A stretch of DNA of 64,000 bases from assembly GCF_000687145.1 (NCBI RefSeq), contig NZ_JMFG01000025.1, positions 1 through 64,000 of the forward strand, given 5' to 3'. Source of the DNA: Thermoanaerobaculum aquaticum (GTDB lineage: Bacteria > Acidobacteriota > Thermoanaerobaculia > Thermoanaerobaculales > Thermoanaerobaculaceae). Within the stretch, counting starts at the first letter, position 1, and each line of letters begins with the position of its first letter. A program made the translations under genes and the position numbers. The notes beneath the pieces are model-generated. The model ran no database searches. It was not told the DNA's origin and worked only from the letters and a program-made list of their open reading frames with translations. Of this stretch, positions 1 through 64,000 are shown piece by piece.

Positions 1-1
1 G

Positions 2-625
2 CGCGAGTTATCATGGGATCCCCTTGTCCTAGCTGATGGACGACTCCAGCAAATGCTCGCCGACTTGCGCACGATTCCGCATGTGAAGCTGATTCGTTTT
101 GACACAAAGATGATAGCCGTCAACCCCTACCGTGTTACAGAGGCTTTTCTTCAGATGGTTCGGCAATACAAGCCGGTTTATATGAATCTTCACTTTGTCC
201 ATCCCTACGAACTTAACGATGACGTGCGGGATGCATGTGAGCGCCTTGCTGACGCTGGCGTCTGTCTCGGTTCGCATACACCGCTCCTCGGCGGGGTGAA
301 CGACGAAGTTGAAATTCTGCGCGATCTCTTTCTTGGCCTTATCGAGGTAAGGGTCAGGCCGTACTACCTTATTCATTACATTCCTACTGAGTTTACGGCT
401 CATTTCCGGGCATCTCTGGAAAAGGGGCGCGCAATCATAAAGGGTCTTTGGGGCCATGTCTCGGGGTTAGCTAACCCAACCTACATCGTGTACCTGCCGA
501 GGGGTTGTGGGAAGGTAATGTATATGCCAGACTATCTTCTGGAACGTGATCCAGACGGCTACTGGTTTGAAACGTTCGAGGGTGGTGTTGCGGTCTACCC
601 CATGAAGGTTGATGACGAGAGGTAG
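2..625 (+). CDS. Lysine 2,3-aminomutase-family radical SAM protein, C-terminal part (5' truncated by window)
   Basis: The frame is open to the left edge, so the N-terminus and the CxxxCxxC cluster-binding motif lie outside the window. What remains matches the C-terminal half of the KamA/EpmB family: a WDPLVLADG stretch where the family has GGDPL, the HFVHPYEL segment, the LLGGVND loop, the PYYLIHYIP strand and a PRGCGK motif (497-514) whose lysine (codon 512-514) is the expected PLP-binding residue. The family moves the alpha-amino group of lysine to the beta carbon using SAM and PLP. It is the first visible gene of a run ending at 9032; the next start is 6 nt after its stop. Its substrate is uncertain: it may act on free lysine or on a protein or peptide lysine. 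Confidence 0.72.
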   Translation, partial: RELSWDPLVLADGRLQQMLADLRTIPHVKLIRFDTKMIAVNPYRVTEAFLQMVRQYKPVYMNLHFVHPYELNDDVRDACERLADAGVCLGSHTPLLGGVNDEVEILRDLFLGLIEVRVRPYYLIHYIPTEFTAHFRASLEKGRAIIKGLWGHVSGLANPTYIVYLPRGCGKVMYMPDYLLERDPDGYWFETFEGGVAVYPMKVDDER

Positions 626-631
626 GGATCG

Positions 632-1531
632 ATGGTGACTTATGAGGATCGAGCATGGAATTTTCTTTCTCAGGTAGTAGTCGAAATCGTTAAGGAAACC
701 CATGTTCGTGTGCTTTTTAATCGAGTTTTGTTTTCTAATGAAGAAGGGAGTTGCGGAGGTGGGGACCCGTCTAGCTTTCGCCTGTGCTACGAGGGGACTG
801 ACGAGCTCTTCGAGGCGGTCCTCAGGACACTTTATCCGGATCAGGATTTGCTCGTGGACGAAGAGCAGTTGAGGATTTCATTCACAAACAAGTGCGCTGG
901 GCTTCCCCCGGTGTACGTTGGACAAACTTGGGAGCAGCTAAAAAACGCGATCAAGCAGGCAGGCGCTAACCGCAGTCGAACTGTTGCGTCTTTGTTTCGC
1001 CTGTCATGTGTCTACCAAGCTTCGTCGCTCGGCTTCGCTCCACAAGTCATTAACGTGGACGAGGCTGCGCGCTTCTTCGACGTAGCTTTGGTGCCGTCGC
1101 GGAAGATCTCTGACCTGGCAAAGGAACTGAGAAAGAAAGCCAAGAAAAAGAAAGCCAAGGAAGAGGATTGGGAAGACCTTGTGGCATACGCGGCAATGCA
1201 AGTCCTCGAAGATGAGTATCTTAAGCTCTCTACAGAGGGGACGACCTCGGTGGTTTCGATTTTCCCGCTGAGCCCTCTTTGGAGAAAAAGCGGGTTCTTT
1301 TTTGTCTGGTACCCTTATGAGAAAGGCAACGATCAGGCCTTAAAGGAAGCTCTACGGAAGATGGAGGATGCGGAGCGCTACCTTCGAAAACTGCTGCCGC
1401 AGATGACGTCGGTGGTGGCCCTGCTTCTCGGAGGGGAAATTTTTGAGGAAACGAAGGCCACCGACCAAGCAGAGGGCGTGGTCGAGCGGGTGCTCCCGTC
1501 CCGGCGCTCCATTGAGCCAGGGGGGGCTTAA
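632..1531 (+). CDS. Unknown 299-residue protein of the cluster A operon
   Basis: ATG 632 follows the radical SAM stop by 6 nt, so the two are probably cotranslated. I do not recognise a family. The protein looks soluble, with no signal peptide or membrane helix. It has a strongly basic Lys-rich stretch near residues 165-180 (KELRKKAKKKKAKEEDW), followed by a helical segment and a mixed alpha/beta C-terminal half. The downstream GHKL-ATPase gene starts 17 nt after its stop. Composition is poorer in GC than the core genes after 20 kb. Its position directly before the ATPase suggests a partner or sensor subunit, which is inference only. Confidence 0.7.
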   Translation: MVTYEDRAWNFLSQVVVEIVKETHVRVLFNRVLFSNEEGSCGGGDPSSFRLCYEGTDELFEAVLRTLYPDQDLLVDEEQLRISFTNKCAGLPPVYVGQTWEQLKNAIKQAGANRSRTVASLFRLSCVYQASSLGFAPQVINVDEAARFFDVALVPSRKISDLAKELRKKAKKKKAKEEDWEDLVAYAAMQVLEDEYLKLSTEGTTSVVSIFPLSPLWRKSGFFFVWYPYEKGNDQALKEALRKMEDAERYLRKLLPQMTSVVALLLGGEIFEETKATDQAEGVVERVLPSRRSIEPGGA

Positions 1532-1548
1532 AGTCCGCTGTTAAGGAA

Positions 1549-4014
1549 ATGAAGGACGGTTTGAAACAGCTCGCGGAGTCGGTGATTCAAACCAAGAAAG
1601 AACTCGAACGGAGACGGAAGCAAACGGCAAGGGCTGCGATTATGTCCCGCAACATGTCGCATAATCTCGGGAGTCACGCGTTGGCCAGAATCCACGCGGG
1701 GACATTGGCGGGGCCGGCCAGCGGTCGCGCCGGCGGCGCCCACGATGGTGAGCGTCTGCTGCAATACATGCAGGAGCGTATGGATTTTTTGGCACGGGTG
1801 GCTACGGAATGGCCAACGTGGCAGGAGCCAGAACTTTTCTTTGCCGACCTTCTGCGCGGCTTTTTAAAACAAGGACTACTGCTCGACAACCTGGTAGCCG
1901 ACGAGGGCTTTGAGGCTAGCAAGGTGACATTTAGGGTTAAAGGGCCAGCGGACGCGGCCTTCGTGGAGACAACGTGGCGCGCTGCGGCAAAAAATTCGAA
2001 CGGGGCAGCAGCCACATCAACGGAGGAAGATGAGTTCTCAGAATTTAGCCTCGGAGACGGGTACCAAGATTGCCTGGTTGCCATCCCGGGTGGGCGGGTA
2101 GGGCGCCAGGCGTTTTACGGCTTTCTGGAAAACGCCATTCGCAACGCCGCGAAGCACAACTCAGGTAACAACTTGGAGGTCACGCTGCAGGTGGAAGAGG
2201 ACAAAAACAACAAGAGGTTCTACACGGTAACCTACCAGGACAACCTCAGCCCTGGTAGGGTCGCCACTGAAATCCAGAAGCACTTGGAGAGGGACCTGAT
2301 TGACGAGAAGGGCGAGCTCGTGGCGGAAGGGTGGGGAATTCAAGAGATGAAGGTGTACGCGCAGTACCTGGCTCACCCGCACAGCGAGTGGCAAGCGCCG
2401 GAATGCCCAAGAGTGTTGCCTGGACCTCTCGGTGCTAAAGCGCAAGACCCGCTTGTCAACGGTGGCGGAGCACGCGGGCAACTCCTTACCTACATCTTTG
2501 GGCTGCAGCGCCCCTGCCTGGCGTTGGTGCCTGAAACCCTTGTGAACGACAAAGAGGCCGCCGAGCTTGCGCGTTACGGCATCGAAACCTTTCAAGTTAA
2601 CGGGTCCCTCCAGGATCTCCGCCAGCTCGTGCAGCAACGCTCCCCGGGGCTTATTTACCTGGAGGCGCCGAGCGGAAACAACCAAAGGCAAGAACTGCTA
2701 GAGGAGCTCAAAGCCAACCGCCTGTGGCTGCCGGCGCGCATCCTGCTCCGCCCACCACAAAATAATGCGGATCAGCTCTTCAACGAATTGAAGACAGTGG
2801 GCCTTGCCCATCGCGTGCGGGTGGACTACGAATCGCAGTCGCCGGCGGATGTTCTCCGACAAAGCAACACCAACAGTTGCAAACCGGAGCCGCGCCTGAT
2901 CATCGAGCTTTACCGCCGGTGGCTCGTTGCCTTTGCCAAGGAGCGTGGCTATCAGCGGCCTTTTAACCTCGTGATCTACTTCGATCGGGACGACGACACG
3001 TTCCCAAGGCGATGGGCTGAGCTCAAGGCCCACGCGGAAGAGTGCGGCATTGGAACTGAAAACTTTATTCGGGTCTATCCTGTCCACAAAAAACAGACAA
3101 ACGGGAGAGTCCCTAACCCAGCAAGCCTTAGCGCATGGAAGGTGGCACGGGAATTCGCTCGTCCACCGGGGAGCTCAACACTAGAGTGGGGTGAACTTTG
3201 CGCACGCGCTGGTGAGGGCTCTGGTCAACCAGGCACCTGGCTCTTGTTCGATAACCACGGCAAGGGCATGCCGAGTGGCTTGGACGAGAGCAACCGGTGC
3301 TTTTACCAGCACATCGGTAGCCTGAAGGACTTCCAGAATAACCGTGAGGCCTTCGATCGCCTTGCGAACGTTCCTACAGGTTTTACTGGCGTGCTGTTTT
3401 TGCTTCAACTCATCGAAAGCTGCCTGTTGAAGGTGCTGGTGCTGGACGAGCGGGTGGCGAGCGTGTTTTTGACCGTAGCGAACGACGAAATCGATTTCAA
3501 AGGGGGAAAGTTGCTTTGGTATTCCATGCACTGGAAAGCCGGACTGCGCTTGGCACCTGTTTTTCAATTGGGTGAAATGAGACTTTGCCACCTCAAGAGT
3601 TCGACAACGCCTACAAAGTTCAGAGGTAAGGATGAACTTCCGAGTTTAGAATTCGCTGTTGGAGAGAATGGCAATGTAGAGGTGCGCTCGTGCACTGTCA
3701 TTGGTAAGGACGGCTGGTGTTCTTCTTTGGAATTGGCAAATGGTCCGCCCTGTGACGTCGTGGTGATTCACCGGGGGCTTATGGAGTCTCTGGCCGCGGT
3801 GGTGGGCGGCAACGAGCAGTTTTTCAGCAATTTCCTCGATGCTCTTCACCGTGTCGCAGCCCGCGTGATCGTGACGTCCGGGCGAGGAGCCCAGGTGAAA
3901 GGTCCGTACGGCCAGTATCCCTTCGTCGAGTACTCGACGCTCGAGGCTACCATCGTGCGGGAACTCTCCAAACCGAGCCTGGGCAGCGTGCTCATGGCCG
4001 TTAGCGGGAGGTGA
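1549..4014 (+). CDS. GHKL (HATPase)-domain protein with long unknown C-terminal region
   Basis: An 821-residue soluble protein starting at ATG 1549 after an AAGGA ribosome site. An N-terminal coiled segment leads into a NMSHNLGSHAL motif (residues 36-46) that resembles a phosphoacceptor or dimerisation helix. A GHKL ATP-binding fold follows: N box ENAIRNAAKHN (about 194-204), a DN-containing G1-like motif (YQDNLSPG, about 229-236) and a GWGI G2-like motif (about 261-264). The remaining roughly 550 residues do not match a standard receiver or output domain I know. They carry conserved-looking LLFDNHGKG and VLVLDERV motifs. It may be an atypical histidine kinase paired with the response regulator at 7551, or an ATPase effector. 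Kinase activity is inferred. Confidence 0.7.
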   Translation: MKDGLKQLAESVIQTKKELERRRKQTARAAIMSRNMSHNLGSHALARIHAGTLAGPASGRAGGAHDGERLLQYMQERMDFLARVATEWPTWQEPELFFADLLRGFLKQGLLLDNLVADEGFEASKVTFRVKGPADAAFVETTWRAAAKNSNGAAATSTEEDEFSEFSLGDGYQDCLVAIPGGRVGRQAFYGFLENAIRNAAKHNSGNNLEVTLQVEEDKNNKRFYTVTYQDNLSPGRVATEIQKHLERDLIDEKGELVAEGWGIQEMKVYAQYLAHPHSEWQAPECPRVLPGPLGAKAQDPLVNGGGARGQLLTYIFGLQRPCLALVPETLVNDKEAAELARYGIETFQVNGSLQDLRQLVQQRSPGLIYLEAPSGNNQRQELLEELKANRLWLPARILLRPPQNNADQLFNELKTVGLAHRVRVDYESQSPADVLRQSNTNSCKPEPRLIIELYRRWLVAFAKERGYQRPFNLVIYFDRDDDTFPRRWAELKAHAEECGIGTENFIRVYPVHKKQTNGRVPNPASLSAWKVAREFARPPGSSTLEWGELCARAGEGSGQPGTWLLFDNHGKGMPSGLDESNRCFYQHIGSLKDFQNNREAFDRLANVPTGFTGVLFLLQLIESCLLKVLVLDERVASVFLTVANDEIDFKGGKLLWYSMHWKAGLRLAPVFQLGEMRLCHLKSSTTPTKFRGKDELPSLEFAVGENGNVEVRSCTVIGKDGWCSSLELANGPPCDVVVIHRGLMESLAAVVGGNEQFFSNFLDALHRVAARVIVTSGRGAQVKGPYGQYPFVEYSTLEATIVRELSKPSLGSVLMAVSGR

Positions 4015-4018
4015 TCGC

Positions 4019-5044
4019 ATGGCACCGCGTGTCTTGCTGATCGTGACGAGAGTGGCAGGTTTGGATGTCGATAAGGATCTACTGAGGACTTGGGGGGTAG
4101 ACCCAGAAAATACGGGCCCGTGGTATTTCGACGAACGGGGCACGGGGAGCACTGACCTCCCGAAGGATGGTCTGGCAGTCGTAATCCTTCGAGGTGATTC
4201 TCAGATTAACGCAGGGGTTGACGTAGGGACGAGAATCAAAAATGCCGTTAAAGATACCGGGGTTGACGATATCTGCCTCTTTGTGCATCCTGGAGGCGCA
4301 GCGATGTCAGCTGCCGAGTTTGTGGGTTCCCAGTGGCCAGAAAGTGACCCGTGGAGAAGAGTATGCGCGCGCGACTTTTCGACCGTCGGCGATGGCGCTG
4401 CGGTTCGAAACTCCTTGATTGAGCTCGGAACGTACGCGAACGGCAGAAATCAGCACAGCTTCCGACAGCTTCTTAACGTTATCCTCGCTGCGTGCCAAAA
4501 TAACCCTATGGATAAGTCTCTGCAGGCAGTTCTCGGGGACCCGGAGCAGCGGAAGAAACGGGGACTACCTCGGAAAGCTCCGACCGCGGCGCCCGCCGAC
4601 CCCATTGCAACAATTATCCACGACGTGGTGTCGGGCTTTGATGCGGTGCTTTTAGACCTTCAAACCGCCCAGGAAAACCCTGAGTCTTGGACCGAAGAAG
4701 TCAAGAACGAGGCCAGAAAGAACATCGAAACTGCTCTGGCTCGCCTGCGGTTTCTTGCGGGTGGAGGGGTGAATCCCACAGAAGACGTTAGGGCCTGGGC
4801 GGAGAGGCGTGGGTGGCCGCAGGAGGGCAGCCCTCTGCTTAGCAGTGAGGAGGCTAAAACAAGCATCCAAAGCAGCCTCCAAGGCGTTGAGGGCATTCGT
4901 GCCAAGTTGTACGGGAGTGCCGCGGCGAATTGGCCCAAGGAGCGCTTCGCGTCCGTTCATTCCGAGCTGAAAGGCTGGGTTGATGAGTTGGTCTCTTCGC
5001 TCGAGCGATCGAGAAGAGGCAAAAGAGAACAGACGCAAGGATGA
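4019..5044 (+). CDS. Unknown 341-residue protein of the cluster A operon
   Basis: ATG 4019 lies 4 nt after the stop of the GHKL gene and is preceded by GGGAGGTGA, so translational coupling is likely. The N-terminal 150 residues look like an alpha/beta domain (starting RVLLIVTRVAG, then an AVVILRGDS strand and a CLFVHPGGAAM segment). A Pro-rich linker near 185-200 leads to a mostly helical C-terminal region. No membrane segment or catalytic motif stands out, and I do not recognise the family. Conserved position between an ATPase gene and a membrane protein gene suggests a role in relaying a signal between them, which is speculative. Confidence 0.68.
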   Translation: MAPRVLLIVTRVAGLDVDKDLLRTWGVDPENTGPWYFDERGTGSTDLPKDGLAVVILRGDSQINAGVDVGTRIKNAVKDTGVDDICLFVHPGGAAMSAAEFVGSQWPESDPWRRVCARDFSTVGDGAAVRNSLIELGTYANGRNQHSFRQLLNVILAACQNNPMDKSLQAVLGDPEQRKKRGLPRKAPTAAPADPIATIIHDVVSGFDAVLLDLQTAQENPESWTEEVKNEARKNIETALARLRFLAGGGVNPTEDVRAWAERRGWPQEGSPLLSSEEAKTSIQSSLQGVEGIRAKLYGSAAANWPKERFASVHSELKGWVDELVSSLERSRRGKREQTQG

Positions 5045-5048
5045 CCTT

Positions 5049-6902
5049 ATGCCCAAGCTGGCGTTTGTCCTTTTTCAGTCCGAGGCTCTGCCTCTTGCCC
5101 GTGCTGCACAAGCTTGGTTGATTAACGGCTGGGGGGCGCAGAAAAAGGATGTGTGCTGCCGGACGATCAAACCCCTCGATCGGCTCGCTACCGACGAAAG
5201 GCCACGTTGGGTAGCGGCTCAGTTCCGGGATTTGGCCGGTTGGATCGAGAGAGAGGCGGATCAACGCGGTGGACCGGCAGTCTTGCGCGACGCCGTCGGC
5301 CTCGTGGACTTTTACGATGCAAGCTGCGCAACGCTGCAGGCCGGCACGGCTCAAATAATTGGCCAAGAAACTCCGATGGTGGCGTTGGCTTCCCTCCTGA
5401 TCCTGGTCTTTCCCGAGATTCACTGGCTCCCGTACGTCCCCCACGTGCCTGATTCGCATTTTCTCGGCGCTCTTGGCTCGAAACGGTGGCCCGATGCGTT
5501 GTCCAGGGTTGCCGGGCGAAACAGCTCAAGATTCCCGGCGCTTTTTGACCCCTCCGGATTACGGGAAACCATCCGCGATTGGCTACGCAACGAGCCGGAA
5601 GCTCAAGGCTCTTGCGACCATTTGCCCCGCCGCAGGCTCCTGGCGGCAGCCGTTGACGAAGAGGAAGCGTACGCCGCCTTTAACGCGTTCGTGGCGTATC
5701 GGTTCGGCTATCGCTCGCTGATGATCACGAGCGAGTCTCTCCTACGCGCCACGCTGGGAAAAGGAGGAGGTTTCGAGCCGAACCTCACGTTCGAGGATCT
5801 CTATCTTGGCTTTCCAGACCGTTCGGGGGGACATCTCTCCGCTCTCGAAAAGCGGGACGAGAGCTTCCAGGGGCTGGAGGGTGCACGACGGCGGGTTTTT
5901 GTTACGGTGGGTCACACACGAGGTACCACCCGCAAGGAAATAGCCCAACGCAATCGCCAGTACCTGCGCGCCTCGGGGTTCGACTACGCTTTCCTGATTA
6001 AACCGCTACCCGGTCTCCACCGTACGTGGGCAAAAGCACAGCGTCCCGTACGCGCCCGGAAGCTATCGCCCGAGCTTCCATTCTGCTGGCCGCCCGAGGC
6101 GAAAGCAGCGGATGAACCGCAAGGCCACAGCTCCCCAGGACGATTGTTGTCCGTGGCCGAAATTCTCATCGCTCGCGCTGCGAAACTCCTTGGCGCTTCT
6201 AATCTCACGGTTGTTGATGCCATTCACGCCGCCACCCTGGCGCTAGAGGCCAAGGAGCTCTTGGGTGGCAAAACGCCAACGGTTGCGTTAGACGCGATTT
6301 CCCTCCAACACGAAGGGGAGGTGGTTGCCGAAAGCCTTTTCCTTGGAGTTGAGTACAACCTAGACCTTAAAGACCGTTTTCGGGAAATAGAACAGGAAGT
6401 GAAAATGGTGGCGCGATGGTTCCACCCCAGGACCCGTCGCCGCTCTGAGCTGAATGCGCGGCTGACGATTATCGAGCGGCTTGCAAAGAGGTTTTCGGAT
6501 TTGCACCAGGTGGAGGAGGAAATGGCATGCCTCGCCGAGGCTCGGCGGCTGCGCTTTGATTTCTGGGTGAGGGAGCGTTGGTACCGGTGGCCGTTGTGGC
6601 TGCTTTTGCGGTATGTGGCGTTTGCGCTTTCTTCGTTGACGCGTTTCGTCGTTGCGGTTGTCGCGTGGATCTTTTTCTTTGGGGTTGTCCATTATCTCCT
6701 TCACATGACGCCGGAGTCCGCGGGGGGTGGCTTCGTCCATGCTCTCGCTTCCTCCGCGTATTTCTTTATGACCCTGCAACCCTGCGAGGGGATCAGCCAT
6801 CGCACCGTTGTGGATGCCGTGCTCGCGTTTCAAGGGTGTGTGGCGTTCTTAAACCTTGGACTTTTGATCTCGCATCTTTATTTGACGGTTTCAAGGAGGT
6901 GA
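5049..6902 (+). CDS. Large cytosolic domain fused to a C-terminal two-helix ion-channel-like module
   Basis: I place the start at ATG 5049, 4 nt after the previous stop and after AAGGA; an in-frame ATG at 4980 would overlap the upstream gene by 65 nt. The 617-residue product has a soluble N-terminal region of about 520 residues with no family I know. The end is membrane-bound: a helix around FVVAVVAWIFFFGVVHYLL, a re-entrant-like SAYFFMTLQP segment and a final helix around LAFQGCVAFLNLGLLISHL. That helix, pore loop, helix order is the layout of two-helix potassium-type channels (Ion_trans_2), but the TVGYG filter is absent. It could be a signal-gated pore, possibly an effector. The channel reading is inference from layout. 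Confidence 0.65.
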   Translation: MPKLAFVLFQSEALPLARAAQAWLINGWGAQKKDVCCRTIKPLDRLATDERPRWVAAQFRDLAGWIEREADQRGGPAVLRDAVGLVDFYDASCATLQAGTAQIIGQETPMVALASLLILVFPEIHWLPYVPHVPDSHFLGALGSKRWPDALSRVAGRNSSRFPALFDPSGLRETIRDWLRNEPEAQGSCDHLPRRRLLAAAVDEEEAYAAFNAFVAYRFGYRSLMITSESLLRATLGKGGGFEPNLTFEDLYLGFPDRSGGHLSALEKRDESFQGLEGARRRVFVTVGHTRGTTRKEIAQRNRQYLRASGFDYAFLIKPLPGLHRTWAKAQRPVRARKLSPELPFCWPPEAKAADEPQGHSSPGRLLSVAEILIARAAKLLGASNLTVVDAIHAATLALEAKELLGGKTPTVALDAISLQHEGEVVAESLFLGVEYNLDLKDRFREIEQEVKMVARWFHPRTRRRSELNARLTIIERLAKRFSDLHQVEEEMACLAEARRLRFDFWVRERWYRWPLWLLLRYVAFALSSLTRFVVAVVAWIFFFGVVHYLLHMTPESAGGGFVHALASSAYFFMTLQPCEGISHRTVVDAVLAFQGCVAFLNLGLLISHLYLTVSRR

Positions 6903-6905
6903 GTT

Positions 6906-7538
6906 ATGCCAGACGCCGTCAATCGGGTGGCTAAAAGCGGGGCCACGAACAAGTCCCCAAGCCAAGCGGGGCCTCAGTCCGACTGGCCGCGGGTGAAGTA
7001 TCTTGGCGGATGGGTCGGGGTCCTGGCGCTCATTGGCGTGCTGATCCTCGGGATCCTTGTGGCCGTGGTGGGAGCTAACTGGGCGTTGCATGAAAAGGAA
7101 GTGTTGCTGAAGTTTGCACTGTTTGCAGCCTTCTTTTTTTTGTTGGTTGGTTTTGGATTGTTACTCGTGTGGATCAGGAAAGACACCGCTAAAGATTCCC
7201 TTTGGGGACCGCTCGTGGCGCCAGAGGCCGTAGTGCGGATCGCTGCAACGGTGCTTCTTGTGGTTTTTGCCGCGTGGGAGCTGTCTATTTTTGGCCAACT
7301 GAGCCGCGGACAGGTTCTGACAAACTTGATCCCGGCCGCGGCGGGAGGACAGGAGGCGGTTCATGAGCCGACAGTCCAGGTTGCCGGAGCGGCGGGCCGA
7401 ACAGTCAGCGTTGCAGCCGAGGCGAACCCGTCGTGGCCGGCCGCGGCTGTAACCATGGTTGCGATTGTTGGCCTTACGGCCGTGATCATTGTGACGCTAC
7501 TTGCGATCCGCGGGGTCGCAGCTGGCGACGAATGGTAA
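6906..7538 (+). CDS. Four-helix membrane protein of cluster A
   Basis: A strong AAGGAGGTGA ribosome site precedes ATG 6906, 3 nt after the channel-like gene stops. The 210 residues begin with a short charged cytosolic tail, then hydrophobic segments near 35-57, 67-89, 105-125 and 180-203. A loop of about 50 residues before the last helix is rich in Ala, Gly and Val and probably faces outside. No family is recognised. Its location between the channel-like protein and the response regulator suggests an accessory membrane subunit. Confidence 0.7.
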   Translation: MPDAVNRVAKSGATNKSPSQAGPQSDWPRVKYLGGWVGVLALIGVLILGILVAVVGANWALHEKEVLLKFALFAAFFFLLVGFGLLLVWIRKDTAKDSLWGPLVAPEAVVRIAATVLLVVFAAWELSIFGQLSRGQVLTNLIPAAAGGQEAVHEPTVQVAGAAGRTVSVAAEANPSWPAAAVTMVAIVGLTAVIIVTLLAIRGVAAGDEW

Positions 7539-7550
7539 GCTTGGAGGCCA

Positions 7551-9032
7551 GTGACGGCACCACGGCTTCTTCTCATTGACGACTCGGCTGAGTACGCAGC
7601 CTCCCTTACGAGGGCGCTTCGGAGTACGTACCGGGTGGAGACGGCGCAAAACGCCACCCAGGCCCTGGAACACCTTTCGCCCCCTCCAGACGCGATCCTG
7701 CTAGATCTTCGGCTGATTCCAGATAGCGACGATACGTCCGTTGCTCTGTCCCTACTTCAGGAGTTGCGTGAGAGGCTTCCCAATTCTCCGGTTTTAGTCA
7801 TTACCGCATACGGTGACATCGATCAAGCCGTAGCGTGCATGCGCCTTGGCGCCGCTGATTTCATCGAGAAGGGTAAAGGGCTTAGCGAGCTAAGGGCGCG
7901 TATTGAAAAGGCACTGGCGCAAGCCAGGATGGCCACGCGGCTTCGTCAGCTCGAGGAAGAGCTTGCGATTGTGGAGCCGCGCCAGCTCATAGGGGAGTCG
8001 GCGGCATTGCGCGAGGTCAAAGAGATGATCGCGGCCGTTGCTCGCGACAGCCAGGTGACCGTATTGATCACCGGCGAAACCGGAACCGGCAAGGAACTGG
8101 TCGCTCGGGCCATTCACGCCAGTGGACCGAGGACGCAAGCTCCCTTCGTCCCCGTGGCAATCCCAACCCTGCCGCCCACCACAGTAGAGGCTGAACTTTT
8201 CGGCTATGAGCCAGGAGCATTTACTGATGCAAAACGGAGACATCTGGGCTTCATTGAACGAGCTCGTGGAGGGGTGCTGTTCCTGGATGAAGTGGGTGAA
8301 CTACCGCCGGAAACTCAGGTGAAGTTGCTGCGCTTTCTGGAGGAACGCACGATAAGCCGCCTTGGGGGAAGCGAGGAAATCCATGTGGATGTGCAGGTTA
8401 TCGCTGCCACCAACGTGAATCTTGGAACCGCGATCCGTCAGGGGCAATTCCGAGAGGACCTTTACTACCGTCTTAAGGTCTGCGAAATTCATTTGCCGCC
8501 TTTGCGGGAGCGACGCGAGGATATTCCTTTGATGGTGGAGCACTTCTTAACTACCCTTAGAGCAAAGGGACATGCCCTTACTGGTTTAAGCGCCGAGGCG
8601 CAAGCAGCCCTTGAGCGTTATGACTGGCCGGGGAACGTTCGGGAGCTGCGTAACGTGCTAGAAGCGGCGATGCTAAAAGCGAGTCTTCGGCGCCATGAGC
8701 GGATCGAGCTGGAAGATTTGCCTCTCGACGTGGTCACGGGGGCGTCGGGAAGACTTGAGGGTCAAACGAAACCGGCGGCTCTTACAAAGAGCAGTCGTGG
8801 GCCACGCCCCCTCGAGGAGGTTCTTGCCGAAGCCGAGCTTGCCGAAGTCGAACGCGCTCTTTCAGCTTGCGGGGGGAAGAAAAGTGAAGCCTGGAGGCTC
8901 CTCGGTCTCAACGACCGTTTCGTGTTGACGCGGCGTGTGCGACGCTTGCTAGAACGCTTCCCTCAGCTTGCGGCGCATTTTGAGCAGGTTCAAAGAGCCT
9001 TTCGCCCCCGAAACAAGGGCGAGAAACGTTAA
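7551..9032 (+). CDS. NtrC-family sigma-54-dependent response regulator
   Basis: GTG 7551 follows GGAGG. The receiver domain (1-120) has the acidic pair D10/D11, phosphoacceptor D52, T85 and K107. The AAA+ domain has Walker A GETGTGKE (175-182), the sigma-54 contact loop as GAFTDA (222-227, a natural variant of GAFTGA), Walker B GVLFLDE (241-247), an REDLYYRL segment near 301 and WPGNVRELRN (359-368). The C-terminal 60 residues look like a Fis-type helix-turn-helix. It should activate RNA polymerase with sigma-54 when phosphorylated. The GHKL protein at 1549 is the obvious candidate partner. A -24/-12-like site lies at 15019-15033, ahead of the VWA-tubulin genes. Confidence 0.93.
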   Translation: MTAPRLLLIDDSAEYAASLTRALRSTYRVETAQNATQALEHLSPPPDAILLDLRLIPDSDDTSVALSLLQELRERLPNSPVLVITAYGDIDQAVACMRLGAADFIEKGKGLSELRARIEKALAQARMATRLRQLEEELAIVEPRQLIGESAALREVKEMIAAVARDSQVTVLITGETGTGKELVARAIHASGPRTQAPFVPVAIPTLPPTTVEAELFGYEPGAFTDAKRRHLGFIERARGGVLFLDEVGELPPETQVKLLRFLEERTISRLGGSEEIHVDVQVIAATNVNLGTAIRQGQFREDLYYRLKVCEIHLPPLRERREDIPLMVEHFLTTLRAKGHALTGLSAEAQAALERYDWPGNVRELRNVLEAAMLKASLRRHERIELEDLPLDVVTGASGRLEGQTKPAALTKSSRGPRPLEEVLAEAELAEVERALSACGGKKSEAWRLLGLNDRFVLTRRVRRLLERFPQLAAHFEQVQRAFRPRNKGEKR

Positions 9033-9301
9033 AAGCGTTACATTCTGTGGCCCGGCGAAATCTTGGGGTTCTGTAAAGGGCAGCGAATAGGCCCGCCTCG
9101 CAAATTGGACTCTTGATGTTGGCAACGGAGGTCTGGGTTGAAAAGCTCCCTGGACCAGATCGGCGTTTATGACCATCGCCAAGCTGCCCAGTCGTTAGGA
9201 GTTGGAAGATTGCTGGGCGAAATTCACCGCAGCAAAGGCCTGAACCGTCTCACTGGTTAGCTGGGCTGTCCCGGGGCCATCGCATTCGAACCTGTTTGGT
9301 T

Positions 9302-12300
9302 CTAACGAATTTTCTCCGCGTAAAGAAGAATAGCAGCTTTCATCGCCAGGAGCAGGTCATCCCTGTGAATGTCATCTATCTTACCGGTCGGTACGTCGTG
9401 GAAATTAAGTTGCTTCGCAGCTGTCGTAAGCGTTTCCTTCAGGTTAGAAAAATTGCCTGCAAAACCATTAAGGTAGGTGCGCCAAAGGTCGTTCACCTTG
9501 GCCTGCACTTTTTCGTTTGAGAAGTAAACCGAAAGCACTTGGCCCATATTCCAGACCTCTCCAAGCACAACGGGACCGGCTGCTTGCCCCGTATCCACAA
9601 CGAAAGAATCACTCTTGGTTGGGTCATTGGATGTTTGAACGGCAAGGAGTTTCATTGCGTAAACCAGTGCGAGGTTGGTGAACGCTTCTTCATTGCGCAA
9701 ATACGCGACCACCGTGGGGTCCAAGGGGCGAATTGGGTTGAGGAACCCTTGTGAGAACAGCCATCCCTCGATTTGCGCCGCTAGCCTCTCTTCCGGGCAA
9801 ACCGCTGGTTGGATATAGTCTCTTCGCTGGGCGAGATCATTTAAATACTGCCGATAGTTCGTGTGGCACGTGGATTGGTATCCCCACTTGTTGATGTCAA
9901 TGTAGTATTCCGACTGGACGCGGATGATCTCCTTGCGAAGTGCCGGGTTGTCATTGATTCCGCCTCTTTTGTTGAGCTCATCGCGAAAAGCTTGTGCAAT
10001 CTGGGCAGCCAATGTGCCAGCCTCGGGGGAAAACTCAGAGAAACAAAATACCTGGCTTGGCCTTCCCACATCCGTATGGCTAAGCAAATGATTGGAGCGT
10101 TGAATTAAGAGGTTTACTCTGTCGGCGACATAGTCCTGAAGTGCTTGGGTTTGGTCCAGGTCCCGATGGTCCGGCAACCAGTTAAATTGAAAGTCATAGG
10201 CAAGGGCGTCCCATATGCCCATCTTCGCAAGAGGGTCTTTGAGCTGGTTTCTTGCATATTGAACCGGTTGGTCGGGAGAATGCCGATAAACGGTGAGCTC
10301 CTCAATTTTTCCCGTCTGTACGTGCCGGAGTCTCTGCTTCGCCAACTGCTGGTAAAGAGTTTCATCGAATCCCTCGACCTTGGGAAACTCGAGAAGTAAC
10401 TCATAGGCTTCCACTTTTTCGCGAGGTGTCCAACCTGCTTGGCTGCTTGCCGGAGCGTAAAACCTCCACTTCATGTTGCTTAGCAAGCTCATGTGCATTT
10501 GCCCGATGGCGGGTTGTGTGCCACCGGTATTTCCAATAACCAGTTCCTGATAAATTTGGGCTTCGGCGCGGTCCTCTGGCATGGGGAAGTATGTGCGAAC
10601 GGGTACCTTAGAAAACGTGTGACGGGCATTGTATAGGCCGTTCAGGCGATCGGAAAGGGCCTGGCGGCAATCACGGTCGAGGTACTTGAGCCATGCGTGC
10701 GTGGTTCGCCCAACCATTCGGTCAACGATCTCGACCAATTCATCCAGAGTATCCAACAGGTGAATGCACGAATTGAGCACAATGCGCCATATCTTCAGCT
10801 CCATGAAACGCTGATATTCGCCAAGGGTGTTTTTGTCACCCACGTATTGGCGTTGTAGGTCACCATCGACGTCCGACTGCTGCATCTTCTTCGCCAACTC
10901 ATCCACAACCATCTTTTGATACCCTACAACATCTTGCCTCTGGTCAAACTGGTGGAGTGCGTTTTGGTAGGCAGCACGTAAGGCATCAATGTAGTGGTCA
11001 AGAGTGGAAAGAAAGTCGCCCAGGACGGCAAGGGAGTATGGCTTAACACTTAAGGGTATGGGTTCTCCAGTTGTGGGGTCGTAAAAAAGATTCTTGATAC
11101 GGCTAATAAGCGAATCGGCAAAGGCAGAAGCAATTTTGTTGCTTGTCTCCTTGAGGAAGCCGTAAACCTGCTGGACCCTTGTGGAGTCCTCAGCGCCTAT
11201 GTAGGCTTTGTCCTCTTTGTCGCAGTTGGTGATCACCTCGACGTTAGTTATGTTATTGTACCATTGATCTACGGGAACAACGTCAGCAAGGTTGAGTATG
11301 GGTGACCGTGGGAAGGAGTAGCTATCTCCGCCAACGGCAAAGTGCCTGATGAGCTCGAGCAGATCATTACGCCATTGTGGTTCACTCTTGATCGGAGGAC
11401 GGGAGTAGATGTCGCGTCCTCGTTGGTTGAAAACAAGAAGCTCGGTAAATCTAATACCATTTAGCATTTCCTCTGCCATCTTCTTCCCTTCTTCGGCAGC
11501 AGCGGCCGGCGGCGTGATGAGCAGGTTGTAAAGCTCTACTCCGAAGCGTAAGGCCATGGTCTCGAGAAGATCCTTTTCGGGAAAGATAAAGGAGTGGATC
11601 CCAAAATCGGAGTAGCGCCTGGTGCTGGGCTGCACCGCCGTGCCGGGCTTATATGTTGCGATTATGCTTGCTGACCAGGGATCCTCGTTTTTGACTAAGG
11701 TCAAAAGAAAGTCGGCAGCGGCCGCACAGACGCCGTCGCGAGGAAGTGTGTTGGCGAGTTGGAAGCTAGCTCCCTGCCCGTCTATAAGGTAGCATAGGTC
11801 AAAAAGCTGGCTGTTATTGACACGAATGTTATCAGCATACTGGATATTGATTTCCCTGGTGGAGCCTGCTCCTTGGGCACGCATCAACTCCCGAAGGGCG
11901 GCGAAAGAGCGAGCATCGCGAGCGACCTGTTCGCTGGCTGTTGAAAAAACACGATCGTAGGAGTTAGGCATCAATATGATGCCGATAAAATGCTTGTTGA
12001 CCCCTGGAAGGCTGTCTAATCGACTGCGAAGTAAATGGGCAACATCTAGCAGCATTCCGGCACCGGTACCCCCGGAGAAGGAACCGACCAAAAAAACGTT
12101 TATAGTTCCCTGCTGGGTGGCGGTATCTCCGGTGGCAAGCGCCATTTTGAGCAGGTTGGTTAATTTCGCATCGACGCCGGCGACCTCCTGGAAAAAGCCG
12201 ACTCTGCCAGCCACTCGCACCATCCCGTAGCCATCCCGTGGGTCGATGTGATTTGCAGGGACTCGTTGTGCATCATGTTCGCTTAACCAAGTGTCAATAA

Positions 12301-12562
12301 AAGGCACGGGCTGCCCATTGGCACGCATTTGGATTGGAGTTACGGGCGATTGGGTGAACTGATAAAACTCTGGTGACCCCGGCGATGTGTCGATTTGAAA
12401 ATCACCCGGGAGGATGTACTGGTCTCGTTCTGGACCGTCGAGAACAAGGGTATACACGCGTCCAGAAAAGGGGAATGTATCGGTTTGCAAGCGCTTCTTT
12501 ACCCAATTGGCTACGCCCCTGCCACCACCTCCAACCCCTACGATGAGAAATGCTTGTGCCAT
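9302..12562 (-). CDS. Tubulin/FtsZ-like GTPase-fold protein, very large
   Basis: A 1086-residue protein whose first 170 residues show the tubulin-superfamily plan: a Gly-rich first loop (VGVGGGGRGVANW, 8-20) and the nucleotide-binding signature GGTGAGM (164-170) where tubulin/FtsZ has GGTGSG. The remainder is much longer than FtsZ (about 380 residues) and matches the general description of the Tubulin_2 type, with long helical and beta segments of unknown role. GTP binding and polymer formation are family expectations, not shown here. ATG 12562 follows GGAGGTAAGGACC. It lies 21 nt downstream of the VWA gene and is probably cotranscribed. Related proteins were proposed by Makarova and Koonin (2010) to act with VWA proteins in membrane remodelling. 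Confidence 0.85.
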   Translation of the reverse strand: MAQAFLIVGVGGGGRGVANWVKKRLQTDTFPFSGRVYTLVLDGPERDQYILPGDFQIDTSPGSPEFYQFTQSPVTPIQMRANGQPVPFIDTWLSEHDAQRVPANHIDPRDGYGMVRVAGRVGFFQEVAGVDAKLTNLLKMALATGDTATQQGTINVFLVGSFSGGTGAGMLLDVAHLLRSRLDSLPGVNKHFIGIILMPNSYDRVFSTASEQVARDARSFAALRELMRAQGAGSTREINIQYADNIRVNNSQLFDLCYLIDGQGASFQLANTLPRDGVCAAAADFLLTLVKNEDPWSASIIATYKPGTAVQPSTRRYSDFGIHSFIFPEKDLLETMALRFGVELYNLLITPPAAAAEEGKKMAEEMLNGIRFTELLVFNQRGRDIYSRPPIKSEPQWRNDLLELIRHFAVGGDSYSFPRSPILNLADVVPVDQWYNNITNVEVITNCDKEDKAYIGAEDSTRVQQVYGFLKETSNKIASAFADSLISRIKNLFYDPTTGEPIPLSVKPYSLAVLGDFLSTLDHYIDALRAAYQNALHQFDQRQDVVGYQKMVVDELAKKMQQSDVDGDLQRQYVGDKNTLGEYQRFMELKIWRIVLNSCIHLLDTLDELVEIVDRMVGRTTHAWLKYLDRDCRQALSDRLNGLYNARHTFSKVPVRTYFPMPEDRAEAQIYQELVIGNTGGTQPAIGQMHMSLLSNMKWRFYAPASSQAGWTPREKVEAYELLLEFPKVEGFDETLYQQLAKQRLRHVQTGKIEELTVYRHSPDQPVQYARNQLKDPLAKMGIWDALAYDFQFNWLPDHRDLDQTQALQDYVADRVNLLIQRSNHLLSHTDVGRPSQVFCFSEFSPEAGTLAAQIAQAFRDELNKRGGINDNPALRKEIIRVQSEYYIDINKWGYQSTCHTNYRQYLNDLAQRRDYIQPAVCPEERLAAQIEGWLFSQGFLNPIRPLDPTVVAYLRNEEAFTNLALVYAMKLLAVQTSNDPTKSDSFVVDTGQAAGPVVLGEVWNMGQVLSVYFSNEKVQAKVNDLWRTYLNGFAGNFSNLKETLTTAAKQLNFHDVPTGKIDDIHRDDLLLAMKAAILLYAEKIR

Positions 12563-12583
12563 GGTCCTTACCTCCGAGGTTTC

Positions 12584-14800
12584 TCAAGCATAGTAACGAA
12601 CGATATGTTTTCCGATTCTAACCTCACCGCCGTCCGTGACATGCTTCCACAAGGGCACGCCCTTGTGAAAGAAACGGACGGTGACCCGGTCATTGCGTTT
12701 CGTGCCGTTTACGAACAGCCATCGCCCTTTGATGCCTGAATGAGCCTTGATGCGGATCAGCCGAAACTTGCGTCCAACCAAACGGAATGAAGCACATACA
12801 TCTTCCCCATTGCCGGTATCTACCAACACCTCAACGCCGCCTGAGGCGCGGGGCAAACTCAACAACCATAGCGTCAAAGCAAACAACCCGGCGCCCGCCA
12901 GACCAAGCAATTTCCAAAGCGCTTTTTGCCATCCTGGCATTGGCGGGCGCCGTGCGACTAGCTCGATAATCGTTTGGTCTGCCACTGGTTGCTTGGAAGC
13001 TTCCTCCGGGGCGAGCCTGACGGCAAGAATATAGCGTCCTTCCACGGGCTTTGGCACAGGTACGGCACCGACAAACTGGCCTGGTGTATCCCCCTCCTTG
13101 GCGAGGCTAAGCCAGATGGCTTGGCCCTTTTGACCTTCCGGGTCCTCCACAAGTTGAGCAATGACCAGATGGTCAGGATGGTTGGTAAAAGCTTCCTGAG
13201 GCTTCAGTGGTTTTCCACCTTGCAGCAAACGGACACGAAGAGGGATTGCCGCTGCGGGAGGTCGTGGTTGGTCTTCGCCTGGCTCATCGATTAGAAGGTA
13301 AGGGACCGGCTTCACTTGCACCGCCACGGCGTGGTCGGAATGATACCTGTCACCGCCGCTTACTTTTAGCAGTACCTGGTACTCCCCGAGCTCCATCGGC
13401 GCTTCCAAAGCAGGCTGCCCGACATAAACGCCGTTACGCCCTTTGTCCAGAGGGAACTCAATGAGTTCGCGCTTGCCAGAGGGGGTGGTTATTTCAGCGG
13501 TGAGGGCTAACGGATAGTCTCGATGCGACGGCACGGGCTTTTCATCAGTCCGCCTGAACTCGGCAATCAGGCGCATGGGTTTACCTTGAGGGTGGATAGC
13601 TCTAGGGCTCAGCAACCGCATGTGCAGCGGGATCGGGTTGCGGAGGACCTCCACAGTTCCTGCTCCCCCGACAACTTCATAGAGCCATCGGCCCGGCTCT
13701 GGGTCACGAACTACGAGGAGGTCGAAAGTGGTCAAGCGCTTGATCGGCGGCGTGTCGGGATCTTTGCCCGGTTCCACAATCTTACCGTTAGGCCGGCGCA
13801 CGTTAAGGGTAAGCCCTTCCCGAGTTGGGAAAATGTGAAACTCGACGGAAGCCAAATACGGCTCCAGCTCAAAACCCACGGGACTTAGTGAGGACACTGC
13901 CACCGGCTCAACTTCCGGAAGATGCCATATACGCTGGACAATGCGATTGAACTGAGCTTTCAAAGCGGTCATGTTGGGCGTTGTGAAGACATACTGGCTC
14001 CCCGCAAGCCCCTTCCAGTAAGGCACAGTGGCGCTCCATCTTGTTCCGACAGTATCAATGCCCACAACGAATAGGCTCACACCTGAAGGTTTGAGTTGGT
14101 CTTGAAAGAACTCAGATAACTCAGCGAAGTATTGCGCCAAGGAGAGATTCCGTGCGTCGTCTGGCTCGCCGTCGGTGAACAACACCAAAGCCCGGTTCCG
14201 GGGTTGCTCAAAGGAACCGCCTTCACGAAGTAACTGCATCCCCAGCCTTATGGCTGCAATGATGTTGGTATCGCCCAAGTCGAGTTCTTTAAGCTTCGCA
14301 AAAATGGTTTGAAGGGCTGGGTCGTCGTGGGAACGAATAGCGGTCAACGGACATGCATGATCTCTTTGTGCATGACTCCCGAAGTTCACAACTCCAAAGC
14401 GGTTAGGTTGTTCCTTGGAAGAGCGCTGTGCAAGGAACTCGACAAACGAACGGCTGCCTGTCGCCCGTAAGCCCGTGGGATCGGTAGGGTGGTCCCCCTT
14501 ACTCATGCTCCCAGACTGGTCAAGTAGTAGCACGATGTCAGCCGGTAGCTCTCTCTCCCAGGAGCCGAGGCTAATTTCCTGACTTGCCTGGCGATAAGTG
14601 ACGGCTTGGTGCTTCGTCTCGTTCTTTACTTTACAGCCGTGCGCAAGGAAAAGCGGAAGAAGGAGGATGATGAATAACCTCAGACACCCAAAGAAAACAG
14701 CGGGAGCAGCCCTCTCCGCCACGGGACTCAGGCTAGCAGGAAAATGGTCTTTTGGGCAACGTATGTCATCTAGCTGCGCTTGCGTGAAATAGGATGTCAT
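12584..14800 (-). CDS. VWA-domain membrane-anchored protein with C-terminal FHA-like domain
   Basis: A 738-residue protein. ATG 14800 lies after GGGAGGA; a hydrophobic segment at about 41-55 ending LAHGC could be a lipoprotein-type or plain membrane anchor, and GTG at codon 27 is a possible later start. The VWA domain follows with an intact MIDAS: DQSGSMS (94-100), a downstream Thr in LGDTNIIAAI and FTDGEPDD. Beta-sandwich-like repeats occupy the middle. A second membrane helix (LLGLAGAGLFALTLWLLSL) near 645-665 precedes an 80-residue beta-rich end with VNGTKRND and GGEVRIGKH, which resemble FHA loops. VWA MIDAS domains bind protein partners through a metal. It is the first gene of a two-gene unit with the tubulin-like protein and has its own promoters. 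Confidence 0.88.
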   Translation of the reverse strand: MTSYFTQAQLDDIRCPKDHFPASLSPVAERAAPAVFFGCLRLFIILLLPLFLAHGCKVKNETKHQAVTYRQASQEISLGSWERELPADIVLLLDQSGSMSKGDHPTDPTGLRATGSRSFVEFLAQRSSKEQPNRFGVVNFGSHAQRDHACPLTAIRSHDDPALQTIFAKLKELDLGDTNIIAAIRLGMQLLREGGSFEQPRNRALVLFTDGEPDDARNLSLAQYFAELSEFFQDQLKPSGVSLFVVGIDTVGTRWSATVPYWKGLAGSQYVFTTPNMTALKAQFNRIVQRIWHLPEVEPVAVSSLSPVGFELEPYLASVEFHIFPTREGLTLNVRRPNGKIVEPGKDPDTPPIKRLTTFDLLVVRDPEPGRWLYEVVGGAGTVEVLRNPIPLHMRLLSPRAIHPQGKPMRLIAEFRRTDEKPVPSHRDYPLALTAEITTPSGKRELIEFPLDKGRNGVYVGQPALEAPMELGEYQVLLKVSGGDRYHSDHAVAVQVKPVPYLLIDEPGEDQPRPPAAAIPLRVRLLQGGKPLKPQEAFTNHPDHLVIAQLVEDPEGQKGQAIWLSLAKEGDTPGQFVGAVPVPKPVEGRYILAVRLAPEEASKQPVADQTIIELVARRPPMPGWQKALWKLLGLAGAGLFALTLWLLSLPRASGGVEVLVDTGNGEDVCASFRLVGRKFRLIRIKAHSGIKGRWLFVNGTKRNDRVTVRFFHKGVPLWKHVTDGGEVRIGKHIVRYYA

Positions 14801-14829
14801 ATTCCTCCCAGCGCTATGCAGCTATGTCA

Positions 14830-14859
14830 TTTATAACTACAGAAAGGGCGTTGTGTCAA
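14830..14859 (-). promoter_or_regulatory. Sigma-70-type promoter of the VWA-tubulin genes
   Basis: On the minus strand TTGACA (14854-14859) and TATAAA (14830-14835) are separated by 18 nt. The predicted start of transcription is about 25 nt upstream of ATG 14800, and GGGAGG (14803-14808) serves as ribosome site. Confidence 0.7.
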
Positions 14860-15018
14860 GCGGCGCAGATTCTGTGTCTCGGAAAGGAGGTGAGACATTT
14901 TGGACCTGGGGCGAAGCAAGCGGTCGAGGGGCTTGTGTGTTTTCGGGAGGGGAGCTGGCGGAAGGTGAGACTGGTGTTATTTTCGATAAAGCGTAATGAG
15001 CTTAGGGAGACCGTTGGG

Positions 15019-15033
15019 GCGACGTGGGTGCCA
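15019..15033 (-). promoter_or_regulatory. Sigma-54-like -24/-12 element upstream of the VWA gene
   Basis: The minus strand reads TGGCACCCACGTCGC. This fits TGGCAC-N5-TTGC with one mismatch (TCGC for TTGC) and keeps the required 10 nt between GG and GC. It would start a transcript about 205 nt before ATG 14800. An NtrC-type activator is encoded at 7551-9032. One such match in 550 nt could be chance, so this is a candidate only. Confidence 0.4.
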
Positions 15034-15350
15034 ACCGGAACAGGGTCCAACGACTAGTGTCGGCCGACGGAAACGGGATAGGGGAGGAAAAGTTACTGGA
15101 CGACCTTTAGCGAGGAATCCACCGAACAGCAAGGGCCGGGAGGTAGTCCTTATCCTTTTGGCCGGCAACATAGATAAATCGGGTCTTTGAGGGGTGCTGG
15201 GCGGCCAACCCTGAGATGGTGTCGTCAGGTGGGGTTGTTTCGTGAGACCTCTCAAGCGCTTACCTACCGGCGGCGGTGAGTAGCAGCGGCCATGCTCCGC
15301 GCTCGTTCCAGCGCAAAACGATCCCATTTGGAACGGAGCGGGCTAACCCT

Positions 15351-17933
15351 TTAATCCTCGCACATCAGCTGGCCGCGGATTTCCGCTTCCACCAGCTCTC
15401 GGGGGCGCCCGTAAAGTGCCCGGGAGCGCTCCCTCGCAGCTTGGGCGGTCGCTTTCTGGCGCGGTGCATCGAGCAGGATCGTCCGCATCGTGAAGGGGAT
15501 GACGCGATTCCCTCCAACGGTCGGGCGAACACAAGCGTTCCAGTTAGGCAGGCTGGTTAGGTCGAGTACGTCAAAATAGGGAGAAAAATGCGTCTCCAGA
15601 ATTTCCCCATCTGCTTGTCCTACTCTGAAGCTAATGACTGTACCGACGTTACCGAATATGGACTGCACGATGTTTTGATCCCTGATTTGTGACAAAAACT
15701 GGTTGGCCAATACCAGAGCAACCCCAAACTTTCGGGCCTCTGAGAGTAGTAGCGTAAAGCTTTCCGTGGCCAGAGCTTGAAACTCATCCACGTAAAGGTA
15801 GAAAGTACGCCGCTGCCCGGGCGGGAGACTGGCGCGTTCCATTGCTGCGGCGAGGATCTTAGACATGAGTACCATGCCCAAGAAGCGTGAGTTTGCTTCT
15901 GCCAGCTGTCCCTTGGCAAGGTTTACCAGCAAAATCTGTCCACCGTCCATGATTTGCCGTAGGTTGATCGTGGACCTCCTCTGACCAAAGATTAATCGCA
16001 GTTTGGGGTCAAAGACGAAGTCTTCAAACTTGCTGCTCAGGTATTCGCCCCAGGTCATTGAGTCATTGAACCGATGCGTGTAGTCGAGGTTTCGCAAGTT
16101 TTGCGTAGTCCAGCGCGCCAACTGGGGATCAGACCACCGCAAGGGTAGCCATCGCTTCCAATAGTTGGGGTGCTGGAAAATCTCGTAGAACTCCAACAGC
16201 GTGCCTGGATTGTCTGGGTTTGACATTGCGAGCAGCATATTCATCTGCATATGCTGGTAAAAAGCAGGGCCGGCGTATTCAGCTGCTTTTTGGTCAAATT
16301 GGTCGCGAATAAGTCGTTCCATGATAGCACGCATTTCGCGCACGACAAAGTAGCGTTGATCAGGGTCGCACTCTAGCAGGTTCACCCCAACGGGGTATTC
16401 AGTGTCGGTGGGGTCCAAAATCACAACGTCGTCGAGGCGATGGGGCGGGATGTGCGAGAGCAACTCGTCAAAAAGGTCACCGTGCGGATCTATCACGGCC
16501 AAACCGTTGCCGGCTTGCATATCCGCGACGATCATCTTCTTGATTAGGGTTGTCTTACCCGTGCCTGTCTGGCCGACGATGTAAACGTGCTGCCGCCGGT
16601 CTTGCTCCGCGAGGTACACCGGCTCGGTGAGACCAAGGTAGGAGCTTTCACCAACTTGCGTCCGCTTTTTTGCGGGGCATTTTTGCCAGTAGATCGAAGC
16701 CTCGCGGGGCACAGGTTGCATCCGCACGTGTTGCACACCCAATCCTGGAAGCCCTTCCGCGGTAGCCACCGGGAAGCGGAACGCCCCTGCCGCTTCCTGC
16801 GCATCAACGAGCCAGCGGACGCGGCGGAGGGAAGGTGGTGCCGAACTGTTACCCCAAGGTGTGAACTCGATGTGCTGAAGGTTTCCAAGCAAGATCGCGC
16901 GGTCGCTTGGGGTGCTCGGGATGGCGACATCGTACCCGCCCATTTGCAAGCCGGCAAGATTTCCTTGCAGCTGCTCTCCCACGGGCCGGGTCACCTCCAC
17001 GCCTACGGTTTCCAGCAGTGTAGGGGAAAGGGGCTGTGGGCTAGCAACGAGGATATGCATAAGGAACGGCGCGTCCTGCAGGCGGAGAAGCTGGCCGAGT
17101 AGCCCTTCACAAATGGCTTCTGCTCGCCTTGACAAAATTGTTGGTACGGCAATGGCACCTTCGCTGACCAGCGTATGCCGCCGCTGGAGGTATTGCTCGC
17201 TACGCGCAATTTCCGCAACCATTGCTTCTTCTTCCTGTGGCGCGAGCTGGACCGGCGCTAACGCCACCTGAAGCACCACAGGAGCGGGTTGCAGCAGCAT
17301 GGTGCGAAGCAAACGCGCCATAGTGCTGGGACGTGGCAAAAAAGCGTGGATGAAATACACGGTTTCGCCGTGATCATTTGTTGCCTCTTGCTTTGTGGAA
17401 GTCTTTCCGAGGACAGGGCGCGGGCGGATAGTCTCGAGCGAAACCCTGCCCTCCCGACGCCGGATTTCCGCCACCGAACTCATTTCCCATTCCATGGGCT
17501 GCCAAAGACTTTCGAAGTGCTTTTGGTCTGTCACAGTGGACCATGCGTGATGGGGCATCATTCCACCCAGAACTGCGCTGAGTTCGAGATAGAGAGCATG
17601 AGCCCGCCGGTAACACCCGAACTTTTCTGAATCTTCCGCTTTGCCAAAAAGCACGATCGCGATTTCACCGGCAGAAAAAGAGGAGGGATGAGGGCGACTC
17701 AAGTACCGCAGGGCGTAGGCGCGAGGCGGCGAAGGACTATATAGAGAGTTTATCAGGTCCACCTGCCGGCTAAGATGGCGCGTTACCAGTTCATCCGTGC
17801 GCAACCTTTCGCTCCGCTCTGCTGGGCAAGCCATTAACTGAAAGGCGCAGATACCACACCAACCCCCACCCGGCTTTCGAAACAGGTGAATGTACGGCTC
17901 TTGACCCTTGGCCCTACCTTGTTCGGAGGTCAT
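15351..17933 (-). CDS. VirD4/TraG-like (HerA-FtsK superfamily) ATPase
   Basis: An 860-residue P-loop ATPase. The first 430 residues are a long N-terminal region without a recognised family. The motor domain has Walker A VGQTGTGKTTLIKKM (about 452-466), the characteristic DPHGDLFDELL segment shortly after, and Walker B LYVDEFQ (about 709-715) followed by an ANQFLSQI sensor-like motif. This is the pattern of conjugative coupling proteins (VirD4/TraG) and their soluble relatives. No relaxase or mating-pair genes are present nearby, so a role in DNA or protein movement other than conjugation is possible. No N-terminal membrane helices are evident. ATG 17933 lies 1 nt after the ClpP-like stop, so translation is probably coupled. 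Confidence 0.85.
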   Translation of the reverse strand: MTSEQGRAKGQEPYIHLFRKPGGGWCGICAFQLMACPAERSERLRTDELVTRHLSRQVDLINSLYSPSPPRAYALRYLSRPHPSSFSAGEIAIVLFGKAEDSEKFGCYRRAHALYLELSAVLGGMMPHHAWSTVTDQKHFESLWQPMEWEMSSVAEIRRREGRVSLETIRPRPVLGKTSTKQEATNDHGETVYFIHAFLPRPSTMARLLRTMLLQPAPVVLQVALAPVQLAPQEEEAMVAEIARSEQYLQRRHTLVSEGAIAVPTILSRRAEAICEGLLGQLLRLQDAPFLMHILVASPQPLSPTLLETVGVEVTRPVGEQLQGNLAGLQMGGYDVAIPSTPSDRAILLGNLQHIEFTPWGNSSAPPSLRRVRWLVDAQEAAGAFRFPVATAEGLPGLGVQHVRMQPVPREASIYWQKCPAKKRTQVGESSYLGLTEPVYLAEQDRRQHVYIVGQTGTGKTTLIKKMIVADMQAGNGLAVIDPHGDLFDELLSHIPPHRLDDVVILDPTDTEYPVGVNLLECDPDQRYFVVREMRAIMERLIRDQFDQKAAEYAGPAFYQHMQMNMLLAMSNPDNPGTLLEFYEIFQHPNYWKRWLPLRWSDPQLARWTTQNLRNLDYTHRFNDSMTWGEYLSSKFEDFVFDPKLRLIFGQRRSTINLRQIMDGGQILLVNLAKGQLAEANSRFLGMVLMSKILAAAMERASLPPGQRRTFYLYVDEFQALATESFTLLLSEARKFGVALVLANQFLSQIRDQNIVQSIFGNVGTVISFRVGQADGEILETHFSPYFDVLDLTSLPNWNACVRPTVGGNRVIPFTMRTILLDAPRQKATAQAARERSRALYGRPRELVEAEIRGQLMCED

Positions 17934-17934
17934 A

Positions 17935-18471
17935 TTAACCGTCCTCCCTCACATAAGGCTCTAAAATGGCGTCCACGATGCCATATTCTTTAGCCTTTTC
18001 TGCTGTCATGAAGAATTCGTGCTCCATATCCTTGGTAATACGTTGCCGGGACTGGCCTGTCCACCGGGCTAACATGCCCACCAGTCGCTGCTGAAGCCCC
18101 ACCATGCGCTGGGTATAAATGCGGATGTCGCTGGTTTGCCCGGCGAAACTGGCGGCTACCTGGTGAAGCATTACCTCGGCGTTGGGGGCGGCGTAGCGTT
18201 TGCCCTTGGCTCCGGCTGCCAAGATCCAAGCCGCCATTGAAGCCGCCCGTCCGACACAAATAGTGCTAACCGGAGCTTGAATGCACTGAATCACATCGAT
18301 AATTGCCAGCCCATCCAACACATTTCCGCCCGAGCAGTTGATGTACAAATCAATTTGTGCCTGGTGATCGTCAGCATCCAGAAGCAGCAACCCGGAAATA
18401 AGCCGGTTCGCCACTTCTGTGGTGATGGGTTCGCCAAGAAACAAAATACGATGGCTTAATAGGGCATCCAT
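17935..18471 (-). CDS. ClpP-like serine protease with Asp-to-Glu change in the triad
   Basis: 178 residues with the crotonase/ClpP fold. Catalytic Ser78 sits in GRAASMAAW and His103 in MLHQ, with the same 25-residue spacing as E. coli Ser97/His122. Aligning the end without gaps (KEYGIVDAIL with VEYGLVDSIL) puts Glu152 where E. coli has Asp171. It lacks a propeptide and is slightly short for ClpP. No Clp ATPase gene is nearby; the next gene, 1 nt downstream, is a VirD4-like ATPase that could take the place of an unfoldase. ATG 18471 follows GGGAGGAGCG. It is probably a specialised ClpP paralogue rather than the housekeeping one. Confidence 0.88.
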   Translation of the reverse strand: MDALLSHRILFLGEPITTEVANRLISGLLLLDADDHQAQIDLYINCSGGNVLDGLAIIDVIQCIQAPVSTICVGRAASMAAWILAAGAKGKRYAAPNAEVMLHQVAASFAGQTSDIRIYTQRMVGLQQRLVGMLARWTGQSRQRITKDMEHEFFMTAEKAKEYGIVDAILEPYVREDG

Positions 18472-18617
18472 GACGCTCCTCCCAAGATTGCATCAATCCC
18501 GCGAGCCTCCTTCCGACCACGCGGGGTTCATCATTAAGGCCGAAACTAACGGCGCGTTTTTCCCCTCCCGAGCGCTTGTCCTCGGGCCCGGGTGGTAACC
18601 AGATTGGTGTCGGTCTC

Positions 18618-18992
18618 TCATTCAGACAGGCACAGCAAGAAGACGGCGGCGCTAGCGGCGGCCATAGGGTCCCCGCCCACCACCGATGCGATAGGTTCAG
18701 AAAACCAGCCCCCGCGCCCTTGGTAGATTTCCCAACCCTCGTCGGTTGGTTCCAGGGTGGCAATAGGCTCATCCAGCCAGCCGCCGCGTCCCTCATAGAC
18801 CTCGTTTCCCTTTACGGTGGCAATCGGTTCATCAAGCCAGCCCTTGCGGCCACGGTAAATCTCGTTGCCCTCGAAGGTCAAGACTGGCTCCGCGAACCAG
18901 CCGTTTCCGCCCTCGAAGGCTTCGTTGTCTTTGACGATCAAAAAAGGTGTTGCCAGCCAGCCGCCACGTCCACGATAAGCTTTGGCAAGCAT
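18618..18992 (-). CDS. Trp-repeat protein (five ~20-residue repeats), possibly beta-flower-like
   Basis: 124 residues made of five tandem repeats of the form (E)-x-Y/F-x-G-x-x-G-W-x-x-x-P, for example YEGRGGWLDEPIA and YRGRKGWLDEPIA, ending in a hydrophobic AAASAAVFLLCL tail that may anchor it in a membrane. The Trp repeats resemble the 4-fold beta-flower domain defined from AlphaFold models, but I could not test this. ATG 18992 is preceded by GGAGGTGA. It is the first gene of cluster B and has its own promoter; the ClpP-like gene begins 146 nt downstream. Confidence 0.8.
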   Translation of the reverse strand: MLAKAYRGRGGWLATPFLIVKDNEAFEGGNGWFAEPVLTFEGNEIYRGRKGWLDEPIATVKGNEVYEGRGGWLDEPIATLEPTDEGWEIYQGRGGWFSEPIASVVGGDPMAAASAAVFLLCLSE

Positions 18993-19024
18993 GCTGTTTC
19001 ACCTCCGAACGACGTCCAAACTCT

Positions 19025-19052
19025 ATTCTAGGATGCCAGCGTAAGTGTTCAA
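19025..19052 (-). promoter_or_regulatory. Promoter of the Trp-repeat gene and cluster B
   Basis: Minus-strand TTGAAC (19047-19052) and TAGAAT (19025-19030) are 16 nt apart. This gives a short leader carrying the GGAGGTGA site before ATG 18992. Confidence 0.55.
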
Positions 19053-19380
19053 AAATCAACCGTCTCTCCAGGTCACTTGAGACCGCGGAGTGTTTGTATT
19101 TTCAGAAAGAGGCCATGGGTCTTACCTGCCACTCGGCGCCTGTCCTGTTCATTGCAAATGTACGCGCAGGAAGGGTACGCAGATAATAGGGCTTACTGCC
19201 GTGGTTCCGAACATAAGGTAACGGGGTGCCACCTGGGACTCGAAAACTTTTCCCTCCCCAGGCTCCAACTTCGGTAGTCGTGCCCTACACTCGTGCCGAT
19301 ATCGAACCACACAAGTCTTGGCTCGTTTAGGCCGGCTTTCTTTGAGATAAAGAAACAATTGCAGGGAACCGGTCGGCGCT

Positions 19381-19402
19381 AAAAAACCCCAGCTTCCGGG
19401 GT
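19381..19402 (-). terminator. Rho-independent terminator, minus strand
   Basis: On the minus strand an ACCCC/GGGGT stem (19386-19390 with 19398-19402) closes a 7-nt loop and is followed by six T (19381-19386). It insulates cluster B from any minus-strand transcript starting to the right; no gene ends there. Confidence 0.55.
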
Positions 19403-19592
19403 GAAAGCGGGCCGTGTGGCTCCACCGGTTTGTACCGCTATGGCAGTGGTGGCGCCGAGTGGGCAGACACAGCTTTCTAAGCATGGCCAGTGCTAGTCAG
19501 TGGGGAAACGAGGGAGGCGAGCATTCAAAAGCGCGGGGGTCTTGGAAAAGCTTCGGCTAGACTTCCGGGAGAATGGAGGCGCACGGGGGAAT

Positions 19593-20126
19593 ATGGATTG
19601 GTTCGAACCGAACCCGAAGTTGCTGCGCCAGGCTCGGTTTCGCTACCTGTGGGCTGCGGGGTGGTTGGTTTTTGTGGCTGCTGCTGCTCCTGCGATGGTC
19701 TACTTCCACGAGGGGTACGTAGCACCGTGGGAGCTTCTTCCGAGCTGTTGGGTCGTGAGCCTTGGTGTGCTTTTTGGGCTGAGGCTCCGCCGCCTCGGCT
19801 TTGCTCTGGCTGTGGACGGGGAGCGGCTGTGGATTAAAAGCCCCAGGGGTCAGACCTGGTCCGTGCCGCAAAGTACGATCCTCACCAATGGCAAGTCCCT
19901 GCTGGCAGGTTCCCGATGGATCGCTCTGGGCGTACAGCCTGCCAGACGCGAGCCCTGGAAGCCGTTTTATTCGCGCAAGCTGCTGGCATCTTTTCCGGAG
20001 GTCGGCACCCTGAGGCTGTTTTATATTGCCCTCAAGAGGGGAAGTCTCTCGTCCTGGTTCCAACTGTTCATTGTCCTTTCGGGCATTGCTCTGGTGGTGC
20101 TGTCGCGTGTGATTCGCACGTGGTGA
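19593..20126 (+). CDS. Unknown membrane protein, 177 residues
   Basis: I use ATG 19593 (MDWFEPNPKL), preceded by GGGGGAAT, rather than the upstream GTG in the same frame, because the extra residues look non-coding. Two hydrophobic segments near 18-37 and 44-63 are followed by a beta-rich domain of about 80 residues (typical of bacterial PH-like membrane proteins, unproven) and a C-terminal helix (FQLFIVLSGIALVVL). It stands alone between gaps on both sides. Confidence 0.6.
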   Translation: MDWFEPNPKLLRQARFRYLWAAGWLVFVAAAAPAMVYFHEGYVAPWELLPSCWVVSLGVLFGLRLRRLGFALAVDGERLWIKSPRGQTWSVPQSTILTNGKSLLAGSRWIALGVQPARREPWKPFYSRKLLASFPEVGTLRLFYIALKRGSLSSWFQLFIVLSGIALVVLSRVIRTW

Positions 20127-20364
20127 TTTAAGGAATTGCGGTTCGTATCGGGCTTTGACTTTCTTCCGCTTGGTTTCTTTTCGGCTAAATGCGGATAAAG
20201 CCAACCCCGTTTTTGGCCGTGTTCATCGCCGCAGGCTGTGGCGGGAAGTTGAGTTACGTTTTCCTTGGTTTTCCCTGGAGGGGGCCGAGGTTCTGGAGGG
20301 GTCCGGGGGCCTGTGCAGCGATGTTGGGCGTGGCCGGCGGTGATAAGCTATCCGCAGGTGAGCT
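20127..20364 (+). other. Gap before the M23 peptidase gene
   Basis: 238 nt with no supported gene. T-rich stretches follow the upstream stop, but I found no clear hairpin terminator or full promoter. Confidence 0.3.
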
Positions 20365-21339
20365 ATGGTTGAGGTGCAATTCCACCCGGCGGATGTGTCG
20401 CGCACGGCGAGGTACTTCTTCCTCGACCGGCGGCAGCTGTGGTGGGGTGCGGGTTTGGCGGTGGTGGTATTGGGCGTGGTGGTGGCGGGGCTGTGGCAGG
20501 TGCCCCGAGGGGTGGAAGCGGTGGTCCTGTGGGCCAAGTTGCAGGAGGCCAAGCGTGTCCATCAGCAGCTTACGCGAGAACGGGAAGCACTACTTCAAAA
20601 GCAACGGGCTCTGGAGGCAAAGCTAAGTGCTGCGGGGAGAGAGCTGCGGCGTTTGGGGCTGATTTTGGGGTTTGCGCCGGCGGCCAGCGAAGACCTCTGG
20701 GCTTCCGAGGATTTGCTGCAGGGAGCCAAAAACCTCCTGGCCCGCGCCGATGAGCTTTTGGCTTTTGCCGCCAACCACCGGGAGATGGTGGCCTCACTGC
20801 CGGCCATTTGTCCGCTGCCCCGGGGAAGCTTCGAGGTGAGCTCCGCTTTTGGGGTGCGGGTGTCGCCGTTTACCGGCACCTACGAGCGGCACAAAGGCGT
20901 GGATTTAGCAGCACCGGCGGGTTTGCCGGTGAAGGCCACCGGCAAGGGCGTGGTTCTGTTTGCCGGCCGGGTGGGCCCGGAAAATCCCCCCTGGGCGCGG
21001 CTGGGCAACGTGGTGGTGATTGACCACGGGGAGTGGTTCGTAACGATCTTTGCGCACCTCAAGGAGGTGCTGGTGCGACCTGGGCAACATGTGAAGCGCG
21101 GGGATGTGATCGGTGCGGTGGGAAGCACCGGCTGGTCCACGGCCCCGCACCTGCACTACGAGGTACGGCGCAAGGTAGGGGACAACAAGCTCGTTCCCAC
21201 CGACCCCTTTTTCTTCATGTTGGATTATCCTGTAACCGAGGGAGCAAAGGCGGTGGGTGGGGAGGAAGACACCGCCCTGGATTTGCTGCCGGAGGAGGAG
21301 CACTGGCCATGGCTGAAAACCAAGCGTTACCCACGATGA
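20365..21339 (+). CDS. M23-family cell-wall endopeptidase with membrane anchor and coiled coil
   Basis: 324 residues: a cytosolic tail, one membrane helix (about 27-48), a coiled coil (about 60-98) and a periplasmic LytM/M23 domain. The zinc ligands are visible as HKGVD and HLHYEV. Members cleave peptidoglycan cross-links or act as regulators of amidases. Its stop overlaps the start of a bactofilin-like gene by 31 nt. M23 peptidases next to bactofilins are a known arrangement that controls local wall synthesis and cell shape. Confidence 0.88.
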   Translation: MVEVQFHPADVSRTARYFFLDRRQLWWGAGLAVVVLGVVVAGLWQVPRGVEAVVLWAKLQEAKRVHQQLTREREALLQKQRALEAKLSAAGRELRRLGLILGFAPAASEDLWASEDLLQGAKNLLARADELLAFAANHREMVASLPAICPLPRGSFEVSSAFGVRVSPFTGTYERHKGVDLAAPAGLPVKATGKGVVLFAGRVGPENPPWARLGNVVVIDHGEWFVTIFAHLKEVLVRPGQHVKRGDVIGAVGSTGWSTAPHLHYEVRRKVGDNKLVPTDPFFFMLDYPVTEGAKAVGGEEDTALDLLPEEEHWPWLKTKRYPR

Positions 21340-22136
21340 TCATCCCCCAGGGGACGGAAATCACGGTGAACGACGCCGGGCAGCTGGCGATTCGCACGCC
21401 GGGAAACCTGATCATCCAAAACCCTGGGAACTACTCCCATATCGTTTCCACCTCCGGCTCGCTGCGGATTGATCCCAATGTGAAGGTGGATGCGGTCACG
21501 GTGCAGGTGGCCGATACCTGCTTTATTGCCGGTTCGCTCACCGCATGGCACGTGAAGGCCAGGCGCGTGGTGCTGGAAAAGGGGGCACAGGCCTTTATCG
21601 TGATCCGCGATTCGGAACAGCTCGAGCTGGATAAGACAGCCCGCCTGGTGGGGAACTTCGCTTCCGAGAAGGAGCTTTACCTGCTTTTGGGTCGCTTTTC
21701 CCAGCAGCTGCAGGCTCTGCCTCAGGGCTTAAGCCCGGTGGGACAGGAAGCAGCAGCGGAGCTGGCAGCCAGCGTTGCCGAAGCGCTGCCGCCGGCGGAG
21801 GAGAAAAAGCCGGTGGAGGTGGCCTCCAGCGAGGTCCAGCAAAAGGAGCCATGGCAACCGGCCTCCGCCCAGGAACCGGCGGTGCAAACCTGGGCCAACC
21901 TCCTGGCCTACCTGGAGACCGTGCTGGTGAAGGAAATGGCCAGCGCCGAGCTTTCCCCTGGAGCGCGAGCGGGGCTTCACCGGGCCCTGACGGCCGTGCG
22001 GGGGGGAAGGCCCGACGAGGTGCGGGAGGCCTTTGGGGAGCTGGAGATGGCGTTATTTGAGTATTCGCCGCTGGTGGCCGAAGCTTCCCAACGTCTTTCC
22101 CGCTGGTTTGGCGGTGAGCCGCCGGTTTTTGGCTGA
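21309..22136 (+). CDS. Bactofilin-like beta-helix protein with C-terminal extension
   Basis: The start is ATG 21309, within the end of the M23 gene and 11 nt after GGAGGAGG; ATG 21336 is an alternative. Residues 15-115 form short repeating beta strands (GNLIIQNPGNYS, GSLRIDPNVKVDAVTVQ, GSLTAWHVKARRVVL), as in polymer-forming bactofilins. The other 160 residues are an Ala/Glu/Pro-rich helical extension that normal bactofilins lack. The assignment rests on the repeat pattern and the M23 neighbour. It could be another small beta-solenoid protein. Confidence 0.6.
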   Translation: MAENQALPTMIIPQGTEITVNDAGQLAIRTPGNLIIQNPGNYSHIVSTSGSLRIDPNVKVDAVTVQVADTCFIAGSLTAWHVKARRVVLEKGAQAFIVIRDSEQLELDKTARLVGNFASEKELYLLLGRFSQQLQALPQGLSPVGQEAAAELAASVAEALPPAEEKKPVEVASSEVQQKEPWQPASAQEPAVQTWANLLAYLETVLVKEMASAELSPGARAGLHRALTAVRGGRPDEVREAFGELEMALFEYSPLVAEASQRLSRWFGGEPPVFG

Positions 22137-22226
22137 TTAGCAAATCCTTCGAGCTGAAACCTTAAAACGCCCAGGATGGAGGGCGCCGTGGGCGGCGCTT
22201 GCCCTCTCCACTACAATGCCAGGGGT

Positions 22227-24788
22227 ATGAAGAAGACCCCCATGCTGCAGCAGTACCTGGAGCTGAAGCAGCAGCACTCCGATGCGCTGCTCTTGTACCG
22301 GCTGGGGGATTTTTACGAGCTTTTCTTTGAGGACGCCGAAAAAGCCGCACCGGTTTTGGGTGTGGTGCTCACCCGGCGACGCCACAACGAAGAGGTGGAG
22401 TCCCCCATGTGCGGGGTTCCCCATCATGCGTTAACCAGCTACGTGGGCAAGCTCCTGGAGGCCGGTTTCAAGGTGGCCATTGCCGAGCAGGTGGAGGAAC
22501 CGCAAGGGCAGCGGCTGGTCCGGCGGGAGGTGGTGCGGGTGCTTACCCCTTCCACGGTCACCGAGCCCGAGCTTTTGCCGGGCGGGGAAAAGCGTTTATT
22601 GGTGGCGCTGGCGGGGAAGGGGCCTTTTGCGGTGGCGGTGGCCGATGCGGCGGCGGGGGAGCTTTCGGGGCTGGCCGCGGCGACCAGCGAAGAGGTGCGG
22701 GAGCTTTTGGCACAGCTCCAGCCCAAGGAGGTGCTGGTTCCGGAGGAAGCTTTTGAGCTTTCGGGGCTGTGGCCCCCGGAGCTTCCCAACCCGGTGGTGA
22801 CACGGAGAAGCAAAGCGTGGTTTCAAGCGAGTCGCGGGGAGGAACGGCTCAAGGAGGCTTTTGGCGTCGGCTCGGTGCGGGCCCTGGGGCTGGAGCCTGA
22901 GGAAGAGCTTTTGGGTCCTCTGGGGGCGCTGCTTTCGTACCTGGAGGAAACCCAGGGGCGGCTTCCCGAGCACTTTGTGACCTTTACCCGTTTGGGGATG
23001 GGGCAGGGGCTGGTGCTGGACGCTGCCACCGTGCGCAACCTCGAGATCTTAAGGGACACAAGCGGCGGCAAAAAAGCCTGCCTCGCCACGGTGCTGGACC
23101 ACACCTGCACGCCCATGGGGGCGAGGCTTTTGCGGGAATGGCTGGTGCGTCCGGCTTCGGCGGCGGAAGCGGAACGGCGGTTGGACGCGGTGGCGGAGCT
23201 TTGCGACAACCTGGAGGTCCTCCACAACCTCCGCCAGCACCTGCCCAGGGTGGGGGATTTGGAGCGGGCGGCGGCGCGTTTGGGGTTTTCCCAGGCGCGG
23301 CCGGCGGAGCTGGTGGGCTTGCGGCAGGCTTTGCCCACGGTCCCTTTGATTCGCGAGCTTCTGGCTTCGGCGGAAAGCGAGCTGTTGCTGGAAATCGGGC
23401 AAAGGATGGACCCCCTGGCGGACGTGGCGGAAGACCTGCAAAGGACCCTGGCGGCAAACCCGCCGGCGGTTTTAGGGCCAGGAACCATCGCTTCCGGGGT
23501 GGACCCCGAGCTGGATGCTGCCCGGCGGCTGGCCCACGGTGCCAAGGAAGTGCTTTCGGAGCTGGAGGCCCGGGAGCGCGAGCGCACCGGGATTTCGTCG
23601 CTGAAGATCCGCTACAACTCGTTCTTTGGCTACGCCTTTGAGGTTTCCAAGGCCAATTTGGACAAGGTCCCCGGCCATTGGGTGCGGCGGCAAACCCTAA
23701 CCCAGGCGGAGCGCTTCGTGACCGAGGAGCTTTCGCAGCTGGAGGAGCAAATCCTCACCGCGGAAAAGCGGGCCGAAGAACGGGAGCGCGAGCTTTTTGC
23801 CGCGCTTTTGCGGCGTTTGGCGGCGCAAGCCAAGCGGGTGGCGGCCACCGCCCGGCTTTTGGCCACCGTGGACGTGCTGGCCTCCTTTGCCCAACGGGCG
23901 CGGGAGCAGCGGTACTGCCGGCCCAAGCTGGTGGAAGCGCCGGTGCTGCGGCTGGAGGTTTCCCGTCACCCGGTGGTGGAGGCCATCTCCAGCGAGGCTT
24001 TTGTCCCCAACGACGTGCACCTGGAGGCGGGGGAAAGGCAAATCCTCATCCTCACCGGCCCCAACATGGGAGGCAAATCCACCTTTCTGCGCCAGGTGGC
24101 GCTTGCGGTGCTGATGGCCAGGGCTGGCTCCTTTGTGGCGGCTGATGCGGCGGAAATTGGGCCCTTTGACCGCATCTTCACCCGGGTGGGGGCCGCCGAC
24201 GACATTGCCCGGGGCGAATCCACGTTTATGGTGGAGATGAGCGAGGTGGCGCACATCTTGAGGCACGCCACAAGCCGCTCCCTGGTGGTTCTGGACGAGG
24301 TGGGGCGGGGCACCGCAACCTACGATGGCCTTTCGCTGGCCTGGGCGGTGGTGGAGCACCTCCACAACGCCCCGGGCGGCGGGCCCTTGGTGCTCTTTGC
24401 CACCCACTACCACGAGCTCACCGAGCTGGCGGAAAGCTTGCCCCGGGTTTTTAACGCCTCCATGGCGGTGAAGGAGTGGCAGGGGAAGGTGTTCTTCCTG
24501 CATCGGGTGGTGCCCGGTCCTGCCGATCGCTCGTACGGTATTCACGTGGCCCGCCTGGCCGGGGTGCCCGAAGCCGTGTGCCGGCGAGCCGATGAGATCC
24601 TGGCGGAAATTTCCGAAGCCAACGGCAAGGTTCCCCACTCGCCGGCTGCCGAGCCACGGCAATTAACCCTTTTTGCCAGCGACTACCAGTGGCTGGCGGA
24701 GCGCCTCCGGCAGCTGGATGTGAACAAACTGACGCCGCTGGAAGCGCTCAACCTGCTGGCGGAGCTCAAGAAGGAGGTGGCGTCGTGA
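22227..24788 (+). CDS. mutS: DNA mismatch repair ATPase MutS
   Basis: 853 residues, full length for MutS. The mismatch-reading motif GDFYELF contains F29 and E31. The ATPase has Walker A GPNMGGKST (about 611-619), Walker B LVVLDEVGRG (about 685-694) and the downstream FATHYHEL. It binds base mismatches as a dimer and recruits MutL. I prefer ATG 22227 (MKKTPMLQQY) over the upstream ATG at 22176, because homologues start with the short PMLQQYLELK segment. A TACAAT box lies 9 nt upstream. Its stop overlaps the next start (GTGA), so the three genes to 26469 form one unit. Confidence 0.97.
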   Translation: MKKTPMLQQYLELKQQHSDALLLYRLGDFYELFFEDAEKAAPVLGVVLTRRRHNEEVESPMCGVPHHALTSYVGKLLEAGFKVAIAEQVEEPQGQRLVRREVVRVLTPSTVTEPELLPGGEKRLLVALAGKGPFAVAVADAAAGELSGLAAATSEEVRELLAQLQPKEVLVPEEAFELSGLWPPELPNPVVTRRSKAWFQASRGEERLKEAFGVGSVRALGLEPEEELLGPLGALLSYLEETQGRLPEHFVTFTRLGMGQGLVLDAATVRNLEILRDTSGGKKACLATVLDHTCTPMGARLLREWLVRPASAAEAERRLDAVAELCDNLEVLHNLRQHLPRVGDLERAAARLGFSQARPAELVGLRQALPTVPLIRELLASAESELLLEIGQRMDPLADVAEDLQRTLAANPPAVLGPGTIASGVDPELDAARRLAHGAKEVLSELEARERERTGISSLKIRYNSFFGYAFEVSKANLDKVPGHWVRRQTLTQAERFVTEELSQLEEQILTAEKRAEERERELFAALLRRLAAQAKRVAATARLLATVDVLASFAQRAREQRYCRPKLVEAPVLRLEVSRHPVVEAISSEAFVPNDVHLEAGERQILILTGPNMGGKSTFLRQVALAVLMARAGSFVAADAAEIGPFDRIFTRVGAADDIARGESTFMVEMSEVAHILRHATSRSLVVLDEVGRGTATYDGLSLAWAVVEHLHNAPGGGPLVLFATHYHELTELAESLPRVFNASMAVKEWQGKVFFLHRVVPGPADRSYGIHVARLAGVPEAVCRRADEILAEISEANGKVPHSPAAEPRQLTLFASDYQWLAERLRQLDVNKLTPLEALNLLAELKKEVAS

Positions 24789-25789
24789 GCGGCCATCCCT
24801 GGCTGGTGTGCGGTGTGGCGGGGCTGCAGCTGAGCCCGGAGGAGAGGGCGCTTTTGCAGGCGCTCCAACCGGGGGGCATGATCCTCTTTGCCCGCAACCT
24901 GCAATCGCCTGCCCAAGCGCAAGATCTGGTGGCCAGCCTGCGGGAGCTTCCGGGAAGCCCTTACGTAGCCGTGGACCTGGAGGGAGGCCGGGTGAACCGC
25001 CTGCGGGCGCTGCTTGGCGAGCTTCCATCCCCCCAGGAGCTTTCCCGCCACGGTGAGGAAGCCGCCCGAGCGCTGGGGGAGGCTTGCGGTGCCGCCTGTG
25101 CGGCGCTGGGGATCAACGTGGATTTGGCACCGGTGGTGGATGTGGCGGGGGAAGCTTCTTTTTTGGCCGAAGAGGGCCGCTGCTGGGGCCACAGCGTGGA
25201 GGATGTGGCCCGCCTGGCCGGGGCCTTTCTTGCGGGCCTGGAATGCTTTGGGGTGGCGGGATGCCTCAAGCACTTTCCGGGGCTGGGAAGCGGGCCGGTG
25301 GACTCCCACCGGGAGCTGCCGGTCCTGGGCGATGAGGTGAAGCTGCACCGGGAGGCCTTCGGCAAGCTGGCGTCGCCGGAACGGGCGGTGATGGTGGCCC
25401 ACGCTCTGGCTCCAGGTCTTGGTGAAGCGGTGGCCCCGGCTTCCTTGTCCCGGAAAATCGTGAGTCTGGTGCCAAGGGAAGCGGGCTTGATCATGGCTGA
25501 CGACGTGGAAATGGGGGCTCTGGCCGCCTGGGGCAGCTTGGAGGAGCGGGCCACCGCCGCGCTCATGGCGGGGTGCCACCAGGTGCTTTTGTGCAATGCC
25601 TTGGAAGCCCGGCAGGCAGTGGCCGACTACGTGGATTTCTGGGCAGAAAAGGATCCGGCGTTGGCAGCTGCCCTGGAGCGCGCCTCATTTCGGGTGAGCC
25701 GCTTTGCCCGGGGCACGGTTTCCCCCGTGAGCTGGGCCGAGGCGCAGGAGCGGGCGGCGGAGGTGCGCCAGCGGTGGGGGAAGGCATGA
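24785..25789 (+). CDS. Glycoside hydrolase family 3, NagZ-like beta-N-acetylhexosaminidase
   Basis: GTG 24785 overlaps the mutS stop. 334 residues, close to the usual NagZ length. Typical motifs are GGMILFARN near the N-terminus, AVDLEGGRV, the KHFPG motif with a following DSH (where NagZ has KHFPGHG..DSH) and a MADDVEMGAL segment containing the candidate nucleophile Asp. NagZ removes GlcNAc from muropeptides in peptidoglycan recycling. No signal peptide is seen, fitting a cytosolic enzyme. Sequence drift around the His-containing loop leaves exact specificity open. Confidence 0.85.
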   Translation: MSGHPWLVCGVAGLQLSPEERALLQALQPGGMILFARNLQSPAQAQDLVASLRELPGSPYVAVDLEGGRVNRLRALLGELPSPQELSRHGEEAARALGEACGAACAALGINVDLAPVVDVAGEASFLAEEGRCWGHSVEDVARLAGAFLAGLECFGVAGCLKHFPGLGSGPVDSHRELPVLGDEVKLHREAFGKLASPERAVMVAHALAPGLGEAVAPASLSRKIVSLVPREAGLIMADDVEMGALAAWGSLEERATAALMAGCHQVLLCNALEARQAVADYVDFWAEKDPALAAALERASFRVSRFARGTVSPVSWAEAQERAAEVRQRWGKA

Positions 25790-26469
25790 GCGGGGACAAG
25801 GCTGTGGTTTTGCTTTCGGGGGGTATGGACTCCGCCACCGCCGCGGCCTGGGCGCGGGCGCGGTGGCCGTGGGTGGGGGCTTTGTCGGTGGACTACGGCC
25901 AGCGGCACGCCTTTGAGCTGCAAGCGGCCAGGCGGGTGGCGGAAAGCCTCAAGCTTTCCGAGCATCGCGTGATCAAGGTGGATTTGCGGGCCTTTGGTGG
26001 TTCGGCACTGACCGACGAGCTTGCGGTGCCCAAAAACCGCGAAAACATTGGGGAAGGCATCCCCGTGACCTACGTGCCTGCCCGCAACACCGTGCTTTTG
26101 GCGTTGCTTCTGGCCTATGCCGAAACCCGCGGTGCCCGTCACCTGGTGATGGGGGCCAACGTCCTTGATTACTCCGGTTACCCCGACTGCCGGCCGGACT
26201 TTTTGCGGGCCTTCCAGCGGGTGGCCAACCTGGGAACCAAGGCTGGAAGGGAAGGGGCAGGCTTTGAGGTGCACGCCCCGCTTCTCCACCTCACCAAGGC
26301 TGGGATCGTTTGCCTGGGTTACCAGCTGGGGCTTGCCTTCGAGCTGACCTTTTCCTGCTATGACCCGCCGGAAGAAGGCATCCACTGTGGGGCCTGCGAC
26401 GCTTGTCGTTTGCGGCGCCAAGGCTTTGCCGAAGCCAATCTTCCTGACCCCACGCGCTACGCCACCTGA
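25786..26469 (+). CDS. queC: 7-cyano-7-deazaguanine synthase QueC
   Basis: ATG 25786 overlaps the previous stop (ATGA). 227 residues with the PP-loop SGGMDS (11-16), the VDYGQRH segment, PARN and a C-terminal zinc site formed by SCYDP, HCGAC and CRLRR. It converts carboxy-deazaguanine to preQ0 with ATP and ammonia for queuosine in tRNA. It is the last gene of the mutS unit; other queuosine genes are not in this window. Confidence 0.96.
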   Translation: MSGDKAVVLLSGGMDSATAAAWARARWPWVGALSVDYGQRHAFELQAARRVAESLKLSEHRVIKVDLRAFGGSALTDELAVPKNRENIGEGIPVTYVPARNTVLLALLLAYAETRGARHLVMGANVLDYSGYPDCRPDFLRAFQRVANLGTKAGREGAGFEVHAPLLHLTKAGIVCLGYQLGLAFELTFSCYDPPEEGIHCGACDACRLRRQGFAEANLPDPTRYAT

Positions 26470-26475
26470 TTGCCA

Positions 26476-26505
26476 CCCCCGCGGGGGCGCTTTCTGGCGT
26501 TTTTC
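26476..26505 (+). terminator. Possible terminator after queC
   Basis: A CCCCC-GC-GGGGG palindrome (26476-26487) followed by CGCTTTCTGGCG and five T (26500-26504). The hairpin loop is tight and the T-tract is displaced, so confidence is low. Confidence 0.35.
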
Positions 26506-26625
26506 CGGGGGCTTTTGCTAGCATTGCGCCGTGAAAAGCTTGTGGCCGGAAACACCGCTTGCTGCCAACCACCGGACGGTTGCTGCTTTTGTCCGTCCCC
26601 ACAAAACCCATAACGGAGGGAAGCC

Positions 26626-28245
26626 GTGAAGGACCAAGCTCGCTATCGTTGGTTTGCCATTGGTGATCTCAACGGTTTTTTTGGGCTGATGTTTGACAAC
26701 ATGACCGTGCTTTCCTTTTTGGCGGGGATCCTGGTTTTTGGCTTTGGGTTTCCCGCCGACATCGTGTACCAGAGGATGTTCCCGGGCACTGCTTTGGGCG
26801 TGCTTTTCGGTGACATGGTGTACACCTGGATGGCCTTTCGGCTGGCCAAAAAGACCGGCAACCCCCACGTCACCGCCATGCCTTTGGGGTTGGACACCCC
26901 GTCCACCATTGGCATTGCCCTGGTGGTTTTGGGTCCGGCCTTCGTTTCCTTGAAAGCCCAGGGGATGCCGGAGCGGGAAGCGGCCATGATGACCTGGTAC
27001 ATCGGCATGGCCACCATGGTGATGATTGGCATTGTCAAAACCGCGCTTTCCTTTGCCGGGCGCTGGGTGCAAAAGGTGGTGCCGCAGGCCGGACTGCTGG
27101 GCTCGCTGGCGGGCATTGGCCTGGCGCTCATTGGTTTCATTCCGCTGGTGGACATCTTCGGCATGCCGCTGGTGGGCCTGGTTTCCCTGGGGCTAATCCT
27201 TTACAACCTGGTGGCCAGGGTGCGCCTGCCGGGGCATGCCCCGGGAGTTTTGGTGGCCATTGCGCTGGGGACGGCCCTTTACTACACGCTTGGCCCTCTG
27301 GGCTGGGTGGGGGGCACGTTCCAGCCGCTGCCGCCGGCGGAGTTTCACGGCGGTTTCCCGATTCCGACCCTGGACTTCATCAAGGGCTTTGTACCGGCCC
27401 TTACGTACCTGCCCATTGCCATTCCCTTTGCGCTCCTCACCGTGGTGGGCGGCATTAACGTCACCGAAAGCGCCCGGGTAGCCGGGGACGATTTCAACAC
27501 CCGGGACATCCTGCTCACCGAAGCGGTGGCCACGCTTATTGCTGGGGTTTGCGGTGGGGTTGCCCAGTCCACCCCTTACATTGGGCAACCGGCCTACAAG
27601 GGCATGGGTGCACGGGCCGGTTATACGCTTTTGACCGGCCTTTTCATTGGCCTGGGTGGGGTTTTGGGCTATATCGGCTACATCGTGGAGCTCATCCCCC
27701 GGGCGGTTTTAGCGCCGATTTTGATCTTTGTGGCGCTGGACATCATGGTGCAGGCGTTTTTGGCTTGTCCCGCCAGGCATGCCCCGGCGGTGGCCTTTGC
27801 GTACTTCCCCACGGTGGCCAGGCTCCTGGCCATCAAGCTCTCCAACCCGCAAATCGTGCCGGCGGCGCAGTTTTCCGCGCTCTTGCAGGCGCCCGGCAAG
27901 GAGCTGCCCGAGGTTCTGGTGACCGTGGCGTTGGGCAACGGCTTCATCCTCACCGCCATGCTCTGGGGCGGGTTTTTGGCGGAGCTCATTGACCGTCGCT
28001 TTAAGGCGGCGTCCTTGTATCTGGCGGTGCTTTCGGTGATGACGTTCTTTGGGGCCATTCACTCGGCATCACCGGAAGGGGTTATGTACCTGCCCTGGAA
28101 GCTCGCCGACGCCATGCAGCGCTCGCTGGCTTACCAGTTTTCCTCGGCGTACGCGGTCTTGGCGGTGGTGGTCCTGGCTTTGGGCTTTACCCGGGCAGCC
28201 AAAGAGCCCCCGGACACCGATTTTGGCCACCCCGATCGGGAATAG
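26626..28245 (+). CDS. NCS2-family nucleobase (xanthine/uracil-type) permease
   Basis: 539 residues with about 12-14 hydrophobic helices and no signal peptide. The GDLNGFFGLMFDNMTVL start and the NVTESARVAGDDFNTRDILLTE stretch in the second half match the nucleobase-ascorbate (NCS2/AzgA-like) group. The substrate is probably a purine or uracil, carried with a cation. GTG 26626 follows GGAGGG. The 156-nt leader was checked for a purine riboswitch and none was seen. A CNT nucleoside transporter lies nearby at 28712, so the region handles uptake of bases and nucleosides. Confidence 0.85.
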   Translation: MKDQARYRWFAIGDLNGFFGLMFDNMTVLSFLAGILVFGFGFPADIVYQRMFPGTALGVLFGDMVYTWMAFRLAKKTGNPHVTAMPLGLDTPSTIGIALVVLGPAFVSLKAQGMPEREAAMMTWYIGMATMVMIGIVKTALSFAGRWVQKVVPQAGLLGSLAGIGLALIGFIPLVDIFGMPLVGLVSLGLILYNLVARVRLPGHAPGVLVAIALGTALYYTLGPLGWVGGTFQPLPPAEFHGGFPIPTLDFIKGFVPALTYLPIAIPFALLTVVGGINVTESARVAGDDFNTRDILLTEAVATLIAGVCGGVAQSTPYIGQPAYKGMGARAGYTLLTGLFIGLGGVLGYIGYIVELIPRAVLAPILIFVALDIMVQAFLACPARHAPAVAFAYFPTVARLLAIKLSNPQIVPAAQFSALLQAPGKELPEVLVTVALGNGFILTAMLWGGFLAELIDRRFKAASLYLAVLSVMTFFGAIHSASPEGVMYLPWKLADAMQRSLAYQFSSAYAVLAVVVLALGFTRAAKEPPDTDFGHPDRE

Positions 28246-28248
28246 GGC

Positions 28249-28611
28249 TTAGGGCATGGCGTCTTCGTCCAGGCCGAAGTAGTGACCCAGCTCGTGGATC
28301 ACCGTGGCTTGGATTTCCGCTTTGAGCTCCCGGCGGTTCCGGCAGCGGCGAAGCAGGGGGCCGCGGTAAAGCACGATGCGGTCGGGCAGCACGTTGGAAT
28401 AAAACGCCCCCCGCTCGGGAAGGCTTAAGCCCTGGTAAAGGCCCAGGAGCTCCTCACCTTCTTGGTGGTCCAGGGAGGCCAGATCCTCGGGAGAAGGCTC
28501 CTCTTCCACCACAATGGCCACGTTGTCCACCAGCTCCAGGAAACGGCGGGGCAGCGCCGCCAGGGCTTCTTCCACTAAAGCGTCGAATTCCCCAGGGCTC
28601 AACCAGCTCAC
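28249..28611 (-). CDS. Small zincin-type metallopeptidase (PF06262-like)
   Basis: 120 residues ending with the zinc motif HELGH followed by FGLDE, giving the HExxHxxGxxD arrangement, with an N-terminal FDALVEEALAALP helix typical of the family. Function in the cell is unknown for most members. GTG 28611 is preceded by no ribosome site, but TATGAT ends 6 nt upstream, so the mRNA is probably leaderless. It converges with the permease gene 3 nt away and diverges from the CNT gene. Confidence 0.9.
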   Translation of the reverse strand: MSWLSPGEFDALVEEALAALPRRFLELVDNVAIVVEEEPSPEDLASLDHQEGEELLGLYQGLSLPERGAFYSNVLPDRIVLYRGPLLRRCRNRRELKAEIQATVIHELGHYFGLDEDAMP

Positions 28612-28617
28612 AGGGGC

Positions 28618-28623
28618 ATCATA
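28618..28623 (-). promoter_or_regulatory. TANNNT box for a leaderless transcript (zincin gene)
   Basis: Minus-strand TATGAT ends 6 nt before GTG 28611, placing the transcription start at about the start codon. No good -35 box is seen. Confidence 0.5.
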
Positions 28624-28711
28624 GCGGGCTTACACCTTGGCAAGAAGGGCCGGTTTTCTTGTAAGCTCTAGCACCGATGCCTTCCCCGTGGGGGAAGCGA
28701 GAGGAGGGGAC

Positions 28712-29938
28712 ATGGAGCGTTTGGTGGCGGCGTTGGGCCTGCTTTGCTTTTTGGGGCTTGCCTACCTTTTCTCGGTGAACCGCAAGGCGATTTCCTGGCG
28801 CACCGTGCTTTGGGGTTTGGGTTTGCAGGTGGCGGTGGCCGTGCTCATCATCAAGGTGCCTGCCGGCTTCGCTTTTTTTTCCTTTCTCGCCAAAATTGCC
28901 CGTAAGTTCCTGGAGTTTTCCGATGCCGGTTCCCGCTTCGTGTTTGGCGACGCCTTTACCGAGCACTTCTTTGCCTTTAAGGTGCTGCCCACCATCATCT
29001 TCGTCTCAAGCACCATGACCCTCCTGTACTACTACGGGGTCTTGCAGCGGGTGGTGGAGGGCATTGGCTGGCTCATGATGCGCACCATGCGCACTTCCGG
29101 GGCGGAGTCCCTGTGTGGGGCGGCCAACATCTTTGTTGGGCAAACCGAGGCACCGTTGTTCATTCGCCCTTACGTTCCGAGGCTTACCAACTCCGAGCTG
29201 CACGCGGTGATGGTTACCGGCTTTGCCACCATGGCCGCAGGGGTTCTGGCGGTTTACATCGGCTTTGGGATCCCCGCCGAGCACCTCTTGGCGGCCTCGG
29301 TGATGGGAGCGCCGGCGGGGCTTGTGATGTCCAAGCTCATGTTCCCGGAAACCGAAGAGCCGGAAACCCGGGGCAAGGCTAAGACCGCCATTGAGCGCAG
29401 CTGGGTCAACCCGGTGGATGCAGCGGCTGCCGGTGCCACCGATGGGTTGAAGCTGGCCCTCAACGTGGCGGCCATGCTCATCGCCTTCCTGGCGCTTCTG
29501 GCCTTGCTCAATGGCGTTCTGGGCCTTCTCGGACGGGCCGTGGGCCTGCCCACGCTGTCTCTGGAGCTCATCTTTTCTTACCTCTTTGCCCCGGCCGCCT
29601 GGCTTTTGGGGATCCCCTGGAGCGAATGCGCACAGGTGGGTGTGCTTTTGGGCAAGAAGACGGTCCTCAACGAGTTCATTGCTTACCTGGATTTGAAGGC
29701 CATTTTGGAAAACGGCAGCCCCATGGTGGGCGGGGCACTGGAGGCCAGAACCGTGGCCATTTCGACGTACGCTTTGTGCGGTTTTGCCAACATTGGCTCG
29801 GTGGCCATTCAAATTGGCGGGATTGGGGCGCTGGCCCCCAACCGCCAGGGCGATTTGGCGCGGCTGGGGGTGCGGGCGCTGGCCGCGGGCACCTTGGCCA
29901 ACCTCGCCAACGCAGCCATTGCAGGTATCCTACTTTAG
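28712..29938 (+). CDS. NupC/CNT-family concentrative nucleoside transporter
   Basis: 408 residues with about 9-10 membrane helices. ATG 28712 after GAGAGGAGGGG is chosen over an upstream in-frame start that adds 25 hydrophilic residues. Family signatures are present: GQTEAPLFIRPY, GFATMAAGVLAVY, NEFIAYLDL and the CGFANIGSVAIQIGGIG segment near the C-terminus. CNT proteins import nucleosides with protons or sodium. A lipoprotein gene follows 9 nt downstream and may be cotranscribed. Confidence 0.95.
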   Translation: MERLVAALGLLCFLGLAYLFSVNRKAISWRTVLWGLGLQVAVAVLIIKVPAGFAFFSFLAKIARKFLEFSDAGSRFVFGDAFTEHFFAFKVLPTIIFVSSTMTLLYYYGVLQRVVEGIGWLMMRTMRTSGAESLCGAANIFVGQTEAPLFIRPYVPRLTNSELHAVMVTGFATMAAGVLAVYIGFGIPAEHLLAASVMGAPAGLVMSKLMFPETEEPETRGKAKTAIERSWVNPVDAAAAGATDGLKLALNVAAMLIAFLALLALLNGVLGLLGRAVGLPTLSLELIFSYLFAPAAWLLGIPWSECAQVGVLLGKKTVLNEFIAYLDLKAILENGSPMVGGALEARTVAISTYALCGFANIGSVAIQIGGIGALAPNRQGDLARLGVRALAAGTLANLANAAIAGILL

Positions 29939-29947
29939 GAGGCGAAC

Positions 29948-31261
29948 ATGCGCCGGTTTTTCTGGATTTTTCTGGTGGTGGGCCTTTCGGCGTGCCCAAA
30001 GGATGTGACAAAAACGCCGGTGCCCCAGGAGGACGTGCTGGTGGTGGGGCGGCTGGCGGCGGCCAACGAGTCGCCGCAGGAACCGGGTGTTGTGACCCTG
30101 GAAATCCGTTTGGCGATGCCGGAAAGCATCAAGCCCGTCATGCGCAAGGAGGGACGGCCCATTGCCGAGGCGCAGGAAGAAATGATGGCCAAGGTGCGGG
30201 TGGACCGCTCCACGGTGTGCGTGGTGGATGGGGTGGCGGGAGACGTAAGCCGCCTGCGGGTGGGCCAGGAGGTGGTGGCGGTGCCGATTTCCGGCAGCTG
30301 CGCCATGGTGGGAGCCAAAACGCTCCTGGCGGATGCCGCGGAGGTTTACGACTTCCGCTCCTACCAGGTGCGCTTCCTGACCAAATCCCTGGAGCAAATC
30401 CCCAGCTGGGTTAACGACCGCCGGGACCCCGCCAAGGTGAACTCCTCGGGGAAGGAAGTCTCGCCGGTACCGCTGGCCGCCGGGAAGGTGCTTTACTTTT
30501 CCGCCGGTCTCCTGCCTCCGGTGAGGGAAGGGGAGTCCCCTCGCGGTGCCCTGCGGCCGGGGATGGTGCGGGGTGGTGCGCTTTTGCCCTGGGCAGAAAA
30601 GGGAGGCTTGCGGCCCTACCGCACCGAGTTTGCCCGCGGCTCGTGGACCCCTCCCCAGCAGCTGGTGTTTCCCGATCTGCCTGAGGATGCTTCCCTGCGG
30701 GTCACCTGGGTGAGCGAAGACGAAAGCGCGCTGCTCGCCGAGCTGCGCTTTACGGGAAAGGAACCCCAGCTGGTGCAAAGCACGCGGCAGGGGAAGGGGA
30801 GCTGGGGGCCTCTGGAGGCTGTGCCCGAGGCCGCCGGGAAAGCGGCCGGGGACGGCCAGCGCTTTGGCAAACAGCTGGGTGCCATGGTTTGGACTGTGTA
30901 CGAGTTTGGCTCTTCCGACCTCTGGCTGAAGTTCCAAAACCAGGCGGGGCAACCGGTGGAACCCAGGATCAACACGTTGGGCGCGGAATGGGCGCCGCGC
31001 CTGGGCCCCAACACCACCCTTTACTTCTGCCGGGGGGATCGGCAGCTTTTGTTTGCCAAGCAAACGGTGAGCGAGGTGCGCTTGCCGGGAAACCAGCGCT
31101 TGCCGCTTTTGGAAGCGGCCCCCACCGCCGACGGTTCCTTGCTCTTTTACCGCTTGCCGCGCTACACGCCGGGGGAGTTGGACTGGGATATTTTCGTGTC
31201 GAAAAAGCAAGGGGAAGGCTGGAGCGCGCCGGTTCCGGTGGACGAGTTTCGACCGGAATAA
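29948..31261 (+). CDS. Secreted lipoprotein with WD40-like (PD40) C-terminal region
   Basis: 437 residues with a lipoprotein signal (FLVVGLSAC, Cys16). About 130 residues of unknown fold follow, then a region with repeated beta strands of the PD40/TolB-propeller kind: SWTPPQQLVFPD, WAPRLGPNTTLYFC, PTADGSLLFYRL. ATG 29948 follows AGGAGG, 9 nt after the CNT stop. I infer a periplasm-facing lipoprotein; no catalytic motif is seen and function is unknown. Confidence 0.78.
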   Translation: MRRFFWIFLVVGLSACPKDVTKTPVPQEDVLVVGRLAAANESPQEPGVVTLEIRLAMPESIKPVMRKEGRPIAEAQEEMMAKVRVDRSTVCVVDGVAGDVSRLRVGQEVVAVPISGSCAMVGAKTLLADAAEVYDFRSYQVRFLTKSLEQIPSWVNDRRDPAKVNSSGKEVSPVPLAAGKVLYFSAGLLPPVREGESPRGALRPGMVRGGALLPWAEKGGLRPYRTEFARGSWTPPQQLVFPDLPEDASLRVTWVSEDESALLAELRFTGKEPQLVQSTRQGKGSWGPLEAVPEAAGKAAGDGQRFGKQLGAMVWTVYEFGSSDLWLKFQNQAGQPVEPRINTLGAEWAPRLGPNTTLYFCRGDRQLLFAKQTVSEVRLPGNQRLPLLEAAPTADGSLLFYRLPRYTPGELDWDIFVSKKQGEGWSAPVPVDEFRPE

Positions 31262-31309
31262 GCAGATTCCGGGTTACCGAATCGCCTTGGCGCTGGTCCC
31301 AGAAGTGCT

Positions 31310-31867
31310 CTATTCGTTTTTGACTTCCCAGAGCTCCTTGACCGCCGGGTGGTCCCAGGGGATGCGGTACTCGTCGGGGTCGTTGAGGTCAAAGCAGCGG
31401 GTGACCAGGTAAAAGAGCCCGCAGGGGTTGGTCAAAGGGCGGTAGCCGTGGGCCACACCGGCAGGGATGTAAACCCAGGCGTCCTTCCCCTCGCCCAAAA
31501 CCACAACCTGCGTTTTACCCGCAGTGGGGGAGTTTCGGCGTAAATCCAGGAGCACCACCTTGAGCTTAAACGGCGGGGGACAAAACCACACGTCGGCCTG
31601 CTTCAGGTGGTAATGCAAGCCCTTGATGTGCTCGTTCACCGTTACCAGCGAGTAGTTGAGTTGGGCTACTTCAACGCCGGAAAAAAAGCGGGCAAGCTCT
31701 TCGCTTCCCGGGTGGGTGGCCTGGTTCCGGTAAAGCTCCAGAAACAAACCCCGGTCGTCCACAAAACGCCGGAGGGGGAAAACCCGCACGCCTTCGATGG
31801 GCTGGGCGGGGGCGTAGGTTTTTTGCGTTCCTAAAAACTCGGGCAAGAGATCCTCAGGGGTGAGCAC
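31310..31867 (-). CDS. RmlC-like sugar 3,5-epimerase family protein
   Basis: 185 residues with the RmlC cupin pattern: VFPLRRFVDDRGLF near the start, the KGLHYH segment containing the expected catalytic His, and PAGVAHGY. dTDP-4-dehydrorhamnose 3,5-epimerases make L-rhamnose precursors, but the other rml genes are not here, so another nucleotide sugar could be the substrate. It begins 15 nt after the kdsA stop and is the last gene of the kdsB operon, consistent with surface polysaccharide or LPS synthesis. Confidence 0.82.
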   Translation of the reverse strand: MLTPEDLLPEFLGTQKTYAPAQPIEGVRVFPLRRFVDDRGLFLELYRNQATHPGSEELARFFSGVEVAQLNYSLVTVNEHIKGLHYHLKQADVWFCPPPFKLKVVLLDLRRNSPTAGKTQVVVLGEGKDAWVYIPAGVAHGYRPLTNPCGLFYLVTRCFDLNDPDEYRIPWDHPAVKELWEVKNE

Positions 31868-31882
31868 GGTTGAACCTCCGCT

Positions 31883-35135
<3,253 letters not shown>

Positions 35136-35143
35136 GTGGCGGC

Positions 35144-35172
35144 ATGCTACGGGAGAGCGGGGAGTTTGTCAA
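35144..35172 (-). promoter_or_regulatory. Promoter of the kdsB-pyrG-kdsA-epimerase operon
   Basis: Minus-strand TTGACA (35167-35172), 17-nt spacer, TAGCAT (35144-35149). The start of transcription should fall at or just before GTG 35135. Confidence 0.75.
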
Positions 35173-35230
35173 ACCATGGGGCCCCCTGGGCGTGGGGCGT
35201 CTTTTCGGGGAAAAGCCAGCAGGTGCGGGG

Positions 35231-35236
35231 TAAACT
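35231..35236 (+). promoter_or_regulatory. TANNNT box for a leaderless transcript (gene at 35243)
   Basis: TAAACT ends 6 nt before GTG 35243. No ribosome site or clear -35 box is present. Confidence 0.45.
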
Positions 35237-35242
35237 GAGCCG

Positions 35243-36187
35243 GTGTGGAGCGGCAGCCGTTGGCGGAGGGTGTTTTCCTGGGGCTTTTTGCTCCTGGGGT
35301 GGGCCTGGCTCCACGGTTTTTGGCGGCAGGAAGTGGGCAACCTCACCGGCGAGGCCCGGTGGGTTTGGGTGACCGCCGAGCTGGAGCGGCCGTACCCCAC
35401 CCGCGGCGTTTTTGTGGCGACGTTTGCGGTGGCTGAACCCGGGCCCGGGGCTCTCTTGAAGGTTGCCGCTGACCGCGAGTACGTGGCCTGGGTGAACAAC
35501 GTGCCGGCGGCTTGCGGGTGGTCCCGTCCCGGCTTTCGCCTGGATGTGTACGGCATCAGCCACCTCCTGCGGCCGGGGGAAAACCGCGTGCGCATCGAGG
35601 TGCGCTCCCCCACGCCGGTGGGAGGGCTCTTGGCTTCAGTGGACTTGCCCGGGCAGAAAACCAACGCGGTGGTCACCGGTCGGGACTTCCTTTTGGAGAC
35701 CAGGGAAGGTCCGGTGCCGCCGCCGGTGGTTTGGGGGAGCCCCCCTCGCTACCCCTGGTCCTTCCCCCGGGCCTTTTCCCGCCCCCGCACCCTGGACCAG
35801 CTCCTGGTGGAGGAGCCGGTGGCTTTTGGCCCACCTACGCCCATGGGGCCAAAGACCTACCTTTATCGCCTGGAAACCCCGGTTTTCGGGTATGTGGTGG
35901 TGCACCCTGAAGAGAGCGGGTGGGTGTGGTACGCAGCGGGAGCCAACGGGGAGGACCTGGCTGCGCTTAAGGAGCGCCTGCAACCCTTCCTTGGGGCTCC
36001 GGAGGTTTTGCTGGACCCCGAACCCCGGTGGGTAAGCCAGGTGCTGGTGGTGGCAAAGGGCAAGCCCAGGGCTGTGGAAGTTTGGCCGGTGGCGGAGCCC
36101 TTTAGGGCTCGGGCGCCAGGAGTTGTGCCAGGCAAGCACGCGCCTTTGCCACGGACGCGTTGGAGCTATCGTAACCCCCCAGAATGA
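35243..36187 (+). CDS. Membrane-anchored extracytoplasmic protein with beta-sandwich domain
   Basis: 314 residues. A basic N-terminus and one hydrophobic stretch (VFSWGFLLLGWAWLHGFW) act as anchor or signal. Residues 40-135 look like a carbohydrate-binding-type jelly roll, as in the N-terminal domain of many glycoside hydrolases (WVNNVPAACGW, YGISHLLRPGENRVRIEV). The remaining part is unrecognised. GTG 35243 has no ribosome site but a TANNNT box 6 nt upstream. Its 3' end overlaps the oppositely oriented TPR gene by 86 nt, so the true C-terminus or the neighbour's end deserves checking. Confidence 0.7.
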   Translation: MWSGSRWRRVFSWGFLLLGWAWLHGFWRQEVGNLTGEARWVWVTAELERPYPTRGVFVATFAVAEPGPGALLKVAADREYVAWVNNVPAACGWSRPGFRLDVYGISHLLRPGENRVRIEVRSPTPVGGLLASVDLPGQKTNAVVTGRDFLLETREGPVPPPVVWGSPPRYPWSFPRAFSRPRTLDQLLVEEPVAFGPPTPMGPKTYLYRLETPVFGYVVVHPEESGWVWYAAGANGEDLAALKERLQPFLGAPEVLLDPEPRWVSQVLVVAKGKPRAVEVWPVAEPFRARAPGVVPGKHAPLPRTRWSYRNPPE

Positions 36188-36428
36188 GCACCTTGCGGTA
36201 GCACTCCACAGCCAGGGCCACGTTGTTTTCGTGCTTCCACGCGAGATGGCCGCGCAGCAACCATGCCTCCACGTCCTGGGGGGCCACCTCCAGCAGCTCC
36301 TGACAGTACTTCAGGGCGAAGGGGTACCTCCCTTCCTCCAGGGCGCGCTGGATGTTCCGCCGCAGGGTGGCTGCCCACACCTGCTGTCGGCGTTTCCTGC
36401 CTGCCAAAAAATCGAAAAGGCCTTTCAT
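36102..36428 (-). CDS. Small TPR-type helical protein
   Basis: 108 residues with two to three tetratricopeptide-like helix pairs (ALEEGRYPFALKYCQELLEV, WLLRGHLAWKHENNVALAV). It is cytosolic, with no signal peptide. TPR proteins scaffold protein contacts; the partner is unknown. No ribosome site precedes ATG 36428; a perfect TATAAT lies 14 nt upstream. The last 86 nt overlap the opposite gene. Confidence 0.75.
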   Translation of the reverse strand: MKGLFDFLAGRKRRQQVWAATLRRNIQRALEEGRYPFALKYCQELLEVAPQDVEAWLLRGHLAWKHENNVALAVECYRKVLILGGYDSSNASVAKARACLAQLLAPEP

Positions 36429-36442
36429 GGCCGTGAGTGGGA

Positions 36443-36448
36443 ATTATA
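36443..36448 (-). promoter_or_regulatory. Consensus -10 box of the TPR gene
   Basis: Minus-strand TATAAT, 14 nt before ATG 36428, predicting a leader of only about 7 nt. No clear -35 box. Confidence 0.5.
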
Positions 36449-36493
36449 CACACCAGGCGTTTCGTCTTTCTCGCGCTTGCCGAAAAGCTCTGG

Positions 36494-37501
36494 CTAATGG
36501 TCCCTTTCCAGCACGAACCACGGTGCGGCCACCAGCGCGTCCCGCTCAAAGCCTGCGGGGAGAGAAGAGGCAAGCGCGGCAGCCTTTTCGCCAAAGCTTA
36601 AAGCCACCTCTCGAGCTTGGGAAAAAGCCCCGGTTTCGCTCAACCACTGCTGGAGCTCCTGGGGTTCGAGGCCGGAAAAAGCCCCCTCCCTGGCCACCTC
36701 CGCCACCGCCTGGCGCTGCTCGGGCGAAAACTTCGGCAGGGCGAGGATGAGCGGCAGCGTGAGCTTGCCTTCCCGCAAATCGGAAAACACCGGCTTGCCC
36801 AGGTGGTCCTGATCCCCCGTGAGGTCCAAAAGGTCGTCCACAATTTGGAAGCACAAGCCCAGGTTGCGACCGTATTCGCTGAGGGTTGCGCGAAAACCGG
36901 CATATTCCGGCGCGAACAGGGCAGGGATGGCGCAGGCCGCGGAAAAGAGCTCAGCGGTTTTGCGGCGGGCAATTTCCAGGTACTGCTCCACGGTGATGTC
37001 GGTTCGCCCCTTGAGGCTCAAGCCCAGGACCTCGCCCTCGATCATCTCGATGGTGGCCCGGGAAAGCACCCGCATGATGTCCAAATCGTCCACCTCCAGG
37101 GCCAGCTCCATGGAGCGGGTGTAAAGCCAGTCGCCCAACAGCACCGTGAGCTGGTTGCCCCAGCGGCTGTTGGCTGAGGCCCGTCCCCGGCGCAGGTTGG
37201 CGTGATCAATGATGTCGTCGTGGACGAGGGTGGCGGTGTGGACCATCTCGATGAGCGCGGCGTAGCGGATGTCCTTGTCACCTTGATAGCCCACCAGGCG
37301 GGAAACCAAAAGCAAAAGGGCCGGACGCAAGCGCTTGCCGCCGGCGGAAAACACGTAGGAGCCGGTTTGTTGGATGGCCTCCGGCCCAGCTTGCAGCTCC
37401 CTGGTAATGAAGGCCTCCACCAGCTTGAGGCGTGGCTCAACCGTCACCATGGCTTGGCGCAGGAGCGCTGCTCTCGAACCCGATGGAGATTGCGTGCTCA
37501 A
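36494..37501 (-). CDS. Trans-type polyprenyl diphosphate synthase
   Basis: 335 residues. The first Asp-rich motif is DDIIDHANLRRG (about 96-107) and the second is QIVDDLLDLTGD (about 218-229), with GGKRLRPALLLL near the N-terminus. Enzymes of this class extend allylic diphosphates with IPP, giving octaprenyl or longer chains for quinones, or solanesyl-like products. Small residues before the first motif suggest a long-chain product. TTG 37501 is supported by GGAGGTAGC immediately upstream. It is the last gene of the purH-lolA-synthase run. Confidence 0.94.
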   Translation of the reverse strand: MSTQSPSGSRAALLRQAMVTVEPRLKLVEAFITRELQAGPEAIQQTGSYVFSAGGKRLRPALLLLVSRLVGYQGDKDIRYAALIEMVHTATLVHDDIIDHANLRRGRASANSRWGNQLTVLLGDWLYTRSMELALEVDDLDIMRVLSRATIEMIEGEVLGLSLKGRTDITVEQYLEIARRKTAELFSAACAIPALFAPEYAGFRATLSEYGRNLGLCFQIVDDLLDLTGDQDHLGKPVFSDLREGKLTLPLILALPKFSPEQRQAVAEVAREGAFSGLEPQELQQWLSETGAFSQAREVALSFGEKAAALASSLPAGFERDALVAAPWFVLERDH

Positions 37502-37533
37502 GCTACCTCCGCAGCCTCACGGCCATGGCTATC

Positions 37534-38139
37534 CTACCTTTGCGGGCGCGGGTTGTCACCACCGGGGAGGCAGGAAGGCTGCCCCGGCAAGCTGGGCGAA
37601 AAGAGCTCCCGGGCCACGGTCTTTTGCGCCCTCCAGCGGGAAAAGCGGAAAAGGTTTAGGTTGCCGCTCCCGTCTTCCACCAGAACCTCCTGGGGGAGGC
37701 CGTCGGGGCCCAAGTGAACCACCACCCGGGCCAGCTCCGGGCTGGGTTGGCGGGGCAAAAGCGTGATCGCTTCCGCCTTTTCCTCCACCGTAAAAAACCC
37801 ACGGAGGGCACCGGGGTCGGTGAGGGTCACCAAAGGCAAGCTGGCCCAAGCTCCCTGGCTGAGCTCCAGGGCCTGGCAGGTGCCGGCTTCAGCATCCACC
37901 ATCCGCGCCAAAGAGCCATCTACGGCAAAGGTTCTCTTGGGGTCGCTTTGGTAGTCAAAGCGCACCCGGGAGGGGTGGGCGAAGGTAAAGGTCCCGTGCT
38001 CCTGGCTTCCCCGGGTTAAGCCTGCGGGCACGAAGGACTGGGAGAACTCCGCTTGCCAGGCGGGTGCCGCCTGCAGCTTGGCGGCCAGTTGATCCAGCGG
38101 GGAAGTGGCCTGCGTGAGGAGGAGCAAAAAAACAAGCAT
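37534..38139 (-). CDS. LolA-like periplasmic lipoprotein carrier
   Basis: 201 residues with a short signal peptide (MLVFLLLLTQATS). The body follows the LolA pattern: QAEFSQSFV, GTFTFAHPSRVRFDYQSDP, then a beta-rich barrel half and LVEDGSGNLNLFRFSRW near the end. LolA shuttles lipoproteins across the periplasm to the outer membrane. It sits 3 nt after purH. Identity of the exact LolA paralogue is not certain, because the family is divergent. Confidence 0.85.
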   Translation of the reverse strand: MLVFLLLLTQATSPLDQLAAKLQAAPAWQAEFSQSFVPAGLTRGSQEHGTFTFAHPSRVRFDYQSDPKRTFAVDGSLARMVDAEAGTCQALELSQGAWASLPLVTLTDPGALRGFFTVEEKAEAITLLPRQPSPELARVVVHLGPDGLPQEVLVEDGSGNLNLFRFSRWRAQKTVARELFSPSLPGQPSCLPGGDNPRPQR

Positions 38140-38142
38140 GGG

Positions 38143-39681
38143 CTAATGCCGAAAGTGACGCCGACCGGTGAACACCATGGAAACCCCCAGCTCGTCGGCC
38201 ACCTGCACCACCTCATCATCGCGGATGGAGCCACCAGGCTGGGCAATGCAGGTAATGCCGGCTTCCGCCAGCACCCTCACCCCGTCGGGGAAGGGGAAAA
38301 AGGCGTCGGAAGCCGCCACTGCTCCCGCCAGCGCATGCCCAAAGGCTTGCGCTCGGCTCACGGCAATGCGGCAGGCATCCACCCGGGAGGGCTGCCCGCC
38401 GCCAATCCCCAGGGTTTGCCGGTGGTTGGCCACAACGATGGCGTTGGAGGCCACGTGCTTGACCATCCGCCAGGCCAAATCCAGAGCCTCCTGTTCCTGC
38501 TCGCTGGGTAGCCGCCGGGTGACCACGCGGAAGCTCTCGGGGAAGCCTTCGTCAGCTTGCTGCACCAAAAGCCCGCCGTCCACCACCCGCAGCCGGGGAA
38601 ACCCGCCGGTAGGCCGTGGGGTTTGCAGCACGCGCAGGTTTTTCTTCTTGGCAAAAACCGCCAGGGCTTCGGGGGTGAACTCCGGCGCCAGGACCACCTC
38701 GGCAAACTGCTCGGCCACCGCTTGTGCTGCCGGGCCGTCCACCGGCGAGGAAAAAGCAATAACGCCTCCAAAAGCCGAAACCGGATCGCAGGAAAACGCC
38801 AAGCGGTACGCCTCTTCCGGGTTTTCCCCTACGGCTGCCCCGCAGGGGTTGGCGTGCTTCACGATCACCACGCCAGCGCCGGGAAGGTCCCAAACCGCAC
38901 TCCACGCGCCATCGGCGTCCATAAGGTTGTTGTAGGAAAGCTCTTTGCCCTGGAGCTGGCGAAAGCCAGCAAAGCCGGTGGCCTGCCTGGGCCGGGCAAA
39001 GACCGCCCACTGGTGAGGGTTTTCCCCGTAGCGCAGCGGTTCTTCTTCGGCGGAAAGCCACGGCGCAAGGGCCGCCGGCAACTTGGGTGCAGGCATATCC
39101 AAAAAGCGGGGCAGCTCGCCGGCAATGAAGGCGTCGTAGGAGGCGGTGTGGCGGAAGGCCTTGAGGGCAAGCGTGCGCCGCAGGGAAAGCGGGACGCCCC
39201 CGTTGCTTTTAAGGTGGGAAAGCACCAGACCGTAATCCTGGGGATCCACCACCACCGTCACCCGGGCGTGGTTTTTGGCTGCCGCCCGGAGCAGGGACGG
39301 GCCGCCAATGTCAATGTTTTCGATGACCTCATGGGGGGTAGCCGCAGGGTTGCTGGCCACCTGCTGGAAAGGGTAGAGGTTGACCACTACCAGCTCGATG
39401 GGTTCCGCCCCAATGTGCGCCAGCTCCTCCCGGTGCTTGGGATCCTCGAGGTTGGCAAGGATGCCAGCAAAAACCTTGGGGTGCAGGGTCTTCACCCGGC
39501 CGCCAAGGATTTCCGGGCTGCCGGTCCAGGAGGCGATGTCGGTGACCTCCAGGCCGGAGCTTCGCAACAACGCCGCCGTGCCGCCGGTGGAAAGCACCTC
39601 AAAGCCCAAGGCTTTAAGCTCCTGCACCAACGGCACCACACCGGTTTTATCGGATACCGAGACGAGGCAAAGGCGCTTCAC
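38143..39681 (-). CDS. purH: Bifunctional AICAR transformylase/IMP cyclohydrolase
   Basis: 512 residues. The N-terminal MGS-like cyclohydrolase domain has [21 protein letters not shown] and GGRVKTLHPKV. The C-terminal transformylase has RYGENPHQ, KELSYNNLMDAD, IVKHANPCG and AFGGVIAFS. It catalyses the last two steps of IMP synthesis. GTG 39681 lies inside the 3' end of the upstream gene (35-nt overlap). The order with lolA and a prenyl synthase suggests shared transcription rather than shared function. Confidence 0.97.
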   Translation of the reverse strand: MKRLCLVSVSDKTGVVPLVQELKALGFEVLSTGGTAALLRSSGLEVTDIASWTGSPEILGGRVKTLHPKVFAGILANLEDPKHREELAHIGAEPIELVVVNLYPFQQVASNPAATPHEVIENIDIGGPSLLRAAAKNHARVTVVVDPQDYGLVLSHLKSNGGVPLSLRRTLALKAFRHTASYDAFIAGELPRFLDMPAPKLPAALAPWLSAEEEPLRYGENPHQWAVFARPRQATGFAGFRQLQGKELSYNNLMDADGAWSAVWDLPGAGVVIVKHANPCGAAVGENPEEAYRLAFSCDPVSAFGGVIAFSSPVDGPAAQAVAEQFAEVVLAPEFTPEALAVFAKKKNLRVLQTPRPTGGFPRLRVVDGGLLVQQADEGFPESFRVVTRRLPSEQEQEALDLAWRMVKHVASNAIVVANHRQTLGIGGGQPSRVDACRIAVSRAQAFGHALAGAVAASDAFFPFPDGVRVLAEAGITCIAQPGGSIRDDEVVQVADELGVSMVFTGRRHFRH

Positions 39682-40408
39682 GGGGTTTCAGCTCTCCTTT
39701 CCAAACCAGAATCCTGTTGCCGTCACCGGGGAAAGGCACCACCAGGCCTCCGGCGTGATGCCAGACCCACGAAGACAAAGCCACGTACTGGGAAATGGCG
39801 CGGTTTAAGCTCACCGAAGCCACCCCAAATGCGGTGGAGCGGTCATCCAGCAAGTTCCAAAAGCCCGGACCTCCCACCCGACGGAAATCCTCGGAAAGGG
39901 CCTGCCGGAGTGGCGAAACCCGGGAAGCCTCGGCGAGAATAAAACCCCACAGGGTTTCCCGGGAGGAAAACGGCAGGGACTCGTAGCCGGAGTAAAAAAC
40001 CACCGGGATTCGCGGCGCACGCGACTGCAGAAAAGCCACAAAGGCCCGGGCTTCAGCTTCCGTCGAGGCTTCCACCGGGAAGTTGATGTCCCACACCAGG
40101 TGGGCTAACGCCCCAAAACCGGCGGTCACCGCCTCAAAACTGGCTTGCCCGCGGATGGCGGCCACCAGCCGCTCGCACTGCGCCAGCACCGCTTCTTCCA
40201 GGGAGTTGCCGGGGCCCATGACGTGAATGGCCTGAGGGTAGGCAAAGGCCGCTTCCGCGCCCCGCCGGTAGGCCTGCGGGTGCTTGGTCAGCTGCCGGGC
40301 CAAATCCGGGGGAAGACCCGGCAAGGCTCGTTTTCCCAGTTCCAGGTCGAGGGAAACTGGGTGGAGGGGGCACGCCAAGAGAGTCACGGACAGGGTCAGG
40401 GCCAACAC
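39647..40408 (-). CDS. Secreted protein of unknown function, possibly S1/P1-nuclease-like
   Basis: 253 residues starting with a signal peptide ([11 protein letters not shown]). [16 protein letters not shown] segment resembles the HxxxD helix of zinc-dependent S1/P1 nucleases and phospholipase C, but other expected His/Asp ligands are not clear, so function is left open. GTG 40408 is preceded by TAGAAT-N6, not by a ribosome site. It leads into purH with a 35-nt overlap. Confidence 0.7.
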
Positions 40409-40414
40409 AGGGGG

Positions 40415-40420
40415 ATTCTA
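40415..40420 (-). promoter_or_regulatory. TANNNT box for a leaderless transcript (gene at 40408)
   Basis: Minus-strand TAGAAT ends 6 nt before GTG 40408. Confidence 0.5.
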
Positions 40421-40474
40421 CCCGAGCCTCCCGGGGGGCCAAAGCAGGTGGTTACAATGACCGCGGAGGGGCCT

Positions 40475-41041
40475 ATGGGGCAAATCCTTTGGCAGCAGGC
40501 TGTTGGGCGCGGACAGCTGGTGGTGGTCAAGGGGGACATCACCGAAGAGCGGGTAGACGCCATCGTGAACGCTGCCAACTCCCAGTTGGCGCACGGGGGA
40601 GGGGTGGCCGGTGCCATTGTGCGCAAGGGGGGACGCATCATCCAGGAGGAGTCCAACCGCCTGGCGCCGGTACCGGTGGGAGGGGCAGTGGTCACCTCGG
40701 CAGGGGCGCTCCCCTGCCGGTGGGTCATTCACGCTGTGGGGCCGATTTGGGGGGAAGGGGACGAAGAGAACAAGCTGCGGTCGGCAGTGCGGCAGGCGCT
40801 CTTGCGGACGGAAGAGCGGCAAGCCCAAAGCGTGGCGCTTCCCGCCATTTCCACCGGCATTTTCGGCTACCCGAAAGCGGCCGGCTGCCAGGTCATTGCC
40901 TTTGAGTGCGCCAGGTTTTTGCAGGAGGCAACGTTCGTGAGGGAAATTCACCTGGTGGCCTGGGATGAAGAAACCGCACATTGCTTTTTGCAAGCCTGCC
41001 AAGGGTTAGCGGCCAAAACCCCTGGGGCAGATCAGGCCTAG
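40475..41041 (+). CDS. Macro-domain (ADP-ribose-binding) protein
   Basis: 188 residues forming a single macro domain: [21 protein letters not shown] at the start, the GGGVAGAI phosphate loop, [11 protein letters not shown] and the [11 protein letters not shown] loop. Members hydrolyse O-acetyl-ADP-ribose or remove ADP-ribose from proteins. I choose ATG 40475 because GGAGGGG stands just before it; ATG 40457 is the alternative. A TACAAT box at 40453-40458 fits a short leader. It diverges from the purH operon. Confidence 0.93.
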
Positions 41042-41059
41042 CCGATCAAAAGCCGGTTT

Positions 41060-42286
41060 TTACTCGTAACGCAAAGCCTCAATCGGGTCCAAACGCGCGG
41101 CCTTGGCCGCCGGGTACAGGCCAAAGAAAATCCCCACCGCCCCCGCAAAGAGGAAAGCCGCCGCCACCACCTGGGGTTGCACAAGGGTGGGCCAGCCGCC
41201 AATGCGGGAAATGAGCCTGGCAATGAAGATGCCCAGGCCAATGCCGACAACCCCTCCCAGCCCGGAAATCATCGAGCTTTCAATCAGAAACTGCCAGCGA
41301 ATGTCGGCCCGGCGGGCGCCCAAGGCGCGCCGTACGCCAATTTCCCGGGTCCGCTCGGTGACCGAAACCAGCATGATGTTCATGATGCCGATGCCACCTA
41401 CCAAAAGCGAAACCGAAGCAATGGCGGCCAAAAGCAGCGTCAGGACCTGACTCATCTGCGTGGCGGTGGAGGCGATGTCCTGCTGGCTGCGGATGACGAA
41501 GTCGTCGTCCTGGCCTTTGCCAATGCGGTGCCGTTGCCGGAGGAGCTGAGTAATTTCGTCGGCGGCACGGTCAATGGCCTTGGGGGATACGGCCGAAACC
41601 ATGATGGCCTGAATGTAAGTAATTCCCATGAGCCGTTTTTGGGCAGTGGTGTAGGGGACCACAACAATGTCGTCCTGATCTTGGCCCATGGCCGAGCCGC
41701 CCTTTTTGTCCAGCACCCCGATTACCCGAAACGGGATCCCCTTGATGCGCACGATTTCGCCCACGGGGTTGGCCTGGGCGGAGCCAAAAAGGTTTTCCAC
41801 CACGGTGGCCCCCAGCACCGCTACTTTCGTCGAGGCTTTCACGTCCTCGTCCGTAAAGAAAGTGCCTTTGCTCACGGCCCAGGCGCGAATGGTGGGGTAA
41901 TTGGGCCCTGCCCCTTGAATGGTGGTGAACCAGTTTTGGTTGCCGTAAACCACTTGCGCCACGGTCCGCACCGAGGGTTCGGCCACCGCCACCGACGGGC
42001 ACTCCCGGGCAATGGCTTCCGCATCCTCCACCGTCAGGGACTGCACCGAGCCGATGCCGTGGCGCACCCCACCGGCGGAGCGGGAGCCAGAAAACACGAT
42101 CATGAAGTTGGTGCCCAGGGCCCCAATTTGGTTTTGAATGGCCGATGAGGCCCCCTGGCCAATAGCCACCATGGCCACCACGCAGGCCACGCCAATGATG
42201 ACCCCCAGCATGGTCAGCGCTGTGCGCATGGGGTTGCGCCGCAGCGCCACCAACGACACCTTGTAAACCTCTAACGGGTTGACCAT
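41060..42286 (-). CDS. MacB-type ABC transporter permease (FtsX domain)
   Basis: 408 residues. An N-terminal helix (TALTMLGVIIGVACVVAMVAI) precedes a periplasmic MacB core domain, then three C-terminal helices with the SLLVGGIGIMNIML and RREIGVRRALGA-like (TREIGVRRALGAR) motifs. The FtsX/MacB family performs mechanical transport across the envelope. There is no nucleotide-binding domain in this protein and none encoded beside it. The adaptor gene lies 9 nt upstream, so both form one operon. The ATPase must be supplied from elsewhere. Confidence 0.93.
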   Translation of the reverse strand: MVNPLEVYKVSLVALRRNPMRTALTMLGVIIGVACVVAMVAIGQGASSAIQNQIGALGTNFMIVFSGSRSAGGVRHGIGSVQSLTVEDAEAIARECPSVAVAEPSVRTVAQVVYGNQNWFTTIQGAGPNYPTIRAWAVSKGTFFTDEDVKASTKVAVLGATVVENLFGSAQANPVGEIVRIKGIPFRVIGVLDKKGGSAMGQDQDDIVVVPYTTAQKRLMGITYIQAIMVSAVSPKAIDRAADEITQLLRQRHRIGKGQDDDFVIRSQQDIASTATQMSQVLTLLLAAIASVSLLVGGIGIMNIMLVSVTERTREIGVRRALGARRADIRWQFLIESSMISGLGGVVGIGLGIFIARLISRIGGWPTLVQPQVVAAAFLFAGAVGIFFGLYPAAKAARLDPIEALRYE

Positions 42287-42295
42287 GGTCTCCTC

Positions 42296-43561
42296 CTACC
42301 GCCGGGGGGGACCCATACGCGTCATACCGGCCAGTCCACCGGCTTCTTCGGCTTGGGCGGTGGCCAAGCCCACCACCACCTGTTGCCCTTCGGCCAACTC
42401 CCCGCCCCGCACCTCCACGTACTGGCCATCGGTGAGGCCTGGCATGAAGCGCACCGGGCGCAGCGGGTCGCTGGGCTTTTCACCAGGCAAATACACGGTG
42501 GCCAGCTTGTCCTCAGTCCCGCCACCTGCTGGCCGGGGCTCGCGGCGCGAGGAGGCCCCACCCCGGTCAGAGCCCCTCCCGGGTTCCCGGCGCTGGGCGG
42601 GCGCGTTTCCGTTGGCCCGGTTGCTCCCTACCGCCAGCCCCAGCATTTCCGGCCGGAAGCGCAGGGCGGAAGCGGGAATGCGGAGCACGTCTTCGGCCTT
42701 GGCCACTTGAATGTGGACCTCTGCGGTCATCCCCGGCAAAAGCAGACCCTCGTTGTTTTCAACCTCCACCACCACCGGGTAGGTGACCACGTTGTTGGTG
42801 ATCTTGGGGGAAAGGCGGATTTGCGCCACGCGACCGGTGAACTGCTTTTCCGGATAGGAGTCCACGGAAAAGAGCACGGTTTGGCCCACCTTCACCTGAC
42901 CGATGTCGGCTTCCGAGACGTCGCAGGTCAGGCGCATGCGCGTGAGGTCCTCGGCAATGGTGAAAAGCGTCGGGGCCTGGAAAGAAGCGGCCACGGTTTG
43001 CCCCACGTCGTAGTCCCGGGAAACCACCACGCCGTCAATGGGAGCGCGAATTACCGAGTAGCGGTAGTTGGTTTCTGCCCGCTCCAGAGCGGCTTCCAGC
43101 TCGGTGACCTGCGCCAAAGCCTGGTGGTAAGCGGCGCGGGCGGTTTCCAGCTGGTCTTCGGAAACCAGCTTGGCCTCAAAGAGGGCTTGCTGCCTCTTGT
43201 ACTTGGCTTCCGCATCCAGAGCCTGGATGCGGGCCCTCTCCAGCTGGGCCTTGGTCTGGTTCACCGCGGCCACAAACGGGGTGGGGTCCAAAACCGCCAG
43301 CACCTGCCCTTTCTTCACCCGATCGTTAAAGTCCGCATGGATTTCCGCAATGATGCCGGAAACCTGCGAACCCACCTTTACGGTGGTGAGGGCTTCCAGG
43401 GTGCCGGTGGTGGTGACCGACTGAATCACCGTCCCTCGAGTTACCGGAGCGGTAAGGAAACGCGCGGCTTCTCCTGTCTTTTTTCCCGCCAAGCTCCACA
43501 CAAACGCGGCAATGACCACAACGCTGACCACACCCAGTATGGCTTTCGTTTTGTTTTTCAC
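42296..43561 (-). CDS. MacA/HlyD-type periplasmic adaptor
   Basis: 421 residues. An N-terminal membrane helix (AILGVVSVVVIAAFVWSLAG) is followed by a lipoyl half-motif (TVKVGSQVSGIIAEIH), a helical hairpin (about 90-150), the second lipoyl half (YSVIRAPIDGVVVSRDYDVG) and a beta barrel. An unusual Arg/Gly/Pro-rich stretch near residues 320-350 interrupts the membrane-proximal domain. GTG 43561 follows GGAGG. It should connect the permease at 41060 to an outer-membrane channel. Confidence 0.93.
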   Translation of the reverse strand: MKNKTKAILGVVSVVVIAAFVWSLAGKKTGEAARFLTAPVTRGTVIQSVTTTGTLEALTTVKVGSQVSGIIAEIHADFNDRVKKGQVLAVLDPTPFVAAVNQTKAQLERARIQALDAEAKYKRQQALFEAKLVSEDQLETARAAYHQALAQVTELEAALERAETNYRYSVIRAPIDGVVVSRDYDVGQTVAASFQAPTLFTIAEDLTRMRLTCDVSEADIGQVKVGQTVLFSVDSYPEKQFTGRVAQIRLSPKITNNVVTYPVVVEVENNEGLLLPGMTAEVHIQVAKAEDVLRIPASALRFRPEMLGLAVGSNRANGNAPAQRREPGRGSDRGGASSRREPRPAGGGTEDKLATVYLPGEKPSDPLRPVRFMPGLTDGQYVEVRGGELAEGQQVVVGLATAQAEEAGGLAGMTRMGPPRR

Positions 43562-43617
43562 GTCCTTGCCTCCAGGCCCTGCGGCCCTTAGCAGTTTACG
43601 ACGTCCATCGCCAGGGG

Positions 43618-44055
43618 TTACCGGGCCGGCTGGGAAACCGCCTTTTGAGCCAGCTGGAAAAGCTCTTGGGAAAGCTCGGTGAACTCGTCAGGCAACGGGG
43701 GCTCGCCAAAGGTGTAGCCGAGGACGCTATTTTCCTTGCCTTGCCACCACCAGGTGAGGGTCACGGCAAAAGCTACTTGCGGTCCTCGGGTCTGGTTGAG
43801 GGTGGGCGGCCAGTTGGCCTTTTGGGCTTTGGCCAGGAGCTCGTCCAGTTTAACCAATTGCTGGGCATCAAGGCGTCCGGAGCTCTGGCGCTTGTCCCGT
43901 TGGGCCAAAGACCAGGACTCCACGACCACCCTGCCGTCCTGGAAAAACGTGACCTTCTCCTCGCTGGGGTTGATGCCGCCCTCGCTGCGCACGACCACCG
44001 CCAAAGGTGGTGCCTGCAACGCCTGCATGCAGAGAACGCAAACGCCTAACCACAT
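43618..44055 (-). CDS. Small secreted protein of unknown function
   Basis: 145 residues with a probable signal peptide (LGVCVLCMQALQAPP). The mature part has alternating beta strands (KVTFFQDGRVVVESW) and a helix (LVKLDELLAKAQKANW). It may be a periplasmic protein or a lipoprotein without a proper lipobox. ATG 44055 follows GGGAGGCACC. No family is recognised. Confidence 0.65.
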   Translation of the reverse strand: MWLGVCVLCMQALQAPPLAVVVRSEGGINPSEEKVTFFQDGRVVVESWSLAQRDKRQSSGRLDAQQLVKLDELLAKAQKANWPPTLNQTRGPQVAFAVTLTWWWQGKENSVLGYTFGEPPLPDEFTELSQELFQLAQKAVSQPAR

Positions 44056-44086
44056 GGTGCCTCCCGCACAAGGCTACACCTGGCCT

Positions 44087-44092
44087 TAGAAT
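44087..44092 (+). promoter_or_regulatory. TANNNT box for a leaderless transcript (gene at 44099)
   Basis: TAGAAT ends exactly 6 nt before ATG 44099. No ribosome site is present. Confidence 0.5.
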
Positions 44093-44098
44093 AACGCC

Positions 44099-44956
44099 AT
44101 GGGCCGCGTGGGCTGGTGGTTTTGGCTGGGGGTGGGGCTTGTGGCCCTTGGGGTGGCCGGAGCGTGTCTACAGGTCCCATGGTTTGCCCGCAACCTCACG
44201 CCTTTGGGCTGGACCGGGGTGATCCTCGCGGCCGATGGCTTGCTTTTTTCCCGGGGCCGCTCCTGGCTTGTGCGTTGCCCCCGGGAGCTGCTGCTGGCGG
44301 CCGTCATTTCCATCCCCTCGTGGTTGTTGTTCGAGCTTTACAACCGGCCGCGCTTTTGGCGCGCCGATGGACCCGAGCTCTGGTGGCATTACCAGGGGCT
44401 TCCCCCATGGCCGGAGCGGGGTTTCGGCTACGCCTGGGCCTTTGCCACCATTACCCCCGCCATGCTGTTGCTAGCCGAGCTCTTCCGGGACTTGCTGCAG
44501 CGCCTGCCCAGGGGGGAAGGAGGGCGCATCCCAAAGGAAGTCGCCTGGGTCCTGATGCTGACGGGTTTCCCGCTGGCTTTTCTGCCCCTGGTCTGGCCAT
44601 CCCCTTACTTTGCCGCCGATGTGTGGCTGGCCTGGCCGCTTTTGCTGGAAGGCGTCAACTTCTTGCGGGGGCGACCGTGCCTTCTTCGGGACTTTGAAAA
44701 GGGGGACCGCTCGCGCTTTGTGGCTCTGCTCCTGGCGGGTGCGCTTTGCGGGTTCATCTGGGAAAGCCTGAACTTTCTGGCCTCGGCGCGCTGGGTGTAC
44801 ACGGTCCCCTTTGCCGGACACCTCAAGGTCTTTGAGATGCCGGTGCTGGGCTACCTGGGCTTTCTGCCCTTTGCCGTGGCGGTCTTTGACCTCTGGGTGT
44901 TTCTGCGCTCGCTCTGGCCCTTTCACCCTCCGGCCTGGGAGCGGGAGGAGCTTTAA
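44099..44956 (+). CDS. Multi-helix membrane protein of unknown function
   Basis: 285 residues with about seven hydrophobic helices and conserved-looking Trp-rich loops (ELYNRPRFWRADGPELWW, WESLNFLASARWVYTVP). The Glu-Leu-Tyr-Asn and Trp-Glu-Ser-Leu-Asn segments at two helices suggest an internal duplication. No known transporter or enzyme motif is seen. It lacks a ribosome site; TAGAAT-N6 upstream points to a leaderless mRNA. Its stop codon overlaps the stop of a 59-residue gene on the other strand. Confidence 0.7.
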   Translation: MGRVGWWFWLGVGLVALGVAGACLQVPWFARNLTPLGWTGVILAADGLLFSRGRSWLVRCPRELLLAAVISIPSWLLFELYNRPRFWRADGPELWWHYQGLPPWPERGFGYAWAFATITPAMLLLAELFRDLLQRLPRGEGGRIPKEVAWVLMLTGFPLAFLPLVWPSPYFAADVWLAWPLLLEGVNFLRGRPCLLRDFEKGDRSRFVALLLAGALCGFIWESLNFLASARWVYTVPFAGHLKVFEMPVLGYLGFLPFAVAVFDLWVFLRSLWPFHPPAWEREEL

Positions 44957-45132
44957 GCCTTAGCCCCAGGCCAGAGCTCAAGGGCAATGGCAAACAGCAG
45001 GAACCCCACGGCGCCCCGCCAGAAGGTCACCGGCGGCTTGCCAAGCACCGTGATTTGCCCAAAGGCGGCCACCGTGCCCACCACGAAGGCCAAAGCAGCC
45101 AGGATAATCAAGGCCAGGATAAGGTTTCGCAT
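44953..45132 (-). CDS. 59-residue two-helix membrane protein
   Basis: ATG 45132 follows a strong GGAGGGAGGTGCGCC ribosome site. The product starts MRNLILALIILAALAFVVG and has a second helix around GAVGFLLFAIALELW. A TATACT box with a 17-nt-distant TTTAGG lies upstream. The ribosome site, promoter and two clean helices support a real gene. It converges with 44099-44956, overlapping by 4 nt. Function unknown; it may be a subunit of the flippase-like operon next door. Confidence 0.68.
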   Translation of the reverse strand: MRNLILALIILAALAFVVGTVAAFGQITVLGKPPVTFWRGAVGFLLFAIALELWPGAKA

Positions 45133-45164
45133 GGCGCACCTCCCTCCTTCGGTGTCTGCGGGAG

Positions 45165-45170
45165 AGTATA
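45165..45170 (-). promoter_or_regulatory. -10 box of the 59-residue gene
   Basis: Minus-strand TATACT, with a weak TTTAGG -35 box 17 nt upstream. The leader of about 25 nt contains GGAGGGAGG. Confidence 0.4.
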
Positions 45171-45195
45171 GCGCCGCAGCCGCTTGACCTAAAGG

Positions 45196-46122
45196 TTACC
45201 TTTTGACTTTCAGCACCAGGCCCGCCATGGCCGGAAAGCCGAGGATGAGCTGGAAGGCCAGGGTCCAAAAGTGAAGGGCAAATCCCAGGCTTAACGCTTG
45301 GGCGGTGGGCACACCGGTGACGGTTAAAGCCGAAGCAAAGCCCGCTTCCAAGGGTCCCAGGTTTCCCAAACCGGCAATGGGTATCGCAGCTCCCAGGGTC
45401 GCGCCCAGCACCGAAAGCAGCACCTGCCCAAGGGAAAGGCTGGCACCCATCCCCCGGCAAAGTACCGCGGTAAAGCTCACAATGAGCGCCCAGGCCAAAA
45501 GCGAAAGGGCGAAGCTTGCGGCCACCACCGCCGGCCGATGTCCCAGATCCACCAGCAACTGGCGCATGCGAAGGGCCCCCCGTACCAAACGTCGGGTAGG
45601 GAGCCAGCGCACCACCACCCGCCAGGTTTGGCGGTGGGCTGAAGCCCAGGCAGCGAGGACAAGAAAAAACAGCAAGAAAAGCGCTGGAAAAACGAGGGCG
45701 AGCGGGAGCAAACCCAAGAGCGCCAGCCCCGCCACGGCCACAGCCAGCGACCAGAGGTCAAAAAAACGCCCGGCCAGCCACCAAAAAGCCCCCTGCGACA
45801 GCTTGCTGCGCATCGTCCAGCGGGCGAGAGGCGGCAAAGCCATCTCCCCCAAACGCCAGGGCAAGAGGGAAGAAACGGCTTGGGAGGCGGTAAACAGGAA
45901 AAAAGCCGAAGCGACACCCAGCGTGCGGTCGCTCAGGAGCTTAAGGCGCCAGGCGCGGGTGCCGACAATGCCAAGGTGCAAAACAAACGCCAAAACCAGC
46001 GTGGGACCCGAAATGCCGGTAAAAAGCTGCAGAACAGCTTGGGGTTGGGCCACGAGAAACAGCGCCAGTGCAAGCACGGTGCCCAGGACCAGCAGCAGCG
46101 CTTTCCAGCGGAAGCGCCTCAC
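45196..46122 (-). CDS. Flippase-like membrane protein (LPG_synthase_TM/UPF0104 family)
   Basis: 308 residues with about seven to eight helices. Typical features are an early RAWRLKLLSD loop, SSLLPWRLGEMALPPLARW and a C-terminal PIAGLGNLGPLEAGFASALT motif, which match the integral-membrane domain family without the aminoacyl-phosphatidylglycerol synthase part. Such proteins are thought to move lipid-linked sugars or lipids. Its start overlaps the stop of the GT2 gene by 4 nt, the last step of a three-gene glycan unit. Confidence 0.88.
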   Translation of the reverse strand: MRRFRWKALLLVLGTVLALALFLVAQPQAVLQLFTGISGPTLVLAFVLHLGIVGTRAWRLKLLSDRTLGVASAFFLFTASQAVSSLLPWRLGEMALPPLARWTMRSKLSQGAFWWLAGRFFDLWSLAVAVAGLALLGLLPLALVFPALFLLFFLVLAAWASAHRQTWRVVVRWLPTRRLVRGALRMRQLLVDLGHRPAVVAASFALSLLAWALIVSFTAVLCRGMGASLSLGQVLLSVLGATLGAAIPIAGLGNLGPLEAGFASALTVTGVPTAQALSLGFALHFWTLAFQLILGFPAMAGLVLKVKR

Positions 46123-47051
46123 TTCTTCTCCCGCTCCCGGCTGCGGAGCTCATCCAGAAGCCGGCGGTTCACCGCCACCAGGTCCGCCAGCACCGCTAAA
46201 ACGGCCAGCTGAAAGGCTCCCAAAAGCAGCACCGCGCCGGCGATCAGCGACTGCACGTGGCCGGCGGGGGAAATGCCAGCAAAGTAGAAGTACGCGAACC
46301 TGCCAAAAAGCAGCAAACCGGCGGTGGCGCCCAGAGCCGAAAGCCCCAGCAGCACCCGCAAGGGCCGGTAGAGCAACACCAAACGCAGCATGGTGGCCAG
46401 GGAAATCAGCACGTAACGGGTGTTGGAGCGGAAAAGCCGGGAGGGGCGTGGTGTAGGCCGCGCAGAAACCGGCACCCAGCGCACCGCCATGCCGGCAATG
46501 CCGGCTTGAATGAGGGTTTCCAGGGTGTAGGTGAAGGTGGTGAAGCAGGAAAGACGGGCGGCACAGCGGCGGGAAAAGGCGCGAAAACCGGTGGTGGCAT
46601 CGGTCACCGGCAACCCCGAAATCTTCTTCACCGCCCAAGCCCCCAGGCGCTGAAGCACCCTTTTGGCCGGGGAAAAGTGGGCGAGGGTGCCCACACCCCG
46701 GTCTCCCAGCACCATCTCTGCCTCGCCGGCCAGGATCGGAGCCAAGAGCCTGGGGATCTCCGCGGGGTCGTACTGACCGTCGGCGTCCAAGTTCACGATG
46801 GCGTCGGCCCCCCGGCGCAGGGCTTCCTCCAGCCCGGCGGTAAAAGCGGCAGCCAAACCCCGGTGCACCGGCAAACGGTGAACCGAGGCGCCCGCAGCGA
46901 CAGCTACCTTGGCGGTGCCATCGGTGGAGCCGTCGTCCACCACCAGGGTTTCCACCTCGGCAAAAGGCGGAATGGCGGGCGGGATGGCAGCCAGCACCTG
47001 GGGTAGGGTTTGCTCCTCGTTAAAAGCCGGTATCACGATCACAAGCTTCAT
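46119..47051 (-). CDS. GT2-family glycosyltransferase with C-terminal membrane helices (DPM1/GtrB-like)
   Basis: 310 residues. The GT-A domain has IPAFNEEQTLP at the start, VVDDGSTDGT, the NLDADGQYDP metal-binding DXD-type motif and DATTGFRAFSR. Two helices follow near the C-terminus. It should transfer a sugar from a nucleotide donor to polyprenyl phosphate in the inner membrane. I take ATG 47051, which overlaps the YfhO-like stop (ATGA); the upstream extension in frame is unlikely. Confidence 0.93.
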   Translation of the reverse strand: MKLVIVIPAFNEEQTLPQVLAAIPPAIPPFAEVETLVVDDGSTDGTAKVAVAAGASVHRLPVHRGLAAAFTAGLEEALRRGADAIVNLDADGQYDPAEIPRLLAPILAGEAEMVLGDRGVGTLAHFSPAKRVLQRLGAWAVKKISGLPVTDATTGFRAFSRRCAARLSCFTTFTYTLETLIQAGIAGMAVRWVPVSARPTPRPSRLFRSNTRYVLISLATMLRLVLLYRPLRVLLGLSALGATAGLLLFGRFAYFYFAGISPAGHVQSLIAGAVLLLGAFQLAVLAVLADLVAVNRRLLDELRSREREKK

Positions 47052-49198
47052 AGCCGCACCTTTCGGACGCCAGCGAGGATGGCGAGAGCCGCAAGCGGCC
47101 CAAGCCAAACGGCAAGGGGTAACGACGCCTTTACGGTGATCCGGTGGCTTCCCGCCGGAACCTCCACAGCAGACCAGGGAAAAAAGCCCGGTTGCATAGC
47201 GGCGGGTTTCCCATCGAGAAAGGCCCTTTGAATGTGCGGTCTGAACTTCCAGCGGATCCCCAAACGTTGCCCGGTAGGGCTTTCGGTTTGCACCACCAGC
47301 TTTTGGGGTGTGGCCACTACAAGCTCGACCGAGCTCGCCTCTTTGGCCTCACCCTCGAAAAAAGCCAGGGGTAAGGCCCAGCGTTGCCGCCAGAGCCGCA
47401 AGGAGCTAGCTTCATGGGCCAGCTCCCATCCCGAGCAGTCCCAGGCCAGCTGAAACTCACGACCCCAGGTGGGGCGGGGCGAGGCCAAAACCAGCCACGC
47501 TTGACCCGGCTTCACCCCTTCCGGCACCAGCCACCACCACCAACCCTCGGCTTCCTGGGCCAGGGCTCCGTCGCTCTTCAGCACCCAGCGTTGGTCTCCT
47601 TGCAGCAAATGGACGAAGGAAGGCGGTGCGGGGGCTCTAAGGCCCAGGCGGGTAGCTCCTTCTGGCACCGTAACTGGAAACCTGGAATTTTGGCCCTGGC
47701 TTTCGGCCAAAATCAGGCGGGAAAACAGCTCGCCGCTTACCAGGGAAAGCTCTCGGGGCTCCAGAAGCCAGCGCACTCCCAGCTTGGCGAGCATGGTATC
47801 GGAAAGCCGGGAAAAGTGCAGGGAACCGTCAGGAGCCGGAGCCAATAGCCTGCGCAGCTTGGGCTCCCCCCAGAAGCTCCGGGCCCGCACATCGGCGAGC
47901 CCCGCCATGGCCGCCGAGTCGGCAGGAAAAAGCGTCACCAGAGGAAGCACCAGGTCCCCCGGTTGAAAACCTTGAACGGCAGGGGTTTCCCACTGCAGCT
48001 GCGCCCGCTCCCGGCTATGCCACGGAAGCCACAGGCTCGCCGCCGGCAATGCCCGCAACAGCACGGCCAGCGCCACAAGCCCGGACACCACCGGTTGCCA
48101 GGAGCCGGGGGTCCGGGCCAGCAAGCGCTCGCTCCCCACTCCAGCCAGGAGCGCAAGGCCCAAGGCCAGGGCCAGGGTAGGCCTAAAAGAAGCAAAAAAA
48201 ACAGGCAAGAGAGCCGTAGGTGCAAAGGCAGCGACGGCACCGAGAAAGGCAAGCCCTACCGCCAAGGCTCGAACTTTGGATTTCGAAACAACGCCCACTA
48301 CCGCCAAAAGCACCACCGGCCACCCGAAGAACACCCAGGGCCTATCTGCACCAAAAGCCGAAATGTTGCCGGCGAGAAGATCGGAGGGCGAAGCAGCGGC
48401 GAGCGGACGCCCTTCTAACCACCAAAAGCCCGGGGATTCTCCGCCGAAATAGGCGAGAAAAAGGCTCGGAAAAGCCAGTGCTAACCCGGCCACTACCGCC
48501 AAGAAAGCTGCGGTCATGGTGGCAACGCGGTGGGAGCTTCGCAGCAAGCCGACCAGAAGGGGAAGTACAAGCCACGGCAAACCGTACCCGCCGCTGACCC
48601 ACAGAAGGGCTGCACAAAGCGCGGCCCCCGCTACTGCTCCCCAGCGGGGAAGGTCCAGGGTGAAGACCAGAAGCCAAGGAACAACTACTGCCACGGTGCC
48701 GGGGACGTCCAGCCACGCGCTCACCACCGGCCCGGAAAGGGTGTACACGAGAGCGCTCACCACTGCCGGGCAAGGAGCGAGGTACCTCCGGGCCAGGTGG
48801 AACATCCCGGCAAAGGAAAAAATCACAACGCAAAGAGCCAAAGCCTGAAAGTGCTGCACATCCCGGGCAAAAAGTGCAGCCAGCACCGAAAAAGGACCGT
48901 AACCGTCAGCGGCCATCCCCAACCAGCCGATACGTCCGCCCCCGATATACGGGTTCCACAGGGCCACCGCCGCACCTTCCCTTTGAATCAGGGCCAGGCG
49001 CGGGGCCAGGGAAAAGGCCAGGCGGTTGGTGGGCTGGTGCAAAGAGGGGTTGGGTCCCCCCAGCTCGCTCCACGGGGGATAGCTCCAAAGCGCTGCCTGG
49101 GGTGCCAGCACCTGCCCGAGGAAAAACGCTGGGTAAAACAACACCAAAACCACCACGAGCAGCGAGCAGGCCAACAAGGAGCGATCACCCTCGGTCAC
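47048..49198 (-). CDS. YfhO-like polytopic membrane protein (putative GT-C-type)
   Basis: 716 residues with about 11-12 helices and a long extracytoplasmic C-terminal domain. The region after the first helix (APQAALWSYPPWSELGG and WNPYIGGG) fits YfhO-family proteins, which help transfer sugars from lipid carriers to envelope polymers or lipoproteins. The open frame extends another 400 codons upstream, but that sequence crosses tRNA-Phe and the opposite gene, so it is not coding. GTG 49198 lies 6 nt after TACAAT, suggesting a leaderless mRNA. It is the first gene of the YfhO-GT2-flippase operon. Confidence 0.85.
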   Translation of the reverse strand: MTEGDRSLLACSLLVVVLVLFYPAFFLGQVLAPQAALWSYPPWSELGGPNPSLHQPTNRLAFSLAPRLALIQREGAAVALWNPYIGGGRIGWLGMAADGYGPFSVLAALFARDVQHFQALALCVVIFSFAGMFHLARRYLAPCPAVVSALVYTLSGPVVSAWLDVPGTVAVVVPWLLVFTLDLPRWGAVAGAALCAALLWVSGGYGLPWLVLPLLVGLLRSSHRVATMTAAFLAVVAGLALAFPSLFLAYFGGESPGFWWLEGRPLAAASPSDLLAGNISAFGADRPWVFFGWPVVLLAVVGVVSKSKVRALAVGLAFLGAVAAFAPTALLPVFFASFRPTLALALGLALLAGVGSERLLARTPGSWQPVVSGLVALAVLLRALPAASLWLPWHSRERAQLQWETPAVQGFQPGDLVLPLVTLFPADSAAMAGLADVRARSFWGEPKLRRLLAPAPDGSLHFSRLSDTMLAKLGVRWLLEPRELSLVSGELFSRLILAESQGQNSRFPVTVPEGATRLGLRAPAPPSFVHLLQGDQRWVLKSDGALAQEAEGWWWWLVPEGVKPGQAWLVLASPRPTWGREFQLAWDCSGWELAHEASSLRLWRQRWALPLAFFEGEAKEASSVELVVATPQKLVVQTESPTGQRLGIRWKFRPHIQRAFLDGKPAAMQPGFFPWSAVEVPAGSHRITVKASLPLAVWLGPLAALAILAGVRKVRL

Positions 49199-49204
49199 GG
49201 CGGC

Positions 49205-49210
49205 ATTGTA
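49205..49210 (-). promoter_or_regulatory. TANNNT box for a leaderless transcript (YfhO-like operon)
   Basis: Minus-strand TACAAT ends 6 nt before GTG 49198. It fixes the likely start against the much longer open frame. Confidence 0.5.
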
Positions 49211-49270
49211 GGCCCAGTTTGCGGCCTCGCGTTGGGCCTCGTGGGGTACACTCTTGGTCCGGGGGATGTT

Positions 49271-49627
49271 ATGGTGCGGGTTCCTTTGGAGACCATTGCT
49301 TTGGGGCGTTCTGGGGACAAGGGCAGTGCCTCCAACGTTGGGCTCATTGCCAGAAGCCCGCAGGCGTACCAGTGGATGCGGGAAAACCTCACGCCGGAAT
49401 GGGTCAAGCAGGTGTTTGGGCAGGTGGTGCGCGGCCCGGTGGTGCGCTACGAGGTTCCCAACCTGTTGGCGTTGAACTTCATCCTGCACGATTCCCTGGG
49501 AGGCGGGGGCAGCGAAAGCTTGCTCACCGATGCCCAGGGGAAAACCCACGCCCAGGGGCTTTTGCGCGTGGAGGTGGAGGTTCCCGACGAGGTTTTGGCC
49601 AGCGTCCAAGGCCCCCGAGACGCCTGA
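49271..49627 (+). CDS. AtuA-like small protein (C-terminal AtuA/DUF1446-type domain)
   Basis: 118 residues. It carries GRSGDKGSASNVGLIAR, YEVPNLLALNFIL and the LGGGGSESLLTDAQGK motif, which match the ferredoxin-fold domain found at the end of AtuA/DUF1446 proteins or as a separate short subunit. Partners usually take part in acyclic terpene or acyl-CoA breakdown, but the large AtuA subunit is not encoded here. ATG 49271 is preceded by GGGGG. Confidence 0.82.
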   Translation: MVRVPLETIALGRSGDKGSASNVGLIARSPQAYQWMRENLTPEWVKQVFGQVVRGPVVRYEVPNLLALNFILHDSLGGGGSESLLTDAQGKTHAQGLLRVEVEVPDEVLASVQGPRDA

Positions 49628-49642
49628 TTTCGCACCCCGCAG

Positions 49643-49671
49643 TTGACAACTTCCCCCCATCCGTTCATACT
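49643..49671 (+). promoter_or_regulatory. tRNA-Phe promoter
   Basis: TTGACA (49643-49648), 17-nt spacer, CATACT (49666-49671). Transcription would start about 9 nt before the mature tRNA. Confidence 0.65.
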
Positions 49672-49687
49672 TCGCCTCGCCTGGCGG

Positions 49688-49763
49688 GCCCAGGTAGCTC
49701 AGTCGGTAGAGCGAGGGACTGAAAATCCCTGCGTCGGCGGTTCGATTCCGTCCCTGGGCACCA
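49688..49763 (+). tRNA. tRNA-Phe (anticodon GAA)
   Basis: A 76-nt cloverleaf. The acceptor stem GCCCAGG pairs perfectly with CCTGGGC, the D arm is GCTC/GAGC, the anticodon stem is AGGGA/TCCCT with loop CTGAAAA (anticodon GAA at 34-36), and the T arm is GGCGG-TTCGATT-CCGTC. The 3' CCA is encoded. Parts of its 3' half recur about 310-410 nt downstream. Confidence 0.97.
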
Positions 49764-49825
49764 CTCCTGCAGCACCTTTTACCTGGCAAAACCGAAACGG
49801 GATTTTCAGGACCGAGCTCTACGAG
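49748..49825 (+). repeat. Direct repeat copy A: 3' end of tRNA-Phe plus flank
   Basis: This 78-nt stretch, from the T-stem of tRNA-Phe through CCTGGGCACCA and into the downstream flank, recurs with a few changes at 50154-50233. The shared flank contains GGCAAAACCGAAACGG. Confidence 0.8.
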
Positions 49826-50153
49826 GGGGCGCGGGAAGAGGAGCTGGCGTCCAGCTTTGCTGGCGCCGGCGTGGGGGCGCGGGGGGCTAAGCCGCTCGCG
49901 GGTGGGAGGGAGGGCTGCGAGCGTGCCCCCCGCGTAGGATGCCCGCGAGCGCGCGAAGCGCGCGAGTGTCCCCCCGAACAGATGCCGAGGGACGTCCCGG
50001 AGCGGAGCAGCCGAGCGAGGAGCGAAGGGGAAAATCCCTGCGTCGGCGCTGCTTTCCTTTTCGGGGGAGCGGGCGCCCAGCCATCCGCCCGCCCGGCGCC
50101 CTTGAACCCCCCCGAACCCCCCGCTCGCCGCGTACACGCCGCGGCTCGCCCGT
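49826..50153. other. GC-rich non-coding insert between the tRNA-Phe repeats
   Basis: Very GC-rich, with local palindromes (such as GCGCGCGAAGCGCGCG near 49950) and C-runs. No gene with a credible start or product is seen in it or in the rest of 49764-50411. It resembles tRNA-associated spacer debris or a small decayed insertion. Confidence 0.5.
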
Positions 50154-50233
50154 CCGTCCCTGGGCACCACTTCTGCAGCACCTTTCATCTGGCAAAACCG
50201 AAACGGGGATTTTGCAGGACCGAGCACTACGAG
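50154..50233 (+). repeat. Direct repeat copy B: displaced tRNA-Phe 3' end
   Basis: About 90 percent identical by eye to 49748-49825. A further 19-nt match to the tRNA anticodon/variable region lies at 50030-50048. The two pieces are split by 105 nt inserted in the T arm, so copy B cannot fold as a tRNA. Confidence 0.75.
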
Positions 50234-50411
50234 CGTGCAGCAGAAGCTCAATAGAACGGAGCCCAGCCAAGATTCAGAAAATGCGGGACCCACGCTCTGT
50301 GGCGGGTTTTTTGTGAAATCGCCGCAACTGGAAAGAGCCGAAAATCGGTTAAAACAACAAGGGCAGGCCTCGACGTGGCCAACCGAGGCACCAGTTTGTT
50401 CCCAGGCTTCC

Positions 50412-51179
50412 TCAGTGGCTGCCAAACTGGAGGGGGATCACCTGGTCTCCCGTAGGGGTGCGCAGGACCAGCCTGCCGGAGAAATCAACGGAAGGGTTGT
50501 TCAACAAGGACTGCACCGCACCCCCTAGGGAAGCCAGCGGGACTTCCTGTTCCAAAAGCACGTCGTTGGCCCGGCCCGGTCGCAGGCGCATGCCCGGCCT
50601 GTTTGCGGAAAGGAGCGTGGTTTCCCCCACCTTGACCTCGTACTCAATGCGCTTCACCACCAGCTCGAAGCTAAAGGGGTTGTAAAGGGAAAGGAGCGCT
50701 GAAAAACCCACTTGAGCCAGGCCTGGAGCAAGCTGCAGCCGGTCCAAACGGGCAAAGAGCTCGTACGCCCGTCTGGGTGAAAATGAAACTTGCCCCGGAT
50801 CCCCCAGATCTACTGAGCCTTCTGCAGCGAGAACGGGTTTTCCTGAAGCGTCGAGGGCTTCCCAGCGCAGGGGAAGGGCGTGGGGATCGTGGCTCAACAC
50901 CGCTTCGGGTACCGAGGCGTAAGGGAGCTGAAACCGGGCCTCGAAGCCATCGCCGGTCAAGCTCACATCGGGCGAACCCGGAAGGTTGATCGGGTTTGTC
51001 CCTACGTAGAGCTTTTGCTTGGCGAAATCCTTAAGCTTTTGAACCTTTCCCCGGGCCTGGAGGGTTACCAAAACTACGCTTCGGTCGGGCAAATCGGCGG
51101 TGAGCTTCACGATTCTGGCTGCCGGGGCCGGCGTGGGGGAGGGGGAAGCAAGAGCCAGGAGCAGCAGGAGGCCCGTCAT
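50412..51179 (-). CDS. Secreted LEA type 2/WHy-domain protein
   Basis: 255 residues with a signal peptide (MTGLLLLLALASPSPTPAPA). The C-terminal 120 residues follow the LEA-2 (Water stress and Hypersensitive response) pattern: LAQVGFSALLSLYNPFSFELVVKRIEYEVKVG split over strands, then PLASLGGAVQSLL and a final beta segment. Bacterial members are thought to sit in the envelope; function is poorly known. Its start overlaps the stop of the M28 peptidase gene (ATGA), so the two are coupled. Confidence 0.8.
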   Translation of the reverse strand: MTGLLLLLALASPSPTPAPAARIVKLTADLPDRSVVLVTLQARGKVQKLKDFAKQKLYVGTNPINLPGSPDVSLTGDGFEARFQLPYASVPEAVLSHDPHALPLRWEALDASGKPVLAAEGSVDLGDPGQVSFSPRRAYELFARLDRLQLAPGLAQVGFSALLSLYNPFSFELVVKRIEYEVKVGETTLLSANRPGMRLRPGRANDVLLEQEVPLASLGGAVQSLLNNPSVDFSGRLVLRTPTGDQVIPLQFGSH

Positions 51180-52498
51180 TTAACCTCGGGGGCGTTGGCC
51201 AGAACCCACGCTAAGCGAGCCAGAGCCAGAGCCCCAGCTTGTAAATGCTCGGGGTTGACCTTGTCCAGCGTGTCGGCGTTGGTGTGGTGGTAGTCGAAGT
51301 AGTGGGTGGGATCGGGAGCAAGCCCAATGAGCGGCACGCTTTGGCTGGCCAGCGGGGAAATGTCAGCCCCGCCCCACCCGGGACGTGCTGAAAGCGAAGT
51401 GGTGGCCAAAAGCGGCCAGAGCCACCCCATCAGCTGGGGTGGGGCGTTGATGCTCCAGGCCGCCGGGAGAAAGCCCCCCATGTCGCTTTCGATGGCGGCA
51501 ATGTGCTTTTGCGCCCCAAACTCGCGGGCGTACGCCTTACCACCGTCAATGCCGAACTCCTCGTTGGCAAACAGCACCGCCCGCACGGTGCGGCTGGGTC
51601 GTACCCCCGCCAGCTTCAAAAGACGCATGGCCTCCAGCACGTGAACCGATCCAGCACCGTCGTCGTGGGCCCCCTGTCCCACGTCCCAGGAGTCCAGGTG
51701 GGCACCCAAAAGCACGATTTCCTCGGGCCGTTTTTCCCCGGGGATTTCGCCAATGACGTTGTGGGCTAGGGTTTTGCCACCGGTTTTGCAACCCAGCTCC
51801 AGGCGCAGCACCGGTATTACCCCGGAACTGACCAGCCGCGCAATCCAATCGGCGTCCTCCTGGCTAATGGCGGCAGCGGGGATTTGCGGCTTCCCCTCTT
51901 CGTAGTGCAGCATGCCGGTATGGGGGGTGGCCAGGCTAGCGGTGGCCAGCGAACGCAAAAGCATGGCTTTGGCGCCAAAAGCCGCGGCGCGGGAGGCCCC
52001 CTGCGAGCGAATCCTCGAGCCCGCCCCGTAATCCTGGGGCTTGGACATGGGGAAGGCGTAAAGCACGATGGCCCCCTGTACCTGCGGGCCCACCTCGTCC
52101 AGGCTCCTGACCACTACCACCGGTGCTTCCACCCCTGGGGTGCCCACCGAGCCCCCCAGGGCCAGAACCGGCAGCTCCCTCTGGGTGGGCTGGAGCATGA
52201 GCAAGCGCGCGGATCCCCGTTCCCACACCGGCACCTCCACCGGTTGCAGCCGCACGTTTTCCAGGCCGTCCTGCTTCATGATCTCAGCGGCCCAGGAAGC
52301 GGCGCGGGCATAGGCTGGGCTCCATGCTGGACGTGGTCCGATGCGATCGCAAAGGTAGCTCAAGCGCTCGTAAGCCAGGTTGCTGCTGCCGGCAAGGGCG
52401 GCAAAGTCCGGGATTGGCGTGGGGCTTGGGGCCTGAGCCCACAGTCCTGCCGCCAGAACCCACGAGGAAAAGCACGCCAGCGTTTGTTTTTTGGTCAT
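51176..52498 (-). CDS. Secreted M28-family zinc aminopeptidase with PA-type insert
   Basis: 440 residues. A signal peptide (LACFSSWVLAAGLWAQA) is followed by an N-terminal part, a protease-associated-like insert and the catalytic domain. Metal and catalytic motifs are GAHLDSWDVGQGAHDDGAG, FANEEFGIDG, ESDMGG and the C-terminal YHHTNADT His. It should release amino acids from peptides in the periplasm or outside. ATG 52498 follows GAGGAGGTCTTGGGGGG. The first gene of a two-gene unit with the LEA-2 protein. Confidence 0.93.
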   Translation of the reverse strand: MTKKQTLACFSSWVLAAGLWAQAPSPTPIPDFAALAGSSNLAYERLSYLCDRIGPRPAWSPAYARAASWAAEIMKQDGLENVRLQPVEVPVWERGSARLLMLQPTQRELPVLALGGSVGTPGVEAPVVVVRSLDEVGPQVQGAIVLYAFPMSKPQDYGAGSRIRSQGASRAAAFGAKAMLLRSLATASLATPHTGMLHYEEGKPQIPAAAISQEDADWIARLVSSGVIPVLRLELGCKTGGKTLAHNVIGEIPGEKRPEEIVLLGAHLDSWDVGQGAHDDGAGSVHVLEAMRLLKLAGVRPSRTVRAVLFANEEFGIDGGKAYAREFGAQKHIAAIESDMGGFLPAAWSINAPPQLMGWLWPLLATTSLSARPGWGGADISPLASQSVPLIGLAPDPTHYFDYHHTNADTLDKVNPEHLQAGALALARLAWVLANAPEVK

Positions 52499-52553
52499 CC
52501 CCCCAAGACCTCCTCGCGGTCCTTCTACGCGCGCGGTCGGCTGAGGTTTCGCC

Positions 52554-52811
52554 TTATTCCTCGTCCGCCGGGTGCCAGAGGTTACGGCGCACGAGCTCCG
52601 CTTCGGCCGCCTGCAAGCCCGCCCGGAACTGGTCCCAGAGCTCAGGTGGCACGGTGACGCCTTTCTTGGTGGGCTTCAGTTGCCCATCGGCATCGGTGAA
52701 GTAAAGGCGGATGTCCACGTAAGTTCGCCCTTTAAACGTGGACACCGAGATCTGCATGGTTTCCTCGGGGTTTCGTGGAAAGCTTGCCATGACCTTTTGT
52801 TCATCCGGCAC
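52554..52811 (-). CDS. PC4/p15-type transcriptional coactivator-like DNA-binding protein
   Basis: 85 residues. The STFKGRTYVDIRLYF strand region and LKPTKKGVTVPPELW are the PC4 core signatures, normally a dimeric single-strand DNA binder. I place the start at GTG 52811, 6 nt after the long GGAGGAGGAGGG; ATG 52790 is a later in-frame alternative that lacks a ribosome site. It diverges from the cupin gene. The role in bacteria is not well established. Confidence 0.85.
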   Translation of the reverse strand: MPDEQKVMASFPRNPEETMQISVSTFKGRTYVDIRLYFTDADGQLKPTKKGVTVPPELWDQFRAGLQAAEAELVRRNLWHPADEE

Positions 52812-52884
52812 TTCCAGCCCTCCTCCTCCCGCAGTGTACCAACCTTCGGCAGGGGCCAGTATGCTAGTGGTGGAGGGCTGAGAG

Positions 52885-53286
52885 ATGGCCAAGGAAGGCA
52901 GGGTGGTTCTCCCCCAGGAGGTGGAGGCAAAACCGGTAGCCCGGGCACGGGGGGCATCCATGGCCGTGGTTTTGGGGCCGGAAATTGGCGTCCCCAACTT
53001 TATCACCCGCAGGTTTTTCCTGGCTCCCGGGGGGCGCATCCCCGAACACCGGCATCCCGACCTGGAGCACGAACAGGTGGTCATCCGCGGGCACATGACC
53101 ATTGCTCTGGACGGTGAGGAGCACGTGGTGGGTCCAGGGGCCGCCGTTTTCATTCCCGCAGGGTGTGCCCACTGGTACGAAAACCGCGGGCAGGAGCCGG
53201 TGGAGTTCCTGTGCGTGGTTCCCAAGACCGAAAGCTACACCACCGAGTGGCTGGAGGAGCCACCGCCCGGCGCCTACCTGCCGTAG
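52885..53286 (+). CDS. Single-domain cupin protein
   Basis: 133 residues with one conserved cupin barrel: GGRIPEHRHPDLEHEQVVIRG gives two or three metal-binding His and a Glu, and PAGCAHWYEN gives the last His. ATG 52885 follows GGAGGGCTGAGAG. Substrate unknown; small cupins of this kind bind a metal and may act as sugar isomerase-like or regulatory proteins. Confidence 0.88.
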   Translation: MAKEGRVVLPQEVEAKPVARARGASMAVVLGPEIGVPNFITRRFFLAPGGRIPEHRHPDLEHEQVVIRGHMTIALDGEEHVVGPGAAVFIPAGCAHWYENRGQEPVEFLCVVPKTESYTTEWLEEPPPGAYLP

Positions 53287-53326
53287 CTTTGAAGGGAAGC
53301 GGTTTAGAATGCCCGCGGGAGGGGGC

Positions 53327-54730
53327 ATGGAGCTTTTCTTCACCAACACCGCGGCTCGCACCGCAGAGCGCTTTACCCCACTGCAACCGGGAGAGGTGCG
53401 CATGTACACCTGCGGGCCTACGGTTTACAACTACGTGCACATCGGCAACCTCCGAACCTTCTTGTTCGAGGATGTGCTGCGGCGGACGCTCAAGGTGGCC
53501 GGCTTCCAGGTCCGGCAGGTGATGAACCTCACGGACATTGACGACAAAACCATCCGCGGTGCCAACGCCGAGGGGGTAAGCCTGCGGGCCTACACCGACC
53601 GCTACATTGCCGCGTTTTTCGAGGACATTGATACCTTGCGCTGCGAGCGGGTGGAGTACTACCCGCGGGCCACCGACTTCATCCCGCAAATGGTGGAGCT
53701 CATTGCCCGGCTTAAAGAAAAGGGCTACACCTACGAGCTGGAAGGCTCCACTTACTTTCGCATCGCCGCTTTTCCCGACTACGGCAAGCTTTCGGGGGTG
53801 GACCCCTCGCAAATCAAGCCCGGGGCCCGGGTGGACGCCGATGAGTACGAAAAGGAAGACGTGCGGGACTTCGTGCTGTGGAAGGCGGCCCGTCCTGGGG
53901 AGCCCTACTGGGACACTCCCTTTGGGCCGGGAAGACCAGGTTGGCATTTGGAGTGCTCCACCATGGCCATTGCCCTTTTGGGCGAGAGCATTGACATCCA
54001 CGCCGGCGGGGTGGACCTCATCTTCCCGCACCACGAAAACGAAATCGCCCAGTCGGAAGCAGCCACAGGCAAGCCTTTCGTCAAGTACTGGCTGCACTCC
54101 GAGCACCTGGTGGTGGAAGGGCAAAAGATGGCCAAGTCCGCCGGGAACTTTTTCACGCTGCGGGACCTTCTGGAGCGGGGGCACGACCCCCTGGCCATCC
54201 GTTACCTGCTGATTTCCGTGCCGTACCGGCAAAAGCTCAACTTCACCTTTGATGCCCTGCACGCTGCGGAAGCGGCGGTGAGCCGCATTGGCAACACCCT
54301 CCGGCGCTTGCACTATGCGCCAGCAGCCGGCGGCGAAGGCGATTTGCCGGTTTCCGCCGCTTCAGAGTTTGTGGCGGAGTTTGAAAAGGCCCTGGGCGAC
54401 GACCTCAACACCGCCCGCGCCCTGGCGGCCCTGCACACCTTTCTCACCAAGGTGAACCAGGCTCTGGATGCCGGCGGCCTTTCCGCCGAAGCCATGAGCG
54501 CCACCAAAGCCGCACTGCGCCTGGCCAACGGGGTTTTGGGCGTGTTTCCCGAGGTGACCACCGAGGAAACCGATGCGGAGGTGGAAGCGCTCATTCAAAA
54601 ACGTGCGGAAGCCAGGGCTCGTCGGGACTTTGCCACCGCCGACGCCATTCGCAAGCAGCTGGCCGACCGCGGCATCATCCTTGAAGACACGCCTTCCGGC
54701 ACGCTCTGGCGGCGAGTGGGGAAGAGCTAA
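53327..54730 (+). CDS. cysS: Cysteinyl-tRNA synthetase
   Basis: 467 residues, normal length. YTCGPTVYNYVHIGN carries the zinc Cys29 and the HIGH-type motif (HIGN 38-41), LECSTMA and FPHHENE give other zinc ligands, and KMAKS (about 267-271) is the KMSKS variant. ATG 53327 follows GGGAGGGGGC; ATG 53309 in frame is an alternative. It charges tRNA-Cys. The next gene starts on the last base of its stop (TAATG). Confidence 0.97.
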   Translation: MELFFTNTAARTAERFTPLQPGEVRMYTCGPTVYNYVHIGNLRTFLFEDVLRRTLKVAGFQVRQVMNLTDIDDKTIRGANAEGVSLRAYTDRYIAAFFEDIDTLRCERVEYYPRATDFIPQMVELIARLKEKGYTYELEGSTYFRIAAFPDYGKLSGVDPSQIKPGARVDADEYEKEDVRDFVLWKAARPGEPYWDTPFGPGRPGWHLECSTMAIALLGESIDIHAGGVDLIFPHHENEIAQSEAATGKPFVKYWLHSEHLVVEGQKMAKSAGNFFTLRDLLERGHDPLAIRYLLISVPYRQKLNFTFDALHAAEAAVSRIGNTLRRLHYAPAAGGEGDLPVSAASEFVAEFEKALGDDLNTARALAALHTFLTKVNQALDAGGLSAEAMSATKAALRLANGVLGVFPEVTTEETDAEVEALIQKRAEARARRDFATADAIRKQLADRGIILEDTPSGTLWRRVGKS

Positions 54731-54969
54731 TGCCCGCTGACGTTTTGGAGGAGCTGCTGCTGTTGTGCCGCGCCGCCGCGGAAGCCGGCGAAGATTGGCG
54801 CCGCCGGCTGGAGCGGGAGTGGCTGCCGCAGGTATTAGCCACGCAGAGAGACCAGTTGGCCCACGCGATTGCCAGTTGGTCTGGGCGTGGGGTGTCCGAT
54901 GACGAAGCCATGAAGGCTGCTGCGCTAACTTTAATTGCTGAAGCTATGGAGGATGCCCGCTACATGTAA
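54730..54969 (+). CDS. Small helical protein coupled to cysS, unknown function
   Basis: 79 residues, all predicted helix, acidic (MPADVLEELLLLCRAAAEAG and DDEAMKAAALTLIAEAMEDA). ATG 54730 overlaps the cysS stop by 1 nt, so it is translationally coupled. No membrane segment or known family is seen. The 233 nt after it hold no gene I can support. Confidence 0.6.
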   Translation: MPADVLEELLLLCRAAAEAGEDWRRRLEREWLPQVLATQRDQLAHAIASWSGRGVSDDEAMKAAALTLIAEAMEDARYM

Positions 54970-55202
54970 GTTGCTCGACCTGCGGGCTTGGTTTGGCCGT
55001 GTGGCGTCAGCATAAGCGGCATACGTCACGGTGGAAAAGCTACCTTTGGCAAGGCTCATTTAATCCTTTCGCTGCAAAGAAGGCCAAGAAGCACGTCTGA
55101 CGAGCCTATTCAGGCCCCGGCCAAACATTCTCGCGTTTTTCGCTCCCGGGGCACGTAGTATGCCCCATGCCTCCCTAACGTAGGCGGCGAAGGGAGGGAA
55201 CC

Positions 55203-55700
55203 ATGATGAGAAAAACACGTTTTGGGCTTTTGTTGGTTGGTGTGGTGGTCCTGATAGCTTGTGCCAGCATCATTCACGGCACCCGCCAAAGCGTGGGCAT
55301 AACCAGTATCCCATCAGCAGCTACGGTCTACGACAACGGCCAGCTCTTGGGCAAAACCCCAATGGTTGCGGAGCTTTCTCGCAAGACCGATCACCGCATT
55401 CGCATTGAGCTGGAGGGCTATCAACCCTACGAAATGGTCCTCACCCGTCACATTTCGGGATGGCTCTTCGGCAACCTGCTCTTCGGCGGAATCATCGGCA
55501 TCATTATTGATGCAGCCGATGGAGCCATTTACAACCTCAAGCCGGAAGCGGTATCCGCCAACCTTGTGAAGGTAGGCGAGGATCCATCGCAGAAAACGGG
55601 TCTGGTCATTTCGGTGGTGCTAGGGGCTCCCGAGCATGGCGAACGGATTGGTCAACTCACCCCGTTGCCGGAAGGCAGTGCTGCGAGCGACCGTCGGTAG
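55203..55700 (+). CDS. PEGA-domain lipoprotein
   Basis: 165 residues. The signal ends with the lipobox VLIAC. A PEGA-type repeat follows (ITSIPSAATVYDNGQLLGKTPM, split here by the usual turn), then a hydrophobic Gly/Ile-rich patch (GNLLFGGIIGIIIDAADG) that is common in small outer-membrane lipoproteins of this kind. ATG 55203 follows GGGAGGGAACC; ATG 55206 is equally possible. Function unknown, probably envelope surface binding. Confidence 0.82.
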   Translation: MMRKTRFGLLLVGVVVLIACASIIHGTRQSVGITSIPSAATVYDNGQLLGKTPMVAELSRKTDHRIRIELEGYQPYEMVLTRHISGWLFGNLLFGGIIGIIIDAADGAIYNLKPEAVSANLVKVGEDPSQKTGLVISVVLGAPEHGERIGQLTPLPEGSAASDRR

Positions 55701-55810
55701 AAGCGGTTTTGGGGCAGCCTGCTTGGCTCAATGGCGAACCTTTTTAGGAAACCCGTGCGAATGAGACCACAGGACCCTGGTTGATACTCGGTGAGCTCCG
55801 GCAAACTTGG

Positions 55811-55838
55811 GCAGGGGCGTAAGGGCCCCTGCTTTTTT
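55811..55838 (+). terminator. Rho-independent terminator after the PEGA lipoprotein
   Basis: A perfect 8-bp stem GCAGGGGC/GCCCCTGC (55811-55818 with 55825-55832), 6-nt loop, then six T. It lies between the lipoprotein and metG. No T-box or SAM riboswitch sequence precedes it. Confidence 0.9.
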
Positions 55839-55932
55839 CTTTGGCGAAGCAGGCTTTCGGAAGCTCTGGACCTTGCGATGGCTCGTCAGGTCCGTTGCAG
55901 TGGTATCCTCTAGCCTCTGACGGAGGTGCCGG

Positions 55933-57840
55933 GTGGCGCGTATTTTTTACATCACCACGCCGATTTACTACGTGAACGATTTGCCGCACATTGGGCACAT
56001 GTACACCACGGTGGTGGCCGACGTGCTGGCCCGCTTCAAGCGCATGCGGGGTTTTGAGGTTTTCTTCCTCACCGGCACCGATGAACACGGACAAAAGATC
56101 GAGCGCGCCGCCCGCGAGCAGGGAATTCCGCCGCAGGCGCTGGCCGATCAGGTGGTGGGGCGTTACCACGAGCTGTGGCGGGAGCTGGCCATTACCCACG
56201 ATGACTTCATCCGCACCACCCAGGAGCGGCATAAAGCTGGCGTGCGGGAGCTTATCCGCCGCATGAGCGAAGCCGGCGACATTTACAAGGCCAGCTACGA
56301 AGGCTGGTACTGCTCGGGTTGCGAGTCCTTTTACCCCGAAACCCAGCTGAAAGACGGCCGTTGTCCTGACTTTGGGCATCCTGTGGAGCGTCTCGCCGAG
56401 GAGTCTTACTTTTTCCGGCTTTCCGCCTACCAGGAAAAGCTTTTGGCCTTTTACCGGGAAAACCCTGACTTCGTGCGCCCCGCTTCGCGCTTCAACGAGG
56501 TGGTGCGCTTTGTGGAGGGAGGCCTCAAGGACCTTTCCATTTCCCGGGCTTCCCTGCGCTGGGGCATTCCCTGGCCGGGGGACGACCGCCACGTGGTTTA
56601 CGTGTGGGTTGATGCGCTCACCAACTACATTTCTGCCCTCGGTTTTGGCTCCGAAAACCAGGACCGTTTCCAGCGCTTTTGGCCTGCGGATCTGCACCTT
56701 GTGGGCAAGGACATCCTGCGCTTTCACTGCGTGTACTGGCCCGCGTTCTTGATGTCTGCGGGGTTGCCGCTTCCCAAGCAGGTTTTTGGGCATGGTTGGT
56801 GGCTCAAGGACGAAAAAAAGATGTCCAAGAGCCTGGGCAACGTGGTGCGGCCCGATTACCTCATCGGCCAGTTCGGGGCTGACCCGCTGCGATACTTCTT
56901 CCTGCGCGAAATGACCTTTGGCCAGGACGCCAGCTTTTCCGACGAGGGTTTTCTTTCCCGCTACAACGCCGACCTCGCCAACGGCCTGGGCAACACCTTT
57001 GCCCGGGTAATGGCCATGGCCCGTCGCTATTTTGACGGTAAGACCCCGCCGGAAGCTTGTGGCGAAAGCACCTTGAGGGCCAAAGCTGAAGAAGCGGTGG
57101 CTCGTTACCTGGAAAGCATGGAGGGTTACGAGTTTCACCGGGCTTTGGAGGCGGTTTGGGAGCTTTTATCCGCGGTGGACGGCTACGTCACCGAAAAGGC
57201 TCCGTGGGGCATTTTCAAAGCGGAAGGTGCCTCAGGGCGGCTTTCCCGCATCATGTACAACTGCCTGGAAAGCCTGCGCCTGGTGGCGGTGATGATCAGT
57301 CCGGTCATGCCGGGCACGGCGGATAAGGTTTTTGATGCGTTGCCAACCGACGACGCGGGGAAAAAGCAACTGGCGTGGGGTATGCTGCCGGTGTCGGCCG
57401 CTTTAGGTCCCGACCAGGGGCCGCTGTTTCCCAAGGTGGACGACAAGGCCTTTTTTGCGGAGGTCAAGGTGAGCGAACAGGTAAGTGAGCAGGGAAGCAC
57501 CCAGCAGAGCGAGCTGGTTTCCATTGAGGAGTTTGCAAGGATCAAGCTGGTGGTGGGCAAGGTGGTGACCGCCGAGCGGGTGCCCAAGTCCAAAAAGCTG
57601 GTGCGTCTGGAGGTGGACTTGGGCGAAGGGCAGCCGCGGCAAATCGTGGCCGGCATTGGCGGCTCGTACCAACCTGAGGAGCTTGTGGGCAAGCTCATCG
57701 TGGTGGTGGCCAACCTCAAGCCGGCTACCCTCATGGGCGTGGAGTCCCGGGGAATGCTTTTGGCGGCCACCCTTCCCGATGGTTCGCCGGTGCTTCTAAC
57801 GCCGGAAAAGGACGTGCCTCCGGGTGCCGGGGTGAAGTAA
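55933..57840 (+). CDS. metG: Methionyl-tRNA synthetase
   Basis: 635 residues. HIGH at 19-22, KKMSKSLGN with KMSKS at about 296-300, and a zinc knuckle beginning YCSGC. The last 110 residues are the tRNA-binding OB-fold domain (FARIKLVVGKVVTAERVP and ANLKPATLMGVESRGMLL), giving the dimeric form. GTG 55933 follows GGAGG. It charges tRNA-Met, including the initiator. The larA-like gene follows after 3 nt. Confidence 0.97.
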   Translation: MARIFYITTPIYYVNDLPHIGHMYTTVVADVLARFKRMRGFEVFFLTGTDEHGQKIERAAREQGIPPQALADQVVGRYHELWRELAITHDDFIRTTQERHKAGVRELIRRMSEAGDIYKASYEGWYCSGCESFYPETQLKDGRCPDFGHPVERLAEESYFFRLSAYQEKLLAFYRENPDFVRPASRFNEVVRFVEGGLKDLSISRASLRWGIPWPGDDRHVVYVWVDALTNYISALGFGSENQDRFQRFWPADLHLVGKDILRFHCVYWPAFLMSAGLPLPKQVFGHGWWLKDEKKMSKSLGNVVRPDYLIGQFGADPLRYFFLREMTFGQDASFSDEGFLSRYNADLANGLGNTFARVMAMARRYFDGKTPPEACGESTLRAKAEEAVARYLESMEGYEFHRALEAVWELLSAVDGYVTEKAPWGIFKAEGASGRLSRIMYNCLESLRLVAVMISPVMPGTADKVFDALPTDDAGKKQLAWGMLPVSAALGPDQGPLFPKVDDKAFFAEVKVSEQVSEQGSTQQSELVSIEEFARIKLVVGKVVTAERVPKSKKLVRLEVDLGEGQPRQIVAGIGGSYQPEELVGKLIVVVANLKPATLMGVESRGMLLAATLPDGSPVLLTPEKDVPPGAGVK

Positions 57841-57843
57841 AAG

Positions 57844-59130
57844 GTGATTGCCAAGCTCCCCTACGGGCGCGGTTTTGTGGCGTGCGACTTGAGGGGATTG
57901 CGGGTTTTTGAGCTCAAGCCAGCAGCACCCAGGGGGCAAAACCTGGAGCGACTGGTGGCCGAGGCGCTGCAAAAGCCGCTGGGCTTGCCACCCCTTTCGC
58001 AACTGGCAGCGGGAAAAGCTGGTGTGGTCATCCTGGTCCCCGACGTCACCCGCAAGGCCCATCTGCCCGTGGTTTTGCCCGCGGTGTTTCAGGAGCTCGC
58101 GCGGGGACGTGTAAGCCCACAGCAGGTGACGTTGCTTCTGGCCTGTGGCACGCACCCTCCGGTGCATCTGGAGGCCCTCCGGGAGCACCTGGGGCCGTTG
58201 CCCCCGGGGGTAAGCGTGGTCCAGCACGATTCTCGCGACCAAAAGCAGCTGGTGCGGGTTGGAGAGTTGACCGACGGCACGCCGGTGCGGCTCCATCGCC
58301 TGGCGGTGGAAGCGCCGTTGCTTTTGAGTATCTTCACGGTGCAGCACCATTACTTTGCCGGGTTCGGCGGTGGGCCGAAAATGGTCTTTCCGGGGGTGGC
58401 CGGCTACGAGGAAATTCAGGTTAACCACGGGCGGGTTTTGGACCTGTCGGTGGACCCCCCACGCCTGCACCCCCGGTGTCAGCCGGGGGTGCTGCAGGGC
58501 AACCCGGTGGCCGAAGAAATCCTGCAGGTCGCAAAACTCCGGGCCGCGGACTTCAGCCTGGGCCTGGTTTTGGATCAGGCGGGTCAGCTGGCCTGGGCCA
58601 GCGCCGGCCACTGGCTTGAGGTTTGGCAAGAGGGCATTGCTACCGTGCAGGCGTGGTACGAGGTGGAGGCGGGTCCGTTTTCGCGAATTGTGGCCAGTGC
58701 CGGTGGCTTTCCCACGGATCACACGCTCATCCAGGCCCACAAGGCCTTTGATGCCGCCAGCCGTTTCGTCAGCGAAGGGGGGGAAATCCTGCTGGTGGCT
58801 GAGCTTGCCGGTGGCCCTGGCTCGCCGGCCATGGAGCCATTTTTGGATGACCCGCAACCGGAAGCCATTGCCACCAGGCTGCGGCAGCACTACGTGCAGT
58901 ACGGGCATACAACGCTGCGGATTGTGGACAAAACCCGGCGTTTTAAGGTGCATCTGGTAAGCCAGCTTGATCCCAGGGTAGCGCGGCAGCTGGGGTTCCA
59001 CCCCGTTCCCAACCCGCAGGAGGTCCTTGATCGCTGGCGGGAGGAAGCCCCGGGGGATACCGTTGGGGTCATGGCTGGAGCGGCCGTGTATCCGCGCTGG
59101 ACCCAAGGGGAAGTGCCGTGCCTCTCTTGA
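57844..59130 (+). CDS. LarA-family protein (nickel-pincer racemase/epimerase type)
   Basis: 428 residues, LarA length. VPDVTR, LACGTHPP and GFGGGPKMVFPGVAGYEE are family motifs. Lys179 and His195 keep the 16-residue spacing of Lys184 (cofactor attachment) and His200 (nickel ligand) in L. plantarum LarA. Members racemise or epimerise 2-hydroxyacids with the NPN cofactor. The cofactor genes larB, larC and larE are not in this window. GTG 57844 starts 3 nt after metG and lacks a clear ribosome site. The substrate need not be lactate. Confidence 0.88.
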   Translation: MIAKLPYGRGFVACDLRGLRVFELKPAAPRGQNLERLVAEALQKPLGLPPLSQLAAGKAGVVILVPDVTRKAHLPVVLPAVFQELARGRVSPQQVTLLLACGTHPPVHLEALREHLGPLPPGVSVVQHDSRDQKQLVRVGELTDGTPVRLHRLAVEAPLLLSIFTVQHHYFAGFGGGPKMVFPGVAGYEEIQVNHGRVLDLSVDPPRLHPRCQPGVLQGNPVAEEILQVAKLRAADFSLGLVLDQAGQLAWASAGHWLEVWQEGIATVQAWYEVEAGPFSRIVASAGGFPTDHTLIQAHKAFDAASRFVSEGGEILLVAELAGGPGSPAMEPFLDDPQPEAIATRLRQHYVQYGHTTLRIVDKTRRFKVHLVSQLDPRVARQLGFHPVPNPQEVLDRWREEAPGDTVGVMAGAAVYPRWTQGEVPCLS

Positions 59131-59202
59131 TTTGCAGTCACTTTGCGTGTACTTTCCGCACGCCTCGCGCGGCGCGGGGCATGATGGGGGAAGGAGGGGA
59201 AG

Positions 59203-59760
59203 ATGCCCAAACACCTGGTTCCAACCAAGCTCTTTTTCACCCGGGGGGTGGGAAGCCACCGGGAAAAGCTGCAGTCCTTTGAGCTAGCCCTGCGGGATGC
59301 AGGTATTGCCGCGCTGAACTTGGTTTCGGTGTCGTCCATTTACCCACCGGGTTGCAAGATCATTTCCCGGAAAAAAGGGGAAGCACTTCTCGAGCCGGGG
59401 CAAATTGCCTTTGTGGTTATGAGCCGGGCGGAATCGAACGAGCCGCACCGCATGATTGCTGCCTCGGTGGGCGTGGCCGTGCCGCGGGACAAGCGCATGT
59501 ACGGCTACCTTTCCGAGCACCACGCCTTCGGCCAAACCGCCAAGGAAGCCGGCGACTACGCGGAAGATTTAGCAGCTTCCATGCTGGCTTCCACCTTAGG
59601 TGTGGAGTTTGACGAGGATCAATCCTGGGACGAAAAGCGGCAAATCTGGCGCATTTCCGGCAAAATCGTGGTCACCCGCAACATCACGCAGTCGGCGGTG
59701 GTTAAACCCGATGGCCGCTGGACCACGGTCATTGCGGCCGCAGTGTTGCTTTTTGATTGA
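59203..59760 (+). CDS. pdaD: Pyruvoyl-dependent arginine decarboxylase
   Basis: 185 residues. The [11 protein letters not shown] motif (40-50) contains the Ser44-Ser45 bond where the proenzyme cuts itself and forms the pyruvoyl group, and the [16 protein letters not shown] segment is also typical. It converts arginine to agmatine. ATG 59203 follows AAGGAGGGG. Agmatinase is encoded 18 nt downstream, so the pair forms a complete route to putrescine. The pyruvoyl type is found in many archaea and scattered bacteria. Confidence 0.95.
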
Positions 59761-59778
59761 GGATCTCGGCGGTTTTCC

Positions 59779-60681
59779 ATGGAAGAACGCTACGCCCCTT
59801 ACCTGAGCTTTTTGGGCCTCCCCGAAGAGTTAAGGCCAACCTCTGGTCCTAAGGTTGGCATTCTCCCGGTCCCTTACGACTTGACCACTTCCTACCAGCC
59901 TGGCGCCCGTCGGGGGCCGATTGCCATTCTGGAAGCATCCACCCATTTGGAAACCTTCGACGAAGAGCTGGAGTGGGACCCTTCGGCTTTTTTGCAGTTG
60001 GAAACCCTGGCTCCGGTGGTGCCGGATACTTCCGGACCCGAGGCCACCATGGGGCGAATTTACGCGGTGGCCTGCGAGGTGTTAAAAACCCACGATTTCC
60101 TCGTTGGTTTGGGAGGGGAGCACTCGGTCAGTTTCCCCCTGGTCAAGGCGGTGAAGGAAAGGCATCCCCATGTGGGGGTTTTGCAGCTGGACGCCCACGC
60201 CGACCTGCGGGAAAGCTTTGAAGGCTCCCCCTACAACCACGCCTGCGTCATGCATCGCATCTTGGAGCTGGGCTTGCCCACAGTCCAGGTGGGTATCCGC
60301 TCGCTCACCGCCGAAGAGCACGACCTCATCAAGGCGGGCAAAGTGACCACAATTTTTGCACCGGAAGCAGTTCAGCAGCCGGTGCAGGAGTTTCTCCCCA
60401 AGGTTTTGGCGGCTCTCCCAGAGGAGGTGTACGTCACCGTGGATTTGGATGCCTTTGATCCCGCCATCATGCCCGCCACCGGCACCCCCGAACCCGGTGG
60501 GCTTTCCTGGTACCGGGCCTTGGAAATCCTCCGGGAGGTGGCCAAATCCAGGCGCATCGTGGGCTTCGACGTGGTGGAGCTGGCCCCTCTCCCCAGCCTC
60601 GTGGCCCCCGATTTCCTCGCCGCCAAGCTCGTCTACAAGCTCTTGGCTTACGCTTTTGCTCCAATCCACTTGCGATCGTGA
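59779..60681 (+). CDS. speB: Agmatinase (ureohydrolase family)
   Basis: 300 residues. The manganese-binding motifs of the family are intact: GGEHS (about 111-115), DAHAD (138-142) and DLDAFDP (222-228). It hydrolyses agmatine to putrescine and urea. The position directly after the arginine decarboxylase gene favours agmatinase over arginase or formimidoylglutamase. ATG 59779 is used; the ribosome site is weak. No propeptide or signal is present. Confidence 0.93.
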   Translation: MEERYAPYLSFLGLPEELRPTSGPKVGILPVPYDLTTSYQPGARRGPIAILEASTHLETFDEELEWDPSAFLQLETLAPVVPDTSGPEATMGRIYAVACEVLKTHDFLVGLGGEHSVSFPLVKAVKERHPHVGVLQLDAHADLRESFEGSPYNHACVMHRILELGLPTVQVGIRSLTAEEHDLIKAGKVTTIFAPEAVQQPVQEFLPKVLAALPEEVYVTVDLDAFDPAIMPATGTPEPGGLSWYRALEILREVAKSRRIVGFDVVELAPLPSLVAPDFLAAKLVYKLLAYAFAPIHLRS

Positions 60682-60883
60682 ACAGCACTCAATGGCGGCC
60701 AAAACCGCCGGAGGTTAGGCCTCTTGGTCGCTGCCCGTGCGGGAGGGCCGGGTCATGCCCTTGCCCGTTCGCGTTCAGGCAAACCCGTTTTCTCGCCGCC
60801 TGGCAGTTCTTTTGTCTTGCGCACACAAGAATACTTGCGAGGACCACGGCATCTGCGGCCGGTGTTTGCCCGGGGGGCGGGTG
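60682..60883 (+). other. Spacer between speB and the phase-variable locus
   Basis: A GGCGG-CCAAAA-CCGCC hairpin (60694-60709) follows speB but has no T-tract. A short Cys-rich frame (60737-60997) has no convincing start and crosses the repeat; I do not accept it as a gene. Confidence 0.4.
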
Positions 60884-60913
60884 TTGACAACTGGCGGTGG
60901 GCTGTGGTTTATT
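60884..60913 (+). promoter_or_regulatory. Promoter of the phase-variable gene
   Basis: TTGACA (60884-60889), 18-nt spacer, TTTATT (60908-60913). A transcript would begin about 17 nt before ATG 60936. GGAGGAG (60927-60933) is the ribosome site. Confidence 0.55.
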
Positions 60914-60935
60914 TGCCGGCGACAATGGAGGAGCG

Positions 60936-61251
60936 ATGGTTTTGAAGAGATTCCTTCCTTCCTTCCTTCCTTCCTTCCTTCCTTCCTTCCTTCCTAGCTG
61001 TTTGTAGTGTCACTTTCGTTGCAAGTTTAAGCCTTCCGGTGCGGGTGTGGGCGCAAGCGTGTGCGCCGCCTGCCTCGTGTGGTTTTGTGGATAGTTTGGA
61101 CTTTTCCTCCACAGGCTTTCAGGAAAAGGCGGTGGAAGCTTGCCGGCTGGGGCTTTTGCCTGGCTGCGGGAGCAGTACTGAGGAAGTGTTCTTTTGCCCC
61201 GGGGAGCCCACGACCCGAGCGCGGGTGTGGCGTGGCCTTCGCTTTGCGTAA
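60936..61251 (+). CDS. Phase-variable secreted Cys-rich protein, frame OFF in this copy
   Basis: ATG 60936 (after GGAGGAG) reads MVLKR then FLPS repeats encoded by the TTCC tract, and hits TAG at 61005 with 11 units. In the +1 frame the sequence after the tract is open from 60997 to TAA 61249. Ten (or thirteen) units would join both parts into about 103 (or 107) residues: a basic start, a long hydrophobic FLPS core, AVCSVTFVASLSL and an AQA signal-peptidase site just before a Cys-rich mature part of about 60 residues. A joined product with such a good signal peptide supports a real switch gene. The mature part has no known family. Confidence 0.65.
60951..60995 (+). repeat. TTCC tetranucleotide tract, 11 copies plus T
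   Basis: Eleven uninterrupted TTCC units (60951-60994) and one extra T. Such tracts gain or lose units by strand slippage during replication, shifting the downstream frame by 1 nt each time. It lies inside the signal-peptide coding part of 60936-61251. Confidence 0.95.
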
Positions 61252-61289
61252 GTCACGTTAACTTCTCGTGTTCGTCAACGGGAGGCGAA

Positions 61290-61328
61290 ATGAATCGGCG
61301 AACTAAAGACATGCCGAAGGACTTTTGA
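61290..61328 (+). CDS. 12-codon leader ORF before the secreted protein gene
   Basis: ATG 61290 follows GGGAGG (61280-61285) and encodes 12 residues (MNRRTKDMPKDF). Its TGA stop (61326-61328) overlaps the GAGGAGG ribosome site of the next gene. A ribosome finishing it would load on ATG 61339, so it may couple or tune translation. It could also be chance. Confidence 0.4.
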   Translation: MNRRTKDMPKDF

Positions 61329-61338
61329 GGAGGCAGCC

Positions 61339-61959
61339 ATGAATTTTAAAAGGCTTTCTTTCAAGGTGTTTCTGATGGCCGTGTTGCCGCTGCTTTTTGG
61401 AAAAGGCGTGAGCTGGGCGCTTTCGATTCAAATCTCGGGTCACACCGTGGAGGTATCCGGTCTCAAACCCGGGGCGGAGGTGGCGATTATCGGGTGTAGC
61501 TACAGTCAGGAGGGGCTATTTCCCAGAGTGCGCGCGATTGAAGCGCACGTGCAAGCGGATGGGGCAAGTGGGGTTGCCCGACTCAGTTTGCCGGAGGAAT
61601 TGCCGGTCATGACCGTTGTAGGGGCTGTGGATTTGCTCACAGGTGAGGTGGGGGTAGGGGCGCACCCTGATTACCCGTACACGCTTTGGAAAGGCCCCGC
61701 TGACCAGCCGTTGCCCACAAGCCCTGGGCGTGCAGGTATCGTGATTCCTCGGGTTCGGCAAGGGCGCGTGCTGTGGGTGCGTCCCGGGGTTGCTGGGTTT
61801 GTGGCTTCGATAGTTGGGTCCGATCGCGAGGTCCCTTTGAATCGTTTTCGCGGAATTTCCCGGCAGGAACCGGTGCCCTCAGTACTGCAAAGAGGCGATG
61901 TGATTCTCGGCTTCGACCAAGAACGGTTGGAATTTTGGGTGTTCACGGTGGGGAGGTAA
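61339..61959 (+). CDS. Secreted protein upstream of an RHS gene, unknown function
   Basis: 206 residues with a clear signal peptide (LSFKVFLMAVLPLLFGKGVSWA). The mature protein is rich in short beta strands (IQISGHTVEVSGLKPGAEVAI). Five-residue spacing and strong GAGGAGG site support ATG 61339. The RHS-type gene starts 6 nt after its stop, so the two are cotranscribed and this protein may assist RHS secretion or protect against it. No family recognised. Confidence 0.7.
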   Translation: MNFKRLSFKVFLMAVLPLLFGKGVSWALSIQISGHTVEVSGLKPGAEVAIIGCSYSQEGLFPRVRAIEAHVQADGASGVARLSLPEELPVMTVVGAVDLLTGEVGVGAHPDYPYTLWKGPADQPLPTSPGRAGIVIPRVRQGRVLWVRPGVAGFVASIVGSDREVPLNRFRGISRQEPVPSVLQRGDVILGFDQERLEFWVFTVGR

Positions 61960-61965
61960 AAAACG

Positions 61966-64000
61966 ATGCGCAAGGTTTTTGCTGCAAATTTGACCTTCTT
62001 GCTTTTTGTCGTTGCTGCCTTTGCCCAGCACCCCAACCTTCAGGTGGGTTTTAAACCGGAGCAAGCGTACCAGGTGGGAGAAATTGACAGCGTTGATCTG
62101 TTCAATGGCACAGTAAGCCTCCAAATCCCTATTGGCCAATCCTACCCTTTGAATGCGGGCATGAGCTATGGGCTTTCGGTGTCCTACAACAGTAAAGTTT
62201 GGGAGTACGGCATTCAAATCTTTTCCACTTGTCAGCCGCCTTACGATGACGTGAGCGTCCCCCAAGCTTTTCCTTCGAGGCGCTCCAACGCGGGATTGGG
62301 GTTTCGGCTCTCGTTGGGAGACCTTAACCCGCCCTGGACCTCAAGAAATGCGTGGGCTCAGTGGGTCTATGTGAGTCCTGACGGTGCTGAGCACCGTTTT
62401 TACCAGACCTTGTTGCCAAGCGAAACCGACACCGACGCTACGGTTTGGTACACCCGGGATAATTCGTACCTTCGGTTAAAGCTTTCTAATCCAGCCACCT
62501 GCAACAACAACCTTACCTATCAAACGGCGGTGGTGGAATTTCCCGACGGCTCGCGACACACGTTTGAGACAGTAAGCACGTGCAGTTCCACGTACCTTTT
62601 GCGCAAAATTGAGGGGCCCTTCCGTGACGGCTCGGGAAACCCCACCAACTGGGTCGCTATCAACTATGCGCCGGTGGGATCCGCGGAACCGACCCAATGG
62701 ACGATCAGTGACAGTCACGGACGAACGCACACCGTGACGCTGAGTTACCTTCAAGGGGTTACGGAGTTGGGTCCCCAGGTGAGTCAAGTCCAGCTGCAAG
62801 CGTTTGGTGGACAAGTGGCGACCTACACGTTCTCGTACACGGTGGTGAGCAACCTCTTGCGGTCCGGAAAGCACCAATACACCGCGTACTGCCAGGAGTG
62901 CTTCCGAAACCAGGACGCTCCGCCAAACATCGTGGCGGTACCCTTGCTCCAAAGTATTTCCCTACCCGATGGCTCGAGCTGGTCGTTTACCGATGCTAAT
63001 GGTAGCCTCGGATACAACATTCTCACCGGGACCCTGAGTTCCTGTGTCTTCCCGAGCGGAACGCCAAAGGACATACCAGGTACCCTTACGACCTTCACGC
63101 TCCCCACCTTGGGGCGGATCACATACCAGTACGGTGAATGGCAAAACCCCTCGGGAAGCGTTAACTGCTACGATCGTACTGAGGAATTAGCGCTAGTTCA
63201 GAAATTCTTGGGTGTCACGAGCCGTACGTTTACGAACACTTTTTCCGACCTAGGCGGAACAGTCGCAACCGCAGTGTGGACGTACTCCCACGACGCGCCA
63301 CGGCTTGCCAACGGTGACGTGGATGATAACGCCCAAGAGTCCTGGACAGTCGTGACGGACCCCAACGGGAACAAAACGAAGCACTATTTCCGCACCAAGT
63401 ACTGCCTTGGCTCGGACGGTTCCGGGTGGGATTACGCCTTACCGTACACACGCGGGCGAAATGGGGAGTTGACGACGCCCCCTTTCCCCTCGGTGGAGTA
63501 TTACCAAGGGAACACTTTGGTGCGAAGCGTGGCCGTGGAATACGAGAAGGACACCTTAACGCTTTTCAACGGTGCGCCGCCAGCTTTCGAAAGCTTGTGG
63601 CACGACTCGAACCGCCGGGTGAAGACGCGGCGAATCACCTACCACGACGATGGGAATCGCTTTGTTCTGACCACCTTCAGCGAATACGATGGCCTCGGTC
63701 ACTACCGCCGGGTAAACACCAGCACGAACATACCCACCTCTGGGCTCAGTCGCACGCAAGTTACAAACTACAACTCCGCTGGTAGACCTGCGGAAAGCGC
63801 ACCTTGGATCTTAACGACGTTTCTGGATCAGTCGGTAGAAGAAATCATAGGTGGGCAAACCAAACGGGCCCTTCAGGAATTTTGCTTTGATCCGCAAACG
63901 GGGTTCTTGCAACGGGTGCGGGTTTTAAGCGCCGATTCTGGGGTTCGCAGTGCCAATGACGTGATTCGCGTATATGCGCGGGATACCTTTGGCAACACGA
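61966..64000 (+). CDS. RHS/YD-repeat-type secreted protein, N-terminal part (3' truncated by window)
   Basis: ATG 61966 follows GGGAGG and the frame stays open to the right edge (678 codons). A signal peptide (NLTFLLFVVAAFAQ) precedes a region where FNGTVSLQIPIG and GLGFRLSLGDL match the start of RHS-like proteins. Later, beta-hairpin repeats such as SEYDGLGHYRRV and NYNSAGRPAES look like early YD repeats. RHS proteins form large shells that enclose C-terminal toxins, or serve as cell-surface proteins. The toxin or shell part lies beyond the window. Confidence 0.82.
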   Translation, partial: MRKVFAANLTFLLFVVAAFAQHPNLQVGFKPEQAYQVGEIDSVDLFNGTVSLQIPIGQSYPLNAGMSYGLSVSYNSKVWEYGIQIFSTCQPPYDDVSVPQAFPSRRSNAGLGFRLSLGDLNPPWTSRNAWAQWVYVSPDGAEHRFYQTLLPSETDTDATVWYTRDNSYLRLKLSNPATCNNNLTYQTAVVEFPDGSRHTFETVSTCSSTYLLRKIEGPFRDGSGNPTNWVAINYAPVGSAEPTQWTISDSHGRTHTVTLSYLQGVTELGPQVSQVQLQAFGGQVATYTFSYTVVSNLLRSGKHQYTAYCQECFRNQDAPPNIVAVPLLQSISLPDGSSWSFTDANGSLGYNILTGTLSSCVFPSGTPKDIPGTLTTFTLPTLGRITYQYGEWQNPSGSVNCYDRTEELALVQKFLGVTSRTFTNTFSDLGGTVATAVWTYSHDAPRLANGDVDDNAQESWTVVTDPNGNKTKHYFRTKYCLGSDGSGWDYALPYTRGRNGELTTPPFPSVEYYQGNTLVRSVAVEYEKDTLTLFNGAPPAFESLWHDSNRRVKTRRITYHDDGNRFVLTTFSEYDGLGHYRRVNTSTNIPTSGLSRTQVTNYNSAGRPAESAPWILTTFLDQSVEEIIGGQTKRALQEFCFDPQTGFLQRVRVLSADSGVRSANDVIRVYARDTFGNT

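What the first reader, a model, noticed from the sequence alone, without database searches (positions are those of the whole stretch)
60936..61251. TTCC-tract switch inside a signal peptide: a phase-variable secreted protein caught in the OFF state
The sequence shows a promoter-like TTGACA, a ribosome site, ATG 60936 and then 11 TTCC units. With 11 units the frame ends at TAG 61005. The frame after the tract is open to 61249. Removing one unit or adding two joins them and creates a nearly ideal signal peptide with an AQA cleavage site and a Cys-rich mature protein. The period-4 tract encodes FLPS, which itself forms the hydrophobic core. Tetranucleotide contingency loci are known in host-adapted proteobacteria; I know of no described case in this type of organism. 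It sits next to an RHS gene.
Basis: partly seen in the sequence, partly recalled or inferred. Interest (0 to 1): 0.85.

Follow-up and report, generated by a model that had tools for sequence, protein, structure and literature searches.

The report
Repeat-tract on/off switch in signal peptide
In the hot-spring bacterium Thermoanaerobaculum aquaticum a run of eleven TTCC repeats sits inside the export signal of a small surface-type protein and, as assembled, throws the gene out of frame; the same kind of repeat sits at the start of giant RHS surface-protein genes in distant relatives, which suggests that free-living Acidobacteriota use the gene-flickering trick best known from host-adapted pathogens.

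Summary
(TTCC)11 at 60951-60994 is perfect, far beyond chance, the only TTCC tract of four or more units in the genome, and lies 12 nt after an ATG with a good ribosome site. With 11 units the frame stops at 61005. With 10 or 13 it reads through a signal peptide into a short Cys-containing domain. I identify that domain as a divergent S-layer-homology (SLH) domain; in a same-family genome a three-SLH secreted protein occupies the same place, directly before the companion and RHS genes. The genome is Thermoanaerobaculum aquaticum MP-01. No relative keeps this exact gene, and reads were not available, so switching itself is unproven. Codon statistics of the downstream frame are weak, so decay is a live rival. 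The strongest support is independent: other Acidobacteriota carry TTCC or TTTC tracts in the same place, the hydrophobic core of signal peptides, mostly of RHS proteins. In 397 kb around eight homologous RHS genes, all eight tetranucleotide tracts lie at RHS 5' ends. Best explanation: Opa/AutB-like translational phase variation of a secreted SLH protein in an RHS locus, assembled in the OFF phase. I found no published case for this phylum in the papers searched.

The parts
60927..60933 (+). Shine-Dalgarno-like GGAGGAG before the start codon
   Evidence: sequence
60936..61007 (+). Frame as assembled (OFF): ATG to TAG, 23 aa MVLKRFLPSFLPSFLPSFLPSCL
60951..60994 (+). (TTCC)11 tract encoding FLPS repeats, the hydrophobic core of the signal peptide
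60997..61251 (+). Downstream frame (84 codons plus TAA): rest of the signal peptide, AQA cleavage motif, single divergent SLH domain
61073..61236 (+). SLH-like domain (FVDS...GFQ...GLLPGC...FFCPGEPTTRARVW); approximate limits
   Evidence: E 5.6e-4 to an SLH profile built without it; BLASTP 3e-5 to the G009 SLH protein
61339..61959 (+). Companion gene, 206 aa, with its own signal-peptide-like N-terminus; paired with RHS genes in other genomes
61966..64000 (+). RHS/YD-repeat protein gene with its own signal-peptide-like N-terminus (1146 aa in all; runs beyond the window)
   Evidence: (PF05593 1.6e-11)

Best explanation
A translational phase-variation (contingency) locus. Slipped-strand mispairing changes the number of TTCC units in the first codons of a gene for a small secreted SLH-domain protein that heads an SLH-companion-RHS gene set. 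With 10 or 13 units (3n+1) the signal peptide is joined to the SLH domain and the protein is exported (ON); with other numbers translation stops after 17-27 residues (OFF). Because the unit is 4 nt and the tract makes up much of the signal-peptide core, changes of three units keep both frame and function. The assembly shows an 11-unit OFF consensus. The ON product probably associates with the cell envelope beside the RHS surface protein; an OFF state may also lower expression of the downstream genes by polarity. Shown: tract, frames, homology, gene order in a relative, recurrence in other Acidobacteriota. Inferred: slippage in living cells, export, surface role, selection for switching.
For: Perfect 44-bp tract and exact frame logic; unique in the genome and far beyond chance. 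The downstream frame is open, matches SLH domains with the conserved F-D, G, GC, CP and R positions, and the A2-profile search hits solved SLH domains. In G009 (same family) an SLH gene (274 aa, signal peptide + 3 SLH) lies directly before the companion and RHS genes. In an unconditional scan of 396 Acidobacteriota genomes, all three (TTCC)>=6 tracts found (window, two in G208) lie in signal-peptide-like leaders just after an ATG. In family f55, RHS genes carry (TTCC)5, (TTCC)7, (TTTC)10 and (TTTC)6 in the signal-peptide core, all in frame, where one or two units more or less would break a 2100-2200 aa gene (137 aa in G518). All eight tetranucleotide tracts in 397 kb from six genomes lie at RHS 5' ends, seven at loci found by protein homology only.
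Against: No read-level or strain-level variation could be examined. No homologue of this gene with a joined frame was found in 2 congeners, 60 relatives or 396 phylum genomes; in G002 the site holds RHS fragments only. Coding statistics of the downstream frame are poor (GC at positions 1/2/3 0.61/0.61/0.60 against 0.66/0.46/0.70 in window genes; best of six frames, but score -0.8). Pfam does not call the SLH domain, and the AlphaFold model is weak (pLDDT 62). The genome has no other comparable tract in the part scanned.
Confidence: 0.7

Rival explanations
1. A decaying gene: a once larger SLH gene of an RHS island reduced to one domain, in which a microsatellite expanded and broke the frame; the tract is now mutationally unstable but has no adaptive role.
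For: Only one divergent SLH domain remains where the relative has three; flat codon statistics; RHS islands turn over quickly (the congener holds only RHS fragments at this site).
Against: The 84-codon frame is still open with SLH-specific residues conserved; SD and start codon are intact; the ON leader is a plausible signal peptide; the same placement recurs in intact 2100-2200 aa RHS genes of other lineages.
Confidence: 0.2
2. Assembly or consensus error: the true count is 10 or 13 and the gene is simply ON.
For: CLC short-read assembly of 2x150 MiSeq reads trimmed to over 100 bp (PMC4056298); tandem repeats are error-prone.
Against: A 44-bp tract fits well inside reads longer than 100 bp, so the consensus should be countable; even so, such a tract would still be a candidate switch.
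Confidence: 0.05
3. The tract acts at RNA or ribosome level: programmed frameshifting or transcriptional slippage on the repeat makes some joined protein without any DNA change.
For: The two frames overlap through the whole tract, so a single slip anywhere in it would join them.
Against: No recoding stimulator was identified, nor sought in depth; tetranucleotide tracts are classic DNA-slippage substrates (PMC11868660, PMC5118866); other RHS genes with such tracts are in frame as assembled.
Confidence: 0.05

Closest known systems
AutB (and AutA) autotransporters of Neisseria/Haemophilus, AAGC tetranucleotide repeats in the signal-sequence coding region (PMC5118866)
   Same: Tetranucleotide tract just after the start codon inside the signal-peptide coding region of a secreted protein; frame-dependent ON/OFF; often found OFF.
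   Different: Different repeat unit, unrelated protein (autotransporter, not SLH), host-adapted proteobacteria rather than a free-living thermophilic acidobacterium.
Neisseria Opa proteins, CTCTT pentamer repeats in the leader peptide (PMC3960869)
   Same: Pyrimidine-only repeat encodes part of the leader peptide; slipped-strand frame switching.
   Different: Pentamer repeat, outer-membrane beta-barrel, multi-copy family with measured switching (about 1e-3 per cell per generation).
NadA of N. meningitidis, TAAA tract upstream of the promoter (PMC2791445)
   Same: Possible model for the TTCC/TACC tracts found upstream of RHS genes in G342 and G500.
   Different: Transcriptional, not translational; not the arrangement in the window.
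SLH-domain proteins (PF00395; for example S-layer protein Sap) and RHS/YD-repeat proteins (PF05593)
   Same: The switched product carries an SLH-like domain; the locus encodes an RHS-repeat protein.
   Different: Only one, divergent SLH domain, below Pfam detection; no described phase-variable SLH or acidobacterial RHS locus was found in the papers searched.

Membership tests
SSR-mediated translational phase-variable locus | Long perfect short-unit tract (unit not a multiple of 3) within the 5' coding region | tested here: met
   (TTCC)11 12 nt after ATG 60936
SSR-mediated translational phase-variable locus | Gain or loss of units toggles between a truncated and a full product | tested here: met
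   10/13 units give 103/107 aa; 8, 9, 11, 12, 14 give 17-27 aa
SSR-mediated translational phase-variable locus | Unit number varies within or between strains | not testable with these tools
   No reads or second strain; between species the related RHS tracts differ (5, 6, 7, 10 units and different units)
SSR-mediated translational phase-variable locus | Expression switches reversibly at high frequency | not testable with these tools
   needs cultures and a reporter
Opa/AutB-like signal-peptide switch | Tract lies in the signal-peptide coding region of an exported protein | tested here: met
   Leader with K/R n-region, hydrophobic core, AQA; by motif and hydropathy only, SignalP not available
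SLH domain protein (PF00395) | Scores above the family cut-off | tested here: not met
   No SLH hit in Pfam for the window frame
SLH domain protein (PF00395) | Homology to accepted SLH domains | tested here: met
   E 5.6e-4 to a profile of relatives that do pass Pfam; alignment
RHS-repeat protein (PF05593), gene 61966 onward | RHS/YD repeats above the cut-off | tested here: met
   44.7 bits, E 1.6e-11; YD repeat

The most novel reading that the evidence does not exclude
RHS-type surface-protein loci of free-living Acidobacteriota are a recurrent class of tetranucleotide-repeat contingency loci: TTCC, TTTC or TACC tracts sit in the signal-peptide core or in the upstream region and switch RHS or RHS-associated secreted proteins on and off, in organisms with no known host, including a hot-spring anaerobe.
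Probability: 0.6. Interest if true: 0.85.

Novelty: new variant of a known kind. Interest (0 to 1): 0.75.

Why it matters
[quoted passage not shown] A tetranucleotide switch in a free-living hot-spring acidobacterium, with parallel tracts on RHS genes in distant relatives, would give a direct counter-example to host dependence as the driver. Since hosts and immunity are unlikely here, it would point to phage, predation or contact-dependent competition as the selective force on surface RHS/SLH proteins. It is testable: T. aquaticum MP-01 is in culture.

Tried and rejected
Minus-strand ORF 60909-61112 (KEGR repeats) is only the tract read backwards. Upstream GTG 60737 frame: overlaps the tract, no support as a gene. 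DNA search of 40 relatives with the whole locus: only self. The G150 protein match overlaps a stop and an unrelated protein: taken as chance. AlphaFold of the SLH domain from a 15-row alignment gave pLDDT 62, too weak for a fold search. Pfam hits Neocarzinostat and DiSB-ORF2 are below cut-off noise. The other companion/RHS loci fetched from the class carry no tetranucleotide tract, so the association is not universal. The GTDB contig scan with the agmatinase-type gene fixed the genus but left out the own genome; genome size, scaffold number, N50 and largest scaffold fixed the strain. B. mallei SSR paper: no rhs tract described in the passages found.

Full report
Identity and setting. The window is contig C25 of a 2,660,928-base, 68-contig genome. 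Contigs of 280,121 and 115,892 bases match the published largest scaffold (280.1 kb) and N50 (115.9 kb) of Thermoanaerobaculum aquaticum MP-01, a strictly anaerobic hot-spring acidobacterium sequenced with 2x150 MiSeq reads (PMC4056298). The nearest named contig by the adjacent arginase-family (agmatinase-type) gene is an uncultured Thermoanaerobaculum (83% identity). Upstream of the tract lie a pyruvoyl arginine decarboxylase and that arginase-family gene; downstream a 206-aa companion with a signal-peptide-like start and an RHS/YD-repeat gene of 1146 aa.

The tract. (TTCC)11 at 60951-60994 is perfect. It is the only place in the whole genome with four or more TTCC units; in 1.25 Mb of the genome scanned for all unit lengths it is the only SSR above modest thresholds apart from two 9-base homopolymers. 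Simulated genomes have longest tetranucleotide tracts of 3-4 units, and the expected number of (TTCC)11 is about 1e-19.

The frame logic. ATG 60936 follows GGAGGAG. With 11 units the product is MVLKRFLPSFLPSFLPSFLPSCL. With 10 or 13 units it is 103 or 107 aa, with a basic n-region, a core of FLPS repeats continued by FLAVCSVTFVASLSL, an AQA motif and a 63-aa mature part with 5 Cys. The hydropathy peak of the joined leader (2.23) approaches those of the neighbouring companion and RHS leaders (2.57, 2.74), while the OFF peptide reaches 1.05. SignalP was not available.

What the switched protein is. The mature part matches C-terminal SLH domains of other genomes of the same order, one of which was tested and passes Pfam SLH. 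A profile built without the window sequence finds it at E 5.6e-4 among the open frames of 16 loci, and F, D, G, G, C, C, P and R positions are invariant in 15 sequences. The same alignment as a profile retrieves S-layer SLH domains of known structure. Pfam alone does not call the window domain, and a fold prediction was weak. In G009, same family, the gene just before the companion and RHS homologues encodes a signal peptide plus three SLH domains, so an SLH gene at the head of this gene set is a natural arrangement; the window gene keeps one domain.

Weak points. The exact gene has no close homologue in congeners or in 396 phylum genomes, and at the same site in the congener G002 only RHS fragments remain. 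Codon-position composition of the downstream frame is flat, although it is the best of the six frames. So decay cannot be excluded.

Independent recurrence. An unconditional scan of 396 Acidobacteriota genomes for six or more TTCC units (anchored on a preceding base other than C, so some tracts are missed) found three tracts: the window's and two in G208, and all three lie in signal-peptide-like leaders 12-18 nt after the ATG codon. In G208 one is in frame (7 units, 519+ aa secreted protein) and one out of frame (6 units). A scan for start-proximal tracts added G309. There the (TTCC)5 tract forms the signal-peptide core of a 2180-aa RHS protein (PF05593; DUF6531). Homologues of that gene, found by protein similarity alone, carry (TTCC)7 in G515, (TTTC)10 in G490 and (TTTC)6 in G518 at the same place, all in frame, and losing or gaining one or two units would truncate each one. 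In G342 and G500 they carry (TTCC)8, (TTCC)9, (TACC)12 and (TTCC)6 upstream of the start. In 397 kb from these six genomes there are eight tetranucleotide tracts of four or more units, one at each of the eight RHS 5' ends and none elsewhere; for the seven found without using the tract the chance is of order 1e-14 if tracts fell at random. Two further homologous loci (L197, L198) have none, and the companion/RHS loci fetched from the window's own class have none.

Interpretation. A four-base unit that encodes FLPS (or FLSF) is a simple way to make a signal-peptide core that slips: three-unit steps keep the protein, one- or two-unit steps switch it off. The same repeat logic is known for Opa (CTCTT, PMC3960869) and, closest, AutB (AAGC in the signal-sequence coding region, usually OFF, PMC5118866). 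The use of different units (TTCC, TTTC) at the same position of homologous RHS genes suggests that the instability, not the exact sequence, is maintained; this is inference. I take the window locus as a phase-variable SLH gene of an RHS locus, seen in the OFF phase (0.7), with neutral decay as the main rival (0.2).

Literature. The papers found by the searches contain no report of SSR phase variation in Acidobacteriota or of SSR-switched RHS genes. Only titles, abstracts and a few passages were read and the library lacks most subscription journals, so this is not proof of novelty.

Noticed in passing
L205, L210, L222 (G342, G500): Tracts (TTCC)8, (TTCC)9, (TTCC)6 and (TACC)12 lie upstream of RHS starts in a partly shared context (TGATGGGC..., tract, then GCGGCG...AGCGCC in several), inside short ORFs not fused to RHS; promoter-spacing switch or leader ORF is unresolved.
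   Followed up: partly
L190 and L191 (G208): Two similar gene starts with (TTCC)7 in frame and (TTCC)6 out of frame; for the second no single unit number gives both a good signal peptide and the long frame, so it may be a mosaic or degenerate.
   Followed up: partly
L029 2158-2982 (-): G009 has an SLH(3)-companion-RHS gene set with gaps of about 20 and 10 bases, an apparent operon that may define a gene set of its own.
   Followed up: partly
window 60682-61965 versus L022: The RHS island downstream of the arginase-family gene is variable: in the congener G002 the alignment ends at that gene's stop and only RHS 3' fragments follow.
   Followed up: partly
G000:C5 112,400-115,892 (L016, L024): A second companion plus RHS locus in the same genome, without an SLH gene or tract beside it.
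   Followed up: no
L025, L026 (G017, G023): Tandem arrays of similar secreted proteins each ending in one SLH domain.
   Followed up: no
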